IMG/VR virus record: IMGVR_UViG_3300023179_000130
Coordinates: 1 to 56,446 of that record
Length of the DNA: 56,446 bases
From: a virus
Strand: one strand, 5' to 3'
Below are positions 1 to 56,446 of this stretch, piece by piece. Within the stretch, counting starts at the first letter, position 1. Each line of letters begins with the position of its first letter. The notes under the pieces were generated by a model that searched no databases, was not told where the DNA came from, and saw only the letters and a list, made by a program, of their open reading frames with translations. A program made the translations under genes and the position numbers.

Positions 1-545
1 TGTTTTTTATCAAGGTTCATTCCAGAGTTCTGAATAATACAGTCAAAGTTATTCCAATCATATAAATGCTTGTCCAAAGCACACTCACTTGGTGACTTGG
101 AGTGATATGGATCTAAATCAAGTCTAATAACAAATCCACCAGCATTTTTTATAGCTTCAACCTCATTAGGAAATCTGCAATCTGCTATTATCGCTAAATC
201 TAAATTATCTCTTCTGATTCTATTTATTGTTGCATCTACCCAAACACTATTTTTAAGAGAGCGAAAAATATCTGTTCCAATAATTTCCATAGCTGCTCTG
301 GCGGTTAGTTTTTTATTATCCCAAGTCAAGTTCGTAATAGTATTTTTATCGTCATCAGTACCATAACACTGTTCATATGTCATACCTAAGATATTCATAC
401 AAATATCTTGTTTTAATGGATCAGCAAAGCTATAGATTCTATAAGATATTTTTAAACTATGTCTATCAATAATAGATTTGATATAATCTGCTGCTGTGCT
501 TTTACCAGATTGTTTTCTGCCAGAAAGAGCAATAATTTTTGTCAT
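1..545 (-). CDS. Deoxynucleoside monophosphate kinase, 3'-truncated by window edge
   Basis: This P-loop kinase would phosphorylate dNMPs to dNDPs for phage DNA synthesis, like T4 gp1. The 181 residues visible run off the left edge, so the C-terminus is missing. The start at 545 is followed by MTKIIALSGRKQSGKSTA, a Walker A loop at about residues 8-16. The sequence ADCRFPNEVEAIKNAGG near residue 120 is the conserved nucleotide-binding region of this kinase family. Its ATG overlaps the stop of the upstream primase (ATGA), indicating translational coupling in one replication operon. The assignment is firm at family level. Specificity for particular bases cannot be read. Confidence 0.88.
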   Translation of the reverse strand, partial: MTKIIALSGRKQSGKSTAADYIKSIIDRHSLKISYRIYSFADPLKQDICMNILGMTYEQCYGTDDDKNTITNLTWDNKKLTARAAMEIIGTDIFRSLKNSVWVDATINRIRRDNLDLAIIADCRFPNEVEAIKNAGGFVIRLDLDPYHSKSPSECALDKHLYDWNNFDCIIQNSGMNLDKK

Positions 546-1732
546 ATAATTTTCTCTAATGGTATTTTTATTTCGTTATTAATTTCTTCACTATTCATAT
601 CGGCTACATCATTTTTTGAAATCTGAAAATGAAATACTCTATAGGTATTTTTACATTTAGTTTTGATCTGTTCAGCCGCTTTATGACCAGCATCGTCATT
701 ATCTGTTAATATAACCACCACCATAGCTCCAGACGAATCTAATAATATTTTCTGCCTGTCGCTTAATGACGAGCCAAAAATAGCTAAACTATTATGTATA
801 CCATTTTCTTCTAATTTCCAGACGTTACCAGGACTTTCAACCAAAATAGCCACACTAGATTCTACAATAAATTTTTTAGCATACCAAAAATTATACAAAT
901 AATGGTTTATGCTGACATTAGTGCTATGTTTCCATTTAGAGTATTTCCATAATTCTTCCTCTTTGGGGCAGTCTATTATTGCACTATGAAAGTGTTTGCA
1001 AGTATTACATTTTTCAAAAATACTACGACCACTACACCCTATCATATGACTATGATCATTATTGTATATGGGCGCTACTGCTCTATTAAACATCTCCTTA
1101 TTAGGCTTATTACATAAGCCCACATCATATTTATCTAATATCTCTGGTGCAAATCCTCTATTAATAAAATATTCACAAGGCATTATTAGTGAATTTCTCA
1201 CGGTTTGTCTTGTTGGTAATGATATTGTTTGTTGATTAGGGTCTTTTGATCTTTTATCTAATATTTGGTCTATAATAGTAGAAAATTGTTTCTTTTCTTT
1301 ATCTGTTTTTGATATTTTAATATCTTTATAATTTTTGTTTAAAAAATCTAGACAAAAATTTACCGCTTCTTCAAAAGAGCACATATTATCACCATTTTTA
1401 GTCCAGCGATATTTTCTATTAGATATTACTCCTCTAACAAAACCAATAATAGATCCTTTGAAAAATTTATCACATCCATGTGTTCTACATTTCCAATTGC
1501 CTCTATAATAGTCTCCGGTATGATAAATATTAATAGCAGATATATTATCTCCATTATGAATAGGACATGACATAGTAACCATTTTACTACTATATGTATA
1601 TTCTAAATCTAATATACTTAAAAGTTCTTCGATATTATCACACAGATCATCACAAATAACCTTAAGCTTATCTTGATCATTCAAATGGGATTTGTGCTTC
1701 ATCTTCATTATTGTGTTCAATGTTTGAGTCAT
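542..1732 (-). CDS. dnaG: DnaG-type DNA primase (CHC2 zinc finger plus TOPRIM)
   Basis: This protein would synthesise RNA primers at the phage replication fork. Residues 50-90 hold a CHC2-like zinc site (SCPIHN, then WKCRTHGC). The C-terminal third has a TOPRIM fold, with the glutamate in VAILVESPGNVWK near residue 295 and the metal-binding ILTDNDDAGHKAA near residue 340. At 396 residues it is shorter than bacterial DnaG and typical of phage primases without a long helicase-interaction tail. The 5' end overlaps the helicase gene by 56 bases. ATGs at residues 9 and 11 are alternative starts that only slightly reduce the overlap. It is co-transcribed with helicase and RecA. Confidence 0.9.
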   Translation of the reverse strand: MTQTLNTIMKMKHKSHLNDQDKLKVICDDLCDNIEELLSILDLEYTYSSKMVTMSCPIHNGDNISAINIYHTGDYYRGNWKCRTHGCDKFFKGSIIGFVRGVISNRKYRWTKNGDNMCSFEEAVNFCLDFLNKNYKDIKISKTDKEKKQFSTIIDQILDKRSKDPNQQTISLPTRQTVRNSLIMPCEYFINRGFAPEILDKYDVGLCNKPNKEMFNRAVAPIYNNDHSHMIGCSGRSIFEKCNTCKHFHSAIIDCPKEEELWKYSKWKHSTNVSINHYLYNFWYAKKFIVESSVAILVESPGNVWKLEENGIHNSLAIFGSSLSDRQKILLDSSGAMVVVILTDNDDAGHKAAEQIKTKCKNTYRVFHFQISKNDVADMNSEEINNEIKIPLEKII

Positions 1733-3158
1733 TATTAATTATAAATCCTTTGTCTCTGGGGCTATTATTATTTAATAGCTCTAATCTTGTTTGTCCCTCA
1801 ATAATTTTAGCGCACCAACCTTTCATTGTACAATTAATATAATCATTATCATCTAATCCTCCTCCATGTCTACTTACTAGGGGTAATAGTTTTCTATTAC
1901 CATTATCTGGTCCATCTTCTGCTATTTCTTCGTCCGATTTTCTCTTAAATATAGAAAAATTACTACATAACCAAATAATCCTATCCGAACCACTAGCAGT
2001 ATCTGTGCTTTCTTTTGTAATACCGTCTCTATTTAATTGTATAAATGATAAAATGGGTATCTGATATCTAACAGCAAAATTATGTAAAGCTGTCATCATA
2101 AAACCTAATACTTGATATTCTTTCATATCCTGAGAAATACCCGCACTATCCATAAGTTTTAAATAATCATAAACTATCACACATTGTTTTGCTGTACCAT
2201 CATCATTTAGTCCTACCTCTTTACAAATCCATCTACGCATAATAGCCAATTGTTCTTCAAAAGGTTTACCTGCTATAGATTTATAGAATAGCGGCGTTTC
2301 CTTTAATTTATTGGATGCTTCTAGGATTTTCAGTTTTTTATCTGGGGACTGTGCAAATTTTCCAGTTTCAATAGAATTTATTTCAATTTCTGTATTCATA
2401 GCTAATACTCTATTAATATGATCCACAGTATTCATTTCTGTATCCATATTTAATACTGGTATTTTTAGTTGATTAGCAATATAAAATCCTATATTATCTG
2501 CTAAAAGTGTTTTACCTGTTTTTGGTCTAGCAGCAATAACATTTACTGTGCCTTTTCTAAAACCGCCACCAATAGCTTTGTCATATACAGGAAAACCAGT
2601 TGGTATACCAATTTGATCAATAGTATTTTCTTCTAGGCTCTGAATATAATTATCAATATCTTTACCGACATGTATAGGATTATTATCAGTATCGTTAAGT
2701 AAAGACGAGAAATTAAATATAGCATCTTCTGCGATACCAAGAATACTAGCTATTGGCTCACTACCATTAATATCTAAGATTTTATCCTGAGCAGTTTCTA
2801 GCTGTTTGCGTAGTAGTCTTGCTATTTCTAGTTTTCTAATTTTAGCAGCAAACTTTCTGACATTCTCAAGACTAACAGGAAAATCTACAATAGCCTTTAA
2901 ATGCTGGGCCTCGTCTTTTTTAGACAAAATATTTGTAAAGCCCAGCTCTTGTCCTGTAGAATAAATTAAAGCAATATCTATTTTTGGACGACTAGAGTCT
3001 TCGCAAATTTTTTTTAAACATTGATATATGATACTATTACTATCAATAGTAAAAGTTGTATCCTGTACAATATCAGCAATATCTAAATAAGCATCTTCAC
3101 CATAAGTAATAATACCTGCCAATACTGCTCTTTCTGCCGCTGGATCACACAAAATCAT
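1677..3158 (-). CDS. dnaB: Replicative DNA helicase, DnaB family
   Basis: This hexameric helicase would unwind DNA at the fork. The N-terminal 100 residues resemble the DnaB N-terminal domain (DPAAERAVLAGI at the start). The RecA-like core has Walker A in ARPKTGKTLLADN near residue 210 and Walker B in VIVYDYLKLMDS near residue 330. An arginine-finger region follows (SRHGGG near residue 430). Its 493 residues match the family. It lies directly upstream of the primase and overlaps it, matching the usual helicase-primase partnership. The ATG at 3158 is nine bases from the previous stop. Confidence 0.92.
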   Translation of the reverse strand: MILCDPAAERAVLAGIITYGEDAYLDIADIVQDTTFTIDSNSIIYQCLKKICEDSSRPKIDIALIYSTGQELGFTNILSKKDEAQHLKAIVDFPVSLENVRKFAAKIRKLEIARLLRKQLETAQDKILDINGSEPIASILGIAEDAIFNFSSLLNDTDNNPIHVGKDIDNYIQSLEENTIDQIGIPTGFPVYDKAIGGGFRKGTVNVIAARPKTGKTLLADNIGFYIANQLKIPVLNMDTEMNTVDHINRVLAMNTEIEINSIETGKFAQSPDKKLKILEASNKLKETPLFYKSIAGKPFEEQLAIMRRWICKEVGLNDDGTAKQCVIVYDYLKLMDSAGISQDMKEYQVLGFMMTALHNFAVRYQIPILSFIQLNRDGITKESTDTASGSDRIIWLCSNFSIFKRKSDEEIAEDGPDNGNRKLLPLVSRHGGGLDDNDYINCTMKGWCAKIIEGQTRLELLNNNSPRDKGFIINNDSNIEHNNEDEAQIPFE

Positions 3159-3167
3159 ATTATTCCT

Positions 3168-3590
3168 TTAACCGGCTTGTGTTGAACATAGATTACATTT
3201 ATATCTTTGTACAGAGTCCACTATCGATGGATTTACTTGTTCTGTTTTACCACATACTCTACATGTAACTGTTATTGGCTCAAAAGTACGATTTCTTGGA
3301 ACTGGAGGATGTTTTGAGACCTTTTGATCAAACTGTATATCTTCTTTATGCATATTTTTTTCAGGCATATCCAAAAACTTATTTTTAAATGGCTTTTTTG
3401 ACTTATTATCATTTAAAAGTTTTCTAGATTTTGTTTTGATTATACTAGAAGTTTCTTCTTCATTAGACTCCTGTGTACTAAGATTATTGTCTTTGTGAGC
3501 CGATTGCCTGTCAACAACACTTTGTAAAAGAGCAATAAGTTTTTTGATTTCGTTTGGATCAGATCCACTTAGTATATCATCAATTTCCAT
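3168..3590 (-). CDS. Small zinc-ribbon protein
   Basis: This 140-residue protein has a disordered, lysine- and serine-rich middle and a C-terminal zinc ribbon made of TCRVCGK and YKCNLCS (two CxxC pairs, residues about 109-136). It sits between the DnaB helicase and a gene linked to RecA. A role as a small DNA-binding or replication accessory protein is plausible but inferred only from position. The family was not recognised. Confidence 0.75.
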   Translation of the reverse strand: MEIDDILSGSDPNEIKKLIALLQSVVDRQSAHKDNNLSTQESNEEETSSIIKTKSRKLLNDNKSKKPFKNKFLDMPEKNMHKEDIQFDQKVSKHPPVPRNRTFEPITVTCRVCGKTEQVNPSIVDSVQRYKCNLCSTQAG

Positions 3591-4101
3591 GTTTCACCTT
3601 TGTTTTTTGAACAGATAAAATGATGTCCGATAAATTTTTAATATTATTGGCTATATATGATAGTCTATCTATTCTTTGTTTAGCATACTTTTTAATATTG
3701 TTCAATGACTGAGCTTTATCATTATGCTTAATTGCTTGGTAAGATTTTTCTATATAGCCATACCCCTTATAATTATTTATTTCATCTGAAATAATCTCTT
3801 TTATTTTTTCTTCAGACCAATTATGTCTAGCTATTTCACGATTAATAGATCTTTGTAAATGAAAAGAAAACTGACCCAATCTATATGCTATTTGGGCACA
3901 ATCTTCTGGTGATAATTTTTCTATAGAATCTCTATTCATAGTCAAATAGTTATTTATTTCGTCTGATGCAAAAGAAGACGAGTATTCTGGTAGTCCTAAA
4001 TTTTGTTCATATTGATCTAGGATACTATCCCAATACTGTAATTCTTCTTTTGCTGTTTTAGCTTTGGATTCTTTTTCGCCAGTCATCGATTGATTCGTCA
4101 T
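3580..4101 (-). CDS. Hypothetical protein in the recombination/replication operon
   Basis: This is a 173-residue, mostly helical, charged protein with no motif I recognise. It overlaps both neighbours (11 bases with the zinc-ribbon gene and 44 with the nuclease-like gene), so it is translated as part of the RecA-helicase operon. In T4-like phages this position often holds recombination mediators such as UvsY. No similarity to UvsY can be claimed from sequence by eye. A second ATG at residue 6 is an alternative start. Confidence 0.75.
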   Translation of the reverse strand: MTNQSMTGEKESKAKTAKEELQYWDSILDQYEQNLGLPEYSSSFASDEINNYLTMNRDSIEKLSPEDCAQIAYRLGQFSFHLQRSINREIARHNWSEEKIKEIISDEINNYKGYGYIEKSYQAIKHNDKAQSLNNIKKYAKQRIDRLSYIANNIKNLSDIILSVQKTKVKHGN

Positions 4102-4462
4102 ACGGTAACTCTATGTATTGAATATTATTAATTCTACACCACTCTTGTTTATCTTTATCTCTTTTTTGAGCCTTTAAAAATCCTAACATATTTGTATGAT
4201 AAAATGCCACAAACTTATAATGTTGTTCACCATGAATTTCTAAACAGAGTTTTTTTAAAGGTAAATAAAAGTCTAAAAATAAAGTTTCTGATCGTCGTAA
4301 AGGTATCGGTACTTCTTCTAAAATTTGTAGTGTTGGAAATAAACCTGTTAATAGTTCCCTAGCTTTTAAATGATAAGAAGACTTATTTTCCAAAGATCCT
4401 TTAGACATATTTCCAGTTAATTGCCAATTATGACTATTATTATCTAGATCTTTTACAAGCAT
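4058..4462 (-). CDS. PD-(D/E)XK-like small nuclease (DUF559/Vsr-like)
   Basis: This 134-residue protein has the layout of the DUF559/Vsr restriction-endonuclease fold. An acidic residue lies in LFLDFYLPLKK (about residues 61-71), followed by CLEIHGEQHYKF with the E-x-H-G-E-Q-H core. A C-terminal block, KDKQEWCRINNIQYIELPY, resembles the helix-strand that ends many of these nucleases. It could nick or cleave DNA in repair or recombination, which fits the gene next to it, RecA. The start at 4462 overlaps the recA stop. An internal ATG at residue 19 is an alternative. Activity is inferred. Confidence 0.7.
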   Translation of the reverse strand: MLVKDLDNNSHNWQLTGNMSKGSLENKSSYHLKARELLTGLFPTLQILEEVPIPLRRSETLFLDFYLPLKKLCLEIHGEQHYKFVAFYHTNMLGFLKAQKRDKDKQEWCRINNIQYIELPYDESIDDWRKRIQS

Positions 4463-5472
4463 TTAATTCCCATAGTGGTTTTAATTGACTTGACAAGCTC
4501 TTCATAAACTTCTGGATGTTCCATTAGATAGGCTCTGATTTTTTCGGTTCCCTGAAACTTGGGCTTATCTTCTAAGGATGTTAAAGTATACCATGCTCCT
4601 CCTTTATGAATTAAGCCCATATCAGAAGCCAAATTAATAGCTTCCATTTGCTTATCAACACCACTACCATATCTAATATAACTGGTAATAGTACCACCGG
4701 GAGGCCCGAGGGCAGAACAAAGAACCTGCCACTCAATCTCTTGTCCTATTTGAGTGCTGTCGCTGCTCAGAACCCACGGTTTAAAAGTTTTGGCTCGTAG
4801 CTTGATGTCGGTTTGATAGGCAATAGCCTGACCAGACTTTTCTTTAAATTCTGCTCCATATCCTGTTGGATTGCCCATTAAATGCGTAATACCAATAACG
4901 ATATTTTTATTGACAGGAATAACATTAGCTACCTTTCGACAAAACTTAGCCAACAATTTAGCTCCGTCTGCTCTTTGCATCTTATCCATATCTGTTGTAA
5001 TCTCAGCTTCTGTACATAGTGCAGAATAGGAGTCGATGATAACTACTGATCCTGGAATTTCATTAATAATCTTTTCTGCTATCTGAAGATATTCTTCCGC
5101 ATGGAGAATCTTTCCTAGTTGAGATCCGATAACATGAAATCGCTCCAGATCTAAGCCCGGTATTCCTTCTAAATCTCGCTTTTTTAATCTGCCTTCGATA
5201 TTTAGGTAATACACTTGCCGACCATCTTTAAAAGTTCCATGAGCATATTCCATTTTCTGAGCGGTTGCACAAAAGTCTAACGATGTTGTGGTTTTACCGC
5301 ACTTGGGCTGGCCCGTTAAAACAACAAAGCTACCTTCTGGTATTCCGCCATTTAAAATAATATCTAACGATGGACTAACTGGTATGGTCATTACTTTTCT
5401 ATCTACTATAGCATTACCAGATAGAATGATGTCGTCTCCAAAACTTTTAATCACATCATCTTTAACTGTCAT
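4453..5472 (-). CDS. recA: RecA/UvsX-type recombinase
   Basis: This strand-exchange recombinase would act in phage recombination and replication restart. It carries Walker A in TGQPKCGKTTTSLDF (about residues 53-67) and Walker B in VVIIDSYSALC near residue 143. The expected glutamine/allosteric segment and AEFKEKSGQAIAYQTDIKLRA follow. It has 339 residues, close to bacterial RecA. The ATG at 5472 is preceded by AAAGGATAT as ribosome site and overlaps the previous gene's stop. It sits with helicase, primase and nuclease-like genes. Confidence 0.93.
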   Translation of the reverse strand: MTVKDDVIKSFGDDIILSGNAIVDRKVMTIPVSPSLDIILNGGIPEGSFVVLTGQPKCGKTTTSLDFCATAQKMEYAHGTFKDGRQVYYLNIEGRLKKRDLEGIPGLDLERFHVIGSQLGKILHAEEYLQIAEKIINEIPGSVVIIDSYSALCTEAEITTDMDKMQRADGAKLLAKFCRKVANVIPVNKNIVIGITHLMGNPTGYGAEFKEKSGQAIAYQTDIKLRAKTFKPWVLSSDSTQIGQEIEWQVLCSALGPPGGTITSYIRYGSGVDKQMEAINLASDMGLIHKGGAWYTLTSLEDKPKFQGTEKIRAYLMEHPEVYEELVKSIKTTMGIKCL

Positions 5473-5884
5473 TATCTATATCCTTTAGTTTTGATAAAAT
5501 GCTTTTATTAATCTTATTTATACTACCAAAAGACGGTCTATCTTTTCTTTGTATCTCTAATGATAATATTTGATTTTGAGAGTCCAAAATCTTTTGCTCT
5601 TGTTCTATTATAGGTATCAGATGAGGGGCGCGCAGAGAATAAATTTTTGAGGCAGCAGAGTTTTTTAAAGCTTTAATTATAGCAGTATCGGTATACTTTT
5701 CCAATAATTTATTAGCTGATCCTATTTGATTCCTATAATATTTGCTCCATTCTTTACTAGACCAAAATTTATAATGCAAGTCTTTTTTTAACATCCTTGC
5801 TCTGTTCTCACAAATCATTTCTGTAATATATTGGGCAGCACTAACATCCTTACCGTTTGAATACTTAGACGGATATTTTTTCAT
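5462..5884 (-). CDS. Hypothetical protein upstream of recA
   Basis: This is a 140-residue basic, helix-rich protein without recognisable motifs. It overlaps recA by 11 bases and so belongs to the same operon. The N-terminal segment is rich in Lys, Tyr and Trp and the C-terminal half could form a coiled coil around EQEQKILDSQNQILSLEIQ. No function can be assigned. Confidence 0.75.
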   Translation of the reverse strand: MKKYPSKYSNGKDVSAAQYITEMICENRARMLKKDLHYKFWSSKEWSKYYRNQIGSANKLLEKYTDTAIIKALKNSAASKIYSLRAPHLIPIIEQEQKILDSQNQILSLEIQRKDRPSFGSINKINKSILSKLKDIDNDS

Positions 5885-5905
5885 AAAAATGTATGGCTAC
5901 CATTA

Positions 5906-6247
5906 CTACCTATTATTAGGTCTATAGATATCGTTATTGGGTTTTCTAACAGATCTTTGATCTGCCTTTTTTTGAAGCTCATCGTGCATAGCGCTGGCTT
6001 CTTTAGTCATGATAGATACACTATTGGTTTTTTTAACAGCAGTTTGGTTAACCATCATATTTTTAGATTTATTTGATACAGGAGAGCTTTTGGTCTCAAT
6101 ATTATTTGTTGTTTTAGAATGTTTTTCAAGAACATTAGAAACTTGTTTGACCGTAATCTTAAGCTCATCAGCAATTTTAATAGATTCTATACTTTGTGAA
6201 TTAAGCCATAAAATAGCATATGTTTGTATTTTATTTAATTTGCTCAT
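5906..6247 (-). CDS. Small helix-turn-helix protein
   Basis: The first 45 residues of this 113-residue protein read as a helix-turn-helix (IQTYAILWLNSQSIESIKIADELKITVKQVSNVLEKH). The rest is polar and probably disordered. The ATG overlaps the stop of the upstream gene. It may be a DNA-binding regulator or accessory factor of the replication operon. That role is inferred from the HTH-like pattern alone. Confidence 0.7.
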   Translation of the reverse strand: MSKLNKIQTYAILWLNSQSIESIKIADELKITVKQVSNVLEKHSKTTNNIETKSSPVSNKSKNMMVNQTAVKKTNSVSIMTKEASAMHDELQKKADQRSVRKPNNDIYRPNNR

Positions 6248-6621
6248 CAGATCGCCTCCCTTTCAGCATTATTAAAATAAGCTATATTTTTAGTTTTAAG
6301 AAAATTTATATAGTGTCCAAAACATTTGAAATTAACATCTCTAAATTTAACAATACTGGGATTATTATCATAAAGAGTATATTTTTTTTCTTCCCCATAA
6401 ACAGAAAGAGGATTATATAACCGACCATCTTTGGCTAGTCTAATGCTATATCTAATAGAAGAATCATCTCTAATAACTTTTTTAGCAAGAGTGTTTTTAT
6501 TAGCTGATGATGTTCTGGGATTATTTTCTTCATCTAAAAAATCCTCTAATCCAATTACACAATAAAATTCAGTTGTTGCTATAGTTTTTTTGGTATTTTG
6601 TTCAAATATAAAATCTGACAT
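6247..6621 (-). CDS. Hypothetical protein, paralogue of the gene at 6991-7395
   Basis: This 124-residue protein shares an organisation with the gene two positions upstream: an N-terminal MSD(I/F)F, then GxEDFLDxxxxPRT near residue 25, AKK(V/A)I, a LYNP motif, and a C-terminal FLKTK segment followed by an aromatic and NxAxxE. The pair looks like a diverged tandem duplication with an FmdB-like gene between the copies. The function is unknown. Confidence 0.72.
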   Translation of the reverse strand: MSDFIFEQNTKKTIATTEFYCVIGLEDFLDEENNPRTSSANKNTLAKKVIRDDSSIRYSIRLAKDGRLYNPLSVYGEEKKYTLYDNNPSIVKFRDVNFKCFGHYINFLKTKNIAYFNNAEREAI

Positions 6622-6630
6622 TCTTTCTCC

Positions 6631-6990
6631 TTAGTTGGGCCATTTAATTTTCGGTTGTTTTTTAATTCGCGTCATACCTGATGGCAGAGGTTTTCTTTCT
6701 GCATTATCTTCTTTATACGAATTGTGTTTTTTATATAAATTTGCCTTTTGATCATCACTAAACTTATCTCGATTTCTTTTAGCCAAATCGCCTATTGTTT
6801 TTAATTCAGAATCTGTTTTTTTAATAGAAGTATTTAGACCAGATAAATCTGTAGTATAATCTCTAGAAATATTTTTTGATTCACATTTTTCACAACACAA
6901 TTTGTTTTGTTTTCTTTCATATTCTTTTATAGAAAAAATAAACTCCATTGATGTAAAGCAATCATTACAAACATAAGAATATGCTGGCAT
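6631..6990 (-). CDS. FmdB-like zinc-ribbon protein
   Basis: The N-terminus MPAYSYVCNDCFTSMEFIFS and the later CCEKCESKNISRDY match the small FmdB-type zinc ribbon, which starts M-P-x-Y-x-Y-x-C-x-x-C and has a second CxxC about 20 residues on. The C-terminal half is basic, with an RKPLPSGMTRIKKQ segment. Phages often encode such proteins as small nucleic-acid-binding factors. It abuts its neighbours within one transcript. The specific role is unknown. Confidence 0.78.
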   Translation of the reverse strand: MPAYSYVCNDCFTSMEFIFSIKEYERKQNKLCCEKCESKNISRDYTTDLSGLNTSIKKTDSELKTIGDLAKRNRDKFSDDQKANLYKKHNSYKEDNAERKPLPSGMTRIKKQPKIKWPN

Positions 6991-7395
6991 TTATGATAAT
7001 TCCTTTTGAGCAGCTTTGAGCCAATTTAAGCTTTTAGTTTTTAAAAATTCTTTATATTTATTAAATATGCTTTCTGTTACTTCGATTAAGGCCCATTCGT
7101 TTTTATATGTTTTATGCAGATGGGAGTATTCGTGTTTATTATTGTCTTGTATAGAGTGAACGGTGGTTGGATTATATAGTATTTTTAGAGGATTAGCTTT
7201 AACATAGTAACGATATTGATAATTTTTATTTGTTAGCTGACGAGATTTTTTATTTTGTATCGCTTTGGCTAAAACTATCGCTGTTTCTTTATGTGTTCTT
7301 GGATAACCTTTATCATCCAAGAAATCTTCTTTACCATGTATTGTATAATACAGATTTGTATTAATGTTATTATCGGCAATAAAGATATCTGACAT
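6991..7395 (-). CDS. Hypothetical protein, paralogue of the gene at 6247-6621
   Basis: This 134-residue protein is related to the gene at 6247-6621 through the GKEDFLDDKGYPRT segment, the LYNPTTVHS segment and the FLKTKSLNWLKAAQKE C-terminus. It is the first gene after the promoter at 7429-7456 and so probably the leading gene of the replication transcript. The function is unknown. Confidence 0.75.
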   Translation of the reverse strand: MSDIFIADNNINTNLYYTIHGKEDFLDDKGYPRTHKETAIVLAKAIQNKKSRQLTNKNYQYRYYVKANPLKILYNPTTVHSIQDNNKHEYSHLHKTYKNEWALIEVTESIFNKYKEFLKTKSLNWLKAAQKELS

Positions 7396-7428
7396 ATTAT
7401 TCCTCTGTTTAACGATAACATCTACTAT

Positions 7429-7456
7429 ATAGTAGTAGAAAAATTAGAGCAGTCAA
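7429..7456 (-). promoter_or_regulatory. Sigma70-like promoter for the replication operon
   Basis: Reading the minus strand, TTGACT (7456-7451) and TACTAT (7434-7429) are separated by 16 bases. Transcription would start near 7421, leaving a leader of about 25 bases before the ATG at 7395. It sits in one of the few gaps in this region, between the HNH gene and the gene cluster running to RecA, helicase and primase. Confidence 0.6.
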
Positions 7457-7517
7457 TTTTTTTTTTATAAACGGTATCTCATTCAAACTTGATATAATAG
7501 AAAATTTTTAATTTATT

Positions 7518-8108
7518 TCAATTTGATTTTATATATATCTCCCATTCTTTGGGTATAGAAAATAATACACTATTCATAGATGATATATATTCGTTAATAA
7601 ATAAAAACTTATTAGTTTTTTTAGGCTCAGATGGTGGTGTTTTGAGTTTCATATTAGCCTGTTGAGGAGTTTTGTTTCCTTTTTTTCTATTACAGGTAAC
7701 ACATGCTGTTACTATATTTGTCCAGCATGTAGGACTACCATATTTTCTATCCCAAATTGATTTAGGAATAACATGATCATAAGTTAAATGATTTATATCT
7801 TTTTGAGATAAACAATATTGACAAGTATAATTATCTCTAATAAATAAATTTTTACGAGAAAAATTTACAACTTGATTATGAAATCTATAATACTTATTAG
7901 TTTTAATTACAGCAGGTATTTTATATTTTTTACCATTCACTCCAGATATATACTGATTCTTATAAAAATCTATAATTTCAATAGATTTTTGAGAGCTTTG
8001 TTCGTATTGAACAGACAATACTACCGCTCTTTTCCAATCAATAATACCAAATGGGGTAAAATCTGCATTAAGAACCAAGCATTTACTTTTGTGATCTTTC
8101 ATATTCAT
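7518..8108 (-). CDS. HNH endonuclease
   Basis: This 196-residue protein has the domain order of the common phage HNH family. An N-terminal LVLNADFTPFGIIDWKRAVVL segment (residues 12-32) is followed by a zinc/HNH core, TCQYCLS, LTYDHVIPKS and VTACVTCNRKKGNKTP (residues 95-147). The catalytic DH pair is in YDHVIPK. Unlike the four plus-strand HNH genes it runs with its neighbours and overlaps the PhoH-like gene by 26 bases. It may act as a resident nuclease rather than a recent homing insertion. Confidence 0.88.
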   Translation of the reverse strand: MNMKDHKSKCLVLNADFTPFGIIDWKRAVVLSVQYEQSSQKSIEIIDFYKNQYISGVNGKKYKIPAVIKTNKYYRFHNQVVNFSRKNLFIRDNYTCQYCLSQKDINHLTYDHVIPKSIWDRKYGSPTCWTNIVTACVTCNRKKGNKTPQQANMKLKTPPSEPKKTNKFLFINEYISSMNSVLFSIPKEWEIYIKSN

Positions 8109-8808
8109 AATTATCTAGACGAGATATAATTTTGCCAATAATAGGATTTCTTACAATGTCTGAGAAATCTAGCTTTGAAACACCTATTCCCTCAATACCT
8201 TCGAGGGCCGATAGCATATCATAAAATCCTCCCTGCATATGTCTATGTAGATCAGATTGACTAACATCTCCTGTTAATACCATTTTACTATTGTTACCTA
8301 TTCTCGTTAATAACATCTTAAGTTGATCATAAGAAGCATTTTGACATTCATCTGCTACAATAAAAGCATTATGAAAATTACGTCCTCTCATCAGTCCTAA
8401 AGGAACAATCTCAATTTTATTGTTCGTTTTTAGACTAATATATTGAGCGGTTGGTATGAAGTGATTGACTTCATCTAAAAGAGGCAATAGGTATGGATGT
8501 AATTTTTCTTCTGCTGTGCCAGGAAGGTAGCCTATCTTTTCTCCTGACTCTACAACTGGGCGTGTTATGATAATTTTTTTAATTTTTTCATCCAACAAGT
8601 ATTCTAAAGCCATACCGATAGCTATGTGCGTCTTACCACTTCCTGCAACACCCTGACAAAAAGTAATAGTATTTTCTGCTATTGTTCTAATATAATCTTT
8701 TTGATTATCACTTCTGGGTTTTAGTTTATTTCTATAGGCACTCGGAATATTAAGGTCATTGGTTATGTCGATAATTTTGGGTTTTTTTTGTGAGTTTTTT
8801 TTTCTCAA
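8083..8808 (-). CDS. phoH: PhoH-like P-loop ATPase, TTG start
   Basis: This protein belongs to the PhoH/RecD-like helicase family common in large phages. Walker A is QGVAGSGKTHIAIGMA (about residues 52-67). The hallmark ITRPVVESGEKIGYLPG and Walker B IVADECQNASYDQLKMLLTRIG follow, then LTGDVSQSDL. It has 241 residues. The open frame begins with TTG at 8808, six bases after GGG of a weak ribosome site, and no in-frame ATG exists nearby. The function of PhoH proteins in phages is still not settled. Confidence 0.9.
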   Translation of the reverse strand: MRKKNSQKKPKIIDITNDLNIPSAYRNKLKPRSDNQKDYIRTIAENTITFCQGVAGSGKTHIAIGMALEYLLDEKIKKIIITRPVVESGEKIGYLPGTAEEKLHPYLLPLLDEVNHFIPTAQYISLKTNNKIEIVPLGLMRGRNFHNAFIVADECQNASYDQLKMLLTRIGNNSKMVLTGDVSQSDLHRHMQGGFYDMLSALEGIEGIGVSKLDFSDIVRNPIIGKIISRLDNYEYERSQK

Positions 8809-8846
8809 GGAGTACCCTTTACTTATAGAGTATTATGCTAATCTCT

Positions 8847-8877
8847 ATTATAATATACACCTACTATGTTATTTATA
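8847..8877 (-). promoter_or_regulatory. AT-rich promoter-like region upstream of phoH
   Basis: In the 72-base gap before phoH the minus strand holds TATAAT (8852-8847), 40-odd bases from the start codon. It also holds TATAAATA (8877-8870), which equals the T4 late-promoter core. Neither has a convincing -35 box. In sequence this AT-rich such words arise by chance, so the call is weak. Confidence 0.35.
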
Positions 8878-8880
8878 TTA

Positions 8881-9309
8881 TTATTTAATTCCACTAGAAC
8901 CAAAACCATAAAATGACCTATTACTATCTTGCAAATCTTGAGTTTCTACAAACTCAAAATTATAATGCTGTTCAAAAATAATTTGAGCAATTCGATCTCC
9001 TTTATTAATTTCAAAACTTTGATTTTTATCAGTATTATACAATAGAACGCCTATTTCTCCTCTATAGCCACTATCTACAACACCCGCTAAAACATCAATA
9101 CCATTTTTAACAGCCAAACCTGATCTGGGAGCAATTCGACCATAATATCCATCAGGAATTTCTAAACTTATTCCCGTTTTGATTAATAGTCTTGATTGTG
9201 GTAATATTATAGTGTTTTCCAAAGAATATAGGTCTGCACCAGCATCTGTTTGATTGTTTCTAAGTGGAATTTTCGCATCAGCGTGTAATTTTTTTATTTT
9301 TACTATCAT
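8881..9309 (-). CDS. dut: dUTP diphosphatase (dUTPase)
   Basis: This enzyme hydrolyses dUTP to dUMP, keeping uracil out of DNA and feeding dTMP synthesis. All five trimeric-dUTPase motifs are present in 142 residues: AGADLYS (motif 1), PRSGLA (2), GVVDSGYRGEIGV (3), GDRIAQIIF (4) and the C-terminal glycine-rich RSFYGFGSSG (5). It is the last gene of the nucleotide-metabolism set that begins with the reductase subunits upstream. Confidence 0.95.
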   Translation of the reverse strand: MIVKIKKLHADAKIPLRNNQTDAGADLYSLENTIILPQSRLLIKTGISLEIPDGYYGRIAPRSGLAVKNGIDVLAGVVDSGYRGEIGVLLYNTDKNQSFEINKGDRIAQIIFEQHYNFEFVETQDLQDSNRSFYGFGSSGIK

Positions 9310-9314
9310 ATATA

Positions 9315-10967
9315 TTAAGCCTCACATGATGAACAGGTTAAAATACTACGAGCTAATTCTTGAGCTGGATTTGATGATCTTTGGTAATAAAAAGTTTTAA
9401 TACCATTTTGCCAGCCATAAATTAATAATTCACTAACTTCTTTAGCTGAGCAATTTGGTGGTATCATTAAATTTAAAGATATGGATTGATCGATATATTT
9501 TTGTCTTTGAATATTTTGTATTACAATTTCTTTTTGACTAATCTCACCAAAAGTTTTAAAAATATCTTTTTCTTCTTTGGATAGGAAAGATAAGTGTTGT
9601 ACTGATCCTCCTCTAATTAAAATATCTTTCCAAACTTCTTCATTATTTTGATTTTTATCTTTTAATAGGTTTATTAAATATGGATTTTTATATGTAAAAT
9701 TTCCTTTTGCTAATTTTTTGACAAAATAATTAGAGTTTAAAGGCTCTATTGATGGACTTACTTGTCCTAAAATAAAAGAACTTGATGTTGTGGGTGCTAC
9801 AGCGAGAGTAGTTACATTTCTACGACCATAGCCCTTTAATAGTTCTGGTTCGCCGAATAAAGAAGCTAATTCTTTGGAAGCATTATCCGCTTTTGATCTT
9901 ATAGTTTTCCAAATTTCACTATTTAACAATTTTGCATTCATTGACTCAAAGGAGATCATTTTTGATTGCAGTAGAGAATGCCATCCTAGTACTCCCATTC
10001 CGAGCGCTCTTTGATTTTTAGCAAAATTATAGGCGGTTTCCATAAATTTAATATTTTGAGTTTTTCTGATAAATTCTTCATTTACAGCGTCCAAAAAATA
10101 TATCAGTGTTTCTATAGCGTCTGTTTCTTTTATTTCATCCCAATTTAGTAGATTTAATGAAGATAATACACAAACAAAAGAATTATTTTCATCAGAGAAT
10201 AATGTGATTTCAGAGCAGAGATTAGAATTTTTAATTTTTAGGTTATTGTCCTTATATATTGTTGGGGCATTATCATTGACATTATCAATAAAAACAATAT
10301 AAGGGTATCCTGTTTCGAATCTTTTTTGAATAATTTTTGCCCATATTTTTCTTTTATCAATATCTCCATCTATCATACTTTGCATCCAACTATTAGTAAT
10401 AGTGATGCCAATACTCATATTTTGAATACTATGTCCTTCAGATCTTATTTGTAAAAATTCTTCTATATCCTTATGTTCAACTGGTAAATAGGCCGCAAAA
10501 GATCCTCTTCTAGCAGATCCTTGTGAAACAACATCTGCAACTTTATCAAATAATTCCATAAAATGAACTGGCCCACTAGATTCTCCGCCTACACTTATAT
10601 TAGCTCCGCGTGGTCTTAAATCTCCAAAGAATCCAGATGTACCACCCCCCAATTTACTCATCATGCCCACTTCTGCTACCTTATATAAGATGCTTTCCAT
10701 AGTATCTGCAATATAACTAGAAAAACAGCTAACGGGTAATCCTCTATCGTTACCAAAATTAGTCCATACTGGAGTAGCTAACGAATAAAAGCCTCTACTC
10801 ATATAGTTTTCAAATTTGTCGGCAAAACCAGATATTCCTAAAATATTTTCAGCAGTATCTGCTATTTGTCTAATTCTGGTTTCTGGTGTAATATTTGAGT
10901 TTAAATATCCTCTTTCTAAGAATAAACGACTATGCTTATTGAGCCAATAATATTTTTGTTGGGTCAT
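9315..10967 (-). CDS. nrdA: Ribonucleotide reductase, class I large subunit
   Basis: This is the catalytic subunit that reduces ribonucleotides to deoxyribonucleotides. The radical-site residues are all visible. LPVSCFSSYI carries the first redox cysteine and NLCSEITL gives N-x-C-x-E. FVCVLSSLNL carries the second redox cysteine, FYYQRSS the tyrosine pair, and LTCSSCEA the C-terminal shuttle cysteines. At 550 residues it is about 200 shorter than bacterial NrdA and starts straight into the reductase domain, so the N-terminal ATP cone that mediates dATP inhibition is absent. That is expected in a phage enzyme freed from feedback control. Confidence 0.95.
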   Translation of the reverse strand: MTQQKYYWLNKHSRLFLERGYLNSNITPETRIRQIADTAENILGISGFADKFENYMSRGFYSLATPVWTNFGNDRGLPVSCFSSYIADTMESILYKVAEVGMMSKLGGGTSGFFGDLRPRGANISVGGESSGPVHFMELFDKVADVVSQGSARRGSFAAYLPVEHKDIEEFLQIRSEGHSIQNMSIGITITNSWMQSMIDGDIDKRKIWAKIIQKRFETGYPYIVFIDNVNDNAPTIYKDNNLKIKNSNLCSEITLFSDENNSFVCVLSSLNLLNWDEIKETDAIETLIYFLDAVNEEFIRKTQNIKFMETAYNFAKNQRALGMGVLGWHSLLQSKMISFESMNAKLLNSEIWKTIRSKADNASKELASLFGEPELLKGYGRRNVTTLAVAPTTSSSFILGQVSPSIEPLNSNYFVKKLAKGNFTYKNPYLINLLKDKNQNNEEVWKDILIRGGSVQHLSFLSKEEKDIFKTFGEISQKEIVIQNIQRQKYIDQSISLNLMIPPNCSAKEVSELLIYGWQNGIKTFYYQRSSNPAQELARSILTCSSCEA

Positions 10968-11037
10968 TACAAATTATCCTTTATATTTTTTAACAGAGAT
11001 TATTATGTTTATTTAGAGAGGTTTTAAATAATAGATA

Positions 11038-12009
11038 CTAAAATAGATCTTCTACGTCAAAACTTTGAGAATGTTTAGCATACTCCACCGGTCTACTATG
11101 AAAAAAATCAGTCATATTGTTACCCAGTATTTGTTCTTCAAACCATCTAGTTTCTGAAATCATATCTTGGTTAATATCAAATATTTTATCATAATTGATT
11201 TGTTTTAAAGACTCATTCATTCTATACTTAATAAACTCTTTCAATAAGTCTGTATTTAATTTTTCATGATAAAAACCATTCATAATCCATTCAATGATTT
11301 GACATTCATATTTTATTGCGTCCTTAGCTTCATGGATTATTTTCTTCTTGAGTTCATCATCAAATAGTTCTGGATATTCTTCTCTAATAGTGTTAATAAT
11401 TTTAATACCTATAATAGCATGAAGATTTTCTTCACGAGAAGTATATTCTACTTGTTTATTTGTGTCTTTTAACACATTTTTGAACCTGCCAAACCAACTA
11501 ATAATATAAAACTGCGAAAATAAAGCTATGTTTTCTACAAATAGAGTAAAAAGTATTAATGAATAAATAAATTGTTTTTTATTATTCTCATGAAATTTAT
11601 GTAAATGTTTGCGTAAATAGTTTACCCTGCCTTGTATAATATCTAGTTTAAGAATTTCATCAAAACTATCATTAATCCCCAAAACCTCTAATAGTCTTTC
11701 ATAAGCATCCCCATGAATTACTTCTGTGTTTGCCATAACATACCCCATATCATTGATAGAAGGATGAGGTAGATTGTCTCCTAATTTAGCCCAAAATTTC
11801 TTAACTGATATTTCTAGTTGGCCTATAGTAGATAATGCTCTTATGATAATTTCTTTTTCTTGGTCATTAAGATTAACTTTAAAGTCTTGAATATCACTTT
11901 GAAAATTAAACTCTCTATCTGTCCAAAAGCCATTGTGCATAGCTTCTATGAAGTTTTGTGTCCAAGGATAACAATCAGGTTTTCTTGTTATTTGTTCATT
12001 AAATATCAT
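11038..12009 (-). CDS. nrdB: Ribonucleotide reductase, class I small subunit
   Basis: This radical-generating subunit pairs with the large subunit downstream. TEVIHGDAYERLL contains the E-x-x-H iron ligands and the tyrosine four residues later, as in class Ia/Ib enzymes. SREENLHAIIGIKI and the DAIKYECQIIEW region give the second set of ligands. It has 323 residues, and its C-terminus (QSFDVEDLF) resembles the tail that docks onto NrdA. A 70-base gap separates it from nrdA. Confidence 0.93.
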   Translation of the reverse strand: MIFNEQITRKPDCYPWTQNFIEAMHNGFWTDREFNFQSDIQDFKVNLNDQEKEIIIRALSTIGQLEISVKKFWAKLGDNLPHPSINDMGYVMANTEVIHGDAYERLLEVLGINDSFDEILKLDIIQGRVNYLRKHLHKFHENNKKQFIYSLILFTLFVENIALFSQFYIISWFGRFKNVLKDTNKQVEYTSREENLHAIIGIKIINTIREEYPELFDDELKKKIIHEAKDAIKYECQIIEWIMNGFYHEKLNTDLLKEFIKYRMNESLKQINYDKIFDINQDMISETRWFEEQILGNNMTDFFHSRPVEYAKHSQSFDVEDLF

Positions 12010-12021
12010 AATATTTTTCTC

Positions 12022-12159
12022 TTATTTTTTGTGTAAAATAGCCAATAGTCCTATTATTAGTAATCCAACAAATTGTGGTCCAAGTAAATCAAAGTTTTTG
12101 GAAAAACAATACCAATAAAAGTAATTTAATATACTAATATAGAACCATAGTAGCATCAT
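12022..12159 (-). CDS. Small membrane protein, 45 residues
   Basis: This short open frame starts with ATGATG at 12159, overlapping the dCMP deaminase stop as ATGA, and fills the gap up to nrdB. It encodes two hydrophobic stretches (LLWFYISILNYFYWYCF, then FVGLLIIGLLAIL) ending in HKK. The coupling and the fit of the frame to the gap support a real gene. It has no known function. Confidence 0.6.
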   Translation of the reverse strand: MMLLWFYISILNYFYWYCFSKNFDLLGPQFVGLLIIGLLAILHKK

Positions 12160-12623
12160 AATACACCACCCAAAGTCTTAAGCCATGTTAAATCGGGATC
12201 AATTTTAGAAATTTTTATACCACTCATATTAACGAATAAATCAAATCTTTTTTGAGCTTCTTCATCGAATAAATGAGTTCCATGATCATTAATCATATAG
12301 ATAGTACGCACACCTTCCTGCCACAATGAAATAGTACAATCATTACAACATTGACCAGTAACATAGGCTATACCATTATCTGGTCTAACTACACAATTAG
12401 ATAGAGCATTTCGTTCACTATGCACCATCCATGGATATTTATCTGGTCTATTTAAAGGCAATTTTGAATCATCTAGTCCTCTGGGAAAACCATTATATCC
12501 TACTCCTAAAATTCTATTATTTTGATCTGTTATTACACATCCATGTTGGGTATGAATATCATGACTTCTTTGAGAAACAACTTTAGCTATACCCAAAAAA
12601 TAATCTGTCCAATTAGGTCTCAT
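12156..12623 (-). CDS. dCMP deaminase
   Basis: This zinc enzyme converts dCMP to dUMP for dTMP synthesis. The zinc site is HSERNAL (H-x-E, about residue 74) and GQCCNDCT (C-x-x-C, about residue 95). The family N-terminus (MRPNWTDYFLGIAKVVSQRS) and QHGCVITDQNNRILGVGYNGFP are clear. It has 155 residues. It sits with ribonucleotide reductase and dUTPase in a nucleotide-supply operon. Confidence 0.95.
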   Translation of the reverse strand: MRPNWTDYFLGIAKVVSQRSHDIHTQHGCVITDQNNRILGVGYNGFPRGLDDSKLPLNRPDKYPWMVHSERNALSNCVVRPDNGIAYVTGQCCNDCTISLWQEGVRTIYMINDHGTHLFDEEAQKRFDLFVNMSGIKISKIDPDLTWLKTLGGVL

Positions 12624-12664
12624 AAATAAAATAAATCCTTTTATATTTTTTTATATATCTGATT

Positions 12665-12955
12665 CTAATCCCTGTATGGAATTATATGTCTTCTAACAAA
12701 AAGTAAATTAAAGAAAAAACCACAAAAAGCACTTAAAATATTACTAATACCAAAAATAACATAATCTTCTAAAGGATTTAATACTAAAGTCAAACAAAGA
12801 CTAATCCAAAAACTAGAACATTCATGGCACAGTAAAGGTTTATGCAAATAGGGTATTTTTGCTATGTAGTTTCTTAATGGTACAGATATCTCTGTGTCAT
12901 TCCAAGCATAACATATTCCTAAACTAGTGATAATATAACTAAATAATTGTATCAT
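12665..12955 (-). CDS. Small membrane protein with CxxC-xxFW motif (DUF1360-like)
   Basis: This 96-residue protein has an N-terminal hydrophobic helix (residues 3-19) and a central LLCHECSSFWISLCLTLVL followed by another helix. A CxxCxxFW motif leading into a membrane helix is typical of the small DUF1360-type phage and bacterial membrane proteins. Its ATG overlaps the stop of the upstream gene. The function is unknown. Confidence 0.72.
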   Translation of the reverse strand: MIQLFSYIITSLGICYAWNDTEISVPLRNYIAKIPYLHKPLLCHECSSFWISLCLTLVLNPLEDYVIFGISNILSAFCGFFFNLLFVRRHIIPYRD

Positions 12956-13359
12956 AGAAAATACACAGTTAATGAATCTTCTTTTTCTACTATGCTAAAA
13001 GTATGAAAAACTTTTCCTATTAAAGATTTAGCAAAATTTTGCCAAGCTTCTTCTCCTTTTGGCACGGAAAAAATTTTACCACTATATGTGGTAGATAGTC
13101 TATTATGACTGGTGGTAATAAGCTCTTCATTAAAACTATTATAGTTATCTATATATTTATCTAGAATATCTGGAATAGAAGTTAGCTTGTCAAAGAAAAA
13201 TTTAAAAACCCTACCGCGACATGAACAATTAGGATTATTTCTAAAAGTTATTAAGTCTGCCAATATTTCTGGAAAATCAACCTTAAGTCTTTCAAAAGTT
13301 TTATCGTTTTTTAAAAGTAAAGGTATAGCGTCAAGATAATTATATACATTAATAATCAT
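12952..13359 (-). CDS. Hypothetical protein
   Basis: This 135-residue protein has no recognised domain. The start is placed at the ATG at 13359 because a strong AGGAGG ribosome site lies seven bases upstream. The frame is open seven codons further but without such a site. One CSC pair (NPNCSCRGR) could bind metal. It is the first gene after the promoter at 13405-13433 and probably leads the transcript into the dCMP deaminase and reductase genes. Confidence 0.78.
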   Translation of the reverse strand: MIINVYNYLDAIPLLLKNDKTFERLKVDFPEILADLITFRNNPNCSCRGRVFKFFFDKLTSIPDILDKYIDNYNSFNEELITTSHNRLSTTYSGKIFSVPKGEEAWQNFAKSLIGKVFHTFSIVEKEDSLTVYFL

Positions 13360-13404
13360 CAAATTACCTCCTGTTTTCAAAAATATGCATTGATCTGATA
13401 GAGT

Positions 13405-13433
13405 ATTCTATCGCAAGACCTCTGTATTAGCAA
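13405..13433 (-). promoter_or_regulatory. Sigma70-like promoter for nucleotide-metabolism genes
   Basis: On the minus strand TTGCTA (13433-13428) and TAGAAT (13410-13405) are 17 bases apart in the 104-base gap between the GlsB-like gene and the gene starting at 13359. The predicted start of transcription is near 13398, leaving about 40 bases of leader with an AGGAGG site. Confidence 0.55.
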
Positions 13434-13463
13434 AAAAAATTTTTAATCACGAGGCATTTAACA

Positions 13464-13715
13464 CTATTTAGTGCTGTTTAATTTATTATACAGAACTATT
13501 GTTAGAACGGATCCGGCTACTCCCATAAATATACCGGCAGGTTCGATACTTTGATACTCTCCAAGCATATAGCAGATAGACCCTCCTATATACGATCCAG
13601 TGATCCCTAGAGCCACCGTTTTTAAAAATCCGAAGTTCTCTTCACCGGGGACGATACTTTTAGCTATGCTACCAACAAAAATACCATATACACACCAGAC
13701 TAGTATATTAAACAT
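13464..13715 (-). CDS. GlsB/YeaQ/YmgE-family membrane protein
   Basis: This 83-residue protein with three hydrophobic segments matches the transglycosylase-associated (GlsB/YeaQ) family. It begins with MFNILVWCVYGIFVGSIAKSI, then has PGEENFGFLKTVALGITGSYIGG and a final helix. These small inner-membrane proteins have an uncertain role in stress and envelope maintenance. It is the last gene of a cluster of membrane proteins around a cysteine peptidase. A short inverted repeat and a T-rich stretch follow its stop. Confidence 0.82.
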   Translation of the reverse strand: MFNILVWCVYGIFVGSIAKSIVPGEENFGFLKTVALGITGSYIGGSICYMLGEYQSIEPAGIFMGVAGSVLTIVLYNKLNSTK

Positions 13716-14106
13716 GAGCAGCCTCCACTAAGGTAATAATTTCATCATCCGTGAGAGTCTCTCCTGTGTCTAACAAAGCAGATAAAATTGAAAAAGAATA
13801 TTTTTCATAATCTTCTTTCTTCATTTCTCTACGTAATATTTTTTTAATTCTCATTTTTGTAAACCAACCACGATTTTTACTAAAAGTCTTTAATTGTTCT
13901 CCATACAAATTATACTTATCATTTGATGAAGATGAAGAAGATACTTTATTTTTATTACATTCTTGAAGAATTCTAACACAAGTTAATATAATACTTATTA
14001 TCATGAGTATAGTTACTATAGCAAAACCGTAGTTATCTTCTTTTGGTAATTTGGTTTTTTCTAAAATTTTAATTGCTATTGCTTTTAATTCTTCATTATC
14101 TGCCAT
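13708..14106 (-). CDS. Single-pass membrane protein
   Basis: This 132-residue protein has one strong transmembrane helix (YGFAIVTILMIISIILTCVRIL, residues about 26-47), a serine run, and a basic then acidic cytoplasmic-type domain ending in LTDDEIITLVEAAHV. It overlaps the GlsB-like gene by 8 bases. No family was recognised. It belongs to the envelope cluster. Confidence 0.72.
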   Translation of the reverse strand: MADNEELKAIAIKILEKTKLPKEDNYGFAIVTILMIISIILTCVRILQECNKNKVSSSSSSNDKYNLYGEQLKTFSKNRGWFTKMRIKKILRREMKKEDYEKYSFSILSALLDTGETLTDDEIITLVEAAHV

Positions 14107-14108
14107 AA

Positions 14109-14453
14109 CTATCTCCTAATTATGGTCGATGGTTTACATTTATTATCGTGACATTTTGGTGTTTGTTGATCTGAATGTGGTTGAACAGAAATAATAGGTC
14201 CAATAGATATTGAACCTTTATCATTTTCACAATATGTACATTCAATTTTTTTAATACCATCTCCACTCATGTACCATCCTTTTCCTTTGCATACTGGACA
14301 ATCTTTACGTTTATATTTTTTTGTTACTTCTTGGATATGTTTAGCATTTATAATACCACCAGCAACCACAACCGGAGCTGTTGTGGATCCATAATAATGT
14401 GATTGACCAAATAGTATTGAAACACATACTAATCCAATATAATATTTGTTCAT
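14109..14453 (-). CDS. Exported DnaJ-type zinc-finger protein
   Basis: The chosen ATG at 14453 gives MNKYYIGLVCVSILFGQS, a plausible signal peptide. It is six bases after GGAG and overlaps the upstream stop as ATGA. An upstream in-frame ATG at 14465 is less likely. The body holds CPVCKGKGWYMSGDG and IECTYCENDKG, a CxxCxGxG...CxxC zinc-binding hairpin like those in DnaJ. It sits next to the cysteine peptidase among membrane proteins. Its role is unknown. Confidence 0.72.
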   Translation of the reverse strand: MNKYYIGLVCVSILFGQSHYYGSTTAPVVVAGGIINAKHIQEVTKKYKRKDCPVCKGKGWYMSGDGIKKIECTYCENDKGSISIGPIISVQPHSDQQTPKCHDNKCKPSTIIRR

Positions 14454-14653
14454 TTTTTTCTCCATGGTAGAGGTACTATGTTAGCAATAGTATCGACTAC
14501 TTTTTTAAGTGGCCTAACTCTTGGTATCTTTTTAGGTTCAATTTTTGGATTATCTTTTTTTTGAAATTTATCAAATATATTAGCTAATCTTTCTAATACA
14601 CTAATAATTAGATTAACTAATGCTCTAATTTCTAATTTTTGTTTGATATTCAT
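14450..14653 (-). CDS. Small basic protein upstream of the zinc-finger gene
   Basis: This 67-residue protein is helical in its first half (KQKLEIRALVNLIISVLERLA) and strongly basic in its second half (KKDNPKIEPKKIPRVRPLKK). Both ends overlap neighbours by four bases. It could be an amphipathic membrane-active or scaffold peptide. No family was recognised. Confidence 0.65.
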   Translation of the reverse strand: MNIKQKLEIRALVNLIISVLERLANIFDKFQKKDNPKIEPKKIPRVRPLKKVVDTIANIVPLPWRKK

Positions 14654-15576
14654 AAATAATCTTCAAAACCATAAGAAGGTAATTTTTGTAATGGAAAACC
14701 ATCAAAACTGCTAATAGCAAATGCTCCATTTTGTTTTATCATTATTTCAGCAACATCGCTATGAATTAAAAATGAACCGTTCGGTAATGGACCCCATTCA
14801 GGATGTCCTCCAGAGTTCCAATTTCCCCAACTGTTACATATAAGGAAACTTAAATCTGATCCAGTATCATCACAGGCAGTCCAGCTCATCGCGTGAAGCC
14901 ATTCTCCTTGTGGTTTAGCAAAACCTTTTTTATCTCTTACACTACTAAATCCTTGATTACTACATACAGATAATCCATAACCATTAGCTAGAGCATCTCT
15001 TGCTTCTTCTACTGTTCTTATTAAACTTGCGGTTTTCATTTGATGGTCATTAGCCAGATCTAAAACTTTATCTGGTAATCCTCGTCCTCCCCAACCAGCA
15101 CCAAGATTTCCATCATATTTACTAAAGTCAGCAATTCCAGGATAATTTTTTCTAACTATGATCCCTCCAACTTTGGTAACAAATTCTACTGTTCTAGCAC
15201 AACTAGATCCTTCTCCTCCATGTCCTCTTTGACCATATATAGCTTCTGTTGCTCCTCTTGCTATCCACGCTTCACGTTCTCCTTTTACGTCTATCTCTAC
15301 TGCTCTACTAATATCACAAGCATTTCTAGTAGAATGACTAGTACAATCACCCAAAGTTTGGCGTTCTGTAAAAGCTCCTCCATCAAGTTTTAAATAAGAA
15401 AGATATGGTCTGCTTAATTGTCCTTTACCAGTATTTTTAATTTTCTTTGCTCCATCTGCAAAGTAAGCATATTTAGCATTTTCCATAAAATAATCGAATA
15501 CATGAGGCTCATAGACACATCCAGCAAATCCATTTTTATATTTTTCATATAGTTCTTTTGGAGATAGTCTTGGCAT
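14650..15576 (-). CDS. Papain-like (C1 family) cysteine peptidase
   Basis: This 308-residue protein has the papain catalytic order. The cysteine is in GDCTSHSTRNA (about residue 77), the histidine in WLHAMSWTACDD (about residue 228), and the asparagine in FLICNSWGNWNSGG (about residue 248). C1 peptidases are unusual in phages. Here the gene is coupled on both sides to small membrane and secreted proteins, so it may act on host envelope proteins, on virion proteins or in lysis. That is inference from context. No signal peptide is evident. The ATG overlaps the stop of the upstream TM gene. Confidence 0.88.
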   Translation of the reverse strand: MPRLSPKELYEKYKNGFAGCVYEPHVFDYFMENAKYAYFADGAKKIKNTGKGQLSRPYLSYLKLDGGAFTERQTLGDCTSHSTRNACDISRAVEIDVKGEREAWIARGATEAIYGQRGHGGEGSSCARTVEFVTKVGGIIVRKNYPGIADFSKYDGNLGAGWGGRGLPDKVLDLANDHQMKTASLIRTVEEARDALANGYGLSVCSNQGFSSVRDKKGFAKPQGEWLHAMSWTACDDTGSDLSFLICNSWGNWNSGGHPEWGPLPNGSFLIHSDVAEIMIKQNGAFAISSFDGFPLQKLPSYGFEDYL

Positions 15577-16082
15577 TATTTTGATCCCAGGTTACAAGCC
15601 CATGCCAAAGCATTAAAACCATTAACAGCTTTAGCTCTGAGTTCTTTGGATAATAAAATTTGATCGTCTCCAATAGCATAGACTATAACGTCTTTAGCTT
15701 CTTTCGCTAAATTAGGATATTTACCTTTTAGATCCAATCTCAACATTATGCCTGTTAAACTATTTGCTTGACGAATTTCTTCTGTATTTTTGATTACTTC
15801 ATCGTCACCATCTAATTCAACAAGCTTAGCTATATCAATATATAAATCTCTTAATCTTTTAGCATCATTTTTAGCATGTGATGTTTGGAGTAAAGAGGCA
15901 ACATCCATAGCCTCTTTTTTAAGAGTTTCATCAACTGGTTCTGGCAACTCCATTATATCAACATTAACAGGTTTAACTGGCAAGATATTTAAATTATTAA
16001 AATCTAGTCTGATTAAACCTATTACTACTAATAATCCACCAATAGTTAATAAGATATTATTAAAAAAATTATTATTTTTCAT
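15576..16082 (-). CDS. Membrane-anchored protein upstream of the cysteine peptidase
   Basis: This 168-residue protein begins with NNNFFNNILLTIGGLLVVIGLIR, an N-terminal anchor helix. The soluble domain that follows contains many Ala/Leu/Asp helices and a VDIMELPEPVDETLKKE linker. It shares single-base stop/start overlap with the C1 peptidase, suggesting a functional pair. The family was not recognised. Confidence 0.75.
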   Translation of the reverse strand: MKNNNFFNNILLTIGGLLVVIGLIRLDFNNLNILPVKPVNVDIMELPEPVDETLKKEAMDVASLLQTSHAKNDAKRLRDLYIDIAKLVELDGDDEVIKNTEEIRQANSLTGIMLRLDLKGKYPNLAKEAKDVIVYAIGDDQILLSKELRAKAVNGFNALAWACNLGSK

Positions 16083-16474
16083 ACTACTTTATCCTGTTTT
16101 TTAGAGCATACATTTGGACTTAAAAATGGAAACATTTGATCTGCAACCTTAACAGCTTCTGAGCATTCACTCAATTCGGCTAAATCTCTAGTTTGTTTCC
16201 AAGATGCTACTAATTTAAAAAATATATCATCACTATCTAGTGGTGTTGCTGGAATTGCTGGGGTTGTTGGGACAAAGGTGTCTGTTAGAGTATCGTTGGG
16301 GACTACAGATTTTTCTCCTTTGATTTTATTTATTAAACTCGATAATACTTCTTGAACTGGACTTAGTTTATCTTTAAATAAAACCCATAATACTAATCCT
16401 GCTCCAGCATAAAGTGCTAAATTTAATGTGCTAAGTTTGCTACTAAATTCTTGAAAACTCTCTGTAAAATTCAT
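16079..16474 (-). CDS. Membrane protein of the peptidase cluster
   Basis: This 131-residue protein has one hydrophobic helix (LNLALYAGAGLVLWVLF, residues about 17-33) followed by a basic segment, a Thr/Pro-rich linker and a short helical domain with two cysteines. The ATGA overlap with the next gene indicates coupling. A holin, spanin or virion-anchor role is possible but nothing in the sequence decides it. Confidence 0.72.
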   Translation of the reverse strand: MNFTESFQEFSSKLSTLNLALYAGAGLVLWVLFKDKLSPVQEVLSSLINKIKGEKSVVPNDTLTDTFVPTTPAIPATPLDSDDIFFKLVASWKQTRDLAELSECSEAVKVADQMFPFLSPNVCSKKQDKVV

Positions 16475-16498
16475 AATATTCCTCTATATTTAATTTGT

Positions 16499-16894
16499 TT
16501 ATTTGGATGTGTTTGTGTTAGGATCAACAAAAATTCCAGAATCTCTAAAGGTTGTTACCAAAGCATCTATTGAAGTACTTATCAATAGCATAAGAAGTTG
16601 TTTCACATACTTTTGTATAATAGGTTGTAAAATTTTTGGAACAAATGGAAAATCTATTATTGTGAATATTTGATCATAAAATTTACTAATCATAGCTAAT
16701 GCTAATGTTTTTTTATCAGCTCCGGCTAAATTAGGATTATTATTTTCAATATTTTGGATAATTTCTGATATTGCTAGTTGTAGAATATGCCAAGCTTGTG
16801 CTAATGCTATATTTCTATTGTTGTTATTCAATAAGATTTTAAATTTATCAACTAATAGATTTATATTATTTATTGACAGATTCAATTGTGGCAT
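16499..16894 (-). CDS. Hypothetical helical protein
   Basis: This 131-residue protein is rich in Asn, Leu and Ile, with amphipathic and moderately hydrophobic helices. The stretch VKQLLMLLISTSIDALVTTF could be membrane-associated. It ends FVDPNTNTSK. It overlaps the upstream holin-like gene by 29 bases. No family was recognised. Confidence 0.68.
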   Translation of the reverse strand: MPQLNLSINNINLLVDKFKILLNNNNRNIALAQAWHILQLAISEIIQNIENNNPNLAGADKKTLALAMISKFYDQIFTIIDFPFVPKILQPIIQKYVKQLLMLLISTSIDALVTTFRDSGIFVDPNTNTSK

Positions 16895-17201
16895 TATTTT
16901 TTCCTTTATTTATTTTACGTTTTTTAGGTTTTGAACTTTTTCTATTTATTCGTTTTCTTTCTTGCTCAGTAGCAGTGCTCCACCATAACTTTTTAAGTTC
17001 TGTTCTACCTTTTATATATTTAAATAGAACTGTTAATTGTCCTACTATTAGAATTGTAGCTTCTAGTCCCTTACTAGTTTCTTGAATTAAATCTTCTTTT
17101 TGACTATTACTATCTAATAATCCACAAAGATATAAACCACTAAAAACAAAACTAACCATTGTAAACCAAAATTCACTAGTCTTATAGCCTGGCTTAACCA
17201 T
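16866..17201 (-). CDS. Holin-like membrane protein
   Basis: The N-terminal VKPGYKTSEFWFTMVSFVFSGLYLCG is the kind of start seen in several small phage and bacterial membrane proteins called holin-like. A second hydrophobic helix lies at about residues 47-64 (LEATILIVGQLTVLFKYIKG). The tail is strongly basic (KKLWW, RKSSKPKKRKINKGK). Two membrane spans plus a charged tail fit a class II holin. The peptidase downstream would then be a candidate lytic partner, but this is inference. Confidence 0.7.
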   Translation of the reverse strand: MVKPGYKTSEFWFTMVSFVFSGLYLCGLLDSNSQKEDLIQETSKGLEATILIVGQLTVLFKYIKGRTELKKLWWSTATEQERKRINRKSSKPKKRKINKGKNNATIESVNK

Positions 17202-17216
17202 TTTAAGATCCTATAA

Positions 17217-17420
17217 TTAACCGCTCACTGTTGGTAATAATTGCACAAAAATACCATTATAGAATCTATTATCATATTTTGCTTCAATATCTGTTATAGT
17301 AGGTTTATTATTAACATAAGTATTAATTAATTGAGTATCTCCAAGCTCATTGCATGTGACAATAGATGTACCATTTTTAATTAAATTACCAGAAATAGCA
17401 ACTGATATATCTTTATTCAT
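17217..17420 (-). CDS. Small hypothetical protein
   Basis: This is a 67-residue neutral protein with predicted beta character (SVAISGNLIKNGTSIVTC) and no recognisable motif. It is separated by two bases from the upstream coiled-coil membrane protein and belongs to the same transcript. Confidence 0.6.
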   Translation of the reverse strand: MNKDISVAISGNLIKNGTSIVTCNELGDTQLINTYVNNKPTITDIEAKYDNRFYNGIFVQLLPTVSG

Positions 17421-17422
17421 TT

Positions 17423-17740
17423 TTACCTTTCTATTCTATCTTCTAATGCTTTTAAAGTATTACCTAAAGTAGCAATTTGTATTTTAAGCTCTGTCATTAC
17501 ATCAGTATTTCTTTGTAACGCCAAAGCAAAAGCAGCTTGATTTTCTTTATTACTATTAAGTCTTTCCATAATAAATTGACGATCATTAACATATGGTGAT
17601 TGTGTTTCAATCATGGCCAAAACTTCTGCTTTTGTTACCATGTTTTTTCCTATAGTAATCCAGAAGCCAATCATTGTTATAATGATGCCTATACTAGTGG
17701 TTGCTATATTTTCCCAAAAATGTATAATTGTTTCGCTCAT
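17423..17740 (-). CDS. Membrane-anchored coiled-coil protein
   Basis: This 105-residue protein has an N-terminal transmembrane helix (TTSIGIIITMIGFWITIG, residues about 14-31). It ends in a coiled coil (QRNTDVMTELKIQIATLGNT, then LKALEDRIER). This is a common layout for phage spanin, haemolysin-XhlA-like or tail-associated membrane proteins. It lies directly after the strong terminator and so starts the transcript of the membrane-protein cluster. Confidence 0.73.
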   Translation of the reverse strand: MSETIIHFWENIATTSIGIIITMIGFWITIGKNMVTKAEVLAMIETQSPYVNDRQFIMERLNSNKENQAAFALALQRNTDVMTELKIQIATLGNTLKALEDRIER

Positions 17741-17768
17741 AATTTAATCTCATAAATTTGTATTCTAA

Positions 17769-17799
17769 AAAAGCCAATGAAACAACTTCATTGGCTTTT
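17769..17799 (-). terminator. Strong intrinsic terminator
   Basis: GCCAATGAA (17773-17781) and TTCATTGGC (17787-17795) form a perfect nine-pair stem around a five-base loop. The stem extends by AAAA/TTTT, and on the minus strand it is followed by a run of six T. It lies 45 bases past the stop of the gene at 17844-18374. Because the flanks are A-rich and T-rich it could work on both strands. Confidence 0.88.
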
Positions 17800-17843
17800 A
17801 AAGGCATTAACTTAATATAAAACTAATAAATACTAGAATAGTA

Positions 17844-18374
17844 TTAAAAATCAGTTTTCTTTGCATAATTTTTAGTAAATGGTACGGGATTCCCAATCTT
17901 GTAAACTAATTGACCAGGAACAGCGGCTGTAGGACTAGCTGCAGTATCTGTACCAAAAGAATCTACTGCTACTGTTGGACTGGATGTAAATAAACCATTA
18001 TAAATATTAAAATTACCATTTCTGATAGATGTAGCAGAACGTCTTGTTCTAACACTTTCAGTTTTATTAACTGTTCTTCTTTCATTAGGATTGGAAGAAC
18101 CGCTTCTTAAGAACGTGTTAGAAATTCCAGCTAAAGATGTTGTATATCTAATAGCTACTGGATGAGCATCATTATAAGCAAAAGTACCACCGTTTGCAGG
18201 GTCAGTATTAGTTCCATTTATTACTGTTGATGCAAATGAACTGGAGTAGTATGAAGCAGCTTTTTGGGTTTGAACAACGCCACTAGCTGCTGAACCAGCT
18301 GCTAATATAGTACCGCCTTTATTTTTTGTTGATGTTAATGTTACTGCTGATCCATTTGATTGAACTGTGGCCAT
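17844..18374 (-). CDS. Ser/Thr/Ala/Asn-rich protein, possible virion component
   Basis: This 176-residue protein has low-complexity composition (many Ser, Thr, Asn, Gly and Ala), little charge at the N-terminus and an RTVNKTESVRTRRSATS basic stretch. It has no hydrophobic helix. A strong hairpin terminator follows and an inverted repeat precedes it, so it is a monocistronic unit. This arrangement is typical of an abundantly made structural or decoration protein. That role is inferred and no family was recognised. Confidence 0.72.
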   Translation of the reverse strand: MATVQSNGSAVTLTSTKNKGGTILAAGSAASGVVQTQKAASYYSSSFASTVINGTNTDPANGGTFAYNDAHPVAIRYTTSLAGISNTFLRSGSSNPNERRTVNKTESVRTRRSATSIRNGNFNIYNGLFTSSPTVAVDSFGTDTAASPTAAVPGQLVYKIGNPVPFTKNYAKKTDF

Positions 18375-18403
18375 ATTTTATATCTCCCATAATATTAAGA
18401 GGG

Positions 18404-18422
18404 GTAACTAATATATAGTTAC
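18404..18422. repeat. Inverted repeat upstream of the gene at 17844-18374
   Basis: GTAACTA (18404-18410) and TAGTTAC (18416-18422) are perfect complements around a five-base ATATA loop. They lie between the stop of the DeoC-like gene and the GGGAG ribosome site of the next gene. No T run follows on the minus strand, so it could be an RNA processing or stability hairpin or a protein-binding site rather than a terminator. Confidence 0.6.
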
Positions 18423-18428
18423 ACCAAA

Positions 18429-19088
18429 TTATTTGAGATTATACTTTAAAAAATTTTTAAGAGTATGAATAGAGGTCATTCTAATACCAAAAATATTAGC
18501 CTTATTAAGCATGTTAAAATGATTATCATTCCAACAATTACCAGTACAAAAAATTTCTAAATTTTTCGAATTCTGATGTAAAAAAGATACAGCTATGATA
18601 TTATCGGCTAAATTATCTATAAAAAATCCCGTTGATGGAAAAATTTGTTTAATATTGAAGTCTTCCAAAATTTCACATATTTTTTTTAGACAATGATGAT
18701 CAAATACTCTATATTCTAGTATATATCTTATACCTATATTATTATTTTTACATAGTTCAGTATTAAATTTTAAATCTTCTCTTATTTTATCGTATTTTCT
18801 ATTTGATAGTAAATTTTGTGGAATAACAATATCAACAATATCTGCTCCTATTTTTGAGGCCTGATCTATTGCCATTAATCGAGTTTTACTATCAGATATA
18901 CCAAGAGGATAGTCTATCATACAAGAAACCAGTGTTTGTTTTTGATCAATTATTCCTTTAATAGTTTTGATCAAATAATATGGTGCTGTTATAGTTGAAA
19001 CTTTATTGGTCGAATTTATTTCTTTTAAAAGATCTTTAACTTGAGCATCAGTAATATCTATATTAACTATTTGGTAGTCTATTTGCAT
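18429..19088 (-). CDS. DeoC-like aldolase fold lacking the catalytic lysines
   Basis: This 219-residue protein follows the TIM-barrel pattern of deoxyribose-phosphate aldolase: IDITDAQVKDLLKEI at the start, SCMIDYPLGISDSKTRLMAIDQA, GADIVDIVIPQNLL, and RYILEYRVFD. Where DeoC has the Schiff-base lysine in K-T-S-T-G, this protein has FPSTGFF. The later lysine region of DeoC (G-V-K-A/P) is replaced by FGIRMTS. Normal retro-aldol chemistry is therefore unlikely, and the protein may have been repurposed or may act on another substrate. It is coupled to the ClpP-like gene by one base. Confidence 0.75.
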   Translation of the reverse strand: MQIDYQIVNIDITDAQVKDLLKEINSTNKVSTITAPYYLIKTIKGIIDQKQTLVSCMIDYPLGISDSKTRLMAIDQASKIGADIVDIVIPQNLLSNRKYDKIREDLKFNTELCKNNNIGIRYILEYRVFDHHCLKKICEILEDFNIKQIFPSTGFFIDNLADNIIAVSFLHQNSKNLEIFCTGNCWNDNHFNMLNKANIFGIRMTSIHTLKNFLKYNLK

Positions 19089-19768
19089 TATATTTTTTTC
19101 ATATGAGTTTTAATATAATCAATATTTGGAAATTTTTTACTACCCAAAAGACCATCAGCAAACCCATAATCTACCGCCTCATTAGCTGTAAGTATCCAAT
19201 CTAATTTATTGGCTAATTGAGACGTAATATGCTTACGCACCATCAGTTTTTTCCAATTTTTTTGCTTACACATACTACTATTCATACACCTTTCAGTAAA
19301 TATTTCTATCATCTTATCACATTCTTGTTCATTCCATTTAATAGAACTAGCAGCGGCTTTTGAGTGTTCTTCATTTATACTAAAAGACCCATAATGTATC
19401 ATCATATTAGTATTTGTGGTCAATATTCTTAAATGCGCAGCTTGCAACAATACGCTACTTGAAGATTCTGCTTTAGCATATGCTATAATGCAGATTTTAC
19501 TTTTTGAACTTTTAATAGCATCATACATACCTAAACAGTCTTGCCAAGCACCGCCGGGTAGATGCATATGTACTAAGATTGGTTCTAAAGAAATAAGATT
19601 TAGGTATCTTAAATTTTTCTCAAACATAACAGCACTACGGTAATCTACTCCTCCTTCTTCTTCATTATCAGAAAGATAAGAATGAAGATATATTTCTCTA
19701 TTTGCCGTATCTATATTATAGTCATGTATATCAGATAAGTTAGGAGAGTTTATCGAGTTCTTGCTCAT
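19088..19768 (-). CDS. ClpP-like serine protease
   Basis: This 226-residue protein has the ClpP/crotonase protease pattern. MHLPGGAWQDCLGMYDAI corresponds to the glycine-rich oxyanion strand. AKAESSSSVLLQAA is the region of the nucleophilic serine, MMIHYGSFS contains the histidine, and LTANEAVDYGFADGL contains the aspartate. In phages such proteins are often prohead proteases, although this one could also join a host Clp complex. The first 25 residues are polar and overlap the upstream gene by 29 bases. Which serine acts as nucleophile cannot be decided by eye. Confidence 0.82.
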   Translation of the reverse strand: MSKNSINSPNLSDIHDYNIDTANREIYLHSYLSDNEEEGGVDYRSAVMFEKNLRYLNLISLEPILVHMHLPGGAWQDCLGMYDAIKSSKSKICIIAYAKAESSSSVLLQAAHLRILTTNTNMMIHYGSFSINEEHSKAAASSIKWNEQECDKMIEIFTERCMNSSMCKQKNWKKLMVRKHITSQLANKLDWILTANEAVDYGFADGLLGSKKFPNIDYIKTHMKKI

Positions 19769-20240
19769 CTAAATACCTACAAATATTATCTTGAATTCTA
19801 ACCATAGTTTCTGAAGCCCCAAAACACTTACCTATAGCAATTCTAAAACGATATCTAGTAAAAATATCAAGAGCTTCTACTCCATCAGTATCTTCTATTA
19901 TTTTAGTTATATTTACTGTTATATCAAAATTTGTATGGCCTATCCAAAAATTAAAAATTTTACTAGAAGCAGTATGTTCATTATATGGTATAAGACCCAT
20001 AGGAGAAGCGATCACTTTAATAGTTTGTTTGTTAATTAAATGATCATCGCTATCATCTATATCTTCTGAATCATCATAATCAATATTAGTTTTTTTATTT
20101 ATATTATTTTGTTTGATATATTCATTCGAAGATATATTTGGATTAGTGTTCTCATAGTCTAAAAAAGACGACTCTTCTACATCTTGTCCAAATGGATCGA
20201 TCCATTTTTGCCATATTATGCTATATTTTTCATGAACCAT
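19740..20240 (-). CDS. Hypothetical protein with an acidic linker
   Basis: This 166-residue protein has an N-terminal WQKWIDPFG motif, a highly acidic linker (DYDDSEDIDDSDD, about residues 53-65), and a C-terminal domain beginning VIASPMGLIPYNEH. The N-terminal segment is predicted to be flexible. It overlaps the ClpP-like gene by 29 bases. No family was recognised. Confidence 0.72.
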   Translation of the reverse strand: MVHEKYSIIWQKWIDPFGQDVEESSFLDYENTNPNISSNEYIKQNNINKKTNIDYDDSEDIDDSDDHLINKQTIKVIASPMGLIPYNEHTASSKIFNFWIGHTNFDITVNITKIIEDTDGVEALDIFTRYRFRIAIGKCFGASETMVRIQDNICRYLDEQELDKLS

Positions 20241-20247
20241 AATTAAT

Positions 20248-20670
20248 TTATCGCTTATTATTAGTTATAAAAACTTCGGTAGGGCGTACTTTTGGACCCG
20301 ATATATTATTATTTTTTATCTGATCAGCAATCAATGATGCCCAACTCATTAAACTAGCTTGGATATATTCTGACTGTTCAGGATTTTTATGGTTCATATC
20401 TGTAATGATATTTAATATGTTATTTTCATAAACACCATTATTTATCATAAATAACATTTTACCAAAACTATCAGACGATGGTAAATTTTGATTATTAAAT
20501 TTAATTTTTATTATAGTTCTATCCCATTCATCTATAATAAAACTAATACTATTTTCTATTTTATCTTCTGGTTCTTCTGGTTCTTGTGGTTCTTGTGGTT
20601 TTTGTGATACCTTAGAAGATTTATCGTCTGTAAAAATACTTATAAAGTTATTTAATAAATTTTTTATCAT
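20248..20670 (-). CDS. Hypothetical protein with a PEE repeat
   Basis: This 140-residue protein has a short repeated Gln-Glu-Pro/Glu-Pro stretch at about residues 22-34 followed by a globular domain (ISFIIDEWDRTIIKIKFNN). It is coupled by overlap to the upstream gene. No function is visible. Confidence 0.7.
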   Translation of the reverse strand: MIKNLLNNFISIFTDDKSSKVSQKPQEPQEPEEPEDKIENSISFIIDEWDRTIIKIKFNNQNLPSSDSFGKMLFMINNGVYENNILNIITDMNHKNPEQSEYIQASLMSWASLIADQIKNNNISGPKVRPTEVFITNNKR

Positions 20671-21050
20671 AGTTTTTGAATTACATTAAAAATTAGATTA
20701 GAATATTTATTTGGTTTAGTATATTCAAATGAAATCCAATAAGAAGAAATAATTGTTTCATGATAATCTACAAGAAAACCATAAACAGTATTAATAGTTG
20801 TATCCGAACTTTCTATATTATCTGAGTTTAAACAAATAATTTGAGGAATTAATGATAAATTATTATCTGATATTTTTAATTCTTTTAGATAGTTAATTAG
20901 AGCTTGGTTAATATTATTTTTATTATCAGAATTAACAGAAATTTTAGGTAAAATGATATCGTCTTGATTTAGAGACAATATATATTTTTTATTTTTAGGT
21001 ATATCCGTAGATAATACTACGCAATAACAGTCTATATCAAATTTATTCAT
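20667..21050 (-). CDS. Hypothetical protein
   Basis: This 127-residue protein of alternating strands and helices (DIDCYCVVLSTDIPKNKKY at the start) has no recognised motif. It overlaps the sigma factor gene by 8 bases and the following gene by 4, so it is translated from the sigma-factor transcript. Confidence 0.7.
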   Translation of the reverse strand: MNKFDIDCYCVVLSTDIPKNKKYILSLNQDDIILPKISVNSDNKNNINQALINYLKELKISDNNLSLIPQIICLNSDNIESSDTTINTVYGFLVDYHETIISSYWISFEYTKPNKYSNLIFNVIQKL

Positions 21051-21714
21051 AGCATATGTCCTTAATAATATTAATTGCCTTATTTAGGCCCTGTCTTACA
21101 GCCTCTCTAGTTATATTATATTTTTTGCCAATCTGTTCAAAAGTTTGATTTTCAAAATAATACAGTTTAATATAGTCTCTTTGTCTATCTGTTAGTATCG
21201 TAGAATTTAATAATTCTTTGATAGTAGAGATAAGATTATTTTCTTCTTCTTGCGCCATTAATATATTCTCTGGCGGCTCACAGCTCATATTTTCTATTAA
21301 CTCATGAATAGATATATCACTATGGGATGAGTCTATATCGTTTTGGTAATCTAAAGAATAGACTTTCTTTTTCTTTATCTTATTCTTATGATCATAATTT
21401 TTAGTAATATATGTTTTTATGGCCCATATTGCACACTGATTACGATATGAGTATTTTGTCTTTTTAGTTTTTTGTTCATTTTCATAGTTTTCATCCCATC
21501 TCCAATCAGCCATCATAATAGCATTAGCAATACTAGAAATAGCCTCTTCATCTTTTAGCATTTTTGATGCTAGTCCACTATATATAGTATTTGCAAATTT
21601 AGAAATAGCTTTTTTTGCTAATAATAAATAAGTTTCTAATGAATCAAATTTAATATTTTCATGATTTTTATATTCAATTTTTTGATTACCAATACCGCTT
21701 AATTGTAAAAACAT
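21043..21714 (-). CDS. RNA polymerase sigma factor, sigma70 family
   Basis: The C-terminal region is a clear sigma region 4: STILTDRQRDYIKLYYF, then NQTFEQIGKKYNITREAVRQ, a helix-turn-helix that would contact the -35 element. The middle segment YRNQCAIWAIKTYI resembles region 2.4, and the N-terminal helices may form region 2.1-2.2. At 223 residues it is a small factor like phage late sigma proteins. It would redirect the host RNA polymerase to a phage promoter class not identified here. The first gene of its transcript, it lies in the middle of the structural-looking region. Confidence 0.85.
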   Translation of the reverse strand: MFLQLSGIGNQKIEYKNHENIKFDSLETYLLLAKKAISKFANTIYSGLASKMLKDEEAISSIANAIMMADWRWDENYENEQKTKKTKYSYRNQCAIWAIKTYITKNYDHKNKIKKKKVYSLDYQNDIDSSHSDISIHELIENMSCEPPENILMAQEEENNLISTIKELLNSTILTDRQRDYIKLYYFENQTFEQIGKKYNITREAVRQGLNKAINIIKDICYE

Positions 21715-21802
21715 ATTTTTCCTAATCCTTTTAGTAAAGTCCTAATATCCGGTAAATAATAAATCTATCTATTCTCTAAAATACTAACTAGCTAATTTAA
21801 GT

Positions 21803-23206
21803 CTATTTTTGAGCTTCCTTAAAAGCTTTTGGATCGGGCCTGTCACTATCTCCGGGTTTAGCGGGTTTATAGTTTTTACCCTCTCTTTGTTTCTTTTTTC
21901 TAATATTTTCCCATAGTCCCGGTTTATGTGAAGCCGGTAAAGTTGGTTGACTATCGGTTGGTGCAGAAGTGTTGTTGTCGTTGGTGGTTGGAGTGTTTAT
22001 GGTTTCATTTTCTTTTTCTTCGTTCTCTTCATTAGTCTCATCATGATCTTCGATATTTTCATTATGAGGAATGGGGTTTTGAAGAACTATTGTTGATGGT
22101 CTTAATACTGGTAAAAATCTATATGATAGATTTATGGGTTTTTTAACTGTTAAGTGTTTCTTTCTAGGATGTTTAATTTCTTTTCTGAACGCTTCTGTTG
22201 TATCGTCATCGTCATACTGATCGAAAAACATGACAAAATCATAGATGGTTCTTATGTAATCTTCTGTAACCGCGATTTTACTTTGTAACCATGGTTCTGT
22301 CAAATTTTCTTGTACGGTTGGATCGTCTAAAGAATTTAATAACTGTTGACCATATACTACTATAGCTTTAATAGACGAAATACTCATGTTATAAAAATCT
22401 TGTTTATAGTCGTCTATGGTACTTTCATCTGTAGATTCTTCGTCATTAGCATCCATTTCTTCAACATCATGTATACTATCTATATTATCTGGATTAATAG
22501 GTAGATCTGACACTAAGTAATTAGAATCTTCCATAGTATCATTAATCATCATCATTGGTTCTAATTCTTGAACCGATGGGAAAATACTAATACCAGACAA
22601 TTGAACTTCTGTCTTTTTAAGAATATCTCCTTTATCCCAACTAGGACCACTATTTGTGGTTTTATATACCACTACATTGCCCATATTATCTGGTAGTGGT
22701 TCCAATTTTTCAACTACCCCTTCGCTACCATAATGAGTACATGAAGTATTAATATTTTTAACTTTATCTCCTGGATTAATCATAAAACTTTGTGCTTTAT
22801 GAAATTCTCTTAATTTTTCAAATACTAATTGATCAATTTGATCAGATGGTGAAACATGTTTTATTTCATCCTGTGGTAGTTCTACTACTGTTTGTATTTT
22901 AGCTTTTATTCCAAGTTTTTCTTTACTGGCTTCTGGTAAAGCATCAACGAATTCTGATCCTTTCTTTTTGCAAAAATTATATAGTTTATGTAGAAAAGCA
23001 TCGTATGATATCTTGCCACTCATTCTGCCATAATTACTAATAGCATCTTTGACATCGGCTGGAGAAACAATAGGAAATGATTTAGTTTCAGGAAATAAAA
23101 AATCACTATGTTTAAGTTCGCTTCTTTTCTTACCTTCATAAGTTTTTTGTGAAGCTGCGGATAGTTCTTGTTTAATACTATTTAATATTTCATGAATTCT
23201 ATACAT
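21803..23206 (-). CDS. Large acidic protein with a KOW-like domain, probable virion or head-assembly protein
   Basis: This 467-residue protein starts with a domain containing HSDFLFPETKSFPIVSPADV and ISNYGR near residue 35. The F-x-x-P-x-x-K-x-x-P-I pattern is common in phage prohead or capsid-associated proteins. Near residue 145, INPGDKVKNINTSCTHYGSE and VVVYKTTNSGPSWDKGDIL resemble a KOW/SH3 barrel. The C-terminus is acidic then Thr/Pro-rich, with a final basic KPGLWENIRKKKQREGKNYK. No enzymatic motif was seen. A structural role is inferred. Confidence 0.7.
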   Translation of the reverse strand: MYRIHEILNSIKQELSAASQKTYEGKKRSELKHSDFLFPETKSFPIVSPADVKDAISNYGRMSGKISYDAFLHKLYNFCKKKGSEFVDALPEASKEKLGIKAKIQTVVELPQDEIKHVSPSDQIDQLVFEKLREFHKAQSFMINPGDKVKNINTSCTHYGSEGVVEKLEPLPDNMGNVVVYKTTNSGPSWDKGDILKKTEVQLSGISIFPSVQELEPMMMINDTMEDSNYLVSDLPINPDNIDSIHDVEEMDANDEESTDESTIDDYKQDFYNMSISSIKAIVVYGQQLLNSLDDPTVQENLTEPWLQSKIAVTEDYIRTIYDFVMFFDQYDDDDTTEAFRKEIKHPRKKHLTVKKPINLSYRFLPVLRPSTIVLQNPIPHNENIEDHDETNEENEEKENETINTPTTNDNNTSAPTDSQPTLPASHKPGLWENIRKKKQREGKNYKPAKPGDSDRPDPKAFKEAQK

Positions 23207-23238
23207 TTTATGTCTCTTTATTTATTATTTTTATAGAT

Positions 23239-23841
23239 TTATGCTTGAATGCTAAGAAAGTTGTCTAATCCCATCTGTTCAATTAGTTTAAGATATCCAC
23301 TATATAGTATAATGCCATCTTCACTACCTTGTAGTAATGGAATCATAACATTTGCTGTAATTTCATCTCCAACAGATCTAGCAGCAGATATTGTTGCTCT
23401 TTCTGCTTTTGATGCCTCTTGAACAGAATCTAAATTATATTGTATCATAGCTATCATATCATGTCTTTTCCAAACCGGGGGTTGAACAACTAATGGTTGA
23501 TAATCAGCATCAAAAAATTCTAATCTAGTTAAATTAATCATAGCATGTTGATGCTCTTGCAAAGCGTCTGCTTTTATTACTTCGGCTAATTTAGCATATC
23601 CCCATCTTTCTAAATGTACCGCTTGAGCTGAAAGAGCTGTTGTTTGTTGCCAGTGGATATTTAAAGATTTTTTAAGTAATTCGATAACGTCAGTATTGAC
23701 ATAATTCTTAGCCTCTTGATCTGATAGAAGCTGTTTGTGGTCGATTGCCTCGTCTGCCATGATTTTTACATTTTCATTAAAAGATTTTTTAGATTGTTCT
23801 TGTAGTAATAGTTCATTGATAGTATGATTATTATTTGACAT
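23239..23841 (-). CDS. Ferritin-like diiron-fold protein (bacterioferritin/DPS-like)
   Basis: This 200-residue all-helical protein has the ferritin helix pattern. LLKKSLNIHWQQTTALSAQA is followed by HLERWGYAKLAEVIKADALQEHQHAMINL, which contains an E-H-x-H pair and the WG-x-x-KLA signature of bacterioferritin. Later helices carry QEASKAERATISAARSVGDE and a final QGSEDGI. Some iron ligands of true bacterioferritin appear replaced, so ferroxidase activity is uncertain. It could bind iron or DNA, or be a virion component. It lies among probable head proteins. Confidence 0.72.
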   Translation of the reverse strand: MSNNNHTINELLLQEQSKKSFNENVKIMADEAIDHKQLLSDQEAKNYVNTDVIELLKKSLNIHWQQTTALSAQAVHLERWGYAKLAEVIKADALQEHQHAMINLTRLEFFDADYQPLVVQPPVWKRHDMIAMIQYNLDSVQEASKAERATISAARSVGDEITANVMIPLLQGSEDGIILYSGYLKLIEQMGLDNFLSIQA

Positions 23842-23850
23842 TATAATTCC

Positions 23851-24396
23851 TTATGTTAAATCAGATACATTTGTTGTTGACCACATTTTGCATGACCAAT
23901 AATTTGGTTTCCATTTTGGACCAGGATTATCGCAATGATGCCTAGCTCTATAAGATTTTCTTCTTTCAGGATCGTCTCTTTTGATTTCCATATTAGGGTC
24001 ACCGAAGTTTACCTTAACAATATTACCTTTATCATTTTTTACATATACAGAAAACTTTTTAGGACCGCTCGGTGTTCTGAAAGGCTTATTGAGCTTTACT
24101 TTTTTATTTTTTTCTGCGGCAATAATTTTATCTTCATCGTCATATATTTCAGTAGCATCAACCTCCCAAATAAATTCATCCCAGTTATCATCCCATTTAC
24201 AATTACTAGCTAATAAATTATTGTGAACTTCTTGTATTAAAGAAGATTTTTCTTTTTTATCTTTAATGCTTTCAGATAAGCAAATAGCTACTCTTTGTTT
24301 GGTATTTGGATATTCCTTTTTCATTATATCGTCACTCATACAACGAGAAACATATTTTTGTTTATCTTCATTTTTTTCTGGTTTTGGTATTGGCAT
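23851..24396 (-). CDS. Phage head-associated type protein
   Basis: The 181-residue protein has a short N-terminal module (MPIPKPEKNEDKQKYVSRCM, then YPNTKQRVAICLSES) and a C-terminal module, FGDPNMEIKRDDPERRKSY followed by RARHHCDNPGPK and YWSCKMW. Both are recurrent in proteins of large tailed phages, often next to portal or capsid genes. The exact function is not known to me. The cysteine-bearing C-terminal motif may bind zinc. Confidence 0.75.
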   Translation of the reverse strand: MPIPKPEKNEDKQKYVSRCMSDDIMKKEYPNTKQRVAICLSESIKDKKEKSSLIQEVHNNLLASNCKWDDNWDEFIWEVDATEIYDDEDKIIAAEKNKKVKLNKPFRTPSGPKKFSVYVKNDKGNIVKVNFGDPNMEIKRDDPERRKSYRARHHCDNPGPKWKPNYWSCKMWSTTNVSDLT

Positions 24397-24407
24397 TTTA
24401 TTACTTC

Positions 24408-25475
24408 TTAAAAAATAGTAGACGAAATAATATTTGCAGTATTAGTCCAGCTATATTTTTCAGCTGTAGCTAATCCTTGTGGATTTGATCTAATATTATC
24501 ATTATACACTTTTTTCATATAATATACTGTTTGTTCTAATTGGTCATTTCCTAATTTGGCCCAATTACCTTGACCATTAAACCATTTGTTATCGTATGCT
24601 GGTTCTTTTTCTTCAATATAAACTAAGTAACTATTATTTTCATTACAATATTCTGTATGAGCAGAGTAGAATGTTGTTATAATTGGTTTATTCATAGCCA
24701 TACATTCAATAATTTCATTATTCCATCCCTCTGCTCTTGATAAAAATACTCCACAATCACCATGATTAATAAAAGATGCCAAATCATATTGTGTTTCAAC
24801 CCTGTTAAACACTTTAATTTTTGAAGATAATTTACTATTATCCGCTAATTTTAGCCAATTTTGTTCTTCTTCTTTGTTAAGAAATGGATTATATGGCATT
24901 AGCCAAAGTTCAACATTATCATTAATATCAAAAGTAGTTTCAAAAGCTTTAATTAAAAAGTCTTGACTTTTTCTTTTTTCCCATTTTCCTATATGAAAAA
25001 AAATATACGGTTGATTTTCTAGTTTAATTTTAGACGATTGTTTAAATATGGAGGTATCAACGCCTAACGGAGCCACAGTTATACTTTTGTATATACCATT
25101 ATGAATTAAAATATTTTTCCCCCATTCAGATGCTACAAATAAATGATCTGGATAATTTAGATGATGTTTCTCTAGTTCGGAAAAGGTGTCTAGTTCAAAA
25201 AATGGAAAAGCATAATATTTACCTTTTCCTATACTAGATGCCAAATCATTTTGATGCCATATTTTTAGACAAGGAGCGGTATATTCAAAATGTTGATTAT
25301 TTTGTAAGCATTGTTGTAGTAATAGTTTTTCATCATCAGAATTAAATGTCATATTATTACCAACAGGAAACAATGCAATATTTTCATTTATTTTAAATAG
25401 TTCTTTTAGAATATTTAAGGAAGTAATTCCGTATCCAGTACCTCCGATTGGGCAATTGATATTTAAATTTTTCAT
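24408..25475 (-). CDS. Glycosyltransferase, GT-B fold (GT4-like)
   Basis: This 355-residue protein begins with NCPIGGTGYGITSLNILKELF, a glycine-rich N-terminal loop of GT-B enzymes. It then has VAPLGVDTSIFKQ, FFHIGKWEKRKSQDFLIKAF, and the donor-binding motif GVFLSRAEGWNNEIIECMAMNKPII with its E-x(7)-E layout. It would transfer sugars from nucleotide donors to phage DNA, proteins or host surface structures. The acceptor is unknown. It overlaps the GMP reductase gene by four bases. Confidence 0.88.
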   Translation of the reverse strand: MKNLNINCPIGGTGYGITSLNILKELFKINENIALFPVGNNMTFNSDDEKLLLQQCLQNNQHFEYTAPCLKIWHQNDLASSIGKGKYYAFPFFELDTFSELEKHHLNYPDHLFVASEWGKNILIHNGIYKSITVAPLGVDTSIFKQSSKIKLENQPYIFFHIGKWEKRKSQDFLIKAFETTFDINDNVELWLMPYNPFLNKEEEQNWLKLADNSKLSSKIKVFNRVETQYDLASFINHGDCGVFLSRAEGWNNEIIECMAMNKPIITTFYSAHTEYCNENNSYLVYIEEKEPAYDNKWFNGQGNWAKLGNDQLEQTVYYMKKVYNDNIRSNPQGLATAEKYSWTNTANIISSTIF

Positions 25476-26605
25476 TTTTCATGAATCCTATTGTGGGTAT
25501 TGTTTACCATAATAAATGTTGTTTTTTTACCAAAATCCTTGATCTTAGAAGCTCCTATATAAGTGCAAGCGCTACGCATACCTCCAAAAATATCTTGAAG
25601 AATATCTTTTACTGGTCCTTTAAAGGGAACCTGAACACATCTTCCCTCACTAGTTCTATAATTAGCAACACCATTATGATGTTTTTCCATAGCTTCTTTA
25701 CTACTCATACCATAAAATTTAAGTCTAACTTTTCTTTTTGGCCCACCCATGCCGGGATCTATTGATTGCCAAAAGGGTTCAGCATTGGTAACATCAAAAC
25801 CAGCTTGGTATTCATAATCCCATTCTCCTTCACATTCATCACAACCGGCGAAGAAATTGCCACACATTACAAAATCTGCATTAGCGCCAAAGATTTTACA
25901 AACATCTCCAACGTGTTTACATCCTCCGTCTCCGCAAATATGTCCACCAAGACCGTGCGCCGCATCAGAGCATTCCAGACAAGCAGAGATTTGACCATAA
26001 CCCACGCCTGTTTTTAATCTTGTGGTACAAACAGATCCTGGGCCTATACCAACTTTGACTATATCAACTTTACCGTGAAGTATAAGTTCCTCTACCATTT
26101 CTTGGGTGACTACATTGCCCGCCATAATAATAATTTCTTCGTAAAGTTTACGGATATGAGCAACTGTTTTTACAAATTTTTCGCTATAGCCATTTGCTAC
26201 ATCAACGCAAACATTTGGTAAAGAAAACCCTTTATTTTTTAAGGTATTAAATACGTGTATCAATTTATCTATATCTGACGTTGATGTGCCAGTAGAATAA
26301 AAACATAATTCTTTATGAAGACTGACACCGCTTTCTGAATAATATTCGATTAGTTGTTCTGGACTATAGTGTTTATGTAGTGCTACTATTGCTTTATGAT
26401 TGCATACCTGATTAGCCATATTAAAAGTACCAGTAGTATCCATATTGGCAACAATTACTGGAATAGCAGAGATTTTTCGTGGAGAATGAACAAAATGAAA
26501 ATCTCTAATTATATTGACTTCTGATCTACTGGATAAGTTGGATCTTTTGGGCCTTATAAGAACATCGTCAAAATCTAATTTAAGATCTGTTATAATTTTT
26601 TGCAT
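25472..26605 (-). CDS. guaC: GMP reductase
   Basis: This NADPH-dependent enzyme would convert GMP to IMP. It closely follows E. coli GuaC throughout: DLKLDFDDVLIRPKRSNL, PVIVANMDTTGTFNMA, CVDVANGYSEKFV, and the catalytic loop KVGIGPGSVCTTRLKTGVG with its cysteine. DGGCKHVGDVCKIFGANADF and YGMSSKEAMEKHHNGVANYR follow. At 377 residues it is slightly longer than the host enzyme because of a cysteine-rich insertion near residue 250. Converting GMP to IMP may help recycle guanine nucleotides into adenine for an AT-rich genome, which is an inference. Confidence 0.95.
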   Translation of the reverse strand: MQKIITDLKLDFDDVLIRPKRSNLSSRSEVNIIRDFHFVHSPRKISAIPVIVANMDTTGTFNMANQVCNHKAIVALHKHYSPEQLIEYYSESGVSLHKELCFYSTGTSTSDIDKLIHVFNTLKNKGFSLPNVCVDVANGYSEKFVKTVAHIRKLYEEIIIMAGNVVTQEMVEELILHGKVDIVKVGIGPGSVCTTRLKTGVGYGQISACLECSDAAHGLGGHICGDGGCKHVGDVCKIFGANADFVMCGNFFAGCDECEGEWDYEYQAGFDVTNAEPFWQSIDPGMGGPKRKVRLKFYGMSSKEAMEKHHNGVANYRTSEGRCVQVPFKGPVKDILQDIFGGMRSACTYIGASKIKDFGKKTTFIMVNNTHNRIHEK

Positions 26606-26607
26606 AT

Positions 26608-27066
26608 TTAATTATTTTTGTGATGTAGGTCTGTTTTTGTTTTATCTGTAAAATAATAACTACCATAACTTAGAAAGATTTCTTCATTTTTTTTTATAGG
26701 CTGCACAGCTATAACATCTGCAAATAACTGAGAATAATTAAATCTCCACTTTGCATTAGGATTATCTTGATGATTGTACATCATACCATAGCCAAGCACC
26801 ATGTGCATAATCATTCCGTGTTTTTGGCATTCACTACATTTACATGGTGGTTGAGCATATAGATAATTAAAAATTTGAGGGTCTAGCTGATACTTGGATC
26901 TATATTCCATTTGTATCATAGGACATCTTTCTATTACTTCGCCTACATTGATATTTTGAGTGGAAAAAACTCCTCTACCATGAACAAGAGAATTTCCTAA
27001 TATAACTTTATTATTAGGTAAAAAATCTAATTTGGTAGAATCATCTGGTCTTACATAATGTTCCAT
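26608..27066 (-). CDS. SET-domain protein (lysine methyltransferase-like)
   Basis: This 152-residue protein carries the compact SET layout. SLVHGRGVFSTQNINVGEVIERCPMI is the N-terminal strand set. YGMMYNHQDNPNAKW is the N-H-x-x-x-P-N knot motif that binds the methyl donor. KKNEEIFLSYGSYYF ends the fold with the Y-G of the active site. Two CxxC-like pairs (CKCSECQKHG) may bind zinc. It could methylate lysines of host or phage proteins. The target is unknown. Confidence 0.85.
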   Translation of the reverse strand: MEHYVRPDDSTKLDFLPNNKVILGNSLVHGRGVFSTQNINVGEVIERCPMIQMEYRSKYQLDPQIFNYLYAQPPCKCSECQKHGMIMHMVLGYGMMYNHQDNPNAKWRFNYSQLFADVIAVQPIKKNEEIFLSYGSYYFTDKTKTDLHHKNN

Positions 27067-27106
27067 AAAAAGCCATTTGTTTGTTTTATATTTTACTTTA
27101 CACTAT

Positions 27107-27637
27107 CTATAAATTAAAAAAATACCATCTCTTATATGTTTCTATATGATCTGATTTATCTATATAATTTAAATACTCTTTTATATCTGACCAATCAGAA
27201 AAAATCATTTGATGAGGTATAGTACCAAATAGCCAGTCTGGAGTTTGATCTTTGCCTTGTTCCATATGTATTATAATCGGTTTTTTTTGTCTATTAGCCC
27301 AGAATATTTCTTCTAAAGTTCCGCATGGATGGGTATTAATATCTAAATTAACTATTAAAAAATCACTAATATCTACCATTCTTAAATCGACTGCTCTTAT
27401 AGTTTTCATAAGAGATGATAGTTCGTGATACCTATGTTCTTTTTTAAGATTAGATTTAATTTCATGGGTATTATTATCTTCTAATCCAATATCCGTAGGT
27501 TTATTAATAGGATTTAAAACAATAATCCCCATATTTTCTAAAAATGGAGTAATTGTCTCTCTCCATCCTGAACCTCTATCTGGAACCCTGTCCATAGCTC
27601 CTGCTAAATATACTCTTTGATTTTTTAGTCTGTTCAT
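27107..27637 (-). CDS. Nucleoside 2-deoxyribosyltransferase-like protein
   Basis: The start RVYLAGAMDRVPDRGSGWR and the later MVDISDFLIVNLDINTHPCGTLEEI match the nucleoside 2-deoxyribosyltransferase/DUF4406 fold. In that fold the first strand ends A-G-x-M and a D-x-(A)-D nucleotide-contacting region precedes the catalytic Glu helix (GTLEEIFWA). It might exchange or hydrolyse nucleoside bases. Its neighbours include GMP reductase and a macro-domain protein, so it may act on nucleotides. It has 176 residues. Confidence 0.78.
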   Translation of the reverse strand: MNRLKNQRVYLAGAMDRVPDRGSGWRETITPFLENMGIIVLNPINKPTDIGLEDNNTHEIKSNLKKEHRYHELSSLMKTIRAVDLRMVDISDFLIVNLDINTHPCGTLEEIFWANRQKKPIIIHMEQGKDQTPDWLFGTIPHQMIFSDWSDIKEYLNYIDKSDHIETYKRWYFFNL

Positions 27638-27676
27638 AATATAAAAATTTAGTATATAGTAAAATAGATTGAAATA

Positions 27677-27820
27677 TTAAAAATATTTTGTGTCGAAAAA
27701 ATATTCTATTAAATTTGTACAAGTTGGTGCTGTAGGTAATTCGCCTTTTGAGGTCTTATAAATTACCATTAACCCTTTAAAAATGCCTATTAAAATAGCT
27801 AATGAAAAAATAAATACCAT
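27677..27820 (-). CDS. Small membrane protein, 47 residues
   Basis: In the 262-base gap between the deoxyribosyltransferase-like gene and a glycosyltransferase gene, this open frame begins with a hydrophobic helix (FIFSLAILIGIFKGLMVIY) and has a short polar tail with one cysteine. There is no strong ribosome site upstream, so the call is tentative. The rest of the gap shows no other convincing gene. Confidence 0.4.
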   Translation of the reverse strand: MVFIFSLAILIGIFKGLMVIYKTSKGELPTAPTCTNLIEYFFDTKYF

Positions 27821-27899
27821 AATAATCAGAATAAATGTTTGTTAGATGGAGTCCCATAGTCATTATAACCAAATTCTACAAAAGAGGAATCTGGTATTT

Positions 27900-28550
27900 T
27901 TAGACTTGATCGTTTTCTATCATTTTTAGAACTTTTTTCATTACCGCAGCCCTATCCAAAAACATTGTAGCGTGAAAAAATCTGCATTCTTTAGGTATTT
28001 GTCTATGATCATGAATATGTGGATTCCATATATAATCTAGTTTAGTCCAAGGTATATTAAAATTTTCTGGCATTATTATATTATTACTACCGCTATCAAT
28101 TCCTAATAAATGTAACATAGCGTCTTGTTCCCACCAACCGTCACTTCGAGGTAGACTATTATATTGCCATAGTTCATGAAACCATTCTAAACATTTTTTA
28201 TCTAAAACCCAAACACCACAATTAGGTACGCTGCCTATAGGAACTTCATGAACAACCATACCCACATGAGAATTATATTCTAAATCATTCATAATATCTT
28301 TATCAAATCGACATATAACCACATCAGCATCTATCCATAGTACTCTATCATACACATTAAATAATTTTATAATTAGTTCTATTTTCCACCATGAATAATG
28401 TCTTTTTTTTGTTTTATTACTGAAGAAAGACTCATTTGGTATAAATAAGTCATAATCGTGTAATGATGCATATTTTTGAAGTGTTGGTATGGATATGTTT
28501 AGTAGTTCATTTTGACTACCAAAACCAAAAGAAGTTAATACTTTTTTCAT
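27900..28550 (-). CDS. Glycosyltransferase with DxD motif (GT34/GMA12-like)
   Basis: This 216-residue GT-A enzyme has RVLWIDADVVICRF with the DxD metal site (about residues 72-76). HYSWWKIELIIKLF, VPNCGVWVLDKKCLEWF and a DGWWEQDAMLHLL segment complete the pattern of the galactosyltransferase GMA12/MNN10 family. Its start overlaps the next glycosyltransferase gene by four bases, so the two act in one transcript. Confidence 0.85.
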   Translation of the reverse strand: MKKVLTSFGFGSQNELLNISIPTLQKYASLHDYDLFIPNESFFSNKTKKRHYSWWKIELIIKLFNVYDRVLWIDADVVICRFDKDIMNDLEYNSHVGMVVHEVPIGSVPNCGVWVLDKKCLEWFHELWQYNSLPRSDGWWEQDAMLHLLGIDSGSNNIIMPENFNIPWTKLDYIWNPHIHDHRQIPKECRFFHATMFLDRAAVMKKVLKMIENDQV

Positions 28551-29326
28551 TTTATGCTTATCTCTTTAAGAAATTGTAAATAGTATTCATGGATCATAGG
28601 ATTATTTACCCATGATGATTTTATGCCATAGTTTGTAAAATGAAAGAATATTGGCTCATATTCCTCATTAATTAACCATTTATTATTTACTCGATTAATA
28701 ATATTTGTAGATACATTCCATTCCGCTATATTACATCCTCTATGTTTACAGATATGTACTATATCAGAAAATTCTAAACACATAATATCTAAATATTTTT
28801 GATCATAATAAAGACCCTGATAAAGATTTTTTTCGCAATTCCAGGATACGACATTATTCCACCAATTCAAAGCTGGTAAACCATTTTTTGTTGCTGCTAT
28901 GAATCCAGCATTGAAAAAACCGTCCTGAAATAAAGCTAAAAATTGATTATCTATATTAGGTTGTTTTGATGGTAGTAGGGGTCTAAAATGAGGAGTTAAT
29001 AGTACTCCGTCTAAATCAGCTATAAGAAAATCAGCATTATTTACAAAATATATATCGTTGTCTATATAAATGCATTTATCGTAAAAATTATTTAATAGAT
29101 ATATAGCAATAGCTGACTTTAATGACCATCTGACACTATCATAATTATCCTGATAGCGATCTAATATATATTGTATTTTTTCATCTTTTAATAATTTGAT
29201 TTGATCTATATCAAAATTCAAAATATCTGTTTGAGTATTTAAATTTCTAGATAATGATCCTAATGCTATTTTACCCTTTTGAACATAGTCTGGGGTAGAT
29301 ATACTGAATATTACTGTATTGGCCAT
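28547..29326 (-). CDS. Glycosyltransferase, GT8-like
   Basis: This 259-residue protein has CIYIDNDIYFVNNADFL, a DxD-type site, preceded by WSLKSAIAIYLLNNFYDK and followed by FFNAGFIAATKNGLPALNWW, which matches the acceptor-side loop of GT8-like enzymes. A late FFHFTNYGIKSSWV holds a conserved histidine region. It is the second of a coupled pair of glycosyltransferases. Confidence 0.82.
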   Translation of the reverse strand: MANTVIFSISTPDYVQKGKIALGSLSRNLNTQTDILNFDIDQIKLLKDEKIQYILDRYQDNYDSVRWSLKSAIAIYLLNNFYDKCIYIDNDIYFVNNADFLIADLDGVLLTPHFRPLLPSKQPNIDNQFLALFQDGFFNAGFIAATKNGLPALNWWNNVVSWNCEKNLYQGLYYDQKYLDIMCLEFSDIVHICKHRGCNIAEWNVSTNIINRVNNKWLINEEYEPIFFHFTNYGIKSSWVNNPMIHEYYLQFLKEISIK

Positions 29327-29331
29327 AGATA

Positions 29332-29886
29332 TTATTTTTTCAAACTATAAATATAGACAGTATATTTACTCCATATATCTTCTATAAGATCACTAATAAA
29401 ATTCCAATTGCCTCCAGCTAATCCAATTCCAAATTTTGGAGCGTGTATTTCGATAGATTTAGGATCAGTATGAAAATCGGTATTTAAAGTAATAAATTGT
29501 GAAACATTTATCATGCATTTTACTAGTGCTGCATAATTTAATGGTCGAGTATTTTTAGGACTATGTATACCATTTTGAGCTATCATATTTACAAAACATA
29601 ATTTATATTTATGTTTTGGATCTTCATATATGTTTAAAAATTGACAATGGCCTAAATTATTTTTAAGAAATGTTTTGCCTAGCATATGATAATTTTCTTT
29701 GACTGATGGATATTTGTTAGCAACTAGTTTAGCAAAACCTATATCAAATATATCTAAATTATTACATATATGTGGTACTAAAACTGTGCATCCAGAGTTA
29801 CCAGAACGTACTCTTTTTTCAATAGACTCAAATATGTCTGTATATTTAGTAGTATATTTAGTATTTATATTATTTATGATTTGCAT
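29332..29886 (-). CDS. Macro-domain protein (ADP-ribose binding)
   Basis: This 184-residue protein has VLVPHICNNLDIFDIGFAKLVA near residue 36, CFVNMIAQNGIHS near residue 97, and the phosphate-binding APKFGIGLAGGNWNFISDLIEDIW near residue 150. This is the order of the macro fold. It could reverse or sense ADP-ribosylation of phage or host proteins, or process Appr-1''-phosphate as proposed for related T4-type proteins. It lies downstream of several glycosyltransferases. Confidence 0.82.
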   Translation of the reverse strand: MQIINNINTKYTTKYTDIFESIEKRVRSGNSGCTVLVPHICNNLDIFDIGFAKLVANKYPSVKENYHMLGKTFLKNNLGHCQFLNIYEDPKHKYKLCFVNMIAQNGIHSPKNTRPLNYAALVKCMINVSQFITLNTDFHTDPKSIEIHAPKFGIGLAGGNWNFISDLIEDIWSKYTVYIYSLKK

Positions 29887-30130
29887 TAGTTTTACCCCAT
29901 TTGCCTATTGGACATTCTTGATCAGCCCATGCTAATTTATTTAAAAAAATTTTTTTCTTATTGATATTACAGCCACAAATATTACATTCTGACTTTTTGA
30001 TTTCAAAGTATTCACACTTTATGCATATTGAATATCTTTGTTCTATGTCTTTTTGTGTAGATTTGGGCAATCCTGATGCTATATGAAACCATAACGATTT
30101 TAGAAACGTTTTAATTTTTAGTATTGACAT
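29870..30130 (-). CDS. Small zinc-binding protein
   Basis: This 86-residue protein has ICIKCEYFEIKKSECNICGCNINKK, four cysteines in a C-x-x-C ... C-x-x-C-x-C pattern, then LAWADQECPIGKWG. This compact domain recurs in many phages without known function. It overlaps both neighbours. Confidence 0.78.
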   Translation of the reverse strand: MSILKIKTFLKSLWFHIASGLPKSTQKDIEQRYSICIKCEYFEIKKSECNICGCNINKKKIFLNKLAWADQECPIGKWGKTNANHK

Positions 30131-30356
30131 CTTCTTTTTTGGTTGGTTTTAAGGGTATAATATTATTATCGATATCCATAGTATATAGTTGAATAGGCGC
30201 GATAATCAAATTTCCCTCAAACCATCTTGAAAATCCTTCATTTAAAGATATTCCTAATCTATTTCCATTTTTTTTAAAATCTGATGTTAATAAAAAATAT
30301 TCGGATTCAAATTTAAAAGCATCTCCATTAGATAATTCTTCTATATATTTATTCAT
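30111..30356 (-). CDS. Hypothetical protein
   Basis: This 81-residue protein starts at the ATG at 30356, just after the stop of the preceding gene. The same frame is open 15 codons further into that gene, but those lack a ribosome site. It has a basic, moderately hydrophobic central part (GFSRWFEGNLIIAPIQLY). The function is unknown. Confidence 0.66.
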   Translation of the reverse strand: MNKYIEELSNGDAFKFESEYFLLTSDFKKNGNRLGISLNEGFSRWFEGNLIIAPIQLYTMDIDNNIIPLKPTKKEDVNTKN

Positions 30357-30360
30357 TATT

Positions 30361-30564
30361 TCACTTGTTGTAATAGTCCTCCCAATCCTCCCAAATTTCA
30401 TCTGCTTTCATATCTTCTATTCTTTTCTTTAATTCTTTTCGTATTTTTGGTATGTTATTTTCTTCATCAAAAAAATTTTTTTTATCTAAAGATTTATTTT
30501 TAATATTCTTTCTACGAAAATCTTTACGATCACCAAAATCTTCTTTATTTTTATCTGCGTTCAT
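30361..30564 (-). CDS. Small charged protein
   Basis: This 67-residue protein is very rich in Lys, Asp, Glu and Asn and is probably disordered until a final helix (IRKELKKRIEDMKADEIWED). It is the first gene downstream of the promoter-like signals in the 30565-30763 gap. No function was recognised. Confidence 0.6.
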   Translation of the reverse strand: MNADKNKEDFGDRKDFRRKNIKNKSLDKKNFFDEENNIPKIRKELKKRIEDMKADEIWEDWEDYYNK

Positions 30565-30763
30565 TTATTTAATAAGATTTTTAAATTATTTGTACGTTTT
30601 AAATTCCCTACCCGCTTATTACAAATAGCCATATCACAGACATTTGTCAAGAAAGTATGCGAACTCTGGATATAATATATGTTTATCTGGGTGTATATAT
30701 TATTTAATAGGATTTTTTATTATTTTGTTTATATGATAATATTCCTATGATAGTAAAATAATT
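30565..30763. other. Divergent intergenic region
   Basis: These 199 bases separate the minus-strand small gene at 30361 from the plus-strand glycosyltransferase. On the minus strand, TTGACA (30649-30644) precedes a weak TATTTG after 17 bases. On the plus strand, a TATAAT (about 30669) lacks a clear -35. It holds a likely minus-strand promoter and a possible plus-strand one, and no gene was seen. Confidence 0.5.
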
Positions 30764-31708
30764 ATGACATTAACTATATCTTATGATCCATTTCAGTCTA
30801 ATTGGTATGTGGGTGAATTATATAAATATTTTCATACATATTTAATTAACAAAAATATTAAAGTTTTTTATACGCCAATTAAAGATTTAGCTAAAAAATT
30901 AAATGAAACCTCTGATTGGAATAATAGATATCCGTCTTTATTTAATATATATAATTTAATTGTTACTAATAATACTAGTGGAAAAACTTTTTTACATAGC
31001 TTATCAGATTATGCTCCATTTTTATTAGAACATCAATCAGCATTGGATAAATTAAATATTAAAGCATTTGCTTTTTGTTCAAATCATACAGATACTATTA
31101 TTGTAAAATATAATTATCTTAATATTAATTTAATACCATCTTTTTATATATTAGAAAATTGGAATGATCATGAATATATAAGAATAAATAAACATAATAT
31201 AAAAAAAAATAATTGTTATTTTAATGGTTTAGGATATGGACACAGAGAACTGTATATTAATTATCTAAAAACTAATAGTTTTTTTACTATGAAAGATAAA
31301 AGAAATCCAAACGATTATCTTTCTAAGCCTTTATATTATGAAAATGTATCGAAATATAGATATGGTTTATCTCTTAATGGTGCAGCTGAAATATGTTATA
31401 GAGATGTAGAGTACTTTGGTCTAGGGGTGTTATGTATAAGGGAACCACTATCTATTAAAACTAAAGATAATTTAGAACCAAATATACATTATAAAAGTAT
31501 CTTAGATGATTTTGTTACTAGTAATATTTTTAATCCCGAAAAAATAAATGAAATTATAGAATATATTATTGACAGCATTAATAATATTACTATAGAAGAA
31601 AGTGAGTATATACTAAATAATGCAAAAAAATGGTATGAAAATAATGCTATGCCAGATAAACAAGTAGATTTTTTATATCAATGTCTTATAGAAAATGATA
31701 TTATTTAA
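30764..31708 (+). CDS. Glycosyltransferase-like protein (GT90/exostosin-type C-terminus)
   Basis: This 314-residue protein is the only non-HNH plus-strand gene. Its C-terminal third has KYRYGLSLNGAAEICYRDVEYFGLG, then VLCIREPLSIKTKDNLEPN and IHYKSI. This resembles the donor-binding region of GT90/CAP10-type glycosyltransferases (K-Y-x-x-x-L-x-G ... R ... H-Y). It is markedly AT-rich even by local standards, with long runs of A and T. This may mark recent transfer or different codon pressure. It converges with the subtilisin-like gene and the intergenic region is only 15 bases. Confidence 0.7.
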   Translation: MTLTISYDPFQSNWYVGELYKYFHTYLINKNIKVFYTPIKDLAKKLNETSDWNNRYPSLFNIYNLIVTNNTSGKTFLHSLSDYAPFLLEHQSALDKLNIKAFAFCSNHTDTIIVKYNYLNINLIPSFYILENWNDHEYIRINKHNIKKNNCYFNGLGYGHRELYINYLKTNSFFTMKDKRNPNDYLSKPLYYENVSKYRYGLSLNGAAEICYRDVEYFGLGVLCIREPLSIKTKDNLEPNIHYKSILDDFVTSNIFNPEKINEIIEYIIDSINNITIEESEYILNNAKKWYENNAMPDKQVDFLYQCLIENDII

Positions 31709-31723
31709 TTAAATATACTGTAA

Positions 31724-32653
31724 TTATAGAACAGGATATAGAATTCCATATCCTTGGTATTTCTTAATACCGGCATATTTTGGATCAGATAGATTTTTTG
31801 ATTTTTTCTTGAAAACATTCACATAGTCATTAGATGTTTTTAACATATTTTCTGTGGCTGAATATTTTATTTGTCTAAAATTGCTAAGTAAAAGTGCAGC
31901 GCACCCAACAGCAAATGGTGTACTCATGCTGGTGCCGCTCATTAAAGCATACCGACCTCCTGGTACACAACTTAAAATATCGTGCCCGGGAGATAGAAAA
32001 TCAAGCGTCTCACCGCTACAGGTAAATGAGGTTCGTTGTAGATTTCGGTCGATAGCCCCAATGGCTATGGTATTGTCGCATTTTGCAGGATACATTATGT
32101 CTGTATTTTCTCCAGAGTTTCCGGCAGCACAGAATATTATACTCCCTTTATTTGATGCATAATCTATCGCTTTTTGAATTTGTGGAGATGTTTGGGGTGT
32201 TCCAAGACTCATAGAGATAAAATCTGCTTTATTATCGGCTGCCCATATTATAGCATCTAATATATTTTGTAAATTACCATTACCTTGTGAATCCAAAGCT
32301 TTGATAGGAAGAATTTTTGCTTTTGGTGCTACTCCCACCATGCCTGTTTTATTATCAGCAGCAGCAATAGTTCCCGAGGTATGTGTTCCATGACCATTGT
32401 CATCATAAGGGTCTTTTTTAGGATTAATAAAATTTTTACCTTGTAATATATTTTCTTTTAAATCTGGATGATCTAAATCACAACCAGTATCTATAACCGC
32501 CACAACAACACCAGCGCCTCTAGATATTTTCCATTGATTTTCTATATCAAATAATTTTATTTCCCACCCAGAAATTTGTGCAACATTTGGATTGAGACCA
32601 AAAATATCCTCTCTTGTATATGGTAGTAATCCTACTATATTTTTATTTTTCAT
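31724..32653 (-). CDS. Subtilisin-like serine peptidase (S8)
   Basis: The catalytic triad of subtilisin is clear. VVVAVIDTGCDLDHPD carries the aspartate (about residue 55), NGHGTHTSGTIAA the histidine (about residue 87), and SGTSMSTPFAVGCAALLL the serine (about residue 240). CAAGNSGENTD carries the oxyanion asparagine. The 309-residue protein has no signal peptide or visible propeptide, so it may act inside the infected cell or in the virion. It is the downstream gene of a pair with a trypsin-like protease. Confidence 0.95.
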   Translation of the reverse strand: MKNKNIVGLLPYTREDIFGLNPNVAQISGWEIKLFDIENQWKISRGAGVVVAVIDTGCDLDHPDLKENILQGKNFINPKKDPYDDNGHGTHTSGTIAAADNKTGMVGVAPKAKILPIKALDSQGNGNLQNILDAIIWAADNKADFISMSLGTPQTSPQIQKAIDYASNKGSIIFCAAGNSGENTDIMYPAKCDNTIAIGAIDRNLQRTSFTCSGETLDFLSPGHDILSCVPGGRYALMSGTSMSTPFAVGCAALLLSNFRQIKYSATENMLKTSNDYVNVFKKKSKNLSDPKYAGIKKYQGYGILYPVL

Positions 32654-32659
32654 AATTAA

Positions 32660-33421
32660 CTATTTATTGTCTAGTAATATATTTATTTTTATCCATTCAG
32701 AATATAAGCTAATTCTAGTGTGACAACTTTCGTGACCATATCTTGAGTTTGATGATCCATTGTATCCCACAACAGAAGAATTAATACCTGCTAATTTTTT
32801 ATCAATAAATAAACCCCCTCCACTATCTCCACTACATATCATATATTCTAATGGTGTTATTTTTTCATTTTTTCTAGATGGAGAACAAATTAAAACTGTT
32901 CTTTCTGTTTTATCTATAATATTTAGTCCTGCTCTTCTTTTTCCGTCACTAAATTTGGCTCCAGTATTAAAAGTACCACTAAGCCCCCATCCTGCTATAG
33001 AACAAGTTTTACCCACCTCATTATTATCTTCATATATTTCAGGATAATAATCTAGCTTTATTGGTTTTGATAAATGTCCCATAGCTATATCATGATATCC
33101 AAATACGTTTGAATCATACTTTGAATATATTATTATTTTATCTATATTAAATTTTTCTTCTCCTACAGTTATATTCCAAGAATTACAATTTTCAACAACA
33201 TGAGCCGCTGTTATTATCCACTCAGGATGTATAACTACTGCTGAACCACAATACAATTCTGAAGCATTAGAACAGCATATTTTTACTACACAATCAAATT
33301 GAGATCCATATTCTATATATTTAGAGTCTGAGGTATCTGGATCTATAGTTCCAGCATAAGTAAAAGAAATTAAAAAATAAAAGATAAAATACAAGCACAT
33401 AGAATGTTTTATAAATCTCAT
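32660..33421 (-). CDS. Trypsin-like serine peptidase (S1) with signal peptide
   Basis: An N-terminal signal peptide (MCLYFIFYFLISFTYAG) suggests export. The triad follows: IITAAHVVENC (His, about residue 75), YHDIAMGHL (Asp, about residue 113), and CSGDSGGGLF (Ser, about residue 201). Several cysteines could form disulphides. S1 peptidases are unusual in phages and this one is followed six bases later by a subtilisin-like gene. The specificity pocket cannot be read. Confidence 0.92.
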   Translation of the reverse strand: MRFIKHSMCLYFIFYFLISFTYAGTIDPDTSDSKYIEYGSQFDCVVKICCSNASELYCGSAVVIHPEWIITAAHVVENCNSWNITVGEEKFNIDKIIIYSKYDSNVFGYHDIAMGHLSKPIKLDYYPEIYEDNNEVGKTCSIAGWGLSGTFNTGAKFSDGKRRAGLNIIDKTERTVLICSPSRKNEKITPLEYMICSGDSGGGLFIDKKLAGINSSVVGYNGSSNSRYGHESCHTRISLYSEWIKINILLDNK

Positions 33422-33438
33422 GGCTTGTCTCCTAATAA

Positions 33439-33757
33439 TTAAGATGGTCTATTTAAAACCTTTTGTAAATACACCGAACAATCTTCATCAACTAGTTTAT
33501 TATAACTCTTATAATTAAAAAGATGACCAAATACCAAATGACAAGGGGTGTCACATAATGTGATAAGATTTGATGGATCTAATTCTAGTTCTGGAGCTAT
33601 ATGAACAGGTATTTTATGATGTACTTCTAGTTTTGAATTTTTACCACAAGCAGCACAACTAGAGAATTTTTCTAAATGATTTTTTCTAATACTTGACCAC
33701 TTATTTGATCTTGATGCATATCTTACTTTATTAAAGATATTAAGTATTTTTATCATT
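33439..33757 (-). CDS. HNH endonuclease, short form
   Basis: The C-terminal domain has SCAACGKNSKLEVHHKIPVHI and NLITLCDTPCHLVFG, the cysteine pair plus H-H and C-H of an HNH fold. I start it at 33757 (MIKILNIF), which has GGAA upstream. The same frame is open 33 codons further back, but that part overlaps the hairpin at 33834-33855 and reads like a membrane segment. About 105 residues. Confidence 0.78.
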
Positions 33758-33833
33758 GTAATATTTCCAATAAATATTGTTATTCTATTTAAAGAATACA
33801 CCAAATTATCAATTTTTATTGATCCAAATAAAT

Positions 33834-33855
33834 ATGCTCCTATCACTAGGAGCAT
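33834..33855. terminator. Hairpin after the ruvB gene
   Basis: ATGCTCCTA (33834-33842) and TAGGAGCAT (33847-33855) form a perfect nine-pair stem around four bases, 41 bases past the ruvB stop. The minus-strand side is AT-rich but has no long T run, so it may be a weak terminator or an mRNA stability hairpin. Confidence 0.6.
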
Positions 33856-33895
33856 AAAATATTTGTTAGATAGATATAAATACTAAAGTTAAATA

Positions 33896-34807
33896 CTATT
33901 TATTTGTTGCTATTCTTCCTTTTTGGGTTCTTATAACATAACCCATACGAACTAAAAATGGTTCTATATTATATTCAATAGTGTCTATAGAAATACCTGT
34001 CATAGCTGATATACTTTTTAAACCCAAAGGATTGCCTTTAGATTTTTTTAGAGCCTGCAAATATAGACGATCATAATTATCTAAACCTTCGCTATCTATT
34101 CCTTGATTATTAAATATCTCATTAATATCTATGTTTTTATTGTTATAATAGGAAATATAGTTTTTATACCATATTAATCTAGCATTTAAAATTCGAGGAG
34201 TACCTTTACTGCGTTTTGCTATTTCTAGTAGATCATTATCTTCTATCATTAGTCCGAACTTTTTCGCGTTCAATCCGGCAAGTTTAGCTAAATCATCTAT
34301 TGAGTAATAATTCAGATGTTCTTTAATTGTAAATCTATCATAAAATGGCTGACTTAGGCTACCTCCATTAGTTGTTGCTCCAATAATAGTAAACATAGGA
34401 AGATCGATAGTTTCAGGTTTATCTTTATCGTCCTCGTCTTTTACTGTAATATTTAAAACAAAATCTTCCATTATAGGGTATAAAAATTCTTCTACTATTT
34501 TTGGTAATCTATGAATCTCATCAATAAATAATACCGATCTAGGACTAATACCAACTATATACGGCATTAGATTTTTTATACTTCTGATATTAGCAGCATT
34601 AATAGTATGAATATTAACATCCATTTCATTTGCTATGGCAGTAGCGATAGTTGTTTTACCCAGACCAGGAGGGCCATCTATTAATGTATGTGGTAATACG
34701 CTATTGGTATTTTTACATCCGTGTGACATGATCTTTAAACGATCTATCACTTCATTTTGACCTATAATATCTTTAAAAGAAGAAGGGCGTACTATATTAG
34801 TAGACAT
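33896..34807 (-). CDS. ruvB: Holliday junction branch-migration helicase RuvB
   Basis: This AAA+ motor drives branch migration of Holliday junctions. RPSSFKDIIGQNEVIDRLK opens the domain. Walker A is DGPPGLGKTTIATAIA (about residues 45-60) and Walker B is VLFIDEIHRLPK. The family motif FTIIGATTNGGSLSQPFYDRF corresponds to the sensor/GATTR region, and the winged-helix domain (GLDNYDRLYLQALKK) is present. At 303 residues it is slightly shorter than bacterial RuvB. It overlaps a RuvA-C-like gene by 11 bases. Confidence 0.93.
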   Translation of the reverse strand: MSTNIVRPSSFKDIIGQNEVIDRLKIMSHGCKNTNSVLPHTLIDGPPGLGKTTIATAIANEMDVNIHTINAANIRSIKNLMPYIVGISPRSVLFIDEIHRLPKIVEEFLYPIMEDFVLNITVKDEDDKDKPETIDLPMFTIIGATTNGGSLSQPFYDRFTIKEHLNYYSIDDLAKLAGLNAKKFGLMIEDNDLLEIAKRSKGTPRILNARLIWYKNYISYYNNKNIDINEIFNNQGIDSEGLDNYDRLYLQALKKSKGNPLGLKSISAMTGISIDTIEYNIEPFLVRMGYVIRTQKGRIATNK

Positions 34808-35261
34808 TTGAAATATCCAATTTTAAGGTTTGTTTAATTAATTCTACAACATTATCAGTTGGTTTTTTTTGATATGATTTAGATATCAAATCGATTGCTT
34901 CTTTATGACCATAACCATAATTAACTAGTAATTTAACACACTGATTCAATAGATTCTCAGGAACTTTTATTTTTTCCTGGTTATCTGGGTGTAATATTTT
35001 TTCTTTTGATAAAGTATCATATGTTTTTGGTGTTTTAGGCTTTGTAGCTTGCTTATTAAGTATTTTGGATTTTTTTATATATTTGATCTTAAAAGCAGAA
35101 ACTCTTTTAACTTGAAAAACTTTTCCACAATAACAGGCAATTTTAAAATTTTTAGTTGATGCTTCTAAAAAGGATAACCAGTGTACTTGTCCACAATTAT
35201 AGCATATATATTTTAAATGTATATCGTATTCAACAGGTTTACAATTTTTGTTCTTTGTCAT
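34797..35261 (-). CDS. Zinc ribbon fused to a RuvA-C-like (RuvB-binding) domain
   Basis: This 154-residue protein has an N-terminal C-x-x-C ... C-x-C ribbon (YICYNCGQVHW, CYCGKVFQVKR), a basic Pro/Lys linker, and a C-terminal domain LLNQCVKLLVNYGYGHKEA, then IDLISKSYQ. The L-x-x-x-G-Y-x-x-x-E-A pattern is that of RuvA domain III, which docks onto RuvB. It directly precedes ruvB with an 11-base overlap. It lacks the OB and HhH domains of RuvA, so it may be an alternative DNA-binding loader for RuvB. That role is inferred. Confidence 0.7.
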   Translation of the reverse strand: MTKNKNCKPVEYDIHLKYICYNCGQVHWLSFLEASTKNFKIACYCGKVFQVKRVSAFKIKYIKKSKILNKQATKPKTPKTYDTLSKEKILHPDNQEKIKVPENLLNQCVKLLVNYGYGHKEAIDLISKSYQKKPTDNVVELIKQTLKLDISNVY

Positions 35262-35673
35262 TATTATCTTCTTTTAACCAAAAAACAAAATCATTATATT
35301 CATCATCAAAAGCACTATCTAAAACCCCTTTATTAACTAATTTATTTAGAATATTGCTTACCATTCTACTATTAAGTTCTTCTAATATTTTCATAAAATT
35401 TTTATCATCAATAATATACCTTACCCTTTTGAGGGTTTTACTATATTGTTTGCGAACTATACTTTTCACAATAGTAGTTGACTCATCTATTGATAGAATA
35501 TCATTTAGTTCATTTATTTCATCTATAGAAAATTCTTTAAGTAATATGTCTATGTCGGTATCTATATCAGAAATTAAACTATCTTTTTTATCTCCAAAAA
35601 ATTTAAAAACTAATTTTCTGGTGTTATCTATAAATTCATCTAAGTCATAAATCGCATACCATGAGCTTGACAT
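35239..35673 (-). CDS. Hypothetical protein, distant paralogue of the gene at 50161-50526
   Basis: This 144-residue protein shares with the later gene the C-terminal pattern LxKLxxKGxxxxAxDDxxNxxVFWL. The N-terminal part is helical and acidic (DIDTDIDILLKEFSIDEIN). The shared segment resembles a small winged-helix-like or wedge domain. The function is unknown. Confidence 0.7.
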   Translation of the reverse strand: MSSSWYAIYDLDEFIDNTRKLVFKFFGDKKDSLISDIDTDIDILLKEFSIDEINELNDILSIDESTTIVKSIVRKQYSKTLKRVRYIIDDKNFMKILEELNSRMVSNILNKLVNKGVLDSAFDDEYNDFVFWLKEDNNDKEQKL

Positions 35674-35682
35674 AAAATCTTT

Positions 35683-36093
35683 CTAGTTCAGAATATCAAA
35701 TATTCCACGATAATGATTGGGTTGTTTAACAAAATAAGCAGCATGACTACGCACATGATTTGTGTATATTTTATTTATTTCATCTTTTACAAAATATTTT
35801 TTCTTCCATATTGGTTGGTTTTGATAGTCATTCCCCAAATACTGGAAGGTATTATCCTTGCCAGTATTCGAGAAATAACTATTCACAGGAAACTTTTCTT
35901 TCGGAAAACCGCCAATATACCACACATTTGGAGAAAACTCAACTACTTCATTTAAGGCACCATATAACCATTTTCCCCAAGCATCCCACGCTTCGGGATC
36001 AAACTTAAAATAATGTTTATACTTACTTTCTAGATCGTCGTGACTACTATCATAGTATTCATCATAGTTGTCATCATCATAATCTTCGTGCAT
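35683..36093 (-). CDS. Hypothetical protein with an acidic N-terminus
   Basis: The first 20 residues are almost all Asp, Tyr, Asn and Ser (YDDDNYDEYYDSSHDDLE). A globular domain rich in Trp and Tyr follows (DPEAWDAWGKWLYGALNEV). It has 136 residues and no recognised family. Confidence 0.68.
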   Translation of the reverse strand: MHEDYDDDNYDEYYDSSHDDLESKYKHYFKFDPEAWDAWGKWLYGALNEVVEFSPNVWYIGGFPKEKFPVNSYFSNTGKDNTFQYLGNDYQNQPIWKKKYFVKDEINKIYTNHVRSHAAYFVKQPNHYRGIFDILN

Positions 36094-36098
36094 AGTAT

Positions 36099-36356
36099 TT
36101 ACCTATAACTATATCTATTTTGACAAGTTACTTTTTTAGGATTGCGTCCTCTACGACCTTTAAATCCTAGTCTCCTTATTATATTAAGGATAGTCTGTCC
36201 ACTAAGAAAATATCTTTTACCATAAAACTCATTTTCTTCAAAATGATGGCAAAGAGCTTTTATTGTCCCCAATTTATTTATTAGTTCAATAAATTTTTTC
36301 TTAGCTTCTTCGTCAGCTAATAGAAATTGTAAAAGAGGATTAGTATGTCTACCCAT
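36099..36356 (-). CDS. Small basic protein with HTH-like helix
   Basis: This 85-residue basic protein has LFxSGQTILNIIRRLGFKGRRG-type residues (FLSGQTILNIIRRLGFK) near position 50 that resemble a recognition helix. It may bind DNA. No further support was found. Confidence 0.6.
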   Translation of the reverse strand: MGRHTNPLLQFLLADEEAKKKFIELINKLGTIKALCHHFEENEFYGKRYFLSGQTILNIIRRLGFKGRRGRNPKKVTCQNRYSYR

Positions 36357-36390
36357 TATTCTTCTCTTTATTTTATGTGGTTATGTCAAA

Positions 36391-36412
36391 GGGTATAGGA
36401 TACTCTATACCC
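36391..36412. terminator. Hairpin after the primase-polymerase-like gene
   Basis: GGGTATAG (36391-36398) and CTATACCC (36405-36412) are perfect eight-base complements around a six-base loop. On the minus strand the hairpin lies 14 bases past the stop and is followed by TTT. It probably ends the transcript of the upstream gene. Confidence 0.65.
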
Positions 36413-36426
36413 CTGACACAAAACCC

Positions 36427-37593
36427 TCATCCGATACAAAACTTGTCACTAATTTGAGACGCAAGTTCTTTAGCAGCATTAGAAAGGAATCTGTTGTTAC
36501 TAAAATAAAGCGGAGTTGAGACTTGATTAAGAAACTCCACCACGGTTTTTAAAAGTTTAGTCTGCTGACCGTCTAGGTTTATATCCTCGTCAGGCAGGCT
36601 ATCCTGTGAGTTGCTAGGCCCATCCTCATCGTCAACAGGCAGCACAGGCATCGGATCACCGTAGGCTCGTCCAGATGTAGAACTTTCAACAGTGGTTGGA
36701 ATATTACTGCCATTAGTATATGTATATGTCCAATTAGTATTTTGGTTCCAGAACGCACCCTTATTAGGACAGCCATTTCGCAATTCATTTAGAATCTTTG
36801 CAGCAACATCTGTTGATACTGGAACGCCAGTTTCATCCGCTTCTTTATAAGCCTTGGCATATCCCTTATACCATTCATCACTACACTTATCTGGAATGAT
36901 CTGTAGTGTCGCTGGCTGACCAGTAAGGGCTGACTTAAGATCGGCCACATTAATTGGTTGACCAGTGCTGCCGGGAAGCAAACTCGTAAAATAAGGAGCC
37001 TTCTTCTCCCACTCCTTACGCCACCAAGTATAAGGAACACGATAAATCTGATTAGGCTTGATCGCTCTTGGATCACCACCGAAGTAGTTTACCAGCTTTT
37101 TCTGCAAGCCATTCCAGAAAGTTTTATTGGCCCCAACGATATTTCTTGAAGCATCATCAAAAATCCAGTAGCACTGATAACCATTACGAGTATCAACTAC
37201 CCAGCTAGGCTTAACAGGAAACTCATTAATTTTCTTTAGAAACTTTTTCTTGTGCTGCATAACAATGCTGGGCTTAAAATAAGTTCCATCATCATTTCTA
37301 CCAGCATCCATATCACAAAAACAGCAAGTAAATTGCTTAATAGCGTAAAGCTTGCGACCACCATTTACATAGAAGTAAGCATCGGAATGATTGTTGATAT
37401 TAGCATCAAGCGTCTCATTAAGATCGTTAGTATGATTCATACTACTAATCTTTTTACGAGGATTGCCATTATAGATAAAGATATGATTCTGGTTGAATGA
37501 ATTCAAAAATCTCTGCCTATTCTGAGCATAACCATTTGCATGAACATTATTATTCTTATCAAATGGATTAAAAGCCAAAGTATCACTAAACAT
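36427..37593 (-). CDS. RepB/AEP-type primase-like protein
   Basis: The start at 37593 has AAAAGGA seven bases upstream; the open frame extends six codons further without a site. In the N-terminal 180 residues, CCFCDMDAGRNDDGTYF (about residues 86-102) and PSWVVDTRNGYQCYWIFDD (about residues 124-142) match the D-x-D and G-x-x-x-YW pattern of RepB-type archaeo-eukaryotic primases. The C-terminal 150 residues are low-complexity and end in a small helical domain. It would be a second primase besides DnaG, or a plasmid-type replication protein. The upstream -35-like TTGACT (37671-37666) has no good -10. Confidence 0.68.
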   Translation of the reverse strand: MFSDTLAFNPFDKNNNVHANGYAQNRQRFLNSFNQNHIFIYNGNPRKKISSMNHTNDLNETLDANINNHSDAYFYVNGGRKLYAIKQFTCCFCDMDAGRNDDGTYFKPSIVMQHKKKFLKKINEFPVKPSWVVDTRNGYQCYWIFDDASRNIVGANKTFWNGLQKKLVNYFGGDPRAIKPNQIYRVPYTWWRKEWEKKAPYFTSLLPGSTGQPINVADLKSALTGQPATLQIIPDKCSDEWYKGYAKAYKEADETGVPVSTDVAAKILNELRNGCPNKGAFWNQNTNWTYTYTNGSNIPTTVESSTSGRAYGDPMPVLPVDDEDGPSNSQDSLPDEDINLDGQQTKLLKTVVEFLNQVSTPLYFSNNRFLSNAAKELASQISDKFCIG

Positions 37594-37679
37594 TTTAATT
37601 CCTTTTTGCAACTTACTACTTATTACTTACATTTTCGATACTGGGATAGTAAACACTACTATCATAGTCAATATCTAAA

Positions 37680-37764
37680 AAAGAGCGAGGGAATCGAACC
37701 CTCTCAAATAGTGTGTGTATCATTCGATACCAGAGACTATTATCTTAGTCGCCAGACTACTCTT
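37680..37764 (-). tRNA. tRNA-like RNA with oversize anticodon loop (possible tRNA or degenerate tRNA)
   Basis: A textbook T arm is present: GAGGG, loop TTCGATT, CCCTC. The D arm GTCT/AGAT with loop GGCGACTA follows a TA pair as in tRNA positions 8-9. The anticodon stem ATAGT/ACTAT closes a 23-base loop instead of 7, and this loop contains a second hairpin GTATC-GAAT-GATAC. The 5' end AAGAG pairs with CTCTT but leaves one unpaired base near the T stem. Total length is 85 bases, so it is not a normal class I or II tRNA. A precise amino acid cannot be given. Confidence 0.45.
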
Positions 37765-37769
37765 GTTTT

Positions 37770-38630
37770 TCAGTTATAATATTCTTGATCTGGATCGTAA
37801 TCTTCATCTTCTATGGATTCTTCTTCATCATCTTCATTCCATGACCAATCATAATCTTCATCATAATCATCTTGATCATGGTAATCATCTTCATCAAAAT
37901 TACTCTTATAAAGAGGCTTCAGAAGTTCTCCTTGGTATTCACCAACTACTTCATAAAGACAAGTACGAAGTTTTTCACAATTACAATCAGTCGGAACACT
38001 TACTACATCTTTTGGATTAATCTTAACGATAACGATCTTGTCGCCAGCCTCAAGACTACCATAGCTAGCAACATAGTTAAGAGCGCCGGCATGAAGTCCA
38101 TTAGAACAACCACGACCACGATCATCGTCTACCTTAGATCGTGTCATTTGGCATATCTGACCGACCCTATTGTCGAAAACTCCACGATACTTATCCTTGT
38201 AGTCTGAGCGAACAGCCTTATAAGCCAGAAAGAAACCATCTTCAGTAATTGGCAAATGCTCATGCTCAAGAAAATCATACAGTTCCTTCTGACTCTGCAT
38301 ACTGGGATTTTCCATCAGATTATTCAGAAATTTAACAAGAGGCTCAAAAGGCAGACCCTTGCTCATAAACTCCAGAATACGTTTACTAATACTACCATGA
38401 ACTTCGTCACCCTCGTAAAGAACCTGTCCATTCTTGATCTCCACAAGACCATCGCTGAAAGACGCAACAGCCTTTTCAACGTCCACAACTTCCAGCAGTT
38501 CCTCTGCCGTAGCAGTAGGAAGCCTCTCCAGAATCAACTTATAGTTGATATGATCTGGCAACACCTGATAACTTTGATTATTCAATACCAGCGTCAAATT
38601 ACCATCAACGAACATAAACGGAACAGCCAT
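37770..38630 (-). CDS. rIIB: rIIB-like protein
   Basis: This 286-residue protein has the T4 rIIB family core. GFFLAYKAVRSDYKDKYRGV (about residues 132-151) is followed by DNRVGQICQMTRSKVDDDRG, GLHAGALNYVASYGSLEAGD and IVIVKINPKDVVSVP. The last 50 residues form a very acidic tail. In T4 rIIA and rIIB act together in superinfection exclusion and lysis control. The ATG at 38630 follows AGGAG and its own promoter lies at 38674-38701. Confidence 0.88.
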   Translation of the reverse strand: MAVPFMFVDGNLTLVLNNQSYQVLPDHINYKLILERLPTATAEELLEVVDVEKAVASFSDGLVEIKNGQVLYEGDEVHGSISKRILEFMSKGLPFEPLVKFLNNLMENPSMQSQKELYDFLEHEHLPITEDGFFLAYKAVRSDYKDKYRGVFDNRVGQICQMTRSKVDDDRGRGCSNGLHAGALNYVASYGSLEAGDKIVIVKINPKDVVSVPTDCNCEKLRTCLYEVVGEYQGELLKPLYKSNFDEDDYHDQDDYDEDYDWSWNEDDEEESIEDEDYDPDQEYYN

Positions 38631-38673
38631 AATCCAAACTCCTGTTTTTAGTTACGATACCTGTGATACTGTT

Positions 38674-38701
38674 ATTTTACACTAATCGGCAAGTTTGTCA
38701 A
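38674..38701 (-). promoter_or_regulatory. Near-consensus sigma70 promoter of rIIB
   Basis: Minus strand: TTGACA (38701-38696), 16-base spacer containing GCCGAT, TAAAAT (38679-38674). The expected start is about 35 bases before the rIIB ATG. Confidence 0.85.
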
Positions 38702-38722
38702 GGGGTCTTAAGAAATTCCTGA

Positions 38723-41410
38723 CTACTTGATCAAACTACTCAACTGGATCTTAAATAGGTCAATACTCTCCTGACTCATTTGCTCAACCCAATCCTTACC
38801 TAGCTTTCCATAATAAGAATTACGATCTTCAAGAATAGGATTTTGGCTGGGCTTAAGGTCTGTTAGATTACCACTAACTTGATGAGTTCCCATAATATAC
38901 TTTAGCATAGGATTCTTATCTACTTCAGTCTTAATCTTTTCCCTAATCTCAGGGATCTTCCACTTCTTAAAATCTTCTGTAGAAGTTCCACGAATAATCT
39001 TCAAAAAACTCTCTGCTTTATCACTATTGATACCTGTATACAAACGATTAGTAATCATGTGAGTCAAGGTATTGTAAGCCAAATTAGCATTACGAATCTC
39101 CTTACCATCAATATTCTCAATCCCAACTTCTTTCATAAGCTTAGAAATATGAGATAGATACTCTGTTTGATTGAACTTGGTGATATTAAAAGTACTAATG
39201 TGAACAGTATTAGCAAAGAACTCTGTAAGCATTGTTTTATTCAAGCAATCAACAAGAGTCTTATTGCTAATAAACTTATCATAATCTAGACCAAAGATAT
39301 TCAGCATGTGGAACATAAACTGCTTATCAGTTGTTCCATAGTTGTAATATCTATAACCATTACGATTACTTGTTTCTTCTTTAGTAAAATCTATCTTACA
39401 ACTTTCAATGAGTTTATTAATGGAAGACAGATTCTTAAAGTGCTTGTTTGCAACAATCTTAAATTGACGCTTCAAGAAATCATTGAAGTTAATAAGATTG
39501 TACCCATCCTTCTCAAGCTTTTTAACGAAAGCTGTTTTGATAGCATAAATCTTACTATCTCCAACCAAGTCTTTGACTATGCTCTTGAGAGTTTCGTCTC
39601 TAAGAGTAATTGCAATGTCATTAATTTGAGGATAGCCAGATTCAGGCTCGGTCTTATAACGAAGCATAGGAACGTATACTATCTCATCTTGTTCCAGAAA
39701 ATCCTCTAGTTGTTCTTCTGAAAGGATTCTCAAGGAAGTAGCATCATTGTAAGGATTAGTAATCTGCTTGCTATCCTTATCATAACCGTGAATAAAGAAT
39801 ACATCTTGATCGCTGACACTACCATTAGAATTTCTAGTATAAGACTTTCTTGGGCCAGAACTTTGAGTAAGATGCTTATAATCTGAAACCTTGAGCAGAT
39901 TTTCAGGTCCAACATCTTCGATCAGTTGATCAAAACCTTCCTGACTCTTAGAGTAGTCCTTAGTGTCTAGGAGCATATAGGCAAAACAATCGTTTTGATT
40001 GCAATATTTTGTAACGATTTTTTTAGCCGTTTCTTCACCTTTAATGTCACAGACAAAGAAACTTATCTTACCTATCTTTTTAGAGTTATTCCAATAATAG
40101 GTTCCCTTTCCAGTAAGAGTATCATGGTGAATCTTATCTGTGAGTGCTACCAAACGACGAGAACGAAAACCAGCCGTCTTATAATTAAAAACGTACAGAC
40201 TTTTACCAGCAGGAATTTTATATTCCAAGTCATTCCCAGAGTTGATAGGATGATTTTTACCCTTGGAATCAGCCCAAGTAGCACCAACACCCCATCCTCC
40301 AGCCAATTCATTCATAGTATAATATGAAGTAATTGCCTCTACCTTAGTTTTAGCAGACTTAATCTTCTTCGAGAATTCTTCCTTCATCTCCATGTAAATT
40401 TCTTGAGTCTTTTTACGCAGGGTCTTGATTACATCTTTGGTATACTGAAGATTTTCTCGGCTTGCATCAATTTCCAATTCACCGATACCAAAGTCAAGTT
40501 CAAGATAAAGACCGGAATTGATTATTTCACTAACAAAACTTTTCCAAGAATCAATATCTGCTTTTTGAAAAGCTCTATTCCATTTTTGAATATGATCAGG
40601 CATTTCCTCCTTTTCCTGACCAACAATTTGTGCTGTTTCAGCCGGATATGCGATATTCCCCATGATAGCAATCACGCCACTATCAATCTTGTGGTAATTA
40701 TTTGGATAATAGCTATGGTCGCTGTTAACGCGACAAACTCTCCACCCATCACCGCTGATAATAATGTTGGTATTGCTGTACCTATGATCTTGAAGATTGG
40801 TTCCAATACCACCTTCAAGGATAGGTTTCATACGAAAATAATGGAAAATTCTCTTAGCTTTATCTGTAAACTCTTGAAAATCGTGTTGCTTAACTGCAAA
40901 CTGGATTTCAAGCCCATTAGGTTCAGAAGTGTCTGAAACACTGAACAGATTTAGAGAAGGAATACCATCAGCACCGATGGCAGCAACATAAGTATATTTT
41001 TTACCATTGAAATATGAAGATGTTGTGAAGCTCTTAGAATATGCGAATGGGCTTTTAGAACCCAAACCAAGACATCCCACAAAATCATTGCTGTTATTTT
41101 TGTTTGATGCACCATAGGTTGTGTACAGACTCTCCATGTCTGCTTTACTAAGACCAGTACCATAATCTCTCACCATAAAAATGGGATTAGCAGAGGTAGG
41201 TAGAGTTACCTTAAATGGATTCTTATTTCCTGCACTAATATGAGCATCCAAAGCGTTGGTGCTTAGTTCTCTAATAACTGCCATAACTTTATCTGAGTAC
41301 AAAGAATTACTCAAGATATGAAACATCTTTGATGATGTTTGAATAGAAAACTGACTAGTTGAAGCAATTCCCTTGTGATGCGTTTCAAAAGACTTATCCG
41401 CAAGAAGCAT
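38723..41410 (-). CDS. rIIA: rIIA-like protein (GHKL ATPase domain)
   Basis: The N-terminal 250 residues form a GHKL-type ATPase. VIRELSTNALDAHISAGNK holds the Asn box, VRDYGTGLSKADMESLYTTYG and GCLGLGSKSPFAYS are the G1 and G2 boxes. This is the architecture of T4 rIIA (725 residues), here 895 residues long. It is transcribed from its own promoter just upstream of rIIB and would act with it in exclusion and membrane functions. The C-terminal half has no recognised motif. Confidence 0.9.
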   Translation of the reverse strand: MLLADKSFETHHKGIASTSQFSIQTSSKMFHILSNSLYSDKVMAVIRELSTNALDAHISAGNKNPFKVTLPTSANPIFMVRDYGTGLSKADMESLYTTYGASNKNNSNDFVGCLGLGSKSPFAYSKSFTTSSYFNGKKYTYVAAIGADGIPSLNLFSVSDTSEPNGLEIQFAVKQHDFQEFTDKAKRIFHYFRMKPILEGGIGTNLQDHRYSNTNIIISGDGWRVCRVNSDHSYYPNNYHKIDSGVIAIMGNIAYPAETAQIVGQEKEEMPDHIQKWNRAFQKADIDSWKSFVSEIINSGLYLELDFGIGELEIDASRENLQYTKDVIKTLRKKTQEIYMEMKEEFSKKIKSAKTKVEAITSYYTMNELAGGWGVGATWADSKGKNHPINSGNDLEYKIPAGKSLYVFNYKTAGFRSRRLVALTDKIHHDTLTGKGTYYWNNSKKIGKISFFVCDIKGEETAKKIVTKYCNQNDCFAYMLLDTKDYSKSQEGFDQLIEDVGPENLLKVSDYKHLTQSSGPRKSYTRNSNGSVSDQDVFFIHGYDKDSKQITNPYNDATSLRILSEEQLEDFLEQDEIVYVPMLRYKTEPESGYPQINDIAITLRDETLKSIVKDLVGDSKIYAIKTAFVKKLEKDGYNLINFNDFLKRQFKIVANKHFKNLSSINKLIESCKIDFTKEETSNRNGYRYYNYGTTDKQFMFHMLNIFGLDYDKFISNKTLVDCLNKTMLTEFFANTVHISTFNITKFNQTEYLSHISKLMKEVGIENIDGKEIRNANLAYNTLTHMITNRLYTGINSDKAESFLKIIRGTSTEDFKKWKIPEIREKIKTEVDKNPMLKYIMGTHQVSGNLTDLKPSQNPILEDRNSYYGKLGKDWVEQMSQESIDLFKIQLSSLIK

Positions 41411-41455
41411 AAGTTATTCTCTCCAAATTTGTTTTTCTGTCTCTAAGATGTTCGT

Positions 41456-41484
41456 ATTCTACCATCGGCAGTGTCGCTTGTCAA
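41456..41484 (-). promoter_or_regulatory. Near-consensus sigma70 promoter of rIIA
   Basis: Minus strand: TTGACA (41484-41479), 17 bases containing GCCGAT, TAGAAT (41461-41456). The start of transcription is predicted near 41449, about 39 bases before the rIIA ATG. Confidence 0.88.
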
Positions 41485-41536
41485 CCATTAGAAATGATTT
41501 TGTCTGCCTTGGCTAATTTTTTTTGCCCATAATGGT

Positions 41537-41579
41537 TAGCGATTTTAGTTGTCCCAAACTGTTTTAAAACCAATCGCTA
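41537..41579. repeat. Inverted repeat after the gene at 41583
   Basis: TAGCGATT (41537-41544) and AATCGCTA (41572-41579) are perfect complements that enclose a smaller AGTT/AACT hairpin. They lie only four bases past the stop of the minus-strand gene at 41583. It likely marks the 3' end of that transcript. No clean T run follows. Confidence 0.5.
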
Positions 41580-41582
41580 TAT

Positions 41583-41888
41583 CTAATAGTTTTCTTCATT
41601 TTCATTATTTTGATCATCAAATTCTTCAGCATCTTGGTCATCATAAGGACTCCATTCTGTATTATAGACATCTTCATTATCTTCCATTTGATCCTCTATT
41701 AATTCAGCGGCATCTATAATAACTTCTAATTCTTGAATTTTATTGAGTATCAAAGATATTTTTTGATCTAAAATTCTTATTGAGCGTTTAATCTCTTCAA
41801 TATTTTTTGTAGTTTTAGCATTTAGTGCTATATAATCTTTATGATTTTTTTGTATCTCTCTAAATATATCATTATATTCTTTTGACAT
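41583..41888 (-). CDS. Hypothetical coiled-coil protein
   Basis: This 101-residue protein is predicted as a long coiled coil (NAKTTKNIEEIKRSIRIL, then DQKISLILNKIQELEVII) followed by an acidic tail rich in Asp, Glu and Asn. It is the last gene of a transcript of small genes. No function was recognised. Confidence 0.68.
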   Translation of the reverse strand: MSKEYNDIFREIQKNHKDYIALNAKTTKNIEEIKRSIRILDQKISLILNKIQELEVIIDAAELIEDQMEDNEDVYNTEWSPYDDQDAEEFDDQNNENEENY

Positions 41889-41894
41889 AATTGA

Positions 41895-42209
41895 TCACCA
41901 TTTTATATTTTTATAACCTTTTATATCCCCATTTTCTATGATCTTATTGTTTTCATAACTACTTGCAACCCTTCTATAAAATTCTTGCTTAATATTCTCT
42001 AATACACCAGTTATCATAGCAATTTTTTTATATGATGGTTCTTTCATTAAATTGCATATTATCTGAGAAAAAACATAATTAATACGGCCCAAATAAATAC
42101 TAAAATCATTAGGATCGTCTAAATGAGTCTTTATATCTTTAATACATTTGGTTATATTTTCTATAGCATCATATAACTGCTGTCTTTCATCCTCATTTAT
42201 ATATGGCAT
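41895..42209 (-). CDS. Conserved small phage protein
   Basis: This 104-residue protein starts MPYINEDERQQLYDAI and ends VASSYENNKIIENGDIKGY. The middle GRINYVFSQIICNLMKEPSY followed by GVLENIKQEFYRRV is a pattern I recognise from many tailed-phage proteins of unknown function. It follows the kinase-like gene by a few bases. Confidence 0.75.
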   Translation of the reverse strand: MPYINEDERQQLYDAIENITKCIKDIKTHLDDPNDFSIYLGRINYVFSQIICNLMKEPSYKKIAMITGVLENIKQEFYRRVASSYENNKIIENGDIKGYKNIKW

Positions 42210-42215
42210 AAATTA

Positions 42216-42740
42216 TTATTCCTCAATACATATACAATCATATTTAATACAATAGCAGCATAGTGGCCCAGGATTGTAATTTCCCCAAGCATTTGATGTG
42301 GAAATAAAACTTTCTTCACCAGTGTCTATACAAACTAATTTCTTAGTCTTTTGTCTATATACTAGACCAACATTATACCAATGGCAATCCCAAAAATTTA
42401 ATGTTGTTTTGTCATATATTTCTTCTACTAAAATTTGTATATTACGCACATTAGTTTTAGTATGATATACCGGCATAGCTTTTTCTGTTAAATATCCCCA
42501 ATTAGACTCACTATTATAGAGATAAGGATCTTTATGAGAAAAATTTAATTTGCAAATATCAGAAAAAATCTTAGGAGCAAGATTATATTTAGAAAGTTTG
42601 GTTTGATTTTTGTAAGATTCTATGGCTTTGGTTTTAGTATCAAATTCTTTAAATAATATACTGCTATTATTTTCAATAGAATATACTTGACAACTTCCTC
42701 CTTGGTCAAACCAATCAGTATTAATGAGGTACTTATTCAT
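42216..42740 (-). CDS. Miniature protein-kinase-like protein
   Basis: This 174-residue protein has a kinase-like layout in short form. GGSCQVYSIENNSSILFKEF resembles the glycine loop and Lys strand. The sequence FWDCHWYNVGLVYR carries the D-x-H-x-x-N catalytic loop. KLVCIDTGEESFI has a D-T-G in place of D-F-G. A C-terminal CCYCIKYDCIC cluster may bind zinc. It may be an active or pseudo-kinase or an aminoglycoside-phosphotransferase relative. Assignment is tentative. Confidence 0.6.
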   Translation of the reverse strand: MNKYLINTDWFDQGGSCQVYSIENNSSILFKEFDTKTKAIESYKNQTKLSKYNLAPKIFSDICKLNFSHKDPYLYNSESNWGYLTEKAMPVYHTKTNVRNIQILVEEIYDKTTLNFWDCHWYNVGLVYRQKTKKLVCIDTGEESFISTSNAWGNYNPGPLCCYCIKYDCICIEE

Positions 42741-42741
42741 T

Positions 42742-43059
42742 CTAATAAAATTGTATTTCTGGAATTTGTCCAGTAATATTATATATGAAATCTTTTACCT
42801 TATCTAAGGATTCAAAATTTCCTAAAAAAATAGTAGTACTTTGTTTATCATCTACATATCTTTTACCATATATTTGGTAAAATGGAATATCAAAAGCATT
42901 CCAATCATTAGATAAAAATTTTTCTATATCTTTAACCTGTTCTAAAATTATACCATTTTCATAATCATCATATTCTCTAACTGTAATAATTTCAAAAAAA
43001 TCAATGGGGGATTTAGGATGATTATTTTTAACCAATCCATTACAAATAATATTAGTCAT
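42742..43059 (-). CDS. Hypothetical protein
   Basis: This 105-residue protein has acidic and aromatic residues (DFFEIITVREYDDYENGIIL) and no known motif. It overlaps the gene upstream by eight bases. Confidence 0.66.
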   Translation of the reverse strand: MTNIICNGLVKNNHPKSPIDFFEIITVREYDDYENGIILEQVKDIEKFLSNDWNAFDIPFYQIYGKRYVDDKQSTTIFLGNFESLDKVKDFIYNITGQIPEIQFY

Positions 43060-43381
43060 TTTTTATACTATACAAACTGATAACCTTTTCTTGATTATCA
43101 TAAGGATTATTTTGCAGCCTAAGATCGTATAGTGATCCATCTTGTGTAATTTTGCCATATGCTACTGGCTCAGTATTCATAATACTATCTAATTTGGTTT
43201 TATTTTTACGCAATCTTTTAAGTTCATCTTTGGCATTATTTACCCAAAAACGATCTGCTCCAGAAGCCCAAGCAAAATCAATTATAGTATCTAGAGGATT
43301 TGCATTTTTATCCATATAATCTGCCAGTTCTATAAAAGTCCTTCGTATACTATCTTCCCAATTTTCATATTCTTCTATCAT
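43052..43381 (-). CDS. Hypothetical protein
   Basis: This 109-residue protein begins EEYENWEDSIRRTFIELADY and contains a WASGADRFWVNNAKDEL segment. The sequence is charged. It overlaps neighbouring genes on both sides. The function is unknown. Confidence 0.66.
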   Translation of the reverse strand: MIEEYENWEDSIRRTFIELADYMDKNANPLDTIIDFAWASGADRFWVNNAKDELKRLRKNKTKLDSIMNTEPVAYGKITQDGSLYDLRLQNNPYDNQEKVISLYSIKND

Positions 43382-43604
43382 TCTCTATCTTTGCTACTTT
43401 TTCTTCTAAAATGCTCACTCTTTCATAAATATCACGATTAGCCAATGGATTCAAATCTTTTACTGGAGTTTTACCATCGCCAATCCTAGTATCCCATATT
43501 TGACATTCTGCATCTTTTTCATATAAGACAACTTCTCCAATCCTAGGAATATAAGATGAATTATTTCTAGCTTTTCCAATACCAAAATATGCATTCATAT
43601 TCAA
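43365..43604 (-). CDS. Small protein with GDGKTPVKDL motif
   Basis: This 79-residue protein has IPRIGEVVLYEKDAECQI and IGDGKTPVKDLNPLAN, a pattern found in tail-fibre and adhesin-associated modules, followed by a coiled coil (YERVSILEEKVAKIEND). Its location among small early-type genes makes a fibre role doubtful. It overlaps neighbours by a few bases. Confidence 0.62.
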   Translation of the reverse strand: MNMNAYFGIGKARNNSSYIPRIGEVVLYEKDAECQIWDTRIGDGKTPVKDLNPLANRDIYERVSILEEKVAKIENDRRI

Positions 43605-43816
43605 ACAAATCCTATACGAGTTTTCTCACTAAGAGTAACTTCAATTTCATTTTCATGAAACCACTTGCTATCATGAGAGCGACCATTCCACCAGCTACAT
43701 TCGTAGGTTACATGATTATTACCGCGAATACACACAGCACTAATAATTCCAAATACATCATCCGCCAACTTAACTTTGCTACCAACCTTAAAAACTTCTA
43801 GAGAATTTTTAGTCAT
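43601..43816 (-). CDS. Hypothetical small protein, SH3-like
   Basis: This 71-residue protein contains FKVGSKVKLADDVFGIISAV and VTYECSWWNGRSHDSKWFHE, which looks like a small beta-barrel (KOW/SH3 type) with tryptophans. It couples to both flanking genes. The function is unknown. Confidence 0.66.
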   Translation of the reverse strand: MTKNSLEVFKVGSKVKLADDVFGIISAVCIRGNNHVTYECSWWNGRSHDSKWFHENEIEVTLSEKTRIGFV

Positions 43817-44030
43817 ATATTTCCTTTTTAGGTGTTAATTCAGCCTCTTCTGAGGCATCATAATATCCAGTATCATATCCTTGTTTATGACCCACAGTAT
43901 AAGCTGCCATCAACCATTTAATTATATCGTCTGTTCGTTCTTGTTCAACTGCAACTTTTACGTCATCCAACATTCGGTCTATTCTTGGGCCGAATCCTTC
44001 GTCTTGATTTATCCATTTGTCGAATGTCAT
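43809..44030 (-). CDS. Hypothetical small protein
   Basis: This 73-residue acidic protein (MTFDKWINQDEGFGPRIDRM, then YTVGHKQGYDTGYYDASEE) is the first gene after the promoter at 44068-44096. Its ATG at 44030 lies about 30 bases downstream of the predicted start. Confidence 0.68.
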   Translation of the reverse strand: MTFDKWINQDEGFGPRIDRMLDDVKVAVEQERTDDIIKWLMAAYTVGHKQGYDTGYYDASEEAELTPKKEIYD

Positions 44031-44067
44031 AAGATTTTATCTCCTGCAAACGCTTTGGTGTACTGCT

Positions 44068-44096
44068 ATTATAGCCTCTACCTATTAAGGAGTCAA
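44068..44096 (-). promoter_or_regulatory. Sigma70 promoter back-to-back with an HNH gene
   Basis: Minus strand: TTGACT (44096-44091), 17-base spacer, TATAAT (44073-44068). It serves the small-gene operon to the left. On the plus strand the complement of the -35 box, AGTCAA, overlaps the ribosome site AAGGAG of the HNH gene starting at 44099. Confidence 0.9.
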
Positions 44097-44098
44097 CT

Positions 44099-44554
44099 AT
44101 GGAAAGACATAAATATTCAGTCGATGATTTAAAAAATGCTGTTAAAAATTCTCGTTCTATAGCTCAGGTTTTAGATAAGCTTGGTATTGTTCCAGCAGGA
44201 GGGAATTATCAAACGGTTAAAAGAAGAATAGCTAAATATAATATTGATACTTCTCACTTCGGAGGACAATCTTGGAATAAAGGACAAATTACTGGCCCTA
44301 AAAAACCTATTAACTTTTATCTCACTAAAAATTCTGTTGTTCAGAGTTTTAAACTCAAGAAACGATTGTTATCTGAGAATATTTTTCAGCATAAGTGTTG
44401 TGAGTGTCATAAAACTAAATGGCTAAATCATCCTATTCCTTTAGAATTGCACCATATTGATGGGGATCATTACAATAATGAACTATCAAATTTAACTTTA
44501 CTTTGTCCTAACTGTCATGCTTTAACTGATAATTATCGTGGGAAAAATAAGTAG
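44099..44554 (+). CDS. HNH homing endonuclease, plus strand
   Basis: This 151-residue protein has an N-terminal helix-turn-helix (YSVDDLKNAVKNSRSIAQVL, LGIVPAGGNY) and a C-terminal HNH nuclease: HKCCECHKTKW, ELHHIDGDHYNNELSNLTLL and CPNCHAL. The start has AAGGAG five bases upstream of ATG. Its stop TAG overlaps the 3' end of tRNA-Leu. It lies between the tRNA and a promoter and is the opposite of all surrounding genes, as expected of a freestanding homing gene. Confidence 0.92.
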   Translation: MERHKYSVDDLKNAVKNSRSIAQVLDKLGIVPAGGNYQTVKRRIAKYNIDTSHFGGQSWNKGQITGPKKPINFYLTKNSVVQSFKLKKRLLSENIFQHKCCECHKTKWLNHPIPLELHHIDGDHYNNELSNLTLLCPNCHALTDNYRGKNK

Positions 44555-44832
44555 GAGCAGAGGGGATCGAACCCTCACTGTATGGATTTTCGTACTACTA
44601 TAACTTTCGTTACCATTGCTGTTTGTAGTCTGGACTTTACCTTAACCATAGTTTTCACTTTAGGTTCCTGCCGTCAAGTCTCTACACCTTCATAATATTT
44701 CTATTAAGCTTGGCTCGGTATTAGCAGTTAAGCCTTCACCGACTTTGACAGGTTCTACATTAAAGATTTCTCCTTATGCACTCAATTTAACGAAAAAAGT
44801 CCACTGCCTCTGCCTAATTGGGCTATGCTCCC
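44552..44832 (-). tRNA. trnL-UAA: tRNA-Leu(UAA) with group I intron
   Basis: The 5' exon (44832-44797) has acceptor GGGAGCA, the TA pair, a D arm GCC/GGC with GG in the loop, and anticodon stem GTGGA ending CTT. The 3' exon (44590-44552) starts AAAATCCAT, pairing with GTGGA, then a five-base variable loop, T arm GAGGG-TTCGATC-CCCTC, and acceptor TGCTCCT. Joined, the loop is C-U-U-A-A-A-A, so the anticodon is UAA. A leucine tRNA normally has a long variable arm, which is absent here. No CCA is encoded. Confidence 0.85.
44591..44796 (-). other. Group I self-splicing intron in tRNA-Leu
   Basis: This 206-base insertion lies between U34 and A35 of the anticodon, the position of the cyanobacterial and plastid trnL(UAA) intron. 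It ends in G and starts after U, as group I introns do. Bases GAGTGC within it can pair with exon GGACUU (P1, with G-U at the splice site). GTAGAGACTTGACGG and GGTAAAGTCCAG give P7 pairing GACTT/AAGTC, and ACCGAGCCAAGC is a Q-like element. No homing ORF lies inside it. Confidence 0.85.
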
Positions 44833-44851
44833 GTATACTTCCGAACTACAT

Positions 44852-44880
44852 ATCATAACGATTGATTAGATGTTTGTCTA
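44852..44880 (-). promoter_or_regulatory. Promoter of tRNA-Leu
   Basis: Minus strand: TAGACA (44880-44875), 17-base spacer, TATGAT (44857-44852), each one mismatch from consensus. The predicted start is about 13 bases before the tRNA 5' end. Confidence 0.72.
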
Positions 44881-44935
44881 TGTTGTCTCTATCAATATTT
44901 ATGAATAATGTAGTTGGAAGCATTTGGTTTTAAAA

Positions 44936-45220
44936 TCAATTGTTAGAATGAGCATTTTTAAGACGACGAACAATATCTGCCATAGCCTCAATATTGTCAA
45001 CAGTCTTAACTGGCTTTGCTCTTTCCATAGCGGGAAGTTCCTCACCCTTCTTAGCAAGGTCTGCCTTTACGCGAGCATATCGAGCCATCGTACTGGCAAT
45101 CTTCTGACCAGTTTTATTCGCAATCTCAGCATAAGTTTTGCTGCTAAAAACTGCCTCAAGAAACTTTTCATCACTGCAACGAACACGCTTCTGCTTTTCG
45201 CTAGTAGTAACTTCAGCCAT
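44936..45220 (-). CDS. Small DNA-binding-like protein
   Basis: The chosen start at 45220 is preceded by GGAGG six bases upstream. The 94-residue protein is basic, with CSDEKFLEAVFSSKTYAEIANKTGQ resembling an HTH of regulators. A Lys/Arg-rich middle follows. It is transcribed from its own near-consensus promoter and precedes tRNA-Leu. It may be an early regulator. Confidence 0.7.
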   Translation of the reverse strand: MAEVTTSEKQKRVRCSDEKFLEAVFSSKTYAEIANKTGQKIASTMARYARVKADLAKKGEELPAMERAKPVKTVDNIEAMADIVRRLKNAHSNN

Positions 45221-45301
45221 AATCAACCTCCAAATTCTTTGTCAAAATTGCAATCGTGAACTCAACCTAACTGATTGATCAGATCCACGATTCACTCTTT
45301 C

Positions 45302-45330
45302 ATTCTACAATACTGTATCGGCTCTGTCAA
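45302..45330 (-). promoter_or_regulatory. Near-consensus promoter of the gene at 44936
   Basis: Minus strand: TTGACA (45330-45325), 17 bases containing GCCGATACAG, TAGAAT (45307-45302). The upstream PspC-like gene is separated from it by the hairpin at 45337-45363. Confidence 0.88.
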
Positions 45331-45336
45331 TGGGTG

Positions 45337-45363
45337 TTCTTGAAAATTTCTAGATTTCAAGAA
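45337..45363. terminator. Hairpin between PspC-like gene and next promoter
   Basis: TTCTTGAAA (45337-45345) and TTTCAAGAA (45355-45363) are perfect nine-base complements with a nine-base loop. It lies just past the PspC-like gene and upstream of a promoter. No T run follows, so factor-dependent termination or RNA processing is possible. Confidence 0.55.
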
Positions 45364-45380
45364 TTATTATTGTCTAAATT

Positions 45381-45572
45381 TTACTTAGTGTCTTTATTTG
45401 GTAACACTATAGCTAATAATAGATAAATCCAAAAAAGTAAAGTTCCACTAAATAAAGTTCCTATTATAAATAGTATTCTTAGTAAAGAAACATCTATAGA
45501 AGTATAATCAGATAATCCTGAACAAACACCAAATAAAACCCTATTATATTGATCTTTATATAAGTTTTTCAT
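45381..45572 (-). CDS. PspC-domain membrane protein
   Basis: This 63-residue protein is a single PspC domain. LYKDQYNRVLFGVCSGLSDY, TSIDVSLLRILFII and two hydrophobic helices match. Such proteins modulate phage-shock or envelope stress in bacteria. A phage copy could tune host envelope stress. It is the last gene before a hairpin. Confidence 0.85.
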   Translation of the reverse strand: MKNLYKDQYNRVLFGVCSGLSDYTSIDVSLLRILFIIGTLFSGTLLFWIYLLLAIVLPNKDTK

Positions 45573-45657
45573 ATGTTGAATTTTCTATTAAAGAATTAAT
45601 ATTAGATATTGGATATCCTAAAATTAGATATACATAGTATGTATTGTTTTTTATCAT
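45556..45657 (-). CDS. Very small open frame coupled to the neighbouring gene
   Basis: A 33-residue frame starts at 45657 as ATGA over the upstream stop and ends inside the PspC gene start. It encodes a hydrophobic stretch (YYVYLILGYPISNI). The coupling suggests translation but there is no other support. Confidence 0.35.
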   Translation of the reverse strand: MIKNNTYYVYLILGYPISNINSLIENSTYEKLI

Positions 45658-45920
45658 ATAAGATTAATTTTGAGTATAAAATATCCTTCTTCTTCTGTTT
45701 CTATGATTTGAATCATAGATATTTTACCTTTACCTAAAAAAGAATCTCCTACCATCAAATGAACACCACCATCTAAATGAGCAGATGTAATGTATGATGT
45801 GTCAAATTGACAACCAAATTTAGCCCAATTTGTATATCCTTCAAGTAAATATTCTTTTTCACCAATTTGAGTAATAATTCTAGTATTTAGATTATTTTTA
45901 AGCTGTGCATATCGAACCAT
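45654..45920 (-). CDS. Hypothetical protein
   Basis: This protein of about 88 residues has beta-rich segments (EKEYLLEGYTNWAKFGCQFD, GGVHLMVGDSFLGKG). A start at 45920 (MVRYAQLKN) is chosen. Ribosome site evidence is weak and the start is uncertain. It overlaps the gene upstream. Confidence 0.62.
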   Translation of the reverse strand: MVRYAQLKNNLNTRIITQIGEKEYLLEGYTNWAKFGCQFDTSYITSAHLDGGVHLMVGDSFLGKGKISMIQIIETEEEGYFILKINLI

Positions 45921-46113
45921 TAACTGACTCACTAACAAAATGATAGCCTTCTTTATTTAGAGACGTTAAACTATTAAGAACGTCTTTTAGTTTTTCGTTT
46001 TCTATTTCTAATTTTAGAATAATATCTTCAGCTTGATTTAGTGCTTTATATAGTTGCTTAACCTTAAAAGCTAATTCATCAGCGATAAATTCGTTAGGAG
46101 TTTTTTTAACCAT
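45898..46113 (-). CDS. Small coiled-coil protein
   Basis: This 71-residue protein starts at 46113 (MVKKTPNE), five bases after GAAAGGG. It contains a helical, coiled-coil-like segment (VKQLYKALNQAEDIILKLEI, ENEKLKDVLNSL). The function is unknown. Confidence 0.66.
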   Translation of the reverse strand: MVKKTPNEFIADELAFKVKQLYKALNQAEDIILKLEIENEKLKDVLNSLTSLNKEGYHFVSESVNGSICTA

Positions 46114-46165
46114 AAAAACCCTTTCTATATAAAATATAATCAAGACTAATACTATATATTACACC

Positions 46166-46447
46166 CTAATCTAGTTCTAAACTTGATAAAAATTTTTTTA
46201 GATCTTTTAATTGATTGTTATTCAATACTATTTGATCATTATAGGGTTTTTTATGAAAAATAATTTGATAACAATACCTTAATCTCTGCCATAATGACAT
46301 TTTATTACTATAATTTGTATAATTTTCAAATATCGCTAAATCCGCAATATTAATTGTATGATCATATTCAATAACTAAAATTTCACTTCTACAATCACAA
46401 GGAATGAATAATGTCTTATTTTCTTTTAGATTTGTTATGCTTCCCAC
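46166..46447 (-). CDS. Conserved small phage protein
   Basis: This 93-residue protein has IPCDCRSEILVIEYD and SLWQRLRYCYQIIFHKKPYN, a pattern I recognise in many phage proteins of unknown function with a CxCxSE start. It overlaps the small gene upstream. Confidence 0.72.
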   Translation of the reverse strand: MGSITNLKENKTLFIPCDCRSEILVIEYDHTINIADLAIFENYTNYSNKMSLWQRLRYCYQIIFHKKPYNDQIVLNNNQLKDLKKFLSSLELD

Positions 46448-46535
46448 GTTTAAAAATCCTATCGTAATTTTTAGCCCATGTTTGCTGATCTACAGTTTTG
46501 GGCCTGGGTTTAGAACCTTTGCCATTTTGACTCAT
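46416..46535 (-). CDS. Small conserved NGKGxxPRP-type phage protein
   Basis: This 39-residue frame, MSQNGKGSKPRPKTVDQQTW followed by AKNYDRIFKRGKHNK, belongs to a short family common in tailed phages (N-G-K-G-x-x-P-R-P ... N-Y-x-R-I-F). Its function is not known. It sits between the HhH-type gene and the CxCxSE gene. Confidence 0.78.
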   Translation of the reverse strand: MSQNGKGSKPRPKTVDQQTWAKNYDRIFKRGKHNKSKRK

Positions 46536-46538
46536 TAT

Positions 46539-47237
46539 TTAATCCTCAAGCACAAATGACCAGTATCGACTATCTTCTTTCTTTTGAAGATCATCCCAAT
46601 AAATCGAGCGGGCGATATAAGATGGAACCTTGAGTTTGCCACAATTAATCATCCAATGACGCTCCATCTTCTTATAAATGGATGATCCCAACTTACTTTT
46701 ATTATACTTTAGAGACTCAACATCGTAAAGCCGAAGTTGATGTATATCTCCACACAATACTCTAGCCTCATTAGGATGAATCATCTCCAGAGCAAAACTA
46801 ATCTTTGCCAAACCAATACCACTAATTTTATTCAAGATACTATCTCGTTTCTTGACATGGTACTTTTTAGTGGTAAAATAAAAGTCTTTAGGATTAGCCC
46901 AAAACTTGGTGCTAAAATCCCAAATATAATTCGTACGATTATTGTGTAGTCCTACGCCGCTCTTGTGGAGTTTTGTCAAAAGAATTTCTTTGCTATCCAC
47001 CCACTCACTAAAATTCTTGATAGCATTATATCCCTTGACATTGCCCTGCCAAGTGGTATGGACGCTGCAAAAAGCAAAGAGATAACGACGAAAAATATCT
47101 TCATCAGTCTTGGGACTAACACTCTCCCAATAGTCTTTATAGGCAACTACCTTATCCTTGGGAAAATTCTTAAAAAACTCGTCAGCCTTACTTGTATTCA
47201 TAACAATAGGTTTTTTCTCAACAACTGCTTCAGTCAT
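46539..47237 (-). CDS. HhH-type DNA glycosylase-like protein
   Basis: This 232-residue protein starts at 47237, five bases after GGAG. Its middle contains LNKISGIGLAKISFALEMIH (about residues 145-164), a helix-hairpin-helix, followed by NEARVLCGDIHQLRLYD. That is the order in HhH-GPD glycosylases and endonuclease III, in which a catalytic acidic residue follows. Whether the catalytic lysine or aspartate is preserved is unclear. It would act in base excision repair. It has its own promoter. Confidence 0.68.
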   Translation of the reverse strand: MTEAVVEKKPIVMNTSKADEFFKNFPKDKVVAYKDYWESVSPKTDEDIFRRYLFAFCSVHTTWQGNVKGYNAIKNFSEWVDSKEILLTKLHKSGVGLHNNRTNYIWDFSTKFWANPKDFYFTTKKYHVKKRDSILNKISGIGLAKISFALEMIHPNEARVLCGDIHQLRLYDVESLKYNKSKLGSSIYKKMERHWMINCGKLKVPSYIARSIYWDDLQKKEDSRYWSFVLED

Positions 47238-47274
47238 ATCTTCTCCAAAATTTGTTTCCAATGGTTATGCTAAC

Positions 47275-47303
47275 ATTCTATACTACTGGTATCGGTTTGT
47301 CAA
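47275..47303 (-). promoter_or_regulatory. Near-consensus promoter of the gene at 46539
   Basis: Minus strand: TTGACA (47303-47298), 17 bases containing ACCGATACCAGTAG, TAGAAT (47280-47275). The start is about 30 bases before the ATG at 47237. Confidence 0.88.
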
Positions 47304-47314
47304 GTGTCGTTTCT

Positions 47315-48628
47315 TTAAACCGTTCTAGCAGACCCGTGCAAAACCTTAAAAATCGGAAAACGCAAACTAATCCCGCCATCTTGGTTTTCGCTCTCAGAGA
47401 AATACTGCACAGTTATTATCTTTCCAAGTATCTTTTTAGGATGCTTATGAAAATCCTGACGTTGTTCAATACTAAAACCAGAGCCAACTCGCACAGTATA
47501 CCCCTTATGCTGAATCATAACACAACTCAACATAGTTTCCTCACACTCTGCACCATCTTTAACATAACGAAATGGCCCCATTTCAACGTCCACAACCTCA
47601 TATTCATCATCAAAGAACGCTTTATACTTCAATAGGTCTTTGGATCGCTTGCCTTTATATGGAACGTCAGACCGAAGCATAAGCCCCTCATACCCATTCT
47701 GATTGGATTCAGTCACGAATTCTTGAAAGTGATTTTCATCTTTAACCAAAGACTGTTCCAGAAGTGTCAAACAAGCACACTCATTCTTCTTCATCACTTC
47801 TGTAAGATTCTTTAGTCTAATACTAAATGGTCGATTCTTTTCTCCTTTCTGACTATAAAACTCATCATGAGAGATCATATCAAAAATTTTATATGAGGGA
47901 TTGGGGATAGTATGATCTTTCTTACGAAGTTCCTTCATTACACCTTGAAAATCCTCATTACCATCTTCATCCACAAGACAAAGCTCTCCATCAAGAACTA
48001 CATTAGTAAGTCCCAAAGCTTTAATGCCACCGCTAACAACATCAAGAGTATCAAAGATTTTTCCCGTGCGGGAATAAAAGGTAGAATTACCATTACTATC
48101 AACAATAGCAATACATCTAGCTCCGTCGATCTTCCTGCTAACATACCATCCATCCTTCCAATCTACAATATTAGGATCATATTTATCTGCCAATGCAACG
48201 CTAAATTCTGGAATATGATCTGGAATAGCCTTGTTGATAATCTTGTCCCCTGCTCTTGTTTTTAGGTCTTTATCAATTATGCAGTAAATAAGTTCCTCAT
48301 AGTCTGAGTGATGCTCAATAAAACTATTTACAGCAGCAATAGCGTCATGCCCAGTAATTTTACGACCCTTTAGAGCATCAAGCAAATCAAAAAAATTCTT
48401 GTATTCGTTCTTTCTCGATACAAGATAATTCTTCTTTTTGAGATTATCGCTTGTTACATTATATTGCCAAAGAGGATGATAAGTATAAAGAAGAATTTTC
48501 TTAGTAAAGTTTGCAGCCTCAGAATTATGGTTGCAATAATCCTCAATAATACCTTGCTTATCTATAGTGCTACTGGTAGCCCTAAGATCACGAACCATCC
48601 CCCAAACATAATTAAAATCGTGAGTCAT
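47315..48628 (-). CDS. ATP-dependent DNA ligase
   Basis: The start at 48628 follows AGGAGAAATTTG; the frame is open 18 codons further but that part overlaps the -10 and -35 boxes. It has 437 residues. Motif I is YVSRKIDGARCIAIVD (about residues 157-172), with the AMP-binding lysine. NVVLDGELCLVDEDGN is motif III. EGLMLRSDVPYKGKRSKDLLKYK holds motifs IV-V. The C-terminal OB domain ends FPIFKVLHGSARTV. It would seal nicks during replication and repair. Confidence 0.95.
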   Translation of the reverse strand: MTHDFNYVWGMVRDLRATSSTIDKQGIIEDYCNHNSEAANFTKKILLYTYHPLWQYNVTSDNLKKKNYLVSRKNEYKNFFDLLDALKGRKITGHDAIAAVNSFIEHHSDYEELIYCIIDKDLKTRAGDKIINKAIPDHIPEFSVALADKYDPNIVDWKDGWYVSRKIDGARCIAIVDSNGNSTFYSRTGKIFDTLDVVSGGIKALGLTNVVLDGELCLVDEDGNEDFQGVMKELRKKDHTIPNPSYKIFDMISHDEFYSQKGEKNRPFSIRLKNLTEVMKKNECACLTLLEQSLVKDENHFQEFVTESNQNGYEGLMLRSDVPYKGKRSKDLLKYKAFFDDEYEVVDVEMGPFRYVKDGAECEETMLSCVMIQHKGYTVRVGSGFSIEQRQDFHKHPKKILGKIITVQYFSESENQDGGISLRFPIFKVLHGSARTV

Positions 48629-48653
48629 TCCAAATTTCTCCTGTGTTCCGATC

Positions 48654-48682
48654 AGTATATCATACGATATGCCACTTGTCAA
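48654..48682 (-). promoter_or_regulatory. Near-consensus promoter of DNA ligase
   Basis: Minus strand: TTGACA (48682-48677), 17-base spacer with GGCATATCG, TATACT (48659-48654). The start is near 48647, about 20 bases before the ATG at 48628. Confidence 0.87.
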
Positions 48683-48689
48683 GTATCGA

Positions 48690-49031
48690 CTATTTACGAT
48701 TTGGTCTTGAAAGAAAATAATTCATAGCGTTAGTGATACCTCTTATATTATCACCCAACTTACCTATACCAGTATTACAAGGTTCACACAAAAATCCTCT
48801 AAAACTATTATCACTATGATCATGATCCAAACACCATTTATATGGTATTTTCCCGCAACATTCACAAACTTCTGGCTTAGGAGGAGCTTCTTTATGAAGT
48901 TTATTTCTTATTTTAGATTGTTTCTTAACACATTTTCTACATCTACTATCCAGATTATCTTTGTACATACTATGCTTGGGAAAACTTGCTTTGTTCTTCC
49001 TTTTCCCACAATATTTACAAATTTTTCTCAT
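48690..49031 (-). CDS. Recombination endonuclease VII-like nuclease
   Basis: This 113-residue protein has zinc-binding CKYCGKRKNKASFPKHSMYK, then CRKC and CECCGKIPYKWCLDHDHSDN, and FRGFLCEPCNTGIGKLGDN. The C-x-x-C ... D-H-D-H ... F-R-G-x-L-C-x-x-C-N pattern is typical of T4 endonuclease VII/HNH proteins. Freestanding proteins of this kind resolve branched DNA or act as homing nucleases. It lies between ligase and tmRNA and runs in their direction. Confidence 0.88.
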   Translation of the reverse strand: MRKICKYCGKRKNKASFPKHSMYKDNLDSRCRKCVKKQSKIRNKLHKEAPPKPEVCECCGKIPYKWCLDHDHSDNSFRGFLCEPCNTGIGKLGDNIRGITNAMNYFLSRPNRK

Positions 49032-49040
49032 AATATTAAG

Positions 49041-49390
49041 TGGAGGCGGGCGATTCGACTCGCCGTCTTGCGATAATTTTGATAATATTTTCTACAAGTT
49101 TAGTTCTTTGTTAATTATAGATGGTTTGAACAAAGAACAAATCTTTCCACCTATTTCAACTAATCTTAACTAGAACCAGTTGAGTCATTCTAGAGCAGAG
49201 GGATTTGGCGACAGATTTTTGATCGCTACCCTCATTCGCAATCGCAATCTGTTGTTGCCTATTTAATTAGGCAGCAAGGGCTAACTGTGTTTCGCCAGTT
49301 AAAGCGTTTAATCCTGTTTTAAAGTAGCCGCAGGATCAACTACTACTTGCTTATATAATCTTCATTATCCAATCGATACATTTCGCCCCC
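49041..49390 (-). ncRNA. ssrA: Transfer-messenger RNA (tmRNA)
   Basis: The 5' end GGGGGCGAAATGTATCGATT and the 3' end (ACGGCGAGTCGAATCGCCCG, then CCTCCA) form the tRNA-like domain. GGGGGCG pairs with CGCCTCC, and the T arm GGCGA/TCGCC is present. Internally the tag ORF at 49296-49267 encodes G-E-T-Q-L-A-L-A-A followed by TAA. That stop sits in a hairpin GCCTA/TAGGC as in bacterial tmRNA. No CCA is encoded. It would rescue stalled ribosomes and tag proteins for degradation in the host. Confidence 0.9.
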
Positions 49391-49395
49391 ATATT

Positions 49396-49596
49396 TTAGG
49401 TTAAGTTTTTATCTTTGTTTTGTTGATCATGAATCATTTTTTCTAAAATTCTTTTAAGTAATTTATTAAGTTCTTCATTCTCCATTTTATGGATTTTAGT
49501 AATCAATTGTTTGTTAGTGTTATAATATACCATATTTAATCCTAGTGAAAAAAATAATGATCCCACTAATATTAGTGAATATGGTGATATCTTCAT
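49396..49596 (-). CDS. Small membrane-anchored protein
   Basis: This 66-residue protein has one N-terminal transmembrane segment (YSLILVGSLFFSLGLNMVYY) and a charged coiled-coil-like tail. It ends six bases before the tmRNA 5' end, so tmRNA may be processed from its transcript. The function is unknown. Confidence 0.66.
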   Translation of the reverse strand: MKISPYSLILVGSLFFSLGLNMVYYNTNKQLITKIHKMENEELNKLLKRILEKMIHDQQNKDKNLT

Positions 49597-49597
49597 T

Positions 49598-50134
49598 TTA
49601 ACTATTTTCCATAAGATATCTTTGCCATCCCATAACTATACCGCTTGCTGTTCCAACATTTAAAGATCTAACACTTCCATATCCAGGTATTGTCATAATA
49701 TAATCAACTTGCTCTAAAATAGTATTATCTAATCCAGAATTTTCTTCTCCAAATATAAAAATAGTATTTTGTATATATTGACGATAATCATATAAATTTA
49801 TTGTTTTATAATCAAATTGAGGTATATTGTTTTCTATACCAATTAAACAACAATCTTTAGATTTAGCATCATATATAAATTCATCAAAATTTGAATAATG
49901 ATATATAGGAGTGTAGTTGTGAGTTCCAACGCTACCTCTTTTATCCCATCTTTTACTATTAGCTATATGATATACTGATCTAAATCCAAAAAAATTAGCA
50001 TTTCGTACCATAGTACTAAAATTAAAATCGCCACTAATATTAACCATAGCAACACTAGCATCTATAGTATTAGTTGTGCAATAATCTTTTATTTCTTCAA
50101 CAGATAGTTTTTTAAGTTCATCTACAACATTCAT
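49598..50134 (-). CDS. SpoU/TrmH-family RNA 2'-O-methyltransferase
   Basis: This 178-residue protein has the SPOUT knot. VAMVNISGDFNFSTMVRNANFFGF is motif 1, TIFIFGEENSGLDNTILEQVDY is motif 2, and IPGYGSVRSLNVGTASGIVMG is motif 3. Such enzymes methylate ribose of tRNA or rRNA. As a phage gene beside tmRNA and not far from tRNA-Leu, it may modify phage or host tRNA. Its exact target is unknown. Confidence 0.9.
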   Translation of the reverse strand: MNVVDELKKLSVEEIKDYCTTNTIDASVAMVNISGDFNFSTMVRNANFFGFRSVYHIANSKRWDKRGSVGTHNYTPIYHYSNFDEFIYDAKSKDCCLIGIENNIPQFDYKTINLYDYRQYIQNTIFIFGEENSGLDNTILEQVDYIMTIPGYGSVRSLNVGTASGIVMGWQRYLMENS

Positions 50135-50160
50135 ATTTTATATCCTTATTATTATCCAAT

Positions 50161-50526
50161 TTAGTTAATGTCAGAGGGTTTGGCAGATATTTTTGTTTTG
50201 TTTTCGTTGCCTAACCAAAAAACCATTTCATTGGAATCATTATCCCAAGCACATTCTACAAATCCTTTTGCTGCCAATTTTGCTAAAGCAACGCCATATA
50301 GCCAGTCTCTGAGAGTATCAAATATAATATCGAGAATATCCTCATTGATAATATAATAGCCTTCTTGATCCATACCCAAACTATTTTTTTTAATCAAGTT
50401 AGTTACTTGGGTGATACTAATAAAATCATCCAAATTTTCTGAATAATTATCAGCAAAAGATTTTGCCGCCGCTTCTCTCATGGCTCTAGCATATCCCTCT
50501 AAATCAATAACACTATAATTTTGCAT
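50161..50526 (-). CDS. Hypothetical protein, paralogue of the gene at 35239-35673
   Basis: This 121-residue protein carries the same segment (ALAKLAAKGFVECAWDNDSN, EMVFWLGNEN) as the earlier gene. The N-terminal part is acidic and helical. The shared module is perhaps a small protein-interaction domain. No function was recognised. Confidence 0.7.
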   Translation of the reverse strand: MQNYSVIDLEGYARAMREAAAKSFADNYSENLDDFISITQVTNLIKKNSLGMDQEGYYIINEDILDIIFDTLRDWLYGVALAKLAAKGFVECAWDNDSNEMVFWLGNENKTKISAKPSDIN

Positions 50527-50550
50527 TTGTTGCTATAACTCCAACTTATA

Positions 50551-50838
50551 TTAGATGTATTTATTTATGCTTTTGTCAAGATTTTCTATATCTGATTTAC
50601 ACCGATCAAGTAAATTATTAATAGTGTTTTGTAGACTATATTCTCCTCTATTTAACCATTTTTTATCCTCATAAAGAGCAGTAGTTATTTGAGGTATATA
50701 AAACTGTATTGCTCTCTCAAATTCTTCGGGAAAATATGTTTTTAAAATAGTTTCTATGTTATATAGACACTTGACAATTTTATCTCTTTCAGAAAATAGT
50801 TCAGTTATCTTTTCTTTTTGATCAAGAGTAAAGCTCAT
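50551..50838 (-). CDS. Hypothetical protein
   Basis: This 95-residue helical protein (LDQKEKITELFSERDKIV, then YNIETILKTYFPEEFER) has no recognised family. Its ATG overlaps the upstream stop as ATGA. Confidence 0.68.
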   Translation of the reverse strand: MSFTLDQKEKITELFSERDKIVKCLYNIETILKTYFPEEFERAIQFYIPQITTALYEDKKWLNRGEYSLQNTINNLLDRCKSDIENLDKSINKYI

Positions 50839-51245
50839 TTTACAGTCTCTTTTATTTTTAATTTCAACAGTTTATGCTTAATCTTCCAAACACCAGTTTC
50901 TTTATTTTGAATATCTGGACCCATATAAATGTGACAGAACCCGGTATGCTTATCAAGACCCCAAGCCTTAATACCATTATCATCAATATCTTCTACAACA
51001 AATCGACCCCTGTATCCCATAGGAATAAATTCACCCCTATGAACATAGTACGGGCCACCGGCAACCTTAACCTTATCGCCTTTAACTAGATCACGCCAAT
51101 TAAAATTTTGAATAATCTTAGTATTCTTTGCTTCTTTACTTTTGGGTTTAAAAATAAACATCTCACCACAATCTTTGCACACATAAGAGCGAGGGCCGTT
51201 ATTTGTAGAGCCGCAACGCGAACATTTCTTACAGCCTTTTGGCAT
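50835..51245 (-). CDS. Zinc-ribbon protein with a KOW-like domain
   Basis: The chosen ATG at 51245 starts MPKGCKKCSRCGSTN and lies just downstream of a promoter. The frame is open 45 codons further but would run across the promoter. A second CxxC pair (YVCKDCGEMF) completes the ribbon. Residues 55-100 (LVKGDKVKVAGGPYYVHRGE, FIPMGYRGRFVVEDID) look like a KOW barrel. Functions of such proteins in phages are unknown. Confidence 0.72.
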   Translation of the reverse strand: MPKGCKKCSRCGSTNNGPRSYVCKDCGEMFIFKPKSKEAKNTKIIQNFNWRDLVKGDKVKVAGGPYYVHRGEFIPMGYRGRFVVEDIDDNGIKAWGLDKHTGFCHIYMGPDIQNKETGVWKIKHKLLKLKIKETVK

Positions 51246-51294
51246 GGTTTGGTGTATTCCTGTATAGAGTGTGAATCTTAGCAACAACGCTTTC

Positions 51295-51322
51295 AGTATA
51301 CTGTATGGATCGGCTTTGTCAA
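51295..51322 (-). promoter_or_regulatory. Near-consensus promoter of the gene at 50835
   Basis: Minus strand: TTGACA (51322-51317), 16 bases containing GCCGATCC and the word CATACAG, TATACT (51300-51295). The HNH gene at 51351 starts 29 bases past this -35 box on the other strand. Confidence 0.87.
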
Positions 51323-51350
51323 GCAAAAACTTTAACAAGAGGCAATTTTT

Positions 51351-52238
51351 ATGAAAACTTACCAAGAAATAACTTATCAATTTTTGTATGATGAATATAT
51401 CCTAAAAAATAAAAGCATAAGAACTATCGCTAAAGAAACTAGTTTAACTAAAAAACAAATTCAAAGACTTATTTATAAATTCGATATTCCCACTAGGAAA
51501 ACTAGACCATCAAAAAATTCTAAATACCAACATATATTAACACAAGATTTTTTATATAATGAATATATTAATAAAAATAAATCTATCAGAGAAATAAGTC
51601 AAAATACAGGTATTGATTCAAAACAAATTTCTAAATTTTTAGATACATATAAAATTGCTAAACGAACATGCGGGACTAGAAAAGGTAAAAAAAATAAAAA
51701 TAAATTTATTTATAAATCAGATATAAAAATTGGAACTAATTATGAGTATTTAACTGTTATAGATATCAAAGACAATCAATTAATTTGTAAATGTAAATGT
51801 GGAAATATTAAACAATTACACTCATCAAGAATCAGACTAAAACAAGTTAAATCATGCGGATGTTTATCTAAAAGAAGAGGAGTAGATAATCCCTTATGTA
51901 AAGGATTTGGAAATATACCCAAATCTGTATTAACTAAATGTATAATTAATGCTAGAGATAGAAATATTGATTTTCATTTAACTATAGAAGATTTAGACAG
52001 TCAATATAAAAAACAAAACGGTAAGTGTTCAATTAGTGGAGTCCATATTGGATTTAAAGACGATAAAAAAAATAGCAATACAATATTGTGTACATCATCC
52101 TTAGATAGAATAGATTCATCTAAAGGATATACTAAAGATAATATTCAATGGGTTCATAAAAAAGTTCAACAAATGAAATGGAATATTGCTCAAAAAGAAT
52201 TTATTGAATGGTGTAAAATTATTGCCTCAAATAATTAA
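51351..52238 (+). CDS. HNH homing endonuclease with two helix-turn-helix repeats
   Basis: This 295-residue protein begins with two HTH repeats, each with L-Y-(D/N)-E-Y-I-x-K-N-K-S-I-R. A zinc-containing module follows (LICKCKCGNIKQLHSSRIRL ending CGCLSKRRG), as in AP2/HNH-type homing endonucleases. The nuclease core (TSSLDRIDSSKGYTKDNIQW) and a final KVQQMKWNIAQKEFIEWC helix end the protein. Ribosome site AAGAGG precedes ATG. It ends four bases into the minus-strand gene that follows, in tail-to-tail fashion. It is a freestanding homing gene. Confidence 0.88.
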   Translation: MKTYQEITYQFLYDEYILKNKSIRTIAKETSLTKKQIQRLIYKFDIPTRKTRPSKNSKYQHILTQDFLYNEYINKNKSIREISQNTGIDSKQISKFLDTYKIAKRTCGTRKGKKNKNKFIYKSDIKIGTNYEYLTVIDIKDNQLICKCKCGNIKQLHSSRIRLKQVKSCGCLSKRRGVDNPLCKGFGNIPKSVLTKCIINARDRNIDFHLTIEDLDSQYKKQNGKCSISGVHIGFKDDKKNSNTILCTSSLDRIDSSKGYTKDNIQWVHKKVQQMKWNIAQKEFIEWCKIIASNN

Positions 52239-52462
52239 ATTTTCTTGTCACTATCTGGAATAATAGTGAGTTTACCAGAATTATAATGACAAAAATAACT
52301 TGCTGAGATTCTTTTTTTGGTTAAATTATCTTCTTCAATTTGAATATATACATTAATTCTGTATCTATTATCATAGACATTAATAATTTTAGTCATTAAA
52401 AAATGTTTTGGCTTCTCTACTTGCTTAAAAAGCAGACTCTCTATTTCTATATCATTCATCAA
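52235..52462 (-). CDS. Hypothetical small protein
   Basis: This 75-residue protein (ESLLFKQVEKPKHFLMTKII and YFCHYNSGKLTIIPD) is coupled to the gene upstream by four bases. It overlaps the 3' end of the HNH gene by four bases. No function was recognised. Confidence 0.66.
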   Translation of the reverse strand: MMNDIEIESLLFKQVEKPKHFLMTKIINVYDNRYRINVYIQIEEDNLTKKRISASYFCHYNSGKLTIIPDSDKKI

Positions 52463-52671
52463 GACTGTCCTTTCTCAAGAAAAACCGAATCCATATTAAT
52501 AGTTAGAGTTAGCTTATTATCAAACACATAAGTATCACAGTCATACTCATCGCCAGTTTCAGCATCATGAATTACTACTGGAGAATTCCATTCAAACCTA
52601 CCAATGTTTTCAGATTTATTTGCCTGACTGTGTAGAAAATTATAAAGATCCAACCAGCTCATTTTGTTCAT
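52459..52671 (-). CDS. Hypothetical small protein
   Basis: The start is taken at 52671 (MNKMSWLD), nine bases after GGAG; an ATG at 52686 lies ten bases after the predicted transcription start and is less favoured. The 70-residue protein is neutral and has beta-type segments (VVIHDAETGDEYDCDTYVF). No family was recognised. Confidence 0.65.
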   Translation of the reverse strand: MNKMSWLDLYNFLHSQANKSENIGRFEWNSPVVIHDAETGDEYDCDTYVFDNKLTLTINMDSVFLEKGQS

Positions 52672-52702
52672 TGTTATATGCTCCATAATAGTGTATTATA
52701 TC

Positions 52703-52731
52703 AGTATACTAGACCGACCAGAGAAAGTCAA
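52703..52731 (-). promoter_or_regulatory. Sigma70 promoter of the gene at 52459
   Basis: Minus strand: TTGACT (52731-52726), 17-base spacer with GGTCGG, TATACT (52708-52703). The complement AGTCAA runs into the AAGG ribosome site of the HNH gene starting at 52739. Confidence 0.85.
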
Positions 52732-52738
52732 GGATACC

Positions 52739-53332
52739 ATGAAAAATTGCAATCGTTGTAATAATAGTTTTCCTGCGAATAAAGAATACTTTAATCAAAA
52801 CTCTAAATTAGTAGATGGCCTCCACACTATCTGTAAAAAATGTATTAAGGAATATAATTCGATTAGGTACAAAAAACATAAAGATAAAATGTTACTCCAA
52901 AGCAAACAGTGGGTTGAAAAGAATAAAAATCAAGTTAAGAAAAATAAACAATTATGGTATGAAAAAAATAAAGAAGAATTTTTACAAAAATCTTTACAAT
53001 ATAAAAAACATAGATATAAGACTGATTTATCATATAGACTAACTTGTAATTTACGACGCAGACTACATAGGGCTATTGATGGTAAATTAAAAAATGATTC
53101 AGCATTAAAACTATTAGGTTGTTCTATAGAAGAATTAAAAACTCATTTGGAAAAACAATTTATTAATGGAATGAATTGGAATAATTATGGGAAATGGCAT
53201 ATCGATCATATAAAGCCTTGTTCTAGTTTTAATTTGAGCGATCCTTTAGAGCAGAGTAGGTGTTTCAATTATTCTAATCTTCAACCCTTATGGGCGAAAG
53301 ACAATATCAAAAAATCTAATAAAATTATCTAG
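52739..53332 (+). CDS. HNH-type homing endonuclease
   Basis: This 197-residue protein starts at 52739 with AAGG as ribosome site. N-terminal CNRCNNSFPANKEYF and ICKKCIKEYN form a zinc ribbon. A long basic helix follows. The core WHIDHIKPCSSFNLSDPLEQ and FNYSNLQPLWAKDNIKKSNK is the nuclease. This family is close to the protein at 55463-56104. Its 3' end overlaps the next minus-strand gene by eight bases. Confidence 0.88.
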   Translation: MKNCNRCNNSFPANKEYFNQNSKLVDGLHTICKKCIKEYNSIRYKKHKDKMLLQSKQWVEKNKNQVKKNKQLWYEKNKEEFLQKSLQYKKHRYKTDLSYRLTCNLRRRLHRAIDGKLKNDSALKLLGCSIEELKTHLEKQFINGMNWNNYGKWHIDHIKPCSSFNLSDPLEQSRCFNYSNLQPLWAKDNIKKSNKII

Positions 53333-53543
53333 CCCGACGATTAGCTCTGTTTAAAATTCTAAGTTTTTCTTTTGCATTTGCTGGACAAAGAACTAAATCC
53401 GGCGCTGTTTTATGAGAGTAGTTCATAAAGCCAACCGCCCTCTGTTCTGTTGAACAATCAATACAAACCATAGGACGATTATATTCAATCAAAAATTCAG
53501 CTCTTTCTTCAGAAACGATACTTTTGCAATAATTGCAGATCAT
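53325..53543 (-). CDS. Small four-cysteine zinc-finger protein
   Basis: This 72-residue protein has a CNYCKSIVSEERAEFLIEY ... VCIDCS arrangement (two C-x-x-C pairs), like DksA/TraR-type zinc fingers, followed by a basic tail LRILNRANRRAR. It is the last gene before the HNH gene and is transcribed from the promoter at 53580-53608. A role with RNA polymerase is possible but unproven. Confidence 0.7.
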   Translation of the reverse strand: MICNYCKSIVSEERAEFLIEYNRPMVCIDCSTEQRAVGFMNYSHKTAPDLVLCPANAKEKLRILNRANRRAR

Positions 53544-53579
53544 ACCAAACTCCGATGGGTGAGGATGCCAAGAGTCCTC

Positions 53580-53608
53580 TTTATATCACACTATCGGCGT
53601 TTTGTCAA
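53580..53608 (-). promoter_or_regulatory. Near-consensus promoter of the gene at 53325
   Basis: Minus strand: TTGACA (53608-53603), 17 bases containing GCCGATAGTG, TATAAA (53585-53580). The start is about 30 bases before the ATG at 53543. Confidence 0.85.
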
Positions 53609-53621
53609 CACTTCTTTAAAC

Positions 53622-54377
53622 TTATGACCACAGGTGTTGTCGGATTTTAATAAGTTCAATCATCATATCCTCATCTTCTTGATTATAAGAATCTTCTATT
53701 TTTAGAAGTTTACTATAATAAACATGAGAATTTTTTGGAGGTTTTATTTTAAAACCATTTGATTCTATGTTATCATATATTTTAGACCATCCACTTTTTT
53801 CCATTGGATTTACTCTATTAGGTCTTTTATTTTTCCACCATTCATATATCTTTTGAATTTTACGACTAGATTTTGCTTGGTCACTTAAAACTATTTTACC
53901 AGATTCATTTTTTATTTTTAGATTATTTGCCCACTTAAAATAATCATTAGCAGCCTCTATGCATCTACCATTTTTGAAAGAATACTTTTTGTTAGTTTCA
54001 TTTGACCATTTCATATTTAAAGCAAGTTCAATTTCTACAAAATCAACCAATTCATTAAACATACCATGCATTAAACGATAATCAAAATCATAATATTTTC
54101 CGGGTATTAATCCTGTTTTAAGATAATGTGTTTTATCTATCCATCTATTACGAATATAAATTCTGACTTCTGTACATAGATCATATGGATAATACACAAT
54201 ATTTTGTAGATTTTTTAGAAAAACTTCTGTAAACCAATATCTAAACGGTTTTCTTTTTTTGAGATCATCATAATATTCTTCCCATGCTCCCCATTCCAAA
54301 GCAAATGGTTTTTCTTCTCCTCTAATCCAAGAAGCGAATTTACTAGATGACCAATAATGAGTTCTTTGCTTAATCAT
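53622..54377 (-). CDS. Conserved phage protein of unknown function
   Basis: The 251-residue protein starts IKQRTHYWSSSKFASWIRGEEKP, a segment I recognise from many tailed-phage genomes as a conserved protein. It contains FRYWFTEVFLKNLQNIV and HGMFNELVDFVEIELALNM. No catalytic motif is visible. It follows the deaminase gene in the same direction. Confidence 0.75.
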   Translation of the reverse strand: MIKQRTHYWSSSKFASWIRGEEKPFALEWGAWEEYYDDLKKRKPFRYWFTEVFLKNLQNIVYYPYDLCTEVRIYIRNRWIDKTHYLKTGLIPGKYYDFDYRLMHGMFNELVDFVEIELALNMKWSNETNKKYSFKNGRCIEAANDYFKWANNLKIKNESGKIVLSDQAKSSRKIQKIYEWWKNKRPNRVNPMEKSGWSKIYDNIESNGFKIKPPKNSHVYYSKLLKIEDSYNQEDEDMMIELIKIRQHLWS

Positions 54378-54392
54378 AGGATATCTTTCTAT

Positions 54393-54845
54393 TTAGACAG
54401 ACAGTGCTGATGTATGGTCTATATGTATAGTATTACTATTATAATCCTCAAAAAAACCTTCATCAGTACTATAATAAATTTGATTCAGGCCCACGGCATT
54501 AAGAAGTTTATTACAATTTTCGCAAGGCTTACTTCCCAAAATTAGTCCGCATCTATTTATTCTCATAACCACAACTTTCCACGAAGAATCAATAGTGTTA
54601 TATTTGCCAAGCAACTTATCAATTAAGCGGCTTTCGCTATGAAAAAACGGAAACTCTTTATATTTTGGCAAATTAAAATCTTCACCAATTCTATAGGCGG
54701 CAGCATGGGTTTTAATAGGGTTATTTTGTGCAAAACAAATCATACGATTACCATCAAATGCCGCTGAATAATGGTAACACCTTACCAATCTATTAGGATT
54801 CCAATTTTGATAAGATTTACGAATTGTCTTGTAAATTATTCTCAT
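54393..54845 (-). CDS. Cytidine deaminase-fold zinc protein
   Basis: This 150-residue protein has FFHSESRLIDKLLG with the H-x-E zinc/proton site (about residue 66) and GSKPCENCNKLLNA with the P-C-x-x-C site (about residue 103), the deaminase fold. The start at 54845 (MRIIYKTIRK) is favoured; an ATG at 54857 overlaps the upstream gene. It may deaminate nucleosides, bases or nucleic acid. The substrate cannot be told. Confidence 0.82.
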   Translation of the reverse strand: MRIIYKTIRKSYQNWNPNRLVRCYHYSAAFDGNRMICFAQNNPIKTHAAAYRIGEDFNLPKYKEFPFFHSESRLIDKLLGKYNTIDSSWKVVVMRINRCGLILGSKPCENCNKLLNAVGLNQIYYSTDEGFFEDYNSNTIHIDHTSALSV

Positions 54846-55029
54846 TATAAAGTTCATTCAAAAATTGATTGATCTGATCCAAAGTATTTTGTGAAGGTTT
54901 ATATTCTTTATTCATTGAACCGTATTCTTCATCATTAATATCTGAGTATGATGATGGCATTGGTGTAGGAGTTACACTTTTTGTTTTTGGTGATTTTGAA
55001 TCAATAGGATTTTGTGATATTTTTTTCAT
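54817..55029 (-). CDS. Small protein with Pro/Ser/Thr-rich N-terminus
   Basis: This 70-residue protein has a polar, probably disordered N-terminal half (KSPKTKSVTPTPMPSSYSD) and a helical C-terminal segment (NTLDQINQFLNELYNENN). It overlaps the deaminase gene. The function is unknown. Confidence 0.62.
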   Translation of the reverse strand: MKKISQNPIDSKSPKTKSVTPTPMPSSYSDINDEEYGSMNKEYKPSQNTLDQINQFLNELYNENNLQDNS

Positions 55030-55038
55030 AATTGCTTT

Positions 55039-55185
55039 TTATCTGGAGGCTAACATATACAAACCGATATTAGCAAAAGCATATCCTAAATATGCTATTA
55101 GCATACCATTATTACCTTTGTATCCTTGTTCTATGGCTACCCATAAATATATCATTCCAGTAAATGCTATTAGCCATGCGCTCAT
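55039..55185 (-). CDS. Small membrane protein, 48 residues
   Basis: The frame begins MSAWLIAFTGMIYLWVAIEQ and ends LIAYLGYAFANIGLYMLASR, two membrane helices around a short polar turn. Its ATG at 55185 lies two bases before the stop of the gene at 55187, so the two are coupled. The function is unknown. Confidence 0.66.
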   Translation of the reverse strand: MSAWLIAFTGMIYLWVAIEQGYKGNNGMLIAYLGYAFANIGLYMLASR

Positions 55186-55186
55186 A

Positions 55187-55333
55187 TTAATTTTTTTCTA
55201 TTGGTATGTATCTATTTCCATTATCCGAAATCTGTTCCTTACCAATAATAATCTTAGGATCTTGCTTGAGCAAGTTGATCATTTCCTGGGTATTAACATT
55301 ATCACTAATAACAATAGTTCCAATTTGGGCCAT
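55187..55333 (-). CDS. Small soluble protein, 48 residues
   Basis: This frame has AAAGGAGATAATT before the ATG, an excellent ribosome site. The protein (MAQIGTIVISDNVNTQEMIN ... GKEQISDNGNRYIPIEKN) is probably a compact strand-helix-strand. It is the first gene after the consensus promoter at 55467-55495 and a structured leader. No function was recognised. Confidence 0.75.
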   Translation of the reverse strand: MAQIGTIVISDNVNTQEMINLLKQDPKIIIGKEQISDNGNRYIPIEKN

Positions 55334-55399
55334 AATTATCTCCTTTGGTGTATAAAATATTGAAGTATGTACGAGATACTTTACTACTTATAATACATT

Positions 55400-55444
55400 A
55401 ACGCCCCTGTGATGGTTGCTCGTACCAACTGTTGCTTGGGCGTT
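55400..55444. promoter_or_regulatory. Structured leader of the small-gene operon
   Basis: AACGCCC (55400-55406) and GGGCGTT (55438-55444) form a seven-pair stem around 31 bases that can form a smaller TGGT/ACCA hairpin. On the plus strand the stem is followed by six T, so it also looks like a terminator for that direction. In the minus-strand transcript it is a hairpin in the leader, about 65 bases before the ATG. A regulatory RNA element is possible. Confidence 0.55.
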
Positions 55445-55462
55445 TTTTATTAGGAACGTACC

Positions 55463-56104
55463 ATAAATTATACCAAAACTTGTAGTGTCTGTCAAGAGAC
55501 ATTTCCGGCTACTACTGAATATTTTCATAAATCAAAAACTGGCAAATTTGGATTGCGACAAAAATGTATCGTATGTCGCAAAAAATCTTATAAAACTAAC
55601 AAAGAATACCATAAAATCAAAAATAGAGAATACTACAATAAAAATAAAAAAGATATATTGAAAAAGAGTAAAAAATATCGTCAAAAAAATAAAAACATTA
55701 TATTGAAAAAACAAAAAACGTGGAGAGAAAATAATAAATCAAAAATTTTAAAACAAAATAGTATTTATGTTAGTAAAAGAAGACAAAACGATCCAGGTTT
55801 TAGAATTCTAATGAATACAAGATCTAGAATAGGGAATGCTATTAAAAAAAATAAAAAATTAAATAAGACTATAAATTTATTAGGTTGTTCTATCGAAGAA
55901 TTTAAGTTATATATAGAATCAAAATTTCAAAAAGATATGAGTTGGAAAAACTATGGAAGAAAAGGTTGGCATATAGATCATATAATTCCGTGTTCTAGTT
56001 TTGATTTAAATAATATAGAAGAACAAAAGAGATGTTTTCATTACTCTAACCTACAACCCTTATGGGCTGAAGATAATTTGCGTAAGTCGAATAAGATTCT
56101 ATAA
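55463..56104 (+). CDS. HNH-type homing endonuclease with non-standard start
   Basis: The frame is open from 55463, where the codon is ATA, preceded at a suitable distance by TTAGGA. No ATG, GTG or TTG exists before residue 31, yet conserved sequence (TKTCSVCQETFPATTEYFHK) begins at residue 4. The N-terminal zinc ribbon, long basic helix and nuclease core (WHIDHIIPCSSFDLNN; FHYSNLQPLWAEDNLRKSNK) match the gene at 52739. A former ATG may have become ATA, or ATA may be used. The 3' end overlaps the UV endonuclease gene by 59 bases. Confidence 0.75.
   Translation: MNYTKTCSVCQETFPATTEYFHKSKTGKFGLRQKCIVCRKKSYKTNKEYHKIKNREYYNKNKKDILKKSKKYRQKNKNIILKKQKTWRENNKSKILKQNSIYVSKRRQNDPGFRILMNTRSRIGNAIKKNKKLNKTINLLGCSIEEFKLYIESKFQKDMSWKNYGRKGWHIDHIIPCSSFDLNNIEEQKRCFHYSNLQPLWAEDNLRKSNKIL
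55467..55495 (-). promoter_or_regulatory. Perfect consensus sigma70 promoter
   Basis: Minus strand: TTGACA (55495-55490), 17-base spacer, TATAAT (55472-55467), both boxes exact. It drives the small-gene operon at 55333-54393. The whole element lies within the first codons of the plus-strand HNH frame. Confidence 0.93.
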
Positions 56105-56446
56105 ATTTAGCGATAGTTAGATCTTTGAGCTTATACTCATAGTCTATATCTATTTCACGCGAAAACAATTCCTCATGTACATCATATACATGATCGCTGT
56201 GCGCTTTATCTAGAGCATGATTCCTACCATTGCTAAAATGAAACAAGGGTTTAAAACTTCCCCAAGTGTCAAAACATTTTTGTGCAGCGTCGTCTGCTGT
56301 TAGGTTTTCTGGATTGTTAAGCCTAAAATGATGTGAGTCATATGTGATAGGGATATTTGTGATTGGATGAAATATATCAATAAGTTTAGCTACGCTCCAT
56401 GCAGCCTGTCGATCATCATTCTCCACTACCAATCTAGCTTGACAAT
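56046..56446 (-). CDS. uvsE: UV damage endonuclease (UvdE/UvsE), 5' end cut by window edge
   Basis: This TIM-barrel endonuclease nicks DNA 5' of UV photoproducts. Visible: RLVVENDDRQAAWSVAKLID, with the metal-binding E-N-D-D; PITYDSHHFRLNNP; HFSNGRNHALDKAHSDHV; and REIDIDYEYKLKDLTIAKF, typical of the C-terminal part. The frame continues beyond 56446, so the start lies outside. The last 18 residues (IESYSTYANYLQPIRVVG) are encoded by the antisense of the HNH 3' end and look like an acquired extension. Confidence 0.88.
   Translation of the reverse strand, partial: CQARLVVENDDRQAAWSVAKLIDIFHPITNIPITYDSHHFRLNNPENLTADDAAQKCFDTWGSFKPLFHFSNGRNHALDKAHSDHVYDVHEELFSREIDIDYEYKLKDLTIAKFIESYSTYANYLQPIRVVG

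Follow-up and report, generated by a model that had tools for sequence, protein, structure and literature searches.

A 2014 review noted that all group I introns seen so far in phages lay in protein-coding genes, despite the many tRNA genes that phages carry (PMC3984707). Collaborative homing is known from cyanophage S-PM2, in which F-CphI is paired with a psbA intron (PMC6083498), and has been discussed for ICP1 (PMC10448857). Our search of the open-access literature turned up no account of introns in phage tRNA-Leu genes, of a family of short-armed host tRNAs, or of an HNH partner, and the intron type, insertion site and homing scheme described below are each of an already known kind.

Here we analysed 56,446 nucleotides of viral DNA (IMG/VR record IMGVR_UViG_3300023179_000130, the whole of which we call the window), in which a tRNA gene is interrupted by a group I intron and adjoined by a putative HNH endonuclease gene (Table 1). 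Our best overall reading, to which we assign a probability of about 0.85, is a self-splicing intron in a working short-loop tRNA-Leu(UAA), with charging by the host LeuRS and homing linked to the HNH gene. One scan yielded at least 54 distinct phage tRNA-Leu introns. Group I introns are thus common in phage tRNA genes, in contrast with the 2014 review (PMC3984707), which makes these genes an overlooked niche for mobile elements of this sort. The deposited tRNA-Arg of Microcoleus phage My-WqHQDG, at 286 bases, also looks intron-containing. The intron core apparently occurs in other phage tRNAs at six loci (L064, L044, L062, L043, L045 and L056), which ARAGORN calls Arg(UCU), Lys(UUU), Thr(UGU) or Met(CAU), with tentative junctions. 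The same core was seen in phage protein genes (L050, part of L008-L127, and L004 2001-2119), the last being Pelagibacter phage HTVC120P, where it lies between two ORFs both annotated as capsid protein.

Table 1. Positions of the tRNA-Leu(UAA) locus, its intron helices and other genes in the window.
Feature	Position	Strand	Evidence or remarks
Intron-containing tRNA-Leu(UAA) gene	44552..44832	-	Five-base variable loop (ACAGU); A73 at 44552; CCA not encoded
5' exon of tRNA-Leu(UAA), last base U34	44797..44832	-	Empty-site alleles agree
3' exon of tRNA-Leu(UAA), first base A35	44552..44590	-	
206-nt group I intron lacking an ORF; last base G (44591)	44591..44796	-	RF00028 52.6 bits and covariation
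Internal guide GAGUGC	44778..44783	-	P1 with exon GGACUU (44802-44797); U.G at splice site; one G.G mismatch
P3 3' strand GGCAGG	44667..44672	-	Partner CCUGUC 44752-44747; double-sided changes at 4/6 pairs among relatives
P7 3' strand AAGUC	44633..44637	-	Partner GACUU 44680-44676
P9 3' strand GUAGU	44594..44598	-	Partner ACUAC 44629-44625
TATGAT, putative promoter -10	44852..44857	-	About 20 bases upstream of tRNA; aligned by eye; putative function
HNH endonuclease gene, 151 aa (CxxC, HHIDGDHYNN, CPNCH)	44099..44554	+	phrog_10822 1.2e-46; motif conservation
Endonuclease VII-like ORF	48690..49031	-	Directly 3' of tmRNA; Pfam PF02945; conserved in relatives
Phage tmRNA gene	49038..49390	-	RF00023 82 bits, full model; tag by eye ALTGETQLALAA-stop
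SpoU-family RNA methyltransferase	49598..50134	-	Nearest RlmB/TrmH, below cut-offs

Alleles of the locus and the HNH gene

Mapping of the exons and intron, together with syntenic empty sites, bore out the initial annotation of a tRNA split by 206 bases after U34 of an anticodon that reads UAA once joined, as well as the terminal G of the insertion. The joined exons form a 75-nt tRNA that folds as a cloverleaf with a five-base variable loop. In an alignment made by eye, the flank holding the putative promoter element is conserved among relatives.

Presence of the intron and of the HNH gene varied across related phages. We gathered relatives through the neighbouring RIIA gene, and 51, including the window, have a tRNA-Leu(UAA) upstream of RIIA. 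The short-armed alleles comprised 20 without an intron, 14 with an intron and four with both intron and HNH gene; the long-armed alleles comprised six without an intron, six with one, and one with the HNH gene but no intron. The spliced product of L500, which has a 202-nt intron, matches the intronless L531 tRNA at every base (74/74), and that of L524, an allele with intron and HNH gene, is likewise matched exactly by the intronless tRNAs of L555-L557. L531, L500, L524 and the window have homologous flanks on both sides. Since related phages have, at this locus, an intronless tRNA identical to the spliced product, we regard the splice junction as proven. The distance from the tRNA to the next gene was 520 nt in HNH-bearing alleles versus 12-47 nt in the others having that gene, and in two alleles (L566 and L529) a short stretch after the tRNA resembles, by eye, the end of the HNH gene, of which it is apparently a remnant. 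On the RIIA tree, which serves as a phage tree although RIIA may itself recombine, the intron required 11 changes, tRNA class 10 and the HNH gene five. Both intron and HNH gene come and go among close relatives, and a single locus with empty, intron and intron-plus-HNH alleles offers a ready system for testing intron spread. Comparison of the window with phage records gave no near match, and its RIIA and RNR showed only a distant relation.

The HNH gene, which the initial annotation had passed over, is convergent with the tRNA gene, and its stop codon overlaps the last three tRNA bases. We name it HNH on the basis of its PHROGs match and motif conservation, with the CxxC, H119, N127 and CxNCH residues kept in 13 homologues. 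Pfam returned no family for the ORF, PDB sequence and fold searches with the protein returned no significant match, and AlphaFold2 gave a confident C-terminal domain. Elsewhere in the window are a tmRNA gene, which ARAGORN did not find, an Endonuclease VII-like ORF and a SpoU-family methyltransferase (Table 1). F-CphI-type homing enzymes have an Endonuclease VII-like motif too. We do not propose that the SpoU methylase modifies wobble position 34 in the manner of TrmL, as it fell below all cut-offs and was closer to RlmB/TrmH.

HNH homologues were associated with intron-bearing tRNA-Leu genes. Among the matches listed, a homologue lay within 1 kb of 17 of the 54 distinct phage tRNA-Leu introns versus none of 236 intronless tRNA-Leu genes (113 short-armed and 123 long-armed). 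Shared descent among the HNH loci means that the corresponding Fisher p-value (3.7e-14) overstates the association. In the phage group to which the window belongs, there were only five independent contrasts, too few for the sign test to reach significance. Some homologues followed the tRNA, in one orientation or the other, and others preceded it or were encoded within the intron; most phage tRNA-Leu introns had no HNH gene nearby. We note that L005, a 595-kb phage, and L421 and L475, both Bacilli MAGs, encode a member of the window's HNH family inside tRNA-Leu introns of ~680-700 nt. Separately, an HNH homologue (44%) lies beside an intronless long-armed tRNA-Leu (L559, 7030-7653), the sole such case seen.

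The endonuclease gene lies outside an ORF-less intron yet adjoins it, overlapping the tRNA end by three bases, and we infer collaborative homing as the best reading of this pair. The HNH enzyme would probably cleave tRNA-Leu genes that lack the intron, at the anticodon loop or close to it, after which repair would copy intron, HNH gene and flanking exon sequence together, so that the intron could be both maintained and moved by homing. For HNH-driven homing of this intron, we see roughly even odds. The main competing explanation, whose chances we put somewhat short of even, is that the two do not cooperate: the HNH gene would be a selfish, free-standing element with no more than a preference for tRNA-Leu loci, and the intron would pass by descent or travel with whole tRNA alleles exchanged in ordinary recombination. 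Absence of the HNH gene from many introns, its presence without an intron in L559, the swapping of whole alleles of both tRNA classes at one locus and the non-significant within-group test all fit this explanation, but it sits poorly with the 17/54 versus 0/236 contrast among the matches listed and with the same HNH family residing inside the introns of L005, L421 and L475. As an extension of collaborative homing, we tentatively suggest, with the odds leaning against it, that the intron and external HNH gene could act together as a homing unit whose target, the anticodon loop, is common to two structurally different leucine tRNAs, and in which co-conversion swaps whole tRNA-Leu genes between phages. 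Because co-converted flanks would exchange short- for long-armed genes and back, a selfish element could in that case drive turnover of a phage translation gene.

Structure and covariation of the intron core

By its covariance-model core, P1 U.G pair and terminal G, the 206-nt insertion is a group I catalytic intron, for which self-splicing is predicted. Two of the checks proposed at the outset agree on this. The match to RF00028 extends over the whole model and exceeds the gathering score of 50, although a fast Rfam scan of the entire window missed the intron through its fast filters. To assess covariation, we aligned 29 introns from phage tRNA-Leu genes; across the named helices (P1, P3-P9 and the P9 extension), 96.5% of cells were paired. 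Double-sided changes were observed in 135 cells, versus 46 in shuffles and 4-20 when partners were slid. P3 showed as many as five pair types, and P7, P8 and P9 showed clean compensatory swaps, so that these four helices covary among the related introns. The P1 and P7 pairings first proposed from the window were upheld, P1 with its one mismatch and P7 with a compensatory change from U-A to A-U in relatives, and the P1 U.G pair at the 5' splice site was present in all 29 introns. The intron has a short P5; the IC3 type is small and without P5abcd, with characteristic core details.

A decayed, ORF-less relic in a dead tRNA would be consistent with the lack of an ORF and with the G.G mismatch in P1, but we consider this quite improbable, given that the window preserves every other named core pair, relatives show compensatory substitutions, and both exons retain a perfect cloverleaf and the identity elements.

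Anticodon and leucine identity of the spliced tRNA

Joining the exons produces CUUAAAA, a seven-base anticodon loop with anticodon UAA, the loop size on which the initial annotation had staked its junction. The annotation is tRNA-Leu in Blast relatives of the spliced exons, among them Enterococcus phages and cyanophage P-RSM6 (80% over 75 bases). ARAGORN found no tRNA without introns allowed, and with introns allowed, it found the gene with the junction slid by one base and called it Phe(GAA). Standard tRNA annotation misses or misnames intron-bearing phage tRNA-Leu genes. A class I tRNA-Phe(GAA) with the junction one base earlier (CU/GAAAA) would match that call, the short variable loop normal in Phe tRNAs and the standard Phe anticodon loop, but is very improbable, and UAA is the right anticodon, since the slide would make the intron end in C, all 120 intronless phage tRNAs of the short-loop type found in IMG/VR read UAA, with no G there, under a pattern permitting T or G, syntenic empty-site alleles read CUUAAAA, all 29 aligned introns share the splice-site U.G pair, and A15-U48 is characteristic of leucine tRNAs (PMC9976931). 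Junctions giving Lys(UUU) or an ochre suppressor (UUA) were rejected, as each requires an intron ending in A.

A long variable arm is typical of cytosolic tRNA-Leu. The window tRNA lacks this class II arm, and its loop of five bases, correctly noted from the start, had raised doubt about charging. We find that doubt weakened, as the short loop is normal in a large phage family that keeps the leucine determinants and E. coli LeuRS tolerates loss of the long arm (PMC9976931). Short-armed tRNA-Leu(UAA) is a widespread phage family, with 104 distinct intronless examples. A73 was present in all 104, and the 15-48 pair was A-U in 95 and G-C in six; G18G19 and A20a were built into the search pattern for this set and so provide no independent test. 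A 73-base phage tRNA-Leu(TAA) is also present, without comment, in a cyanophage paper (PMC8557907). The determinants in E. coli are A73, A14, A15-U48, G18G19 and A20a, the long arm not being among them, and E. coli LeuRS still charges tRNA-Leu variants without that arm (PMC9976931). The window tRNA keeps every one of these (A14, A15, U48, A73, and G18G19 and A20a within GGCAGA). Because the E. coli determinants are kept and the long arm is not needed in E. coli, it is likely, judging from these bases, that the tRNA is charged with leucine. UUA is the most used leucine codon of the phage (41% of Leu codons). The finding highlights a large family of phage leucine tRNAs that retain the leucine identity set without the long arm.

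The gene, the junction, the core structure, the identity elements, the empty sites and the association with HNH genes are all seen in the sequences, and we are close to certain of the intron and the tRNA; splicing in vivo, leucine charging and the HNH target are our inferences. The tRNA-Leu(UAA) gene would be transcribed together with the small intron after U34, and the intron would fold with the anticodon stem docked via P1. With an external guanosine, it would then excise itself, leaving a CUUAAAA loop able to read UUA. The host LeuRS would probably charge the spliced tRNA through A73, A14, A15-U48, G18G19 and A20a, none of which needs the long arm.

Ancestry of the intron and comparison with known systems

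Placement of the intron among its relatives suggests membership of a wider family rather than a cyanobacterial source. The proposed tree was built from 111 tRNA-Leu introns, with the root not inferred. Most phage introns formed a supported clade (95/93), with the window inside it, and cyanobacterial trnL introns formed a separate clade (100/100). The intron was at first placed at the trnL(UAA) position, with either shared ancestry or independent gain considered. The site holds, being the same position between U34 and A35 of tRNA-Leu(UAA), and the intron is, by site and tree, assigned to the wider trnL(UAA) family, excluding the cyanobacterial lineage. On this placement, it was not recently acquired from cyanobacteria, and an unrelated intron is unlikely to have reached the site independently. 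Phage introns of this family occur in tRNA-Leu genes with short as well as long arms, and the tree requires seven changes of the short-arm label. The sister of the window intron (100/98) is in L040, a related phage with the same locus and a long-armed tRNA. Either the intron moved or whole tRNA alleles were exchanged; both could account for this pairing.

The closest introns are those of LR756501 (a 735-kb phage), Agrobacterium phage Atu_ph07, LR756511 and IMG/VR contigs, which have the same insertion site and core. Identity of the window intron reaches 97% with syntenic relatives and 80% with LR756501. Unlike in the window, the host tRNA-Leu of LR756501, Atu_ph07 and LR756511 is long-armed (class II), and LR756511 carries its HNH gene inside the intron, whereas that of the window lies outside. 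The cyanobacterial and plastid trnL(UAA) intron (IC3 type) shares with the window the site after U34, the core motif and small size, but its host tRNA is long-armed and its introns fall in a separate clade. Proteobacterial tRNA group I introns have the core motif in common with the window, and alphaproteobacterial and plasmid tRNA-Leu introns occupy the same site; they lie apart from the main phage clade, and their host tRNA-Leu genes were all long-armed in our sample. As a side observation, an E. coli IncF plasmid (LR890662.1; L006, 2001-2215) carries, ~0.7 kb away from aac(3)-IId, a tRNA-Leu(UAA) gene with an intron that clusters with alphaproteobacterial introns, which hints at where that DNA came from. 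Related partial matches were found in more than 1200 plasmids.

The arrangement of intron and nuclease resembles that of F-CphI and psbA in S-PM2, of T3/T7-like phages and of the ICP1 terminase, where an ORF-less group I intron is likewise paired with an endonuclease gene outside it (PMC6083498, PMC10448857). In those pairs the target is a protein gene, whereas in the window it is a tRNA gene, with an HNH nuclease and predicted cleavage.
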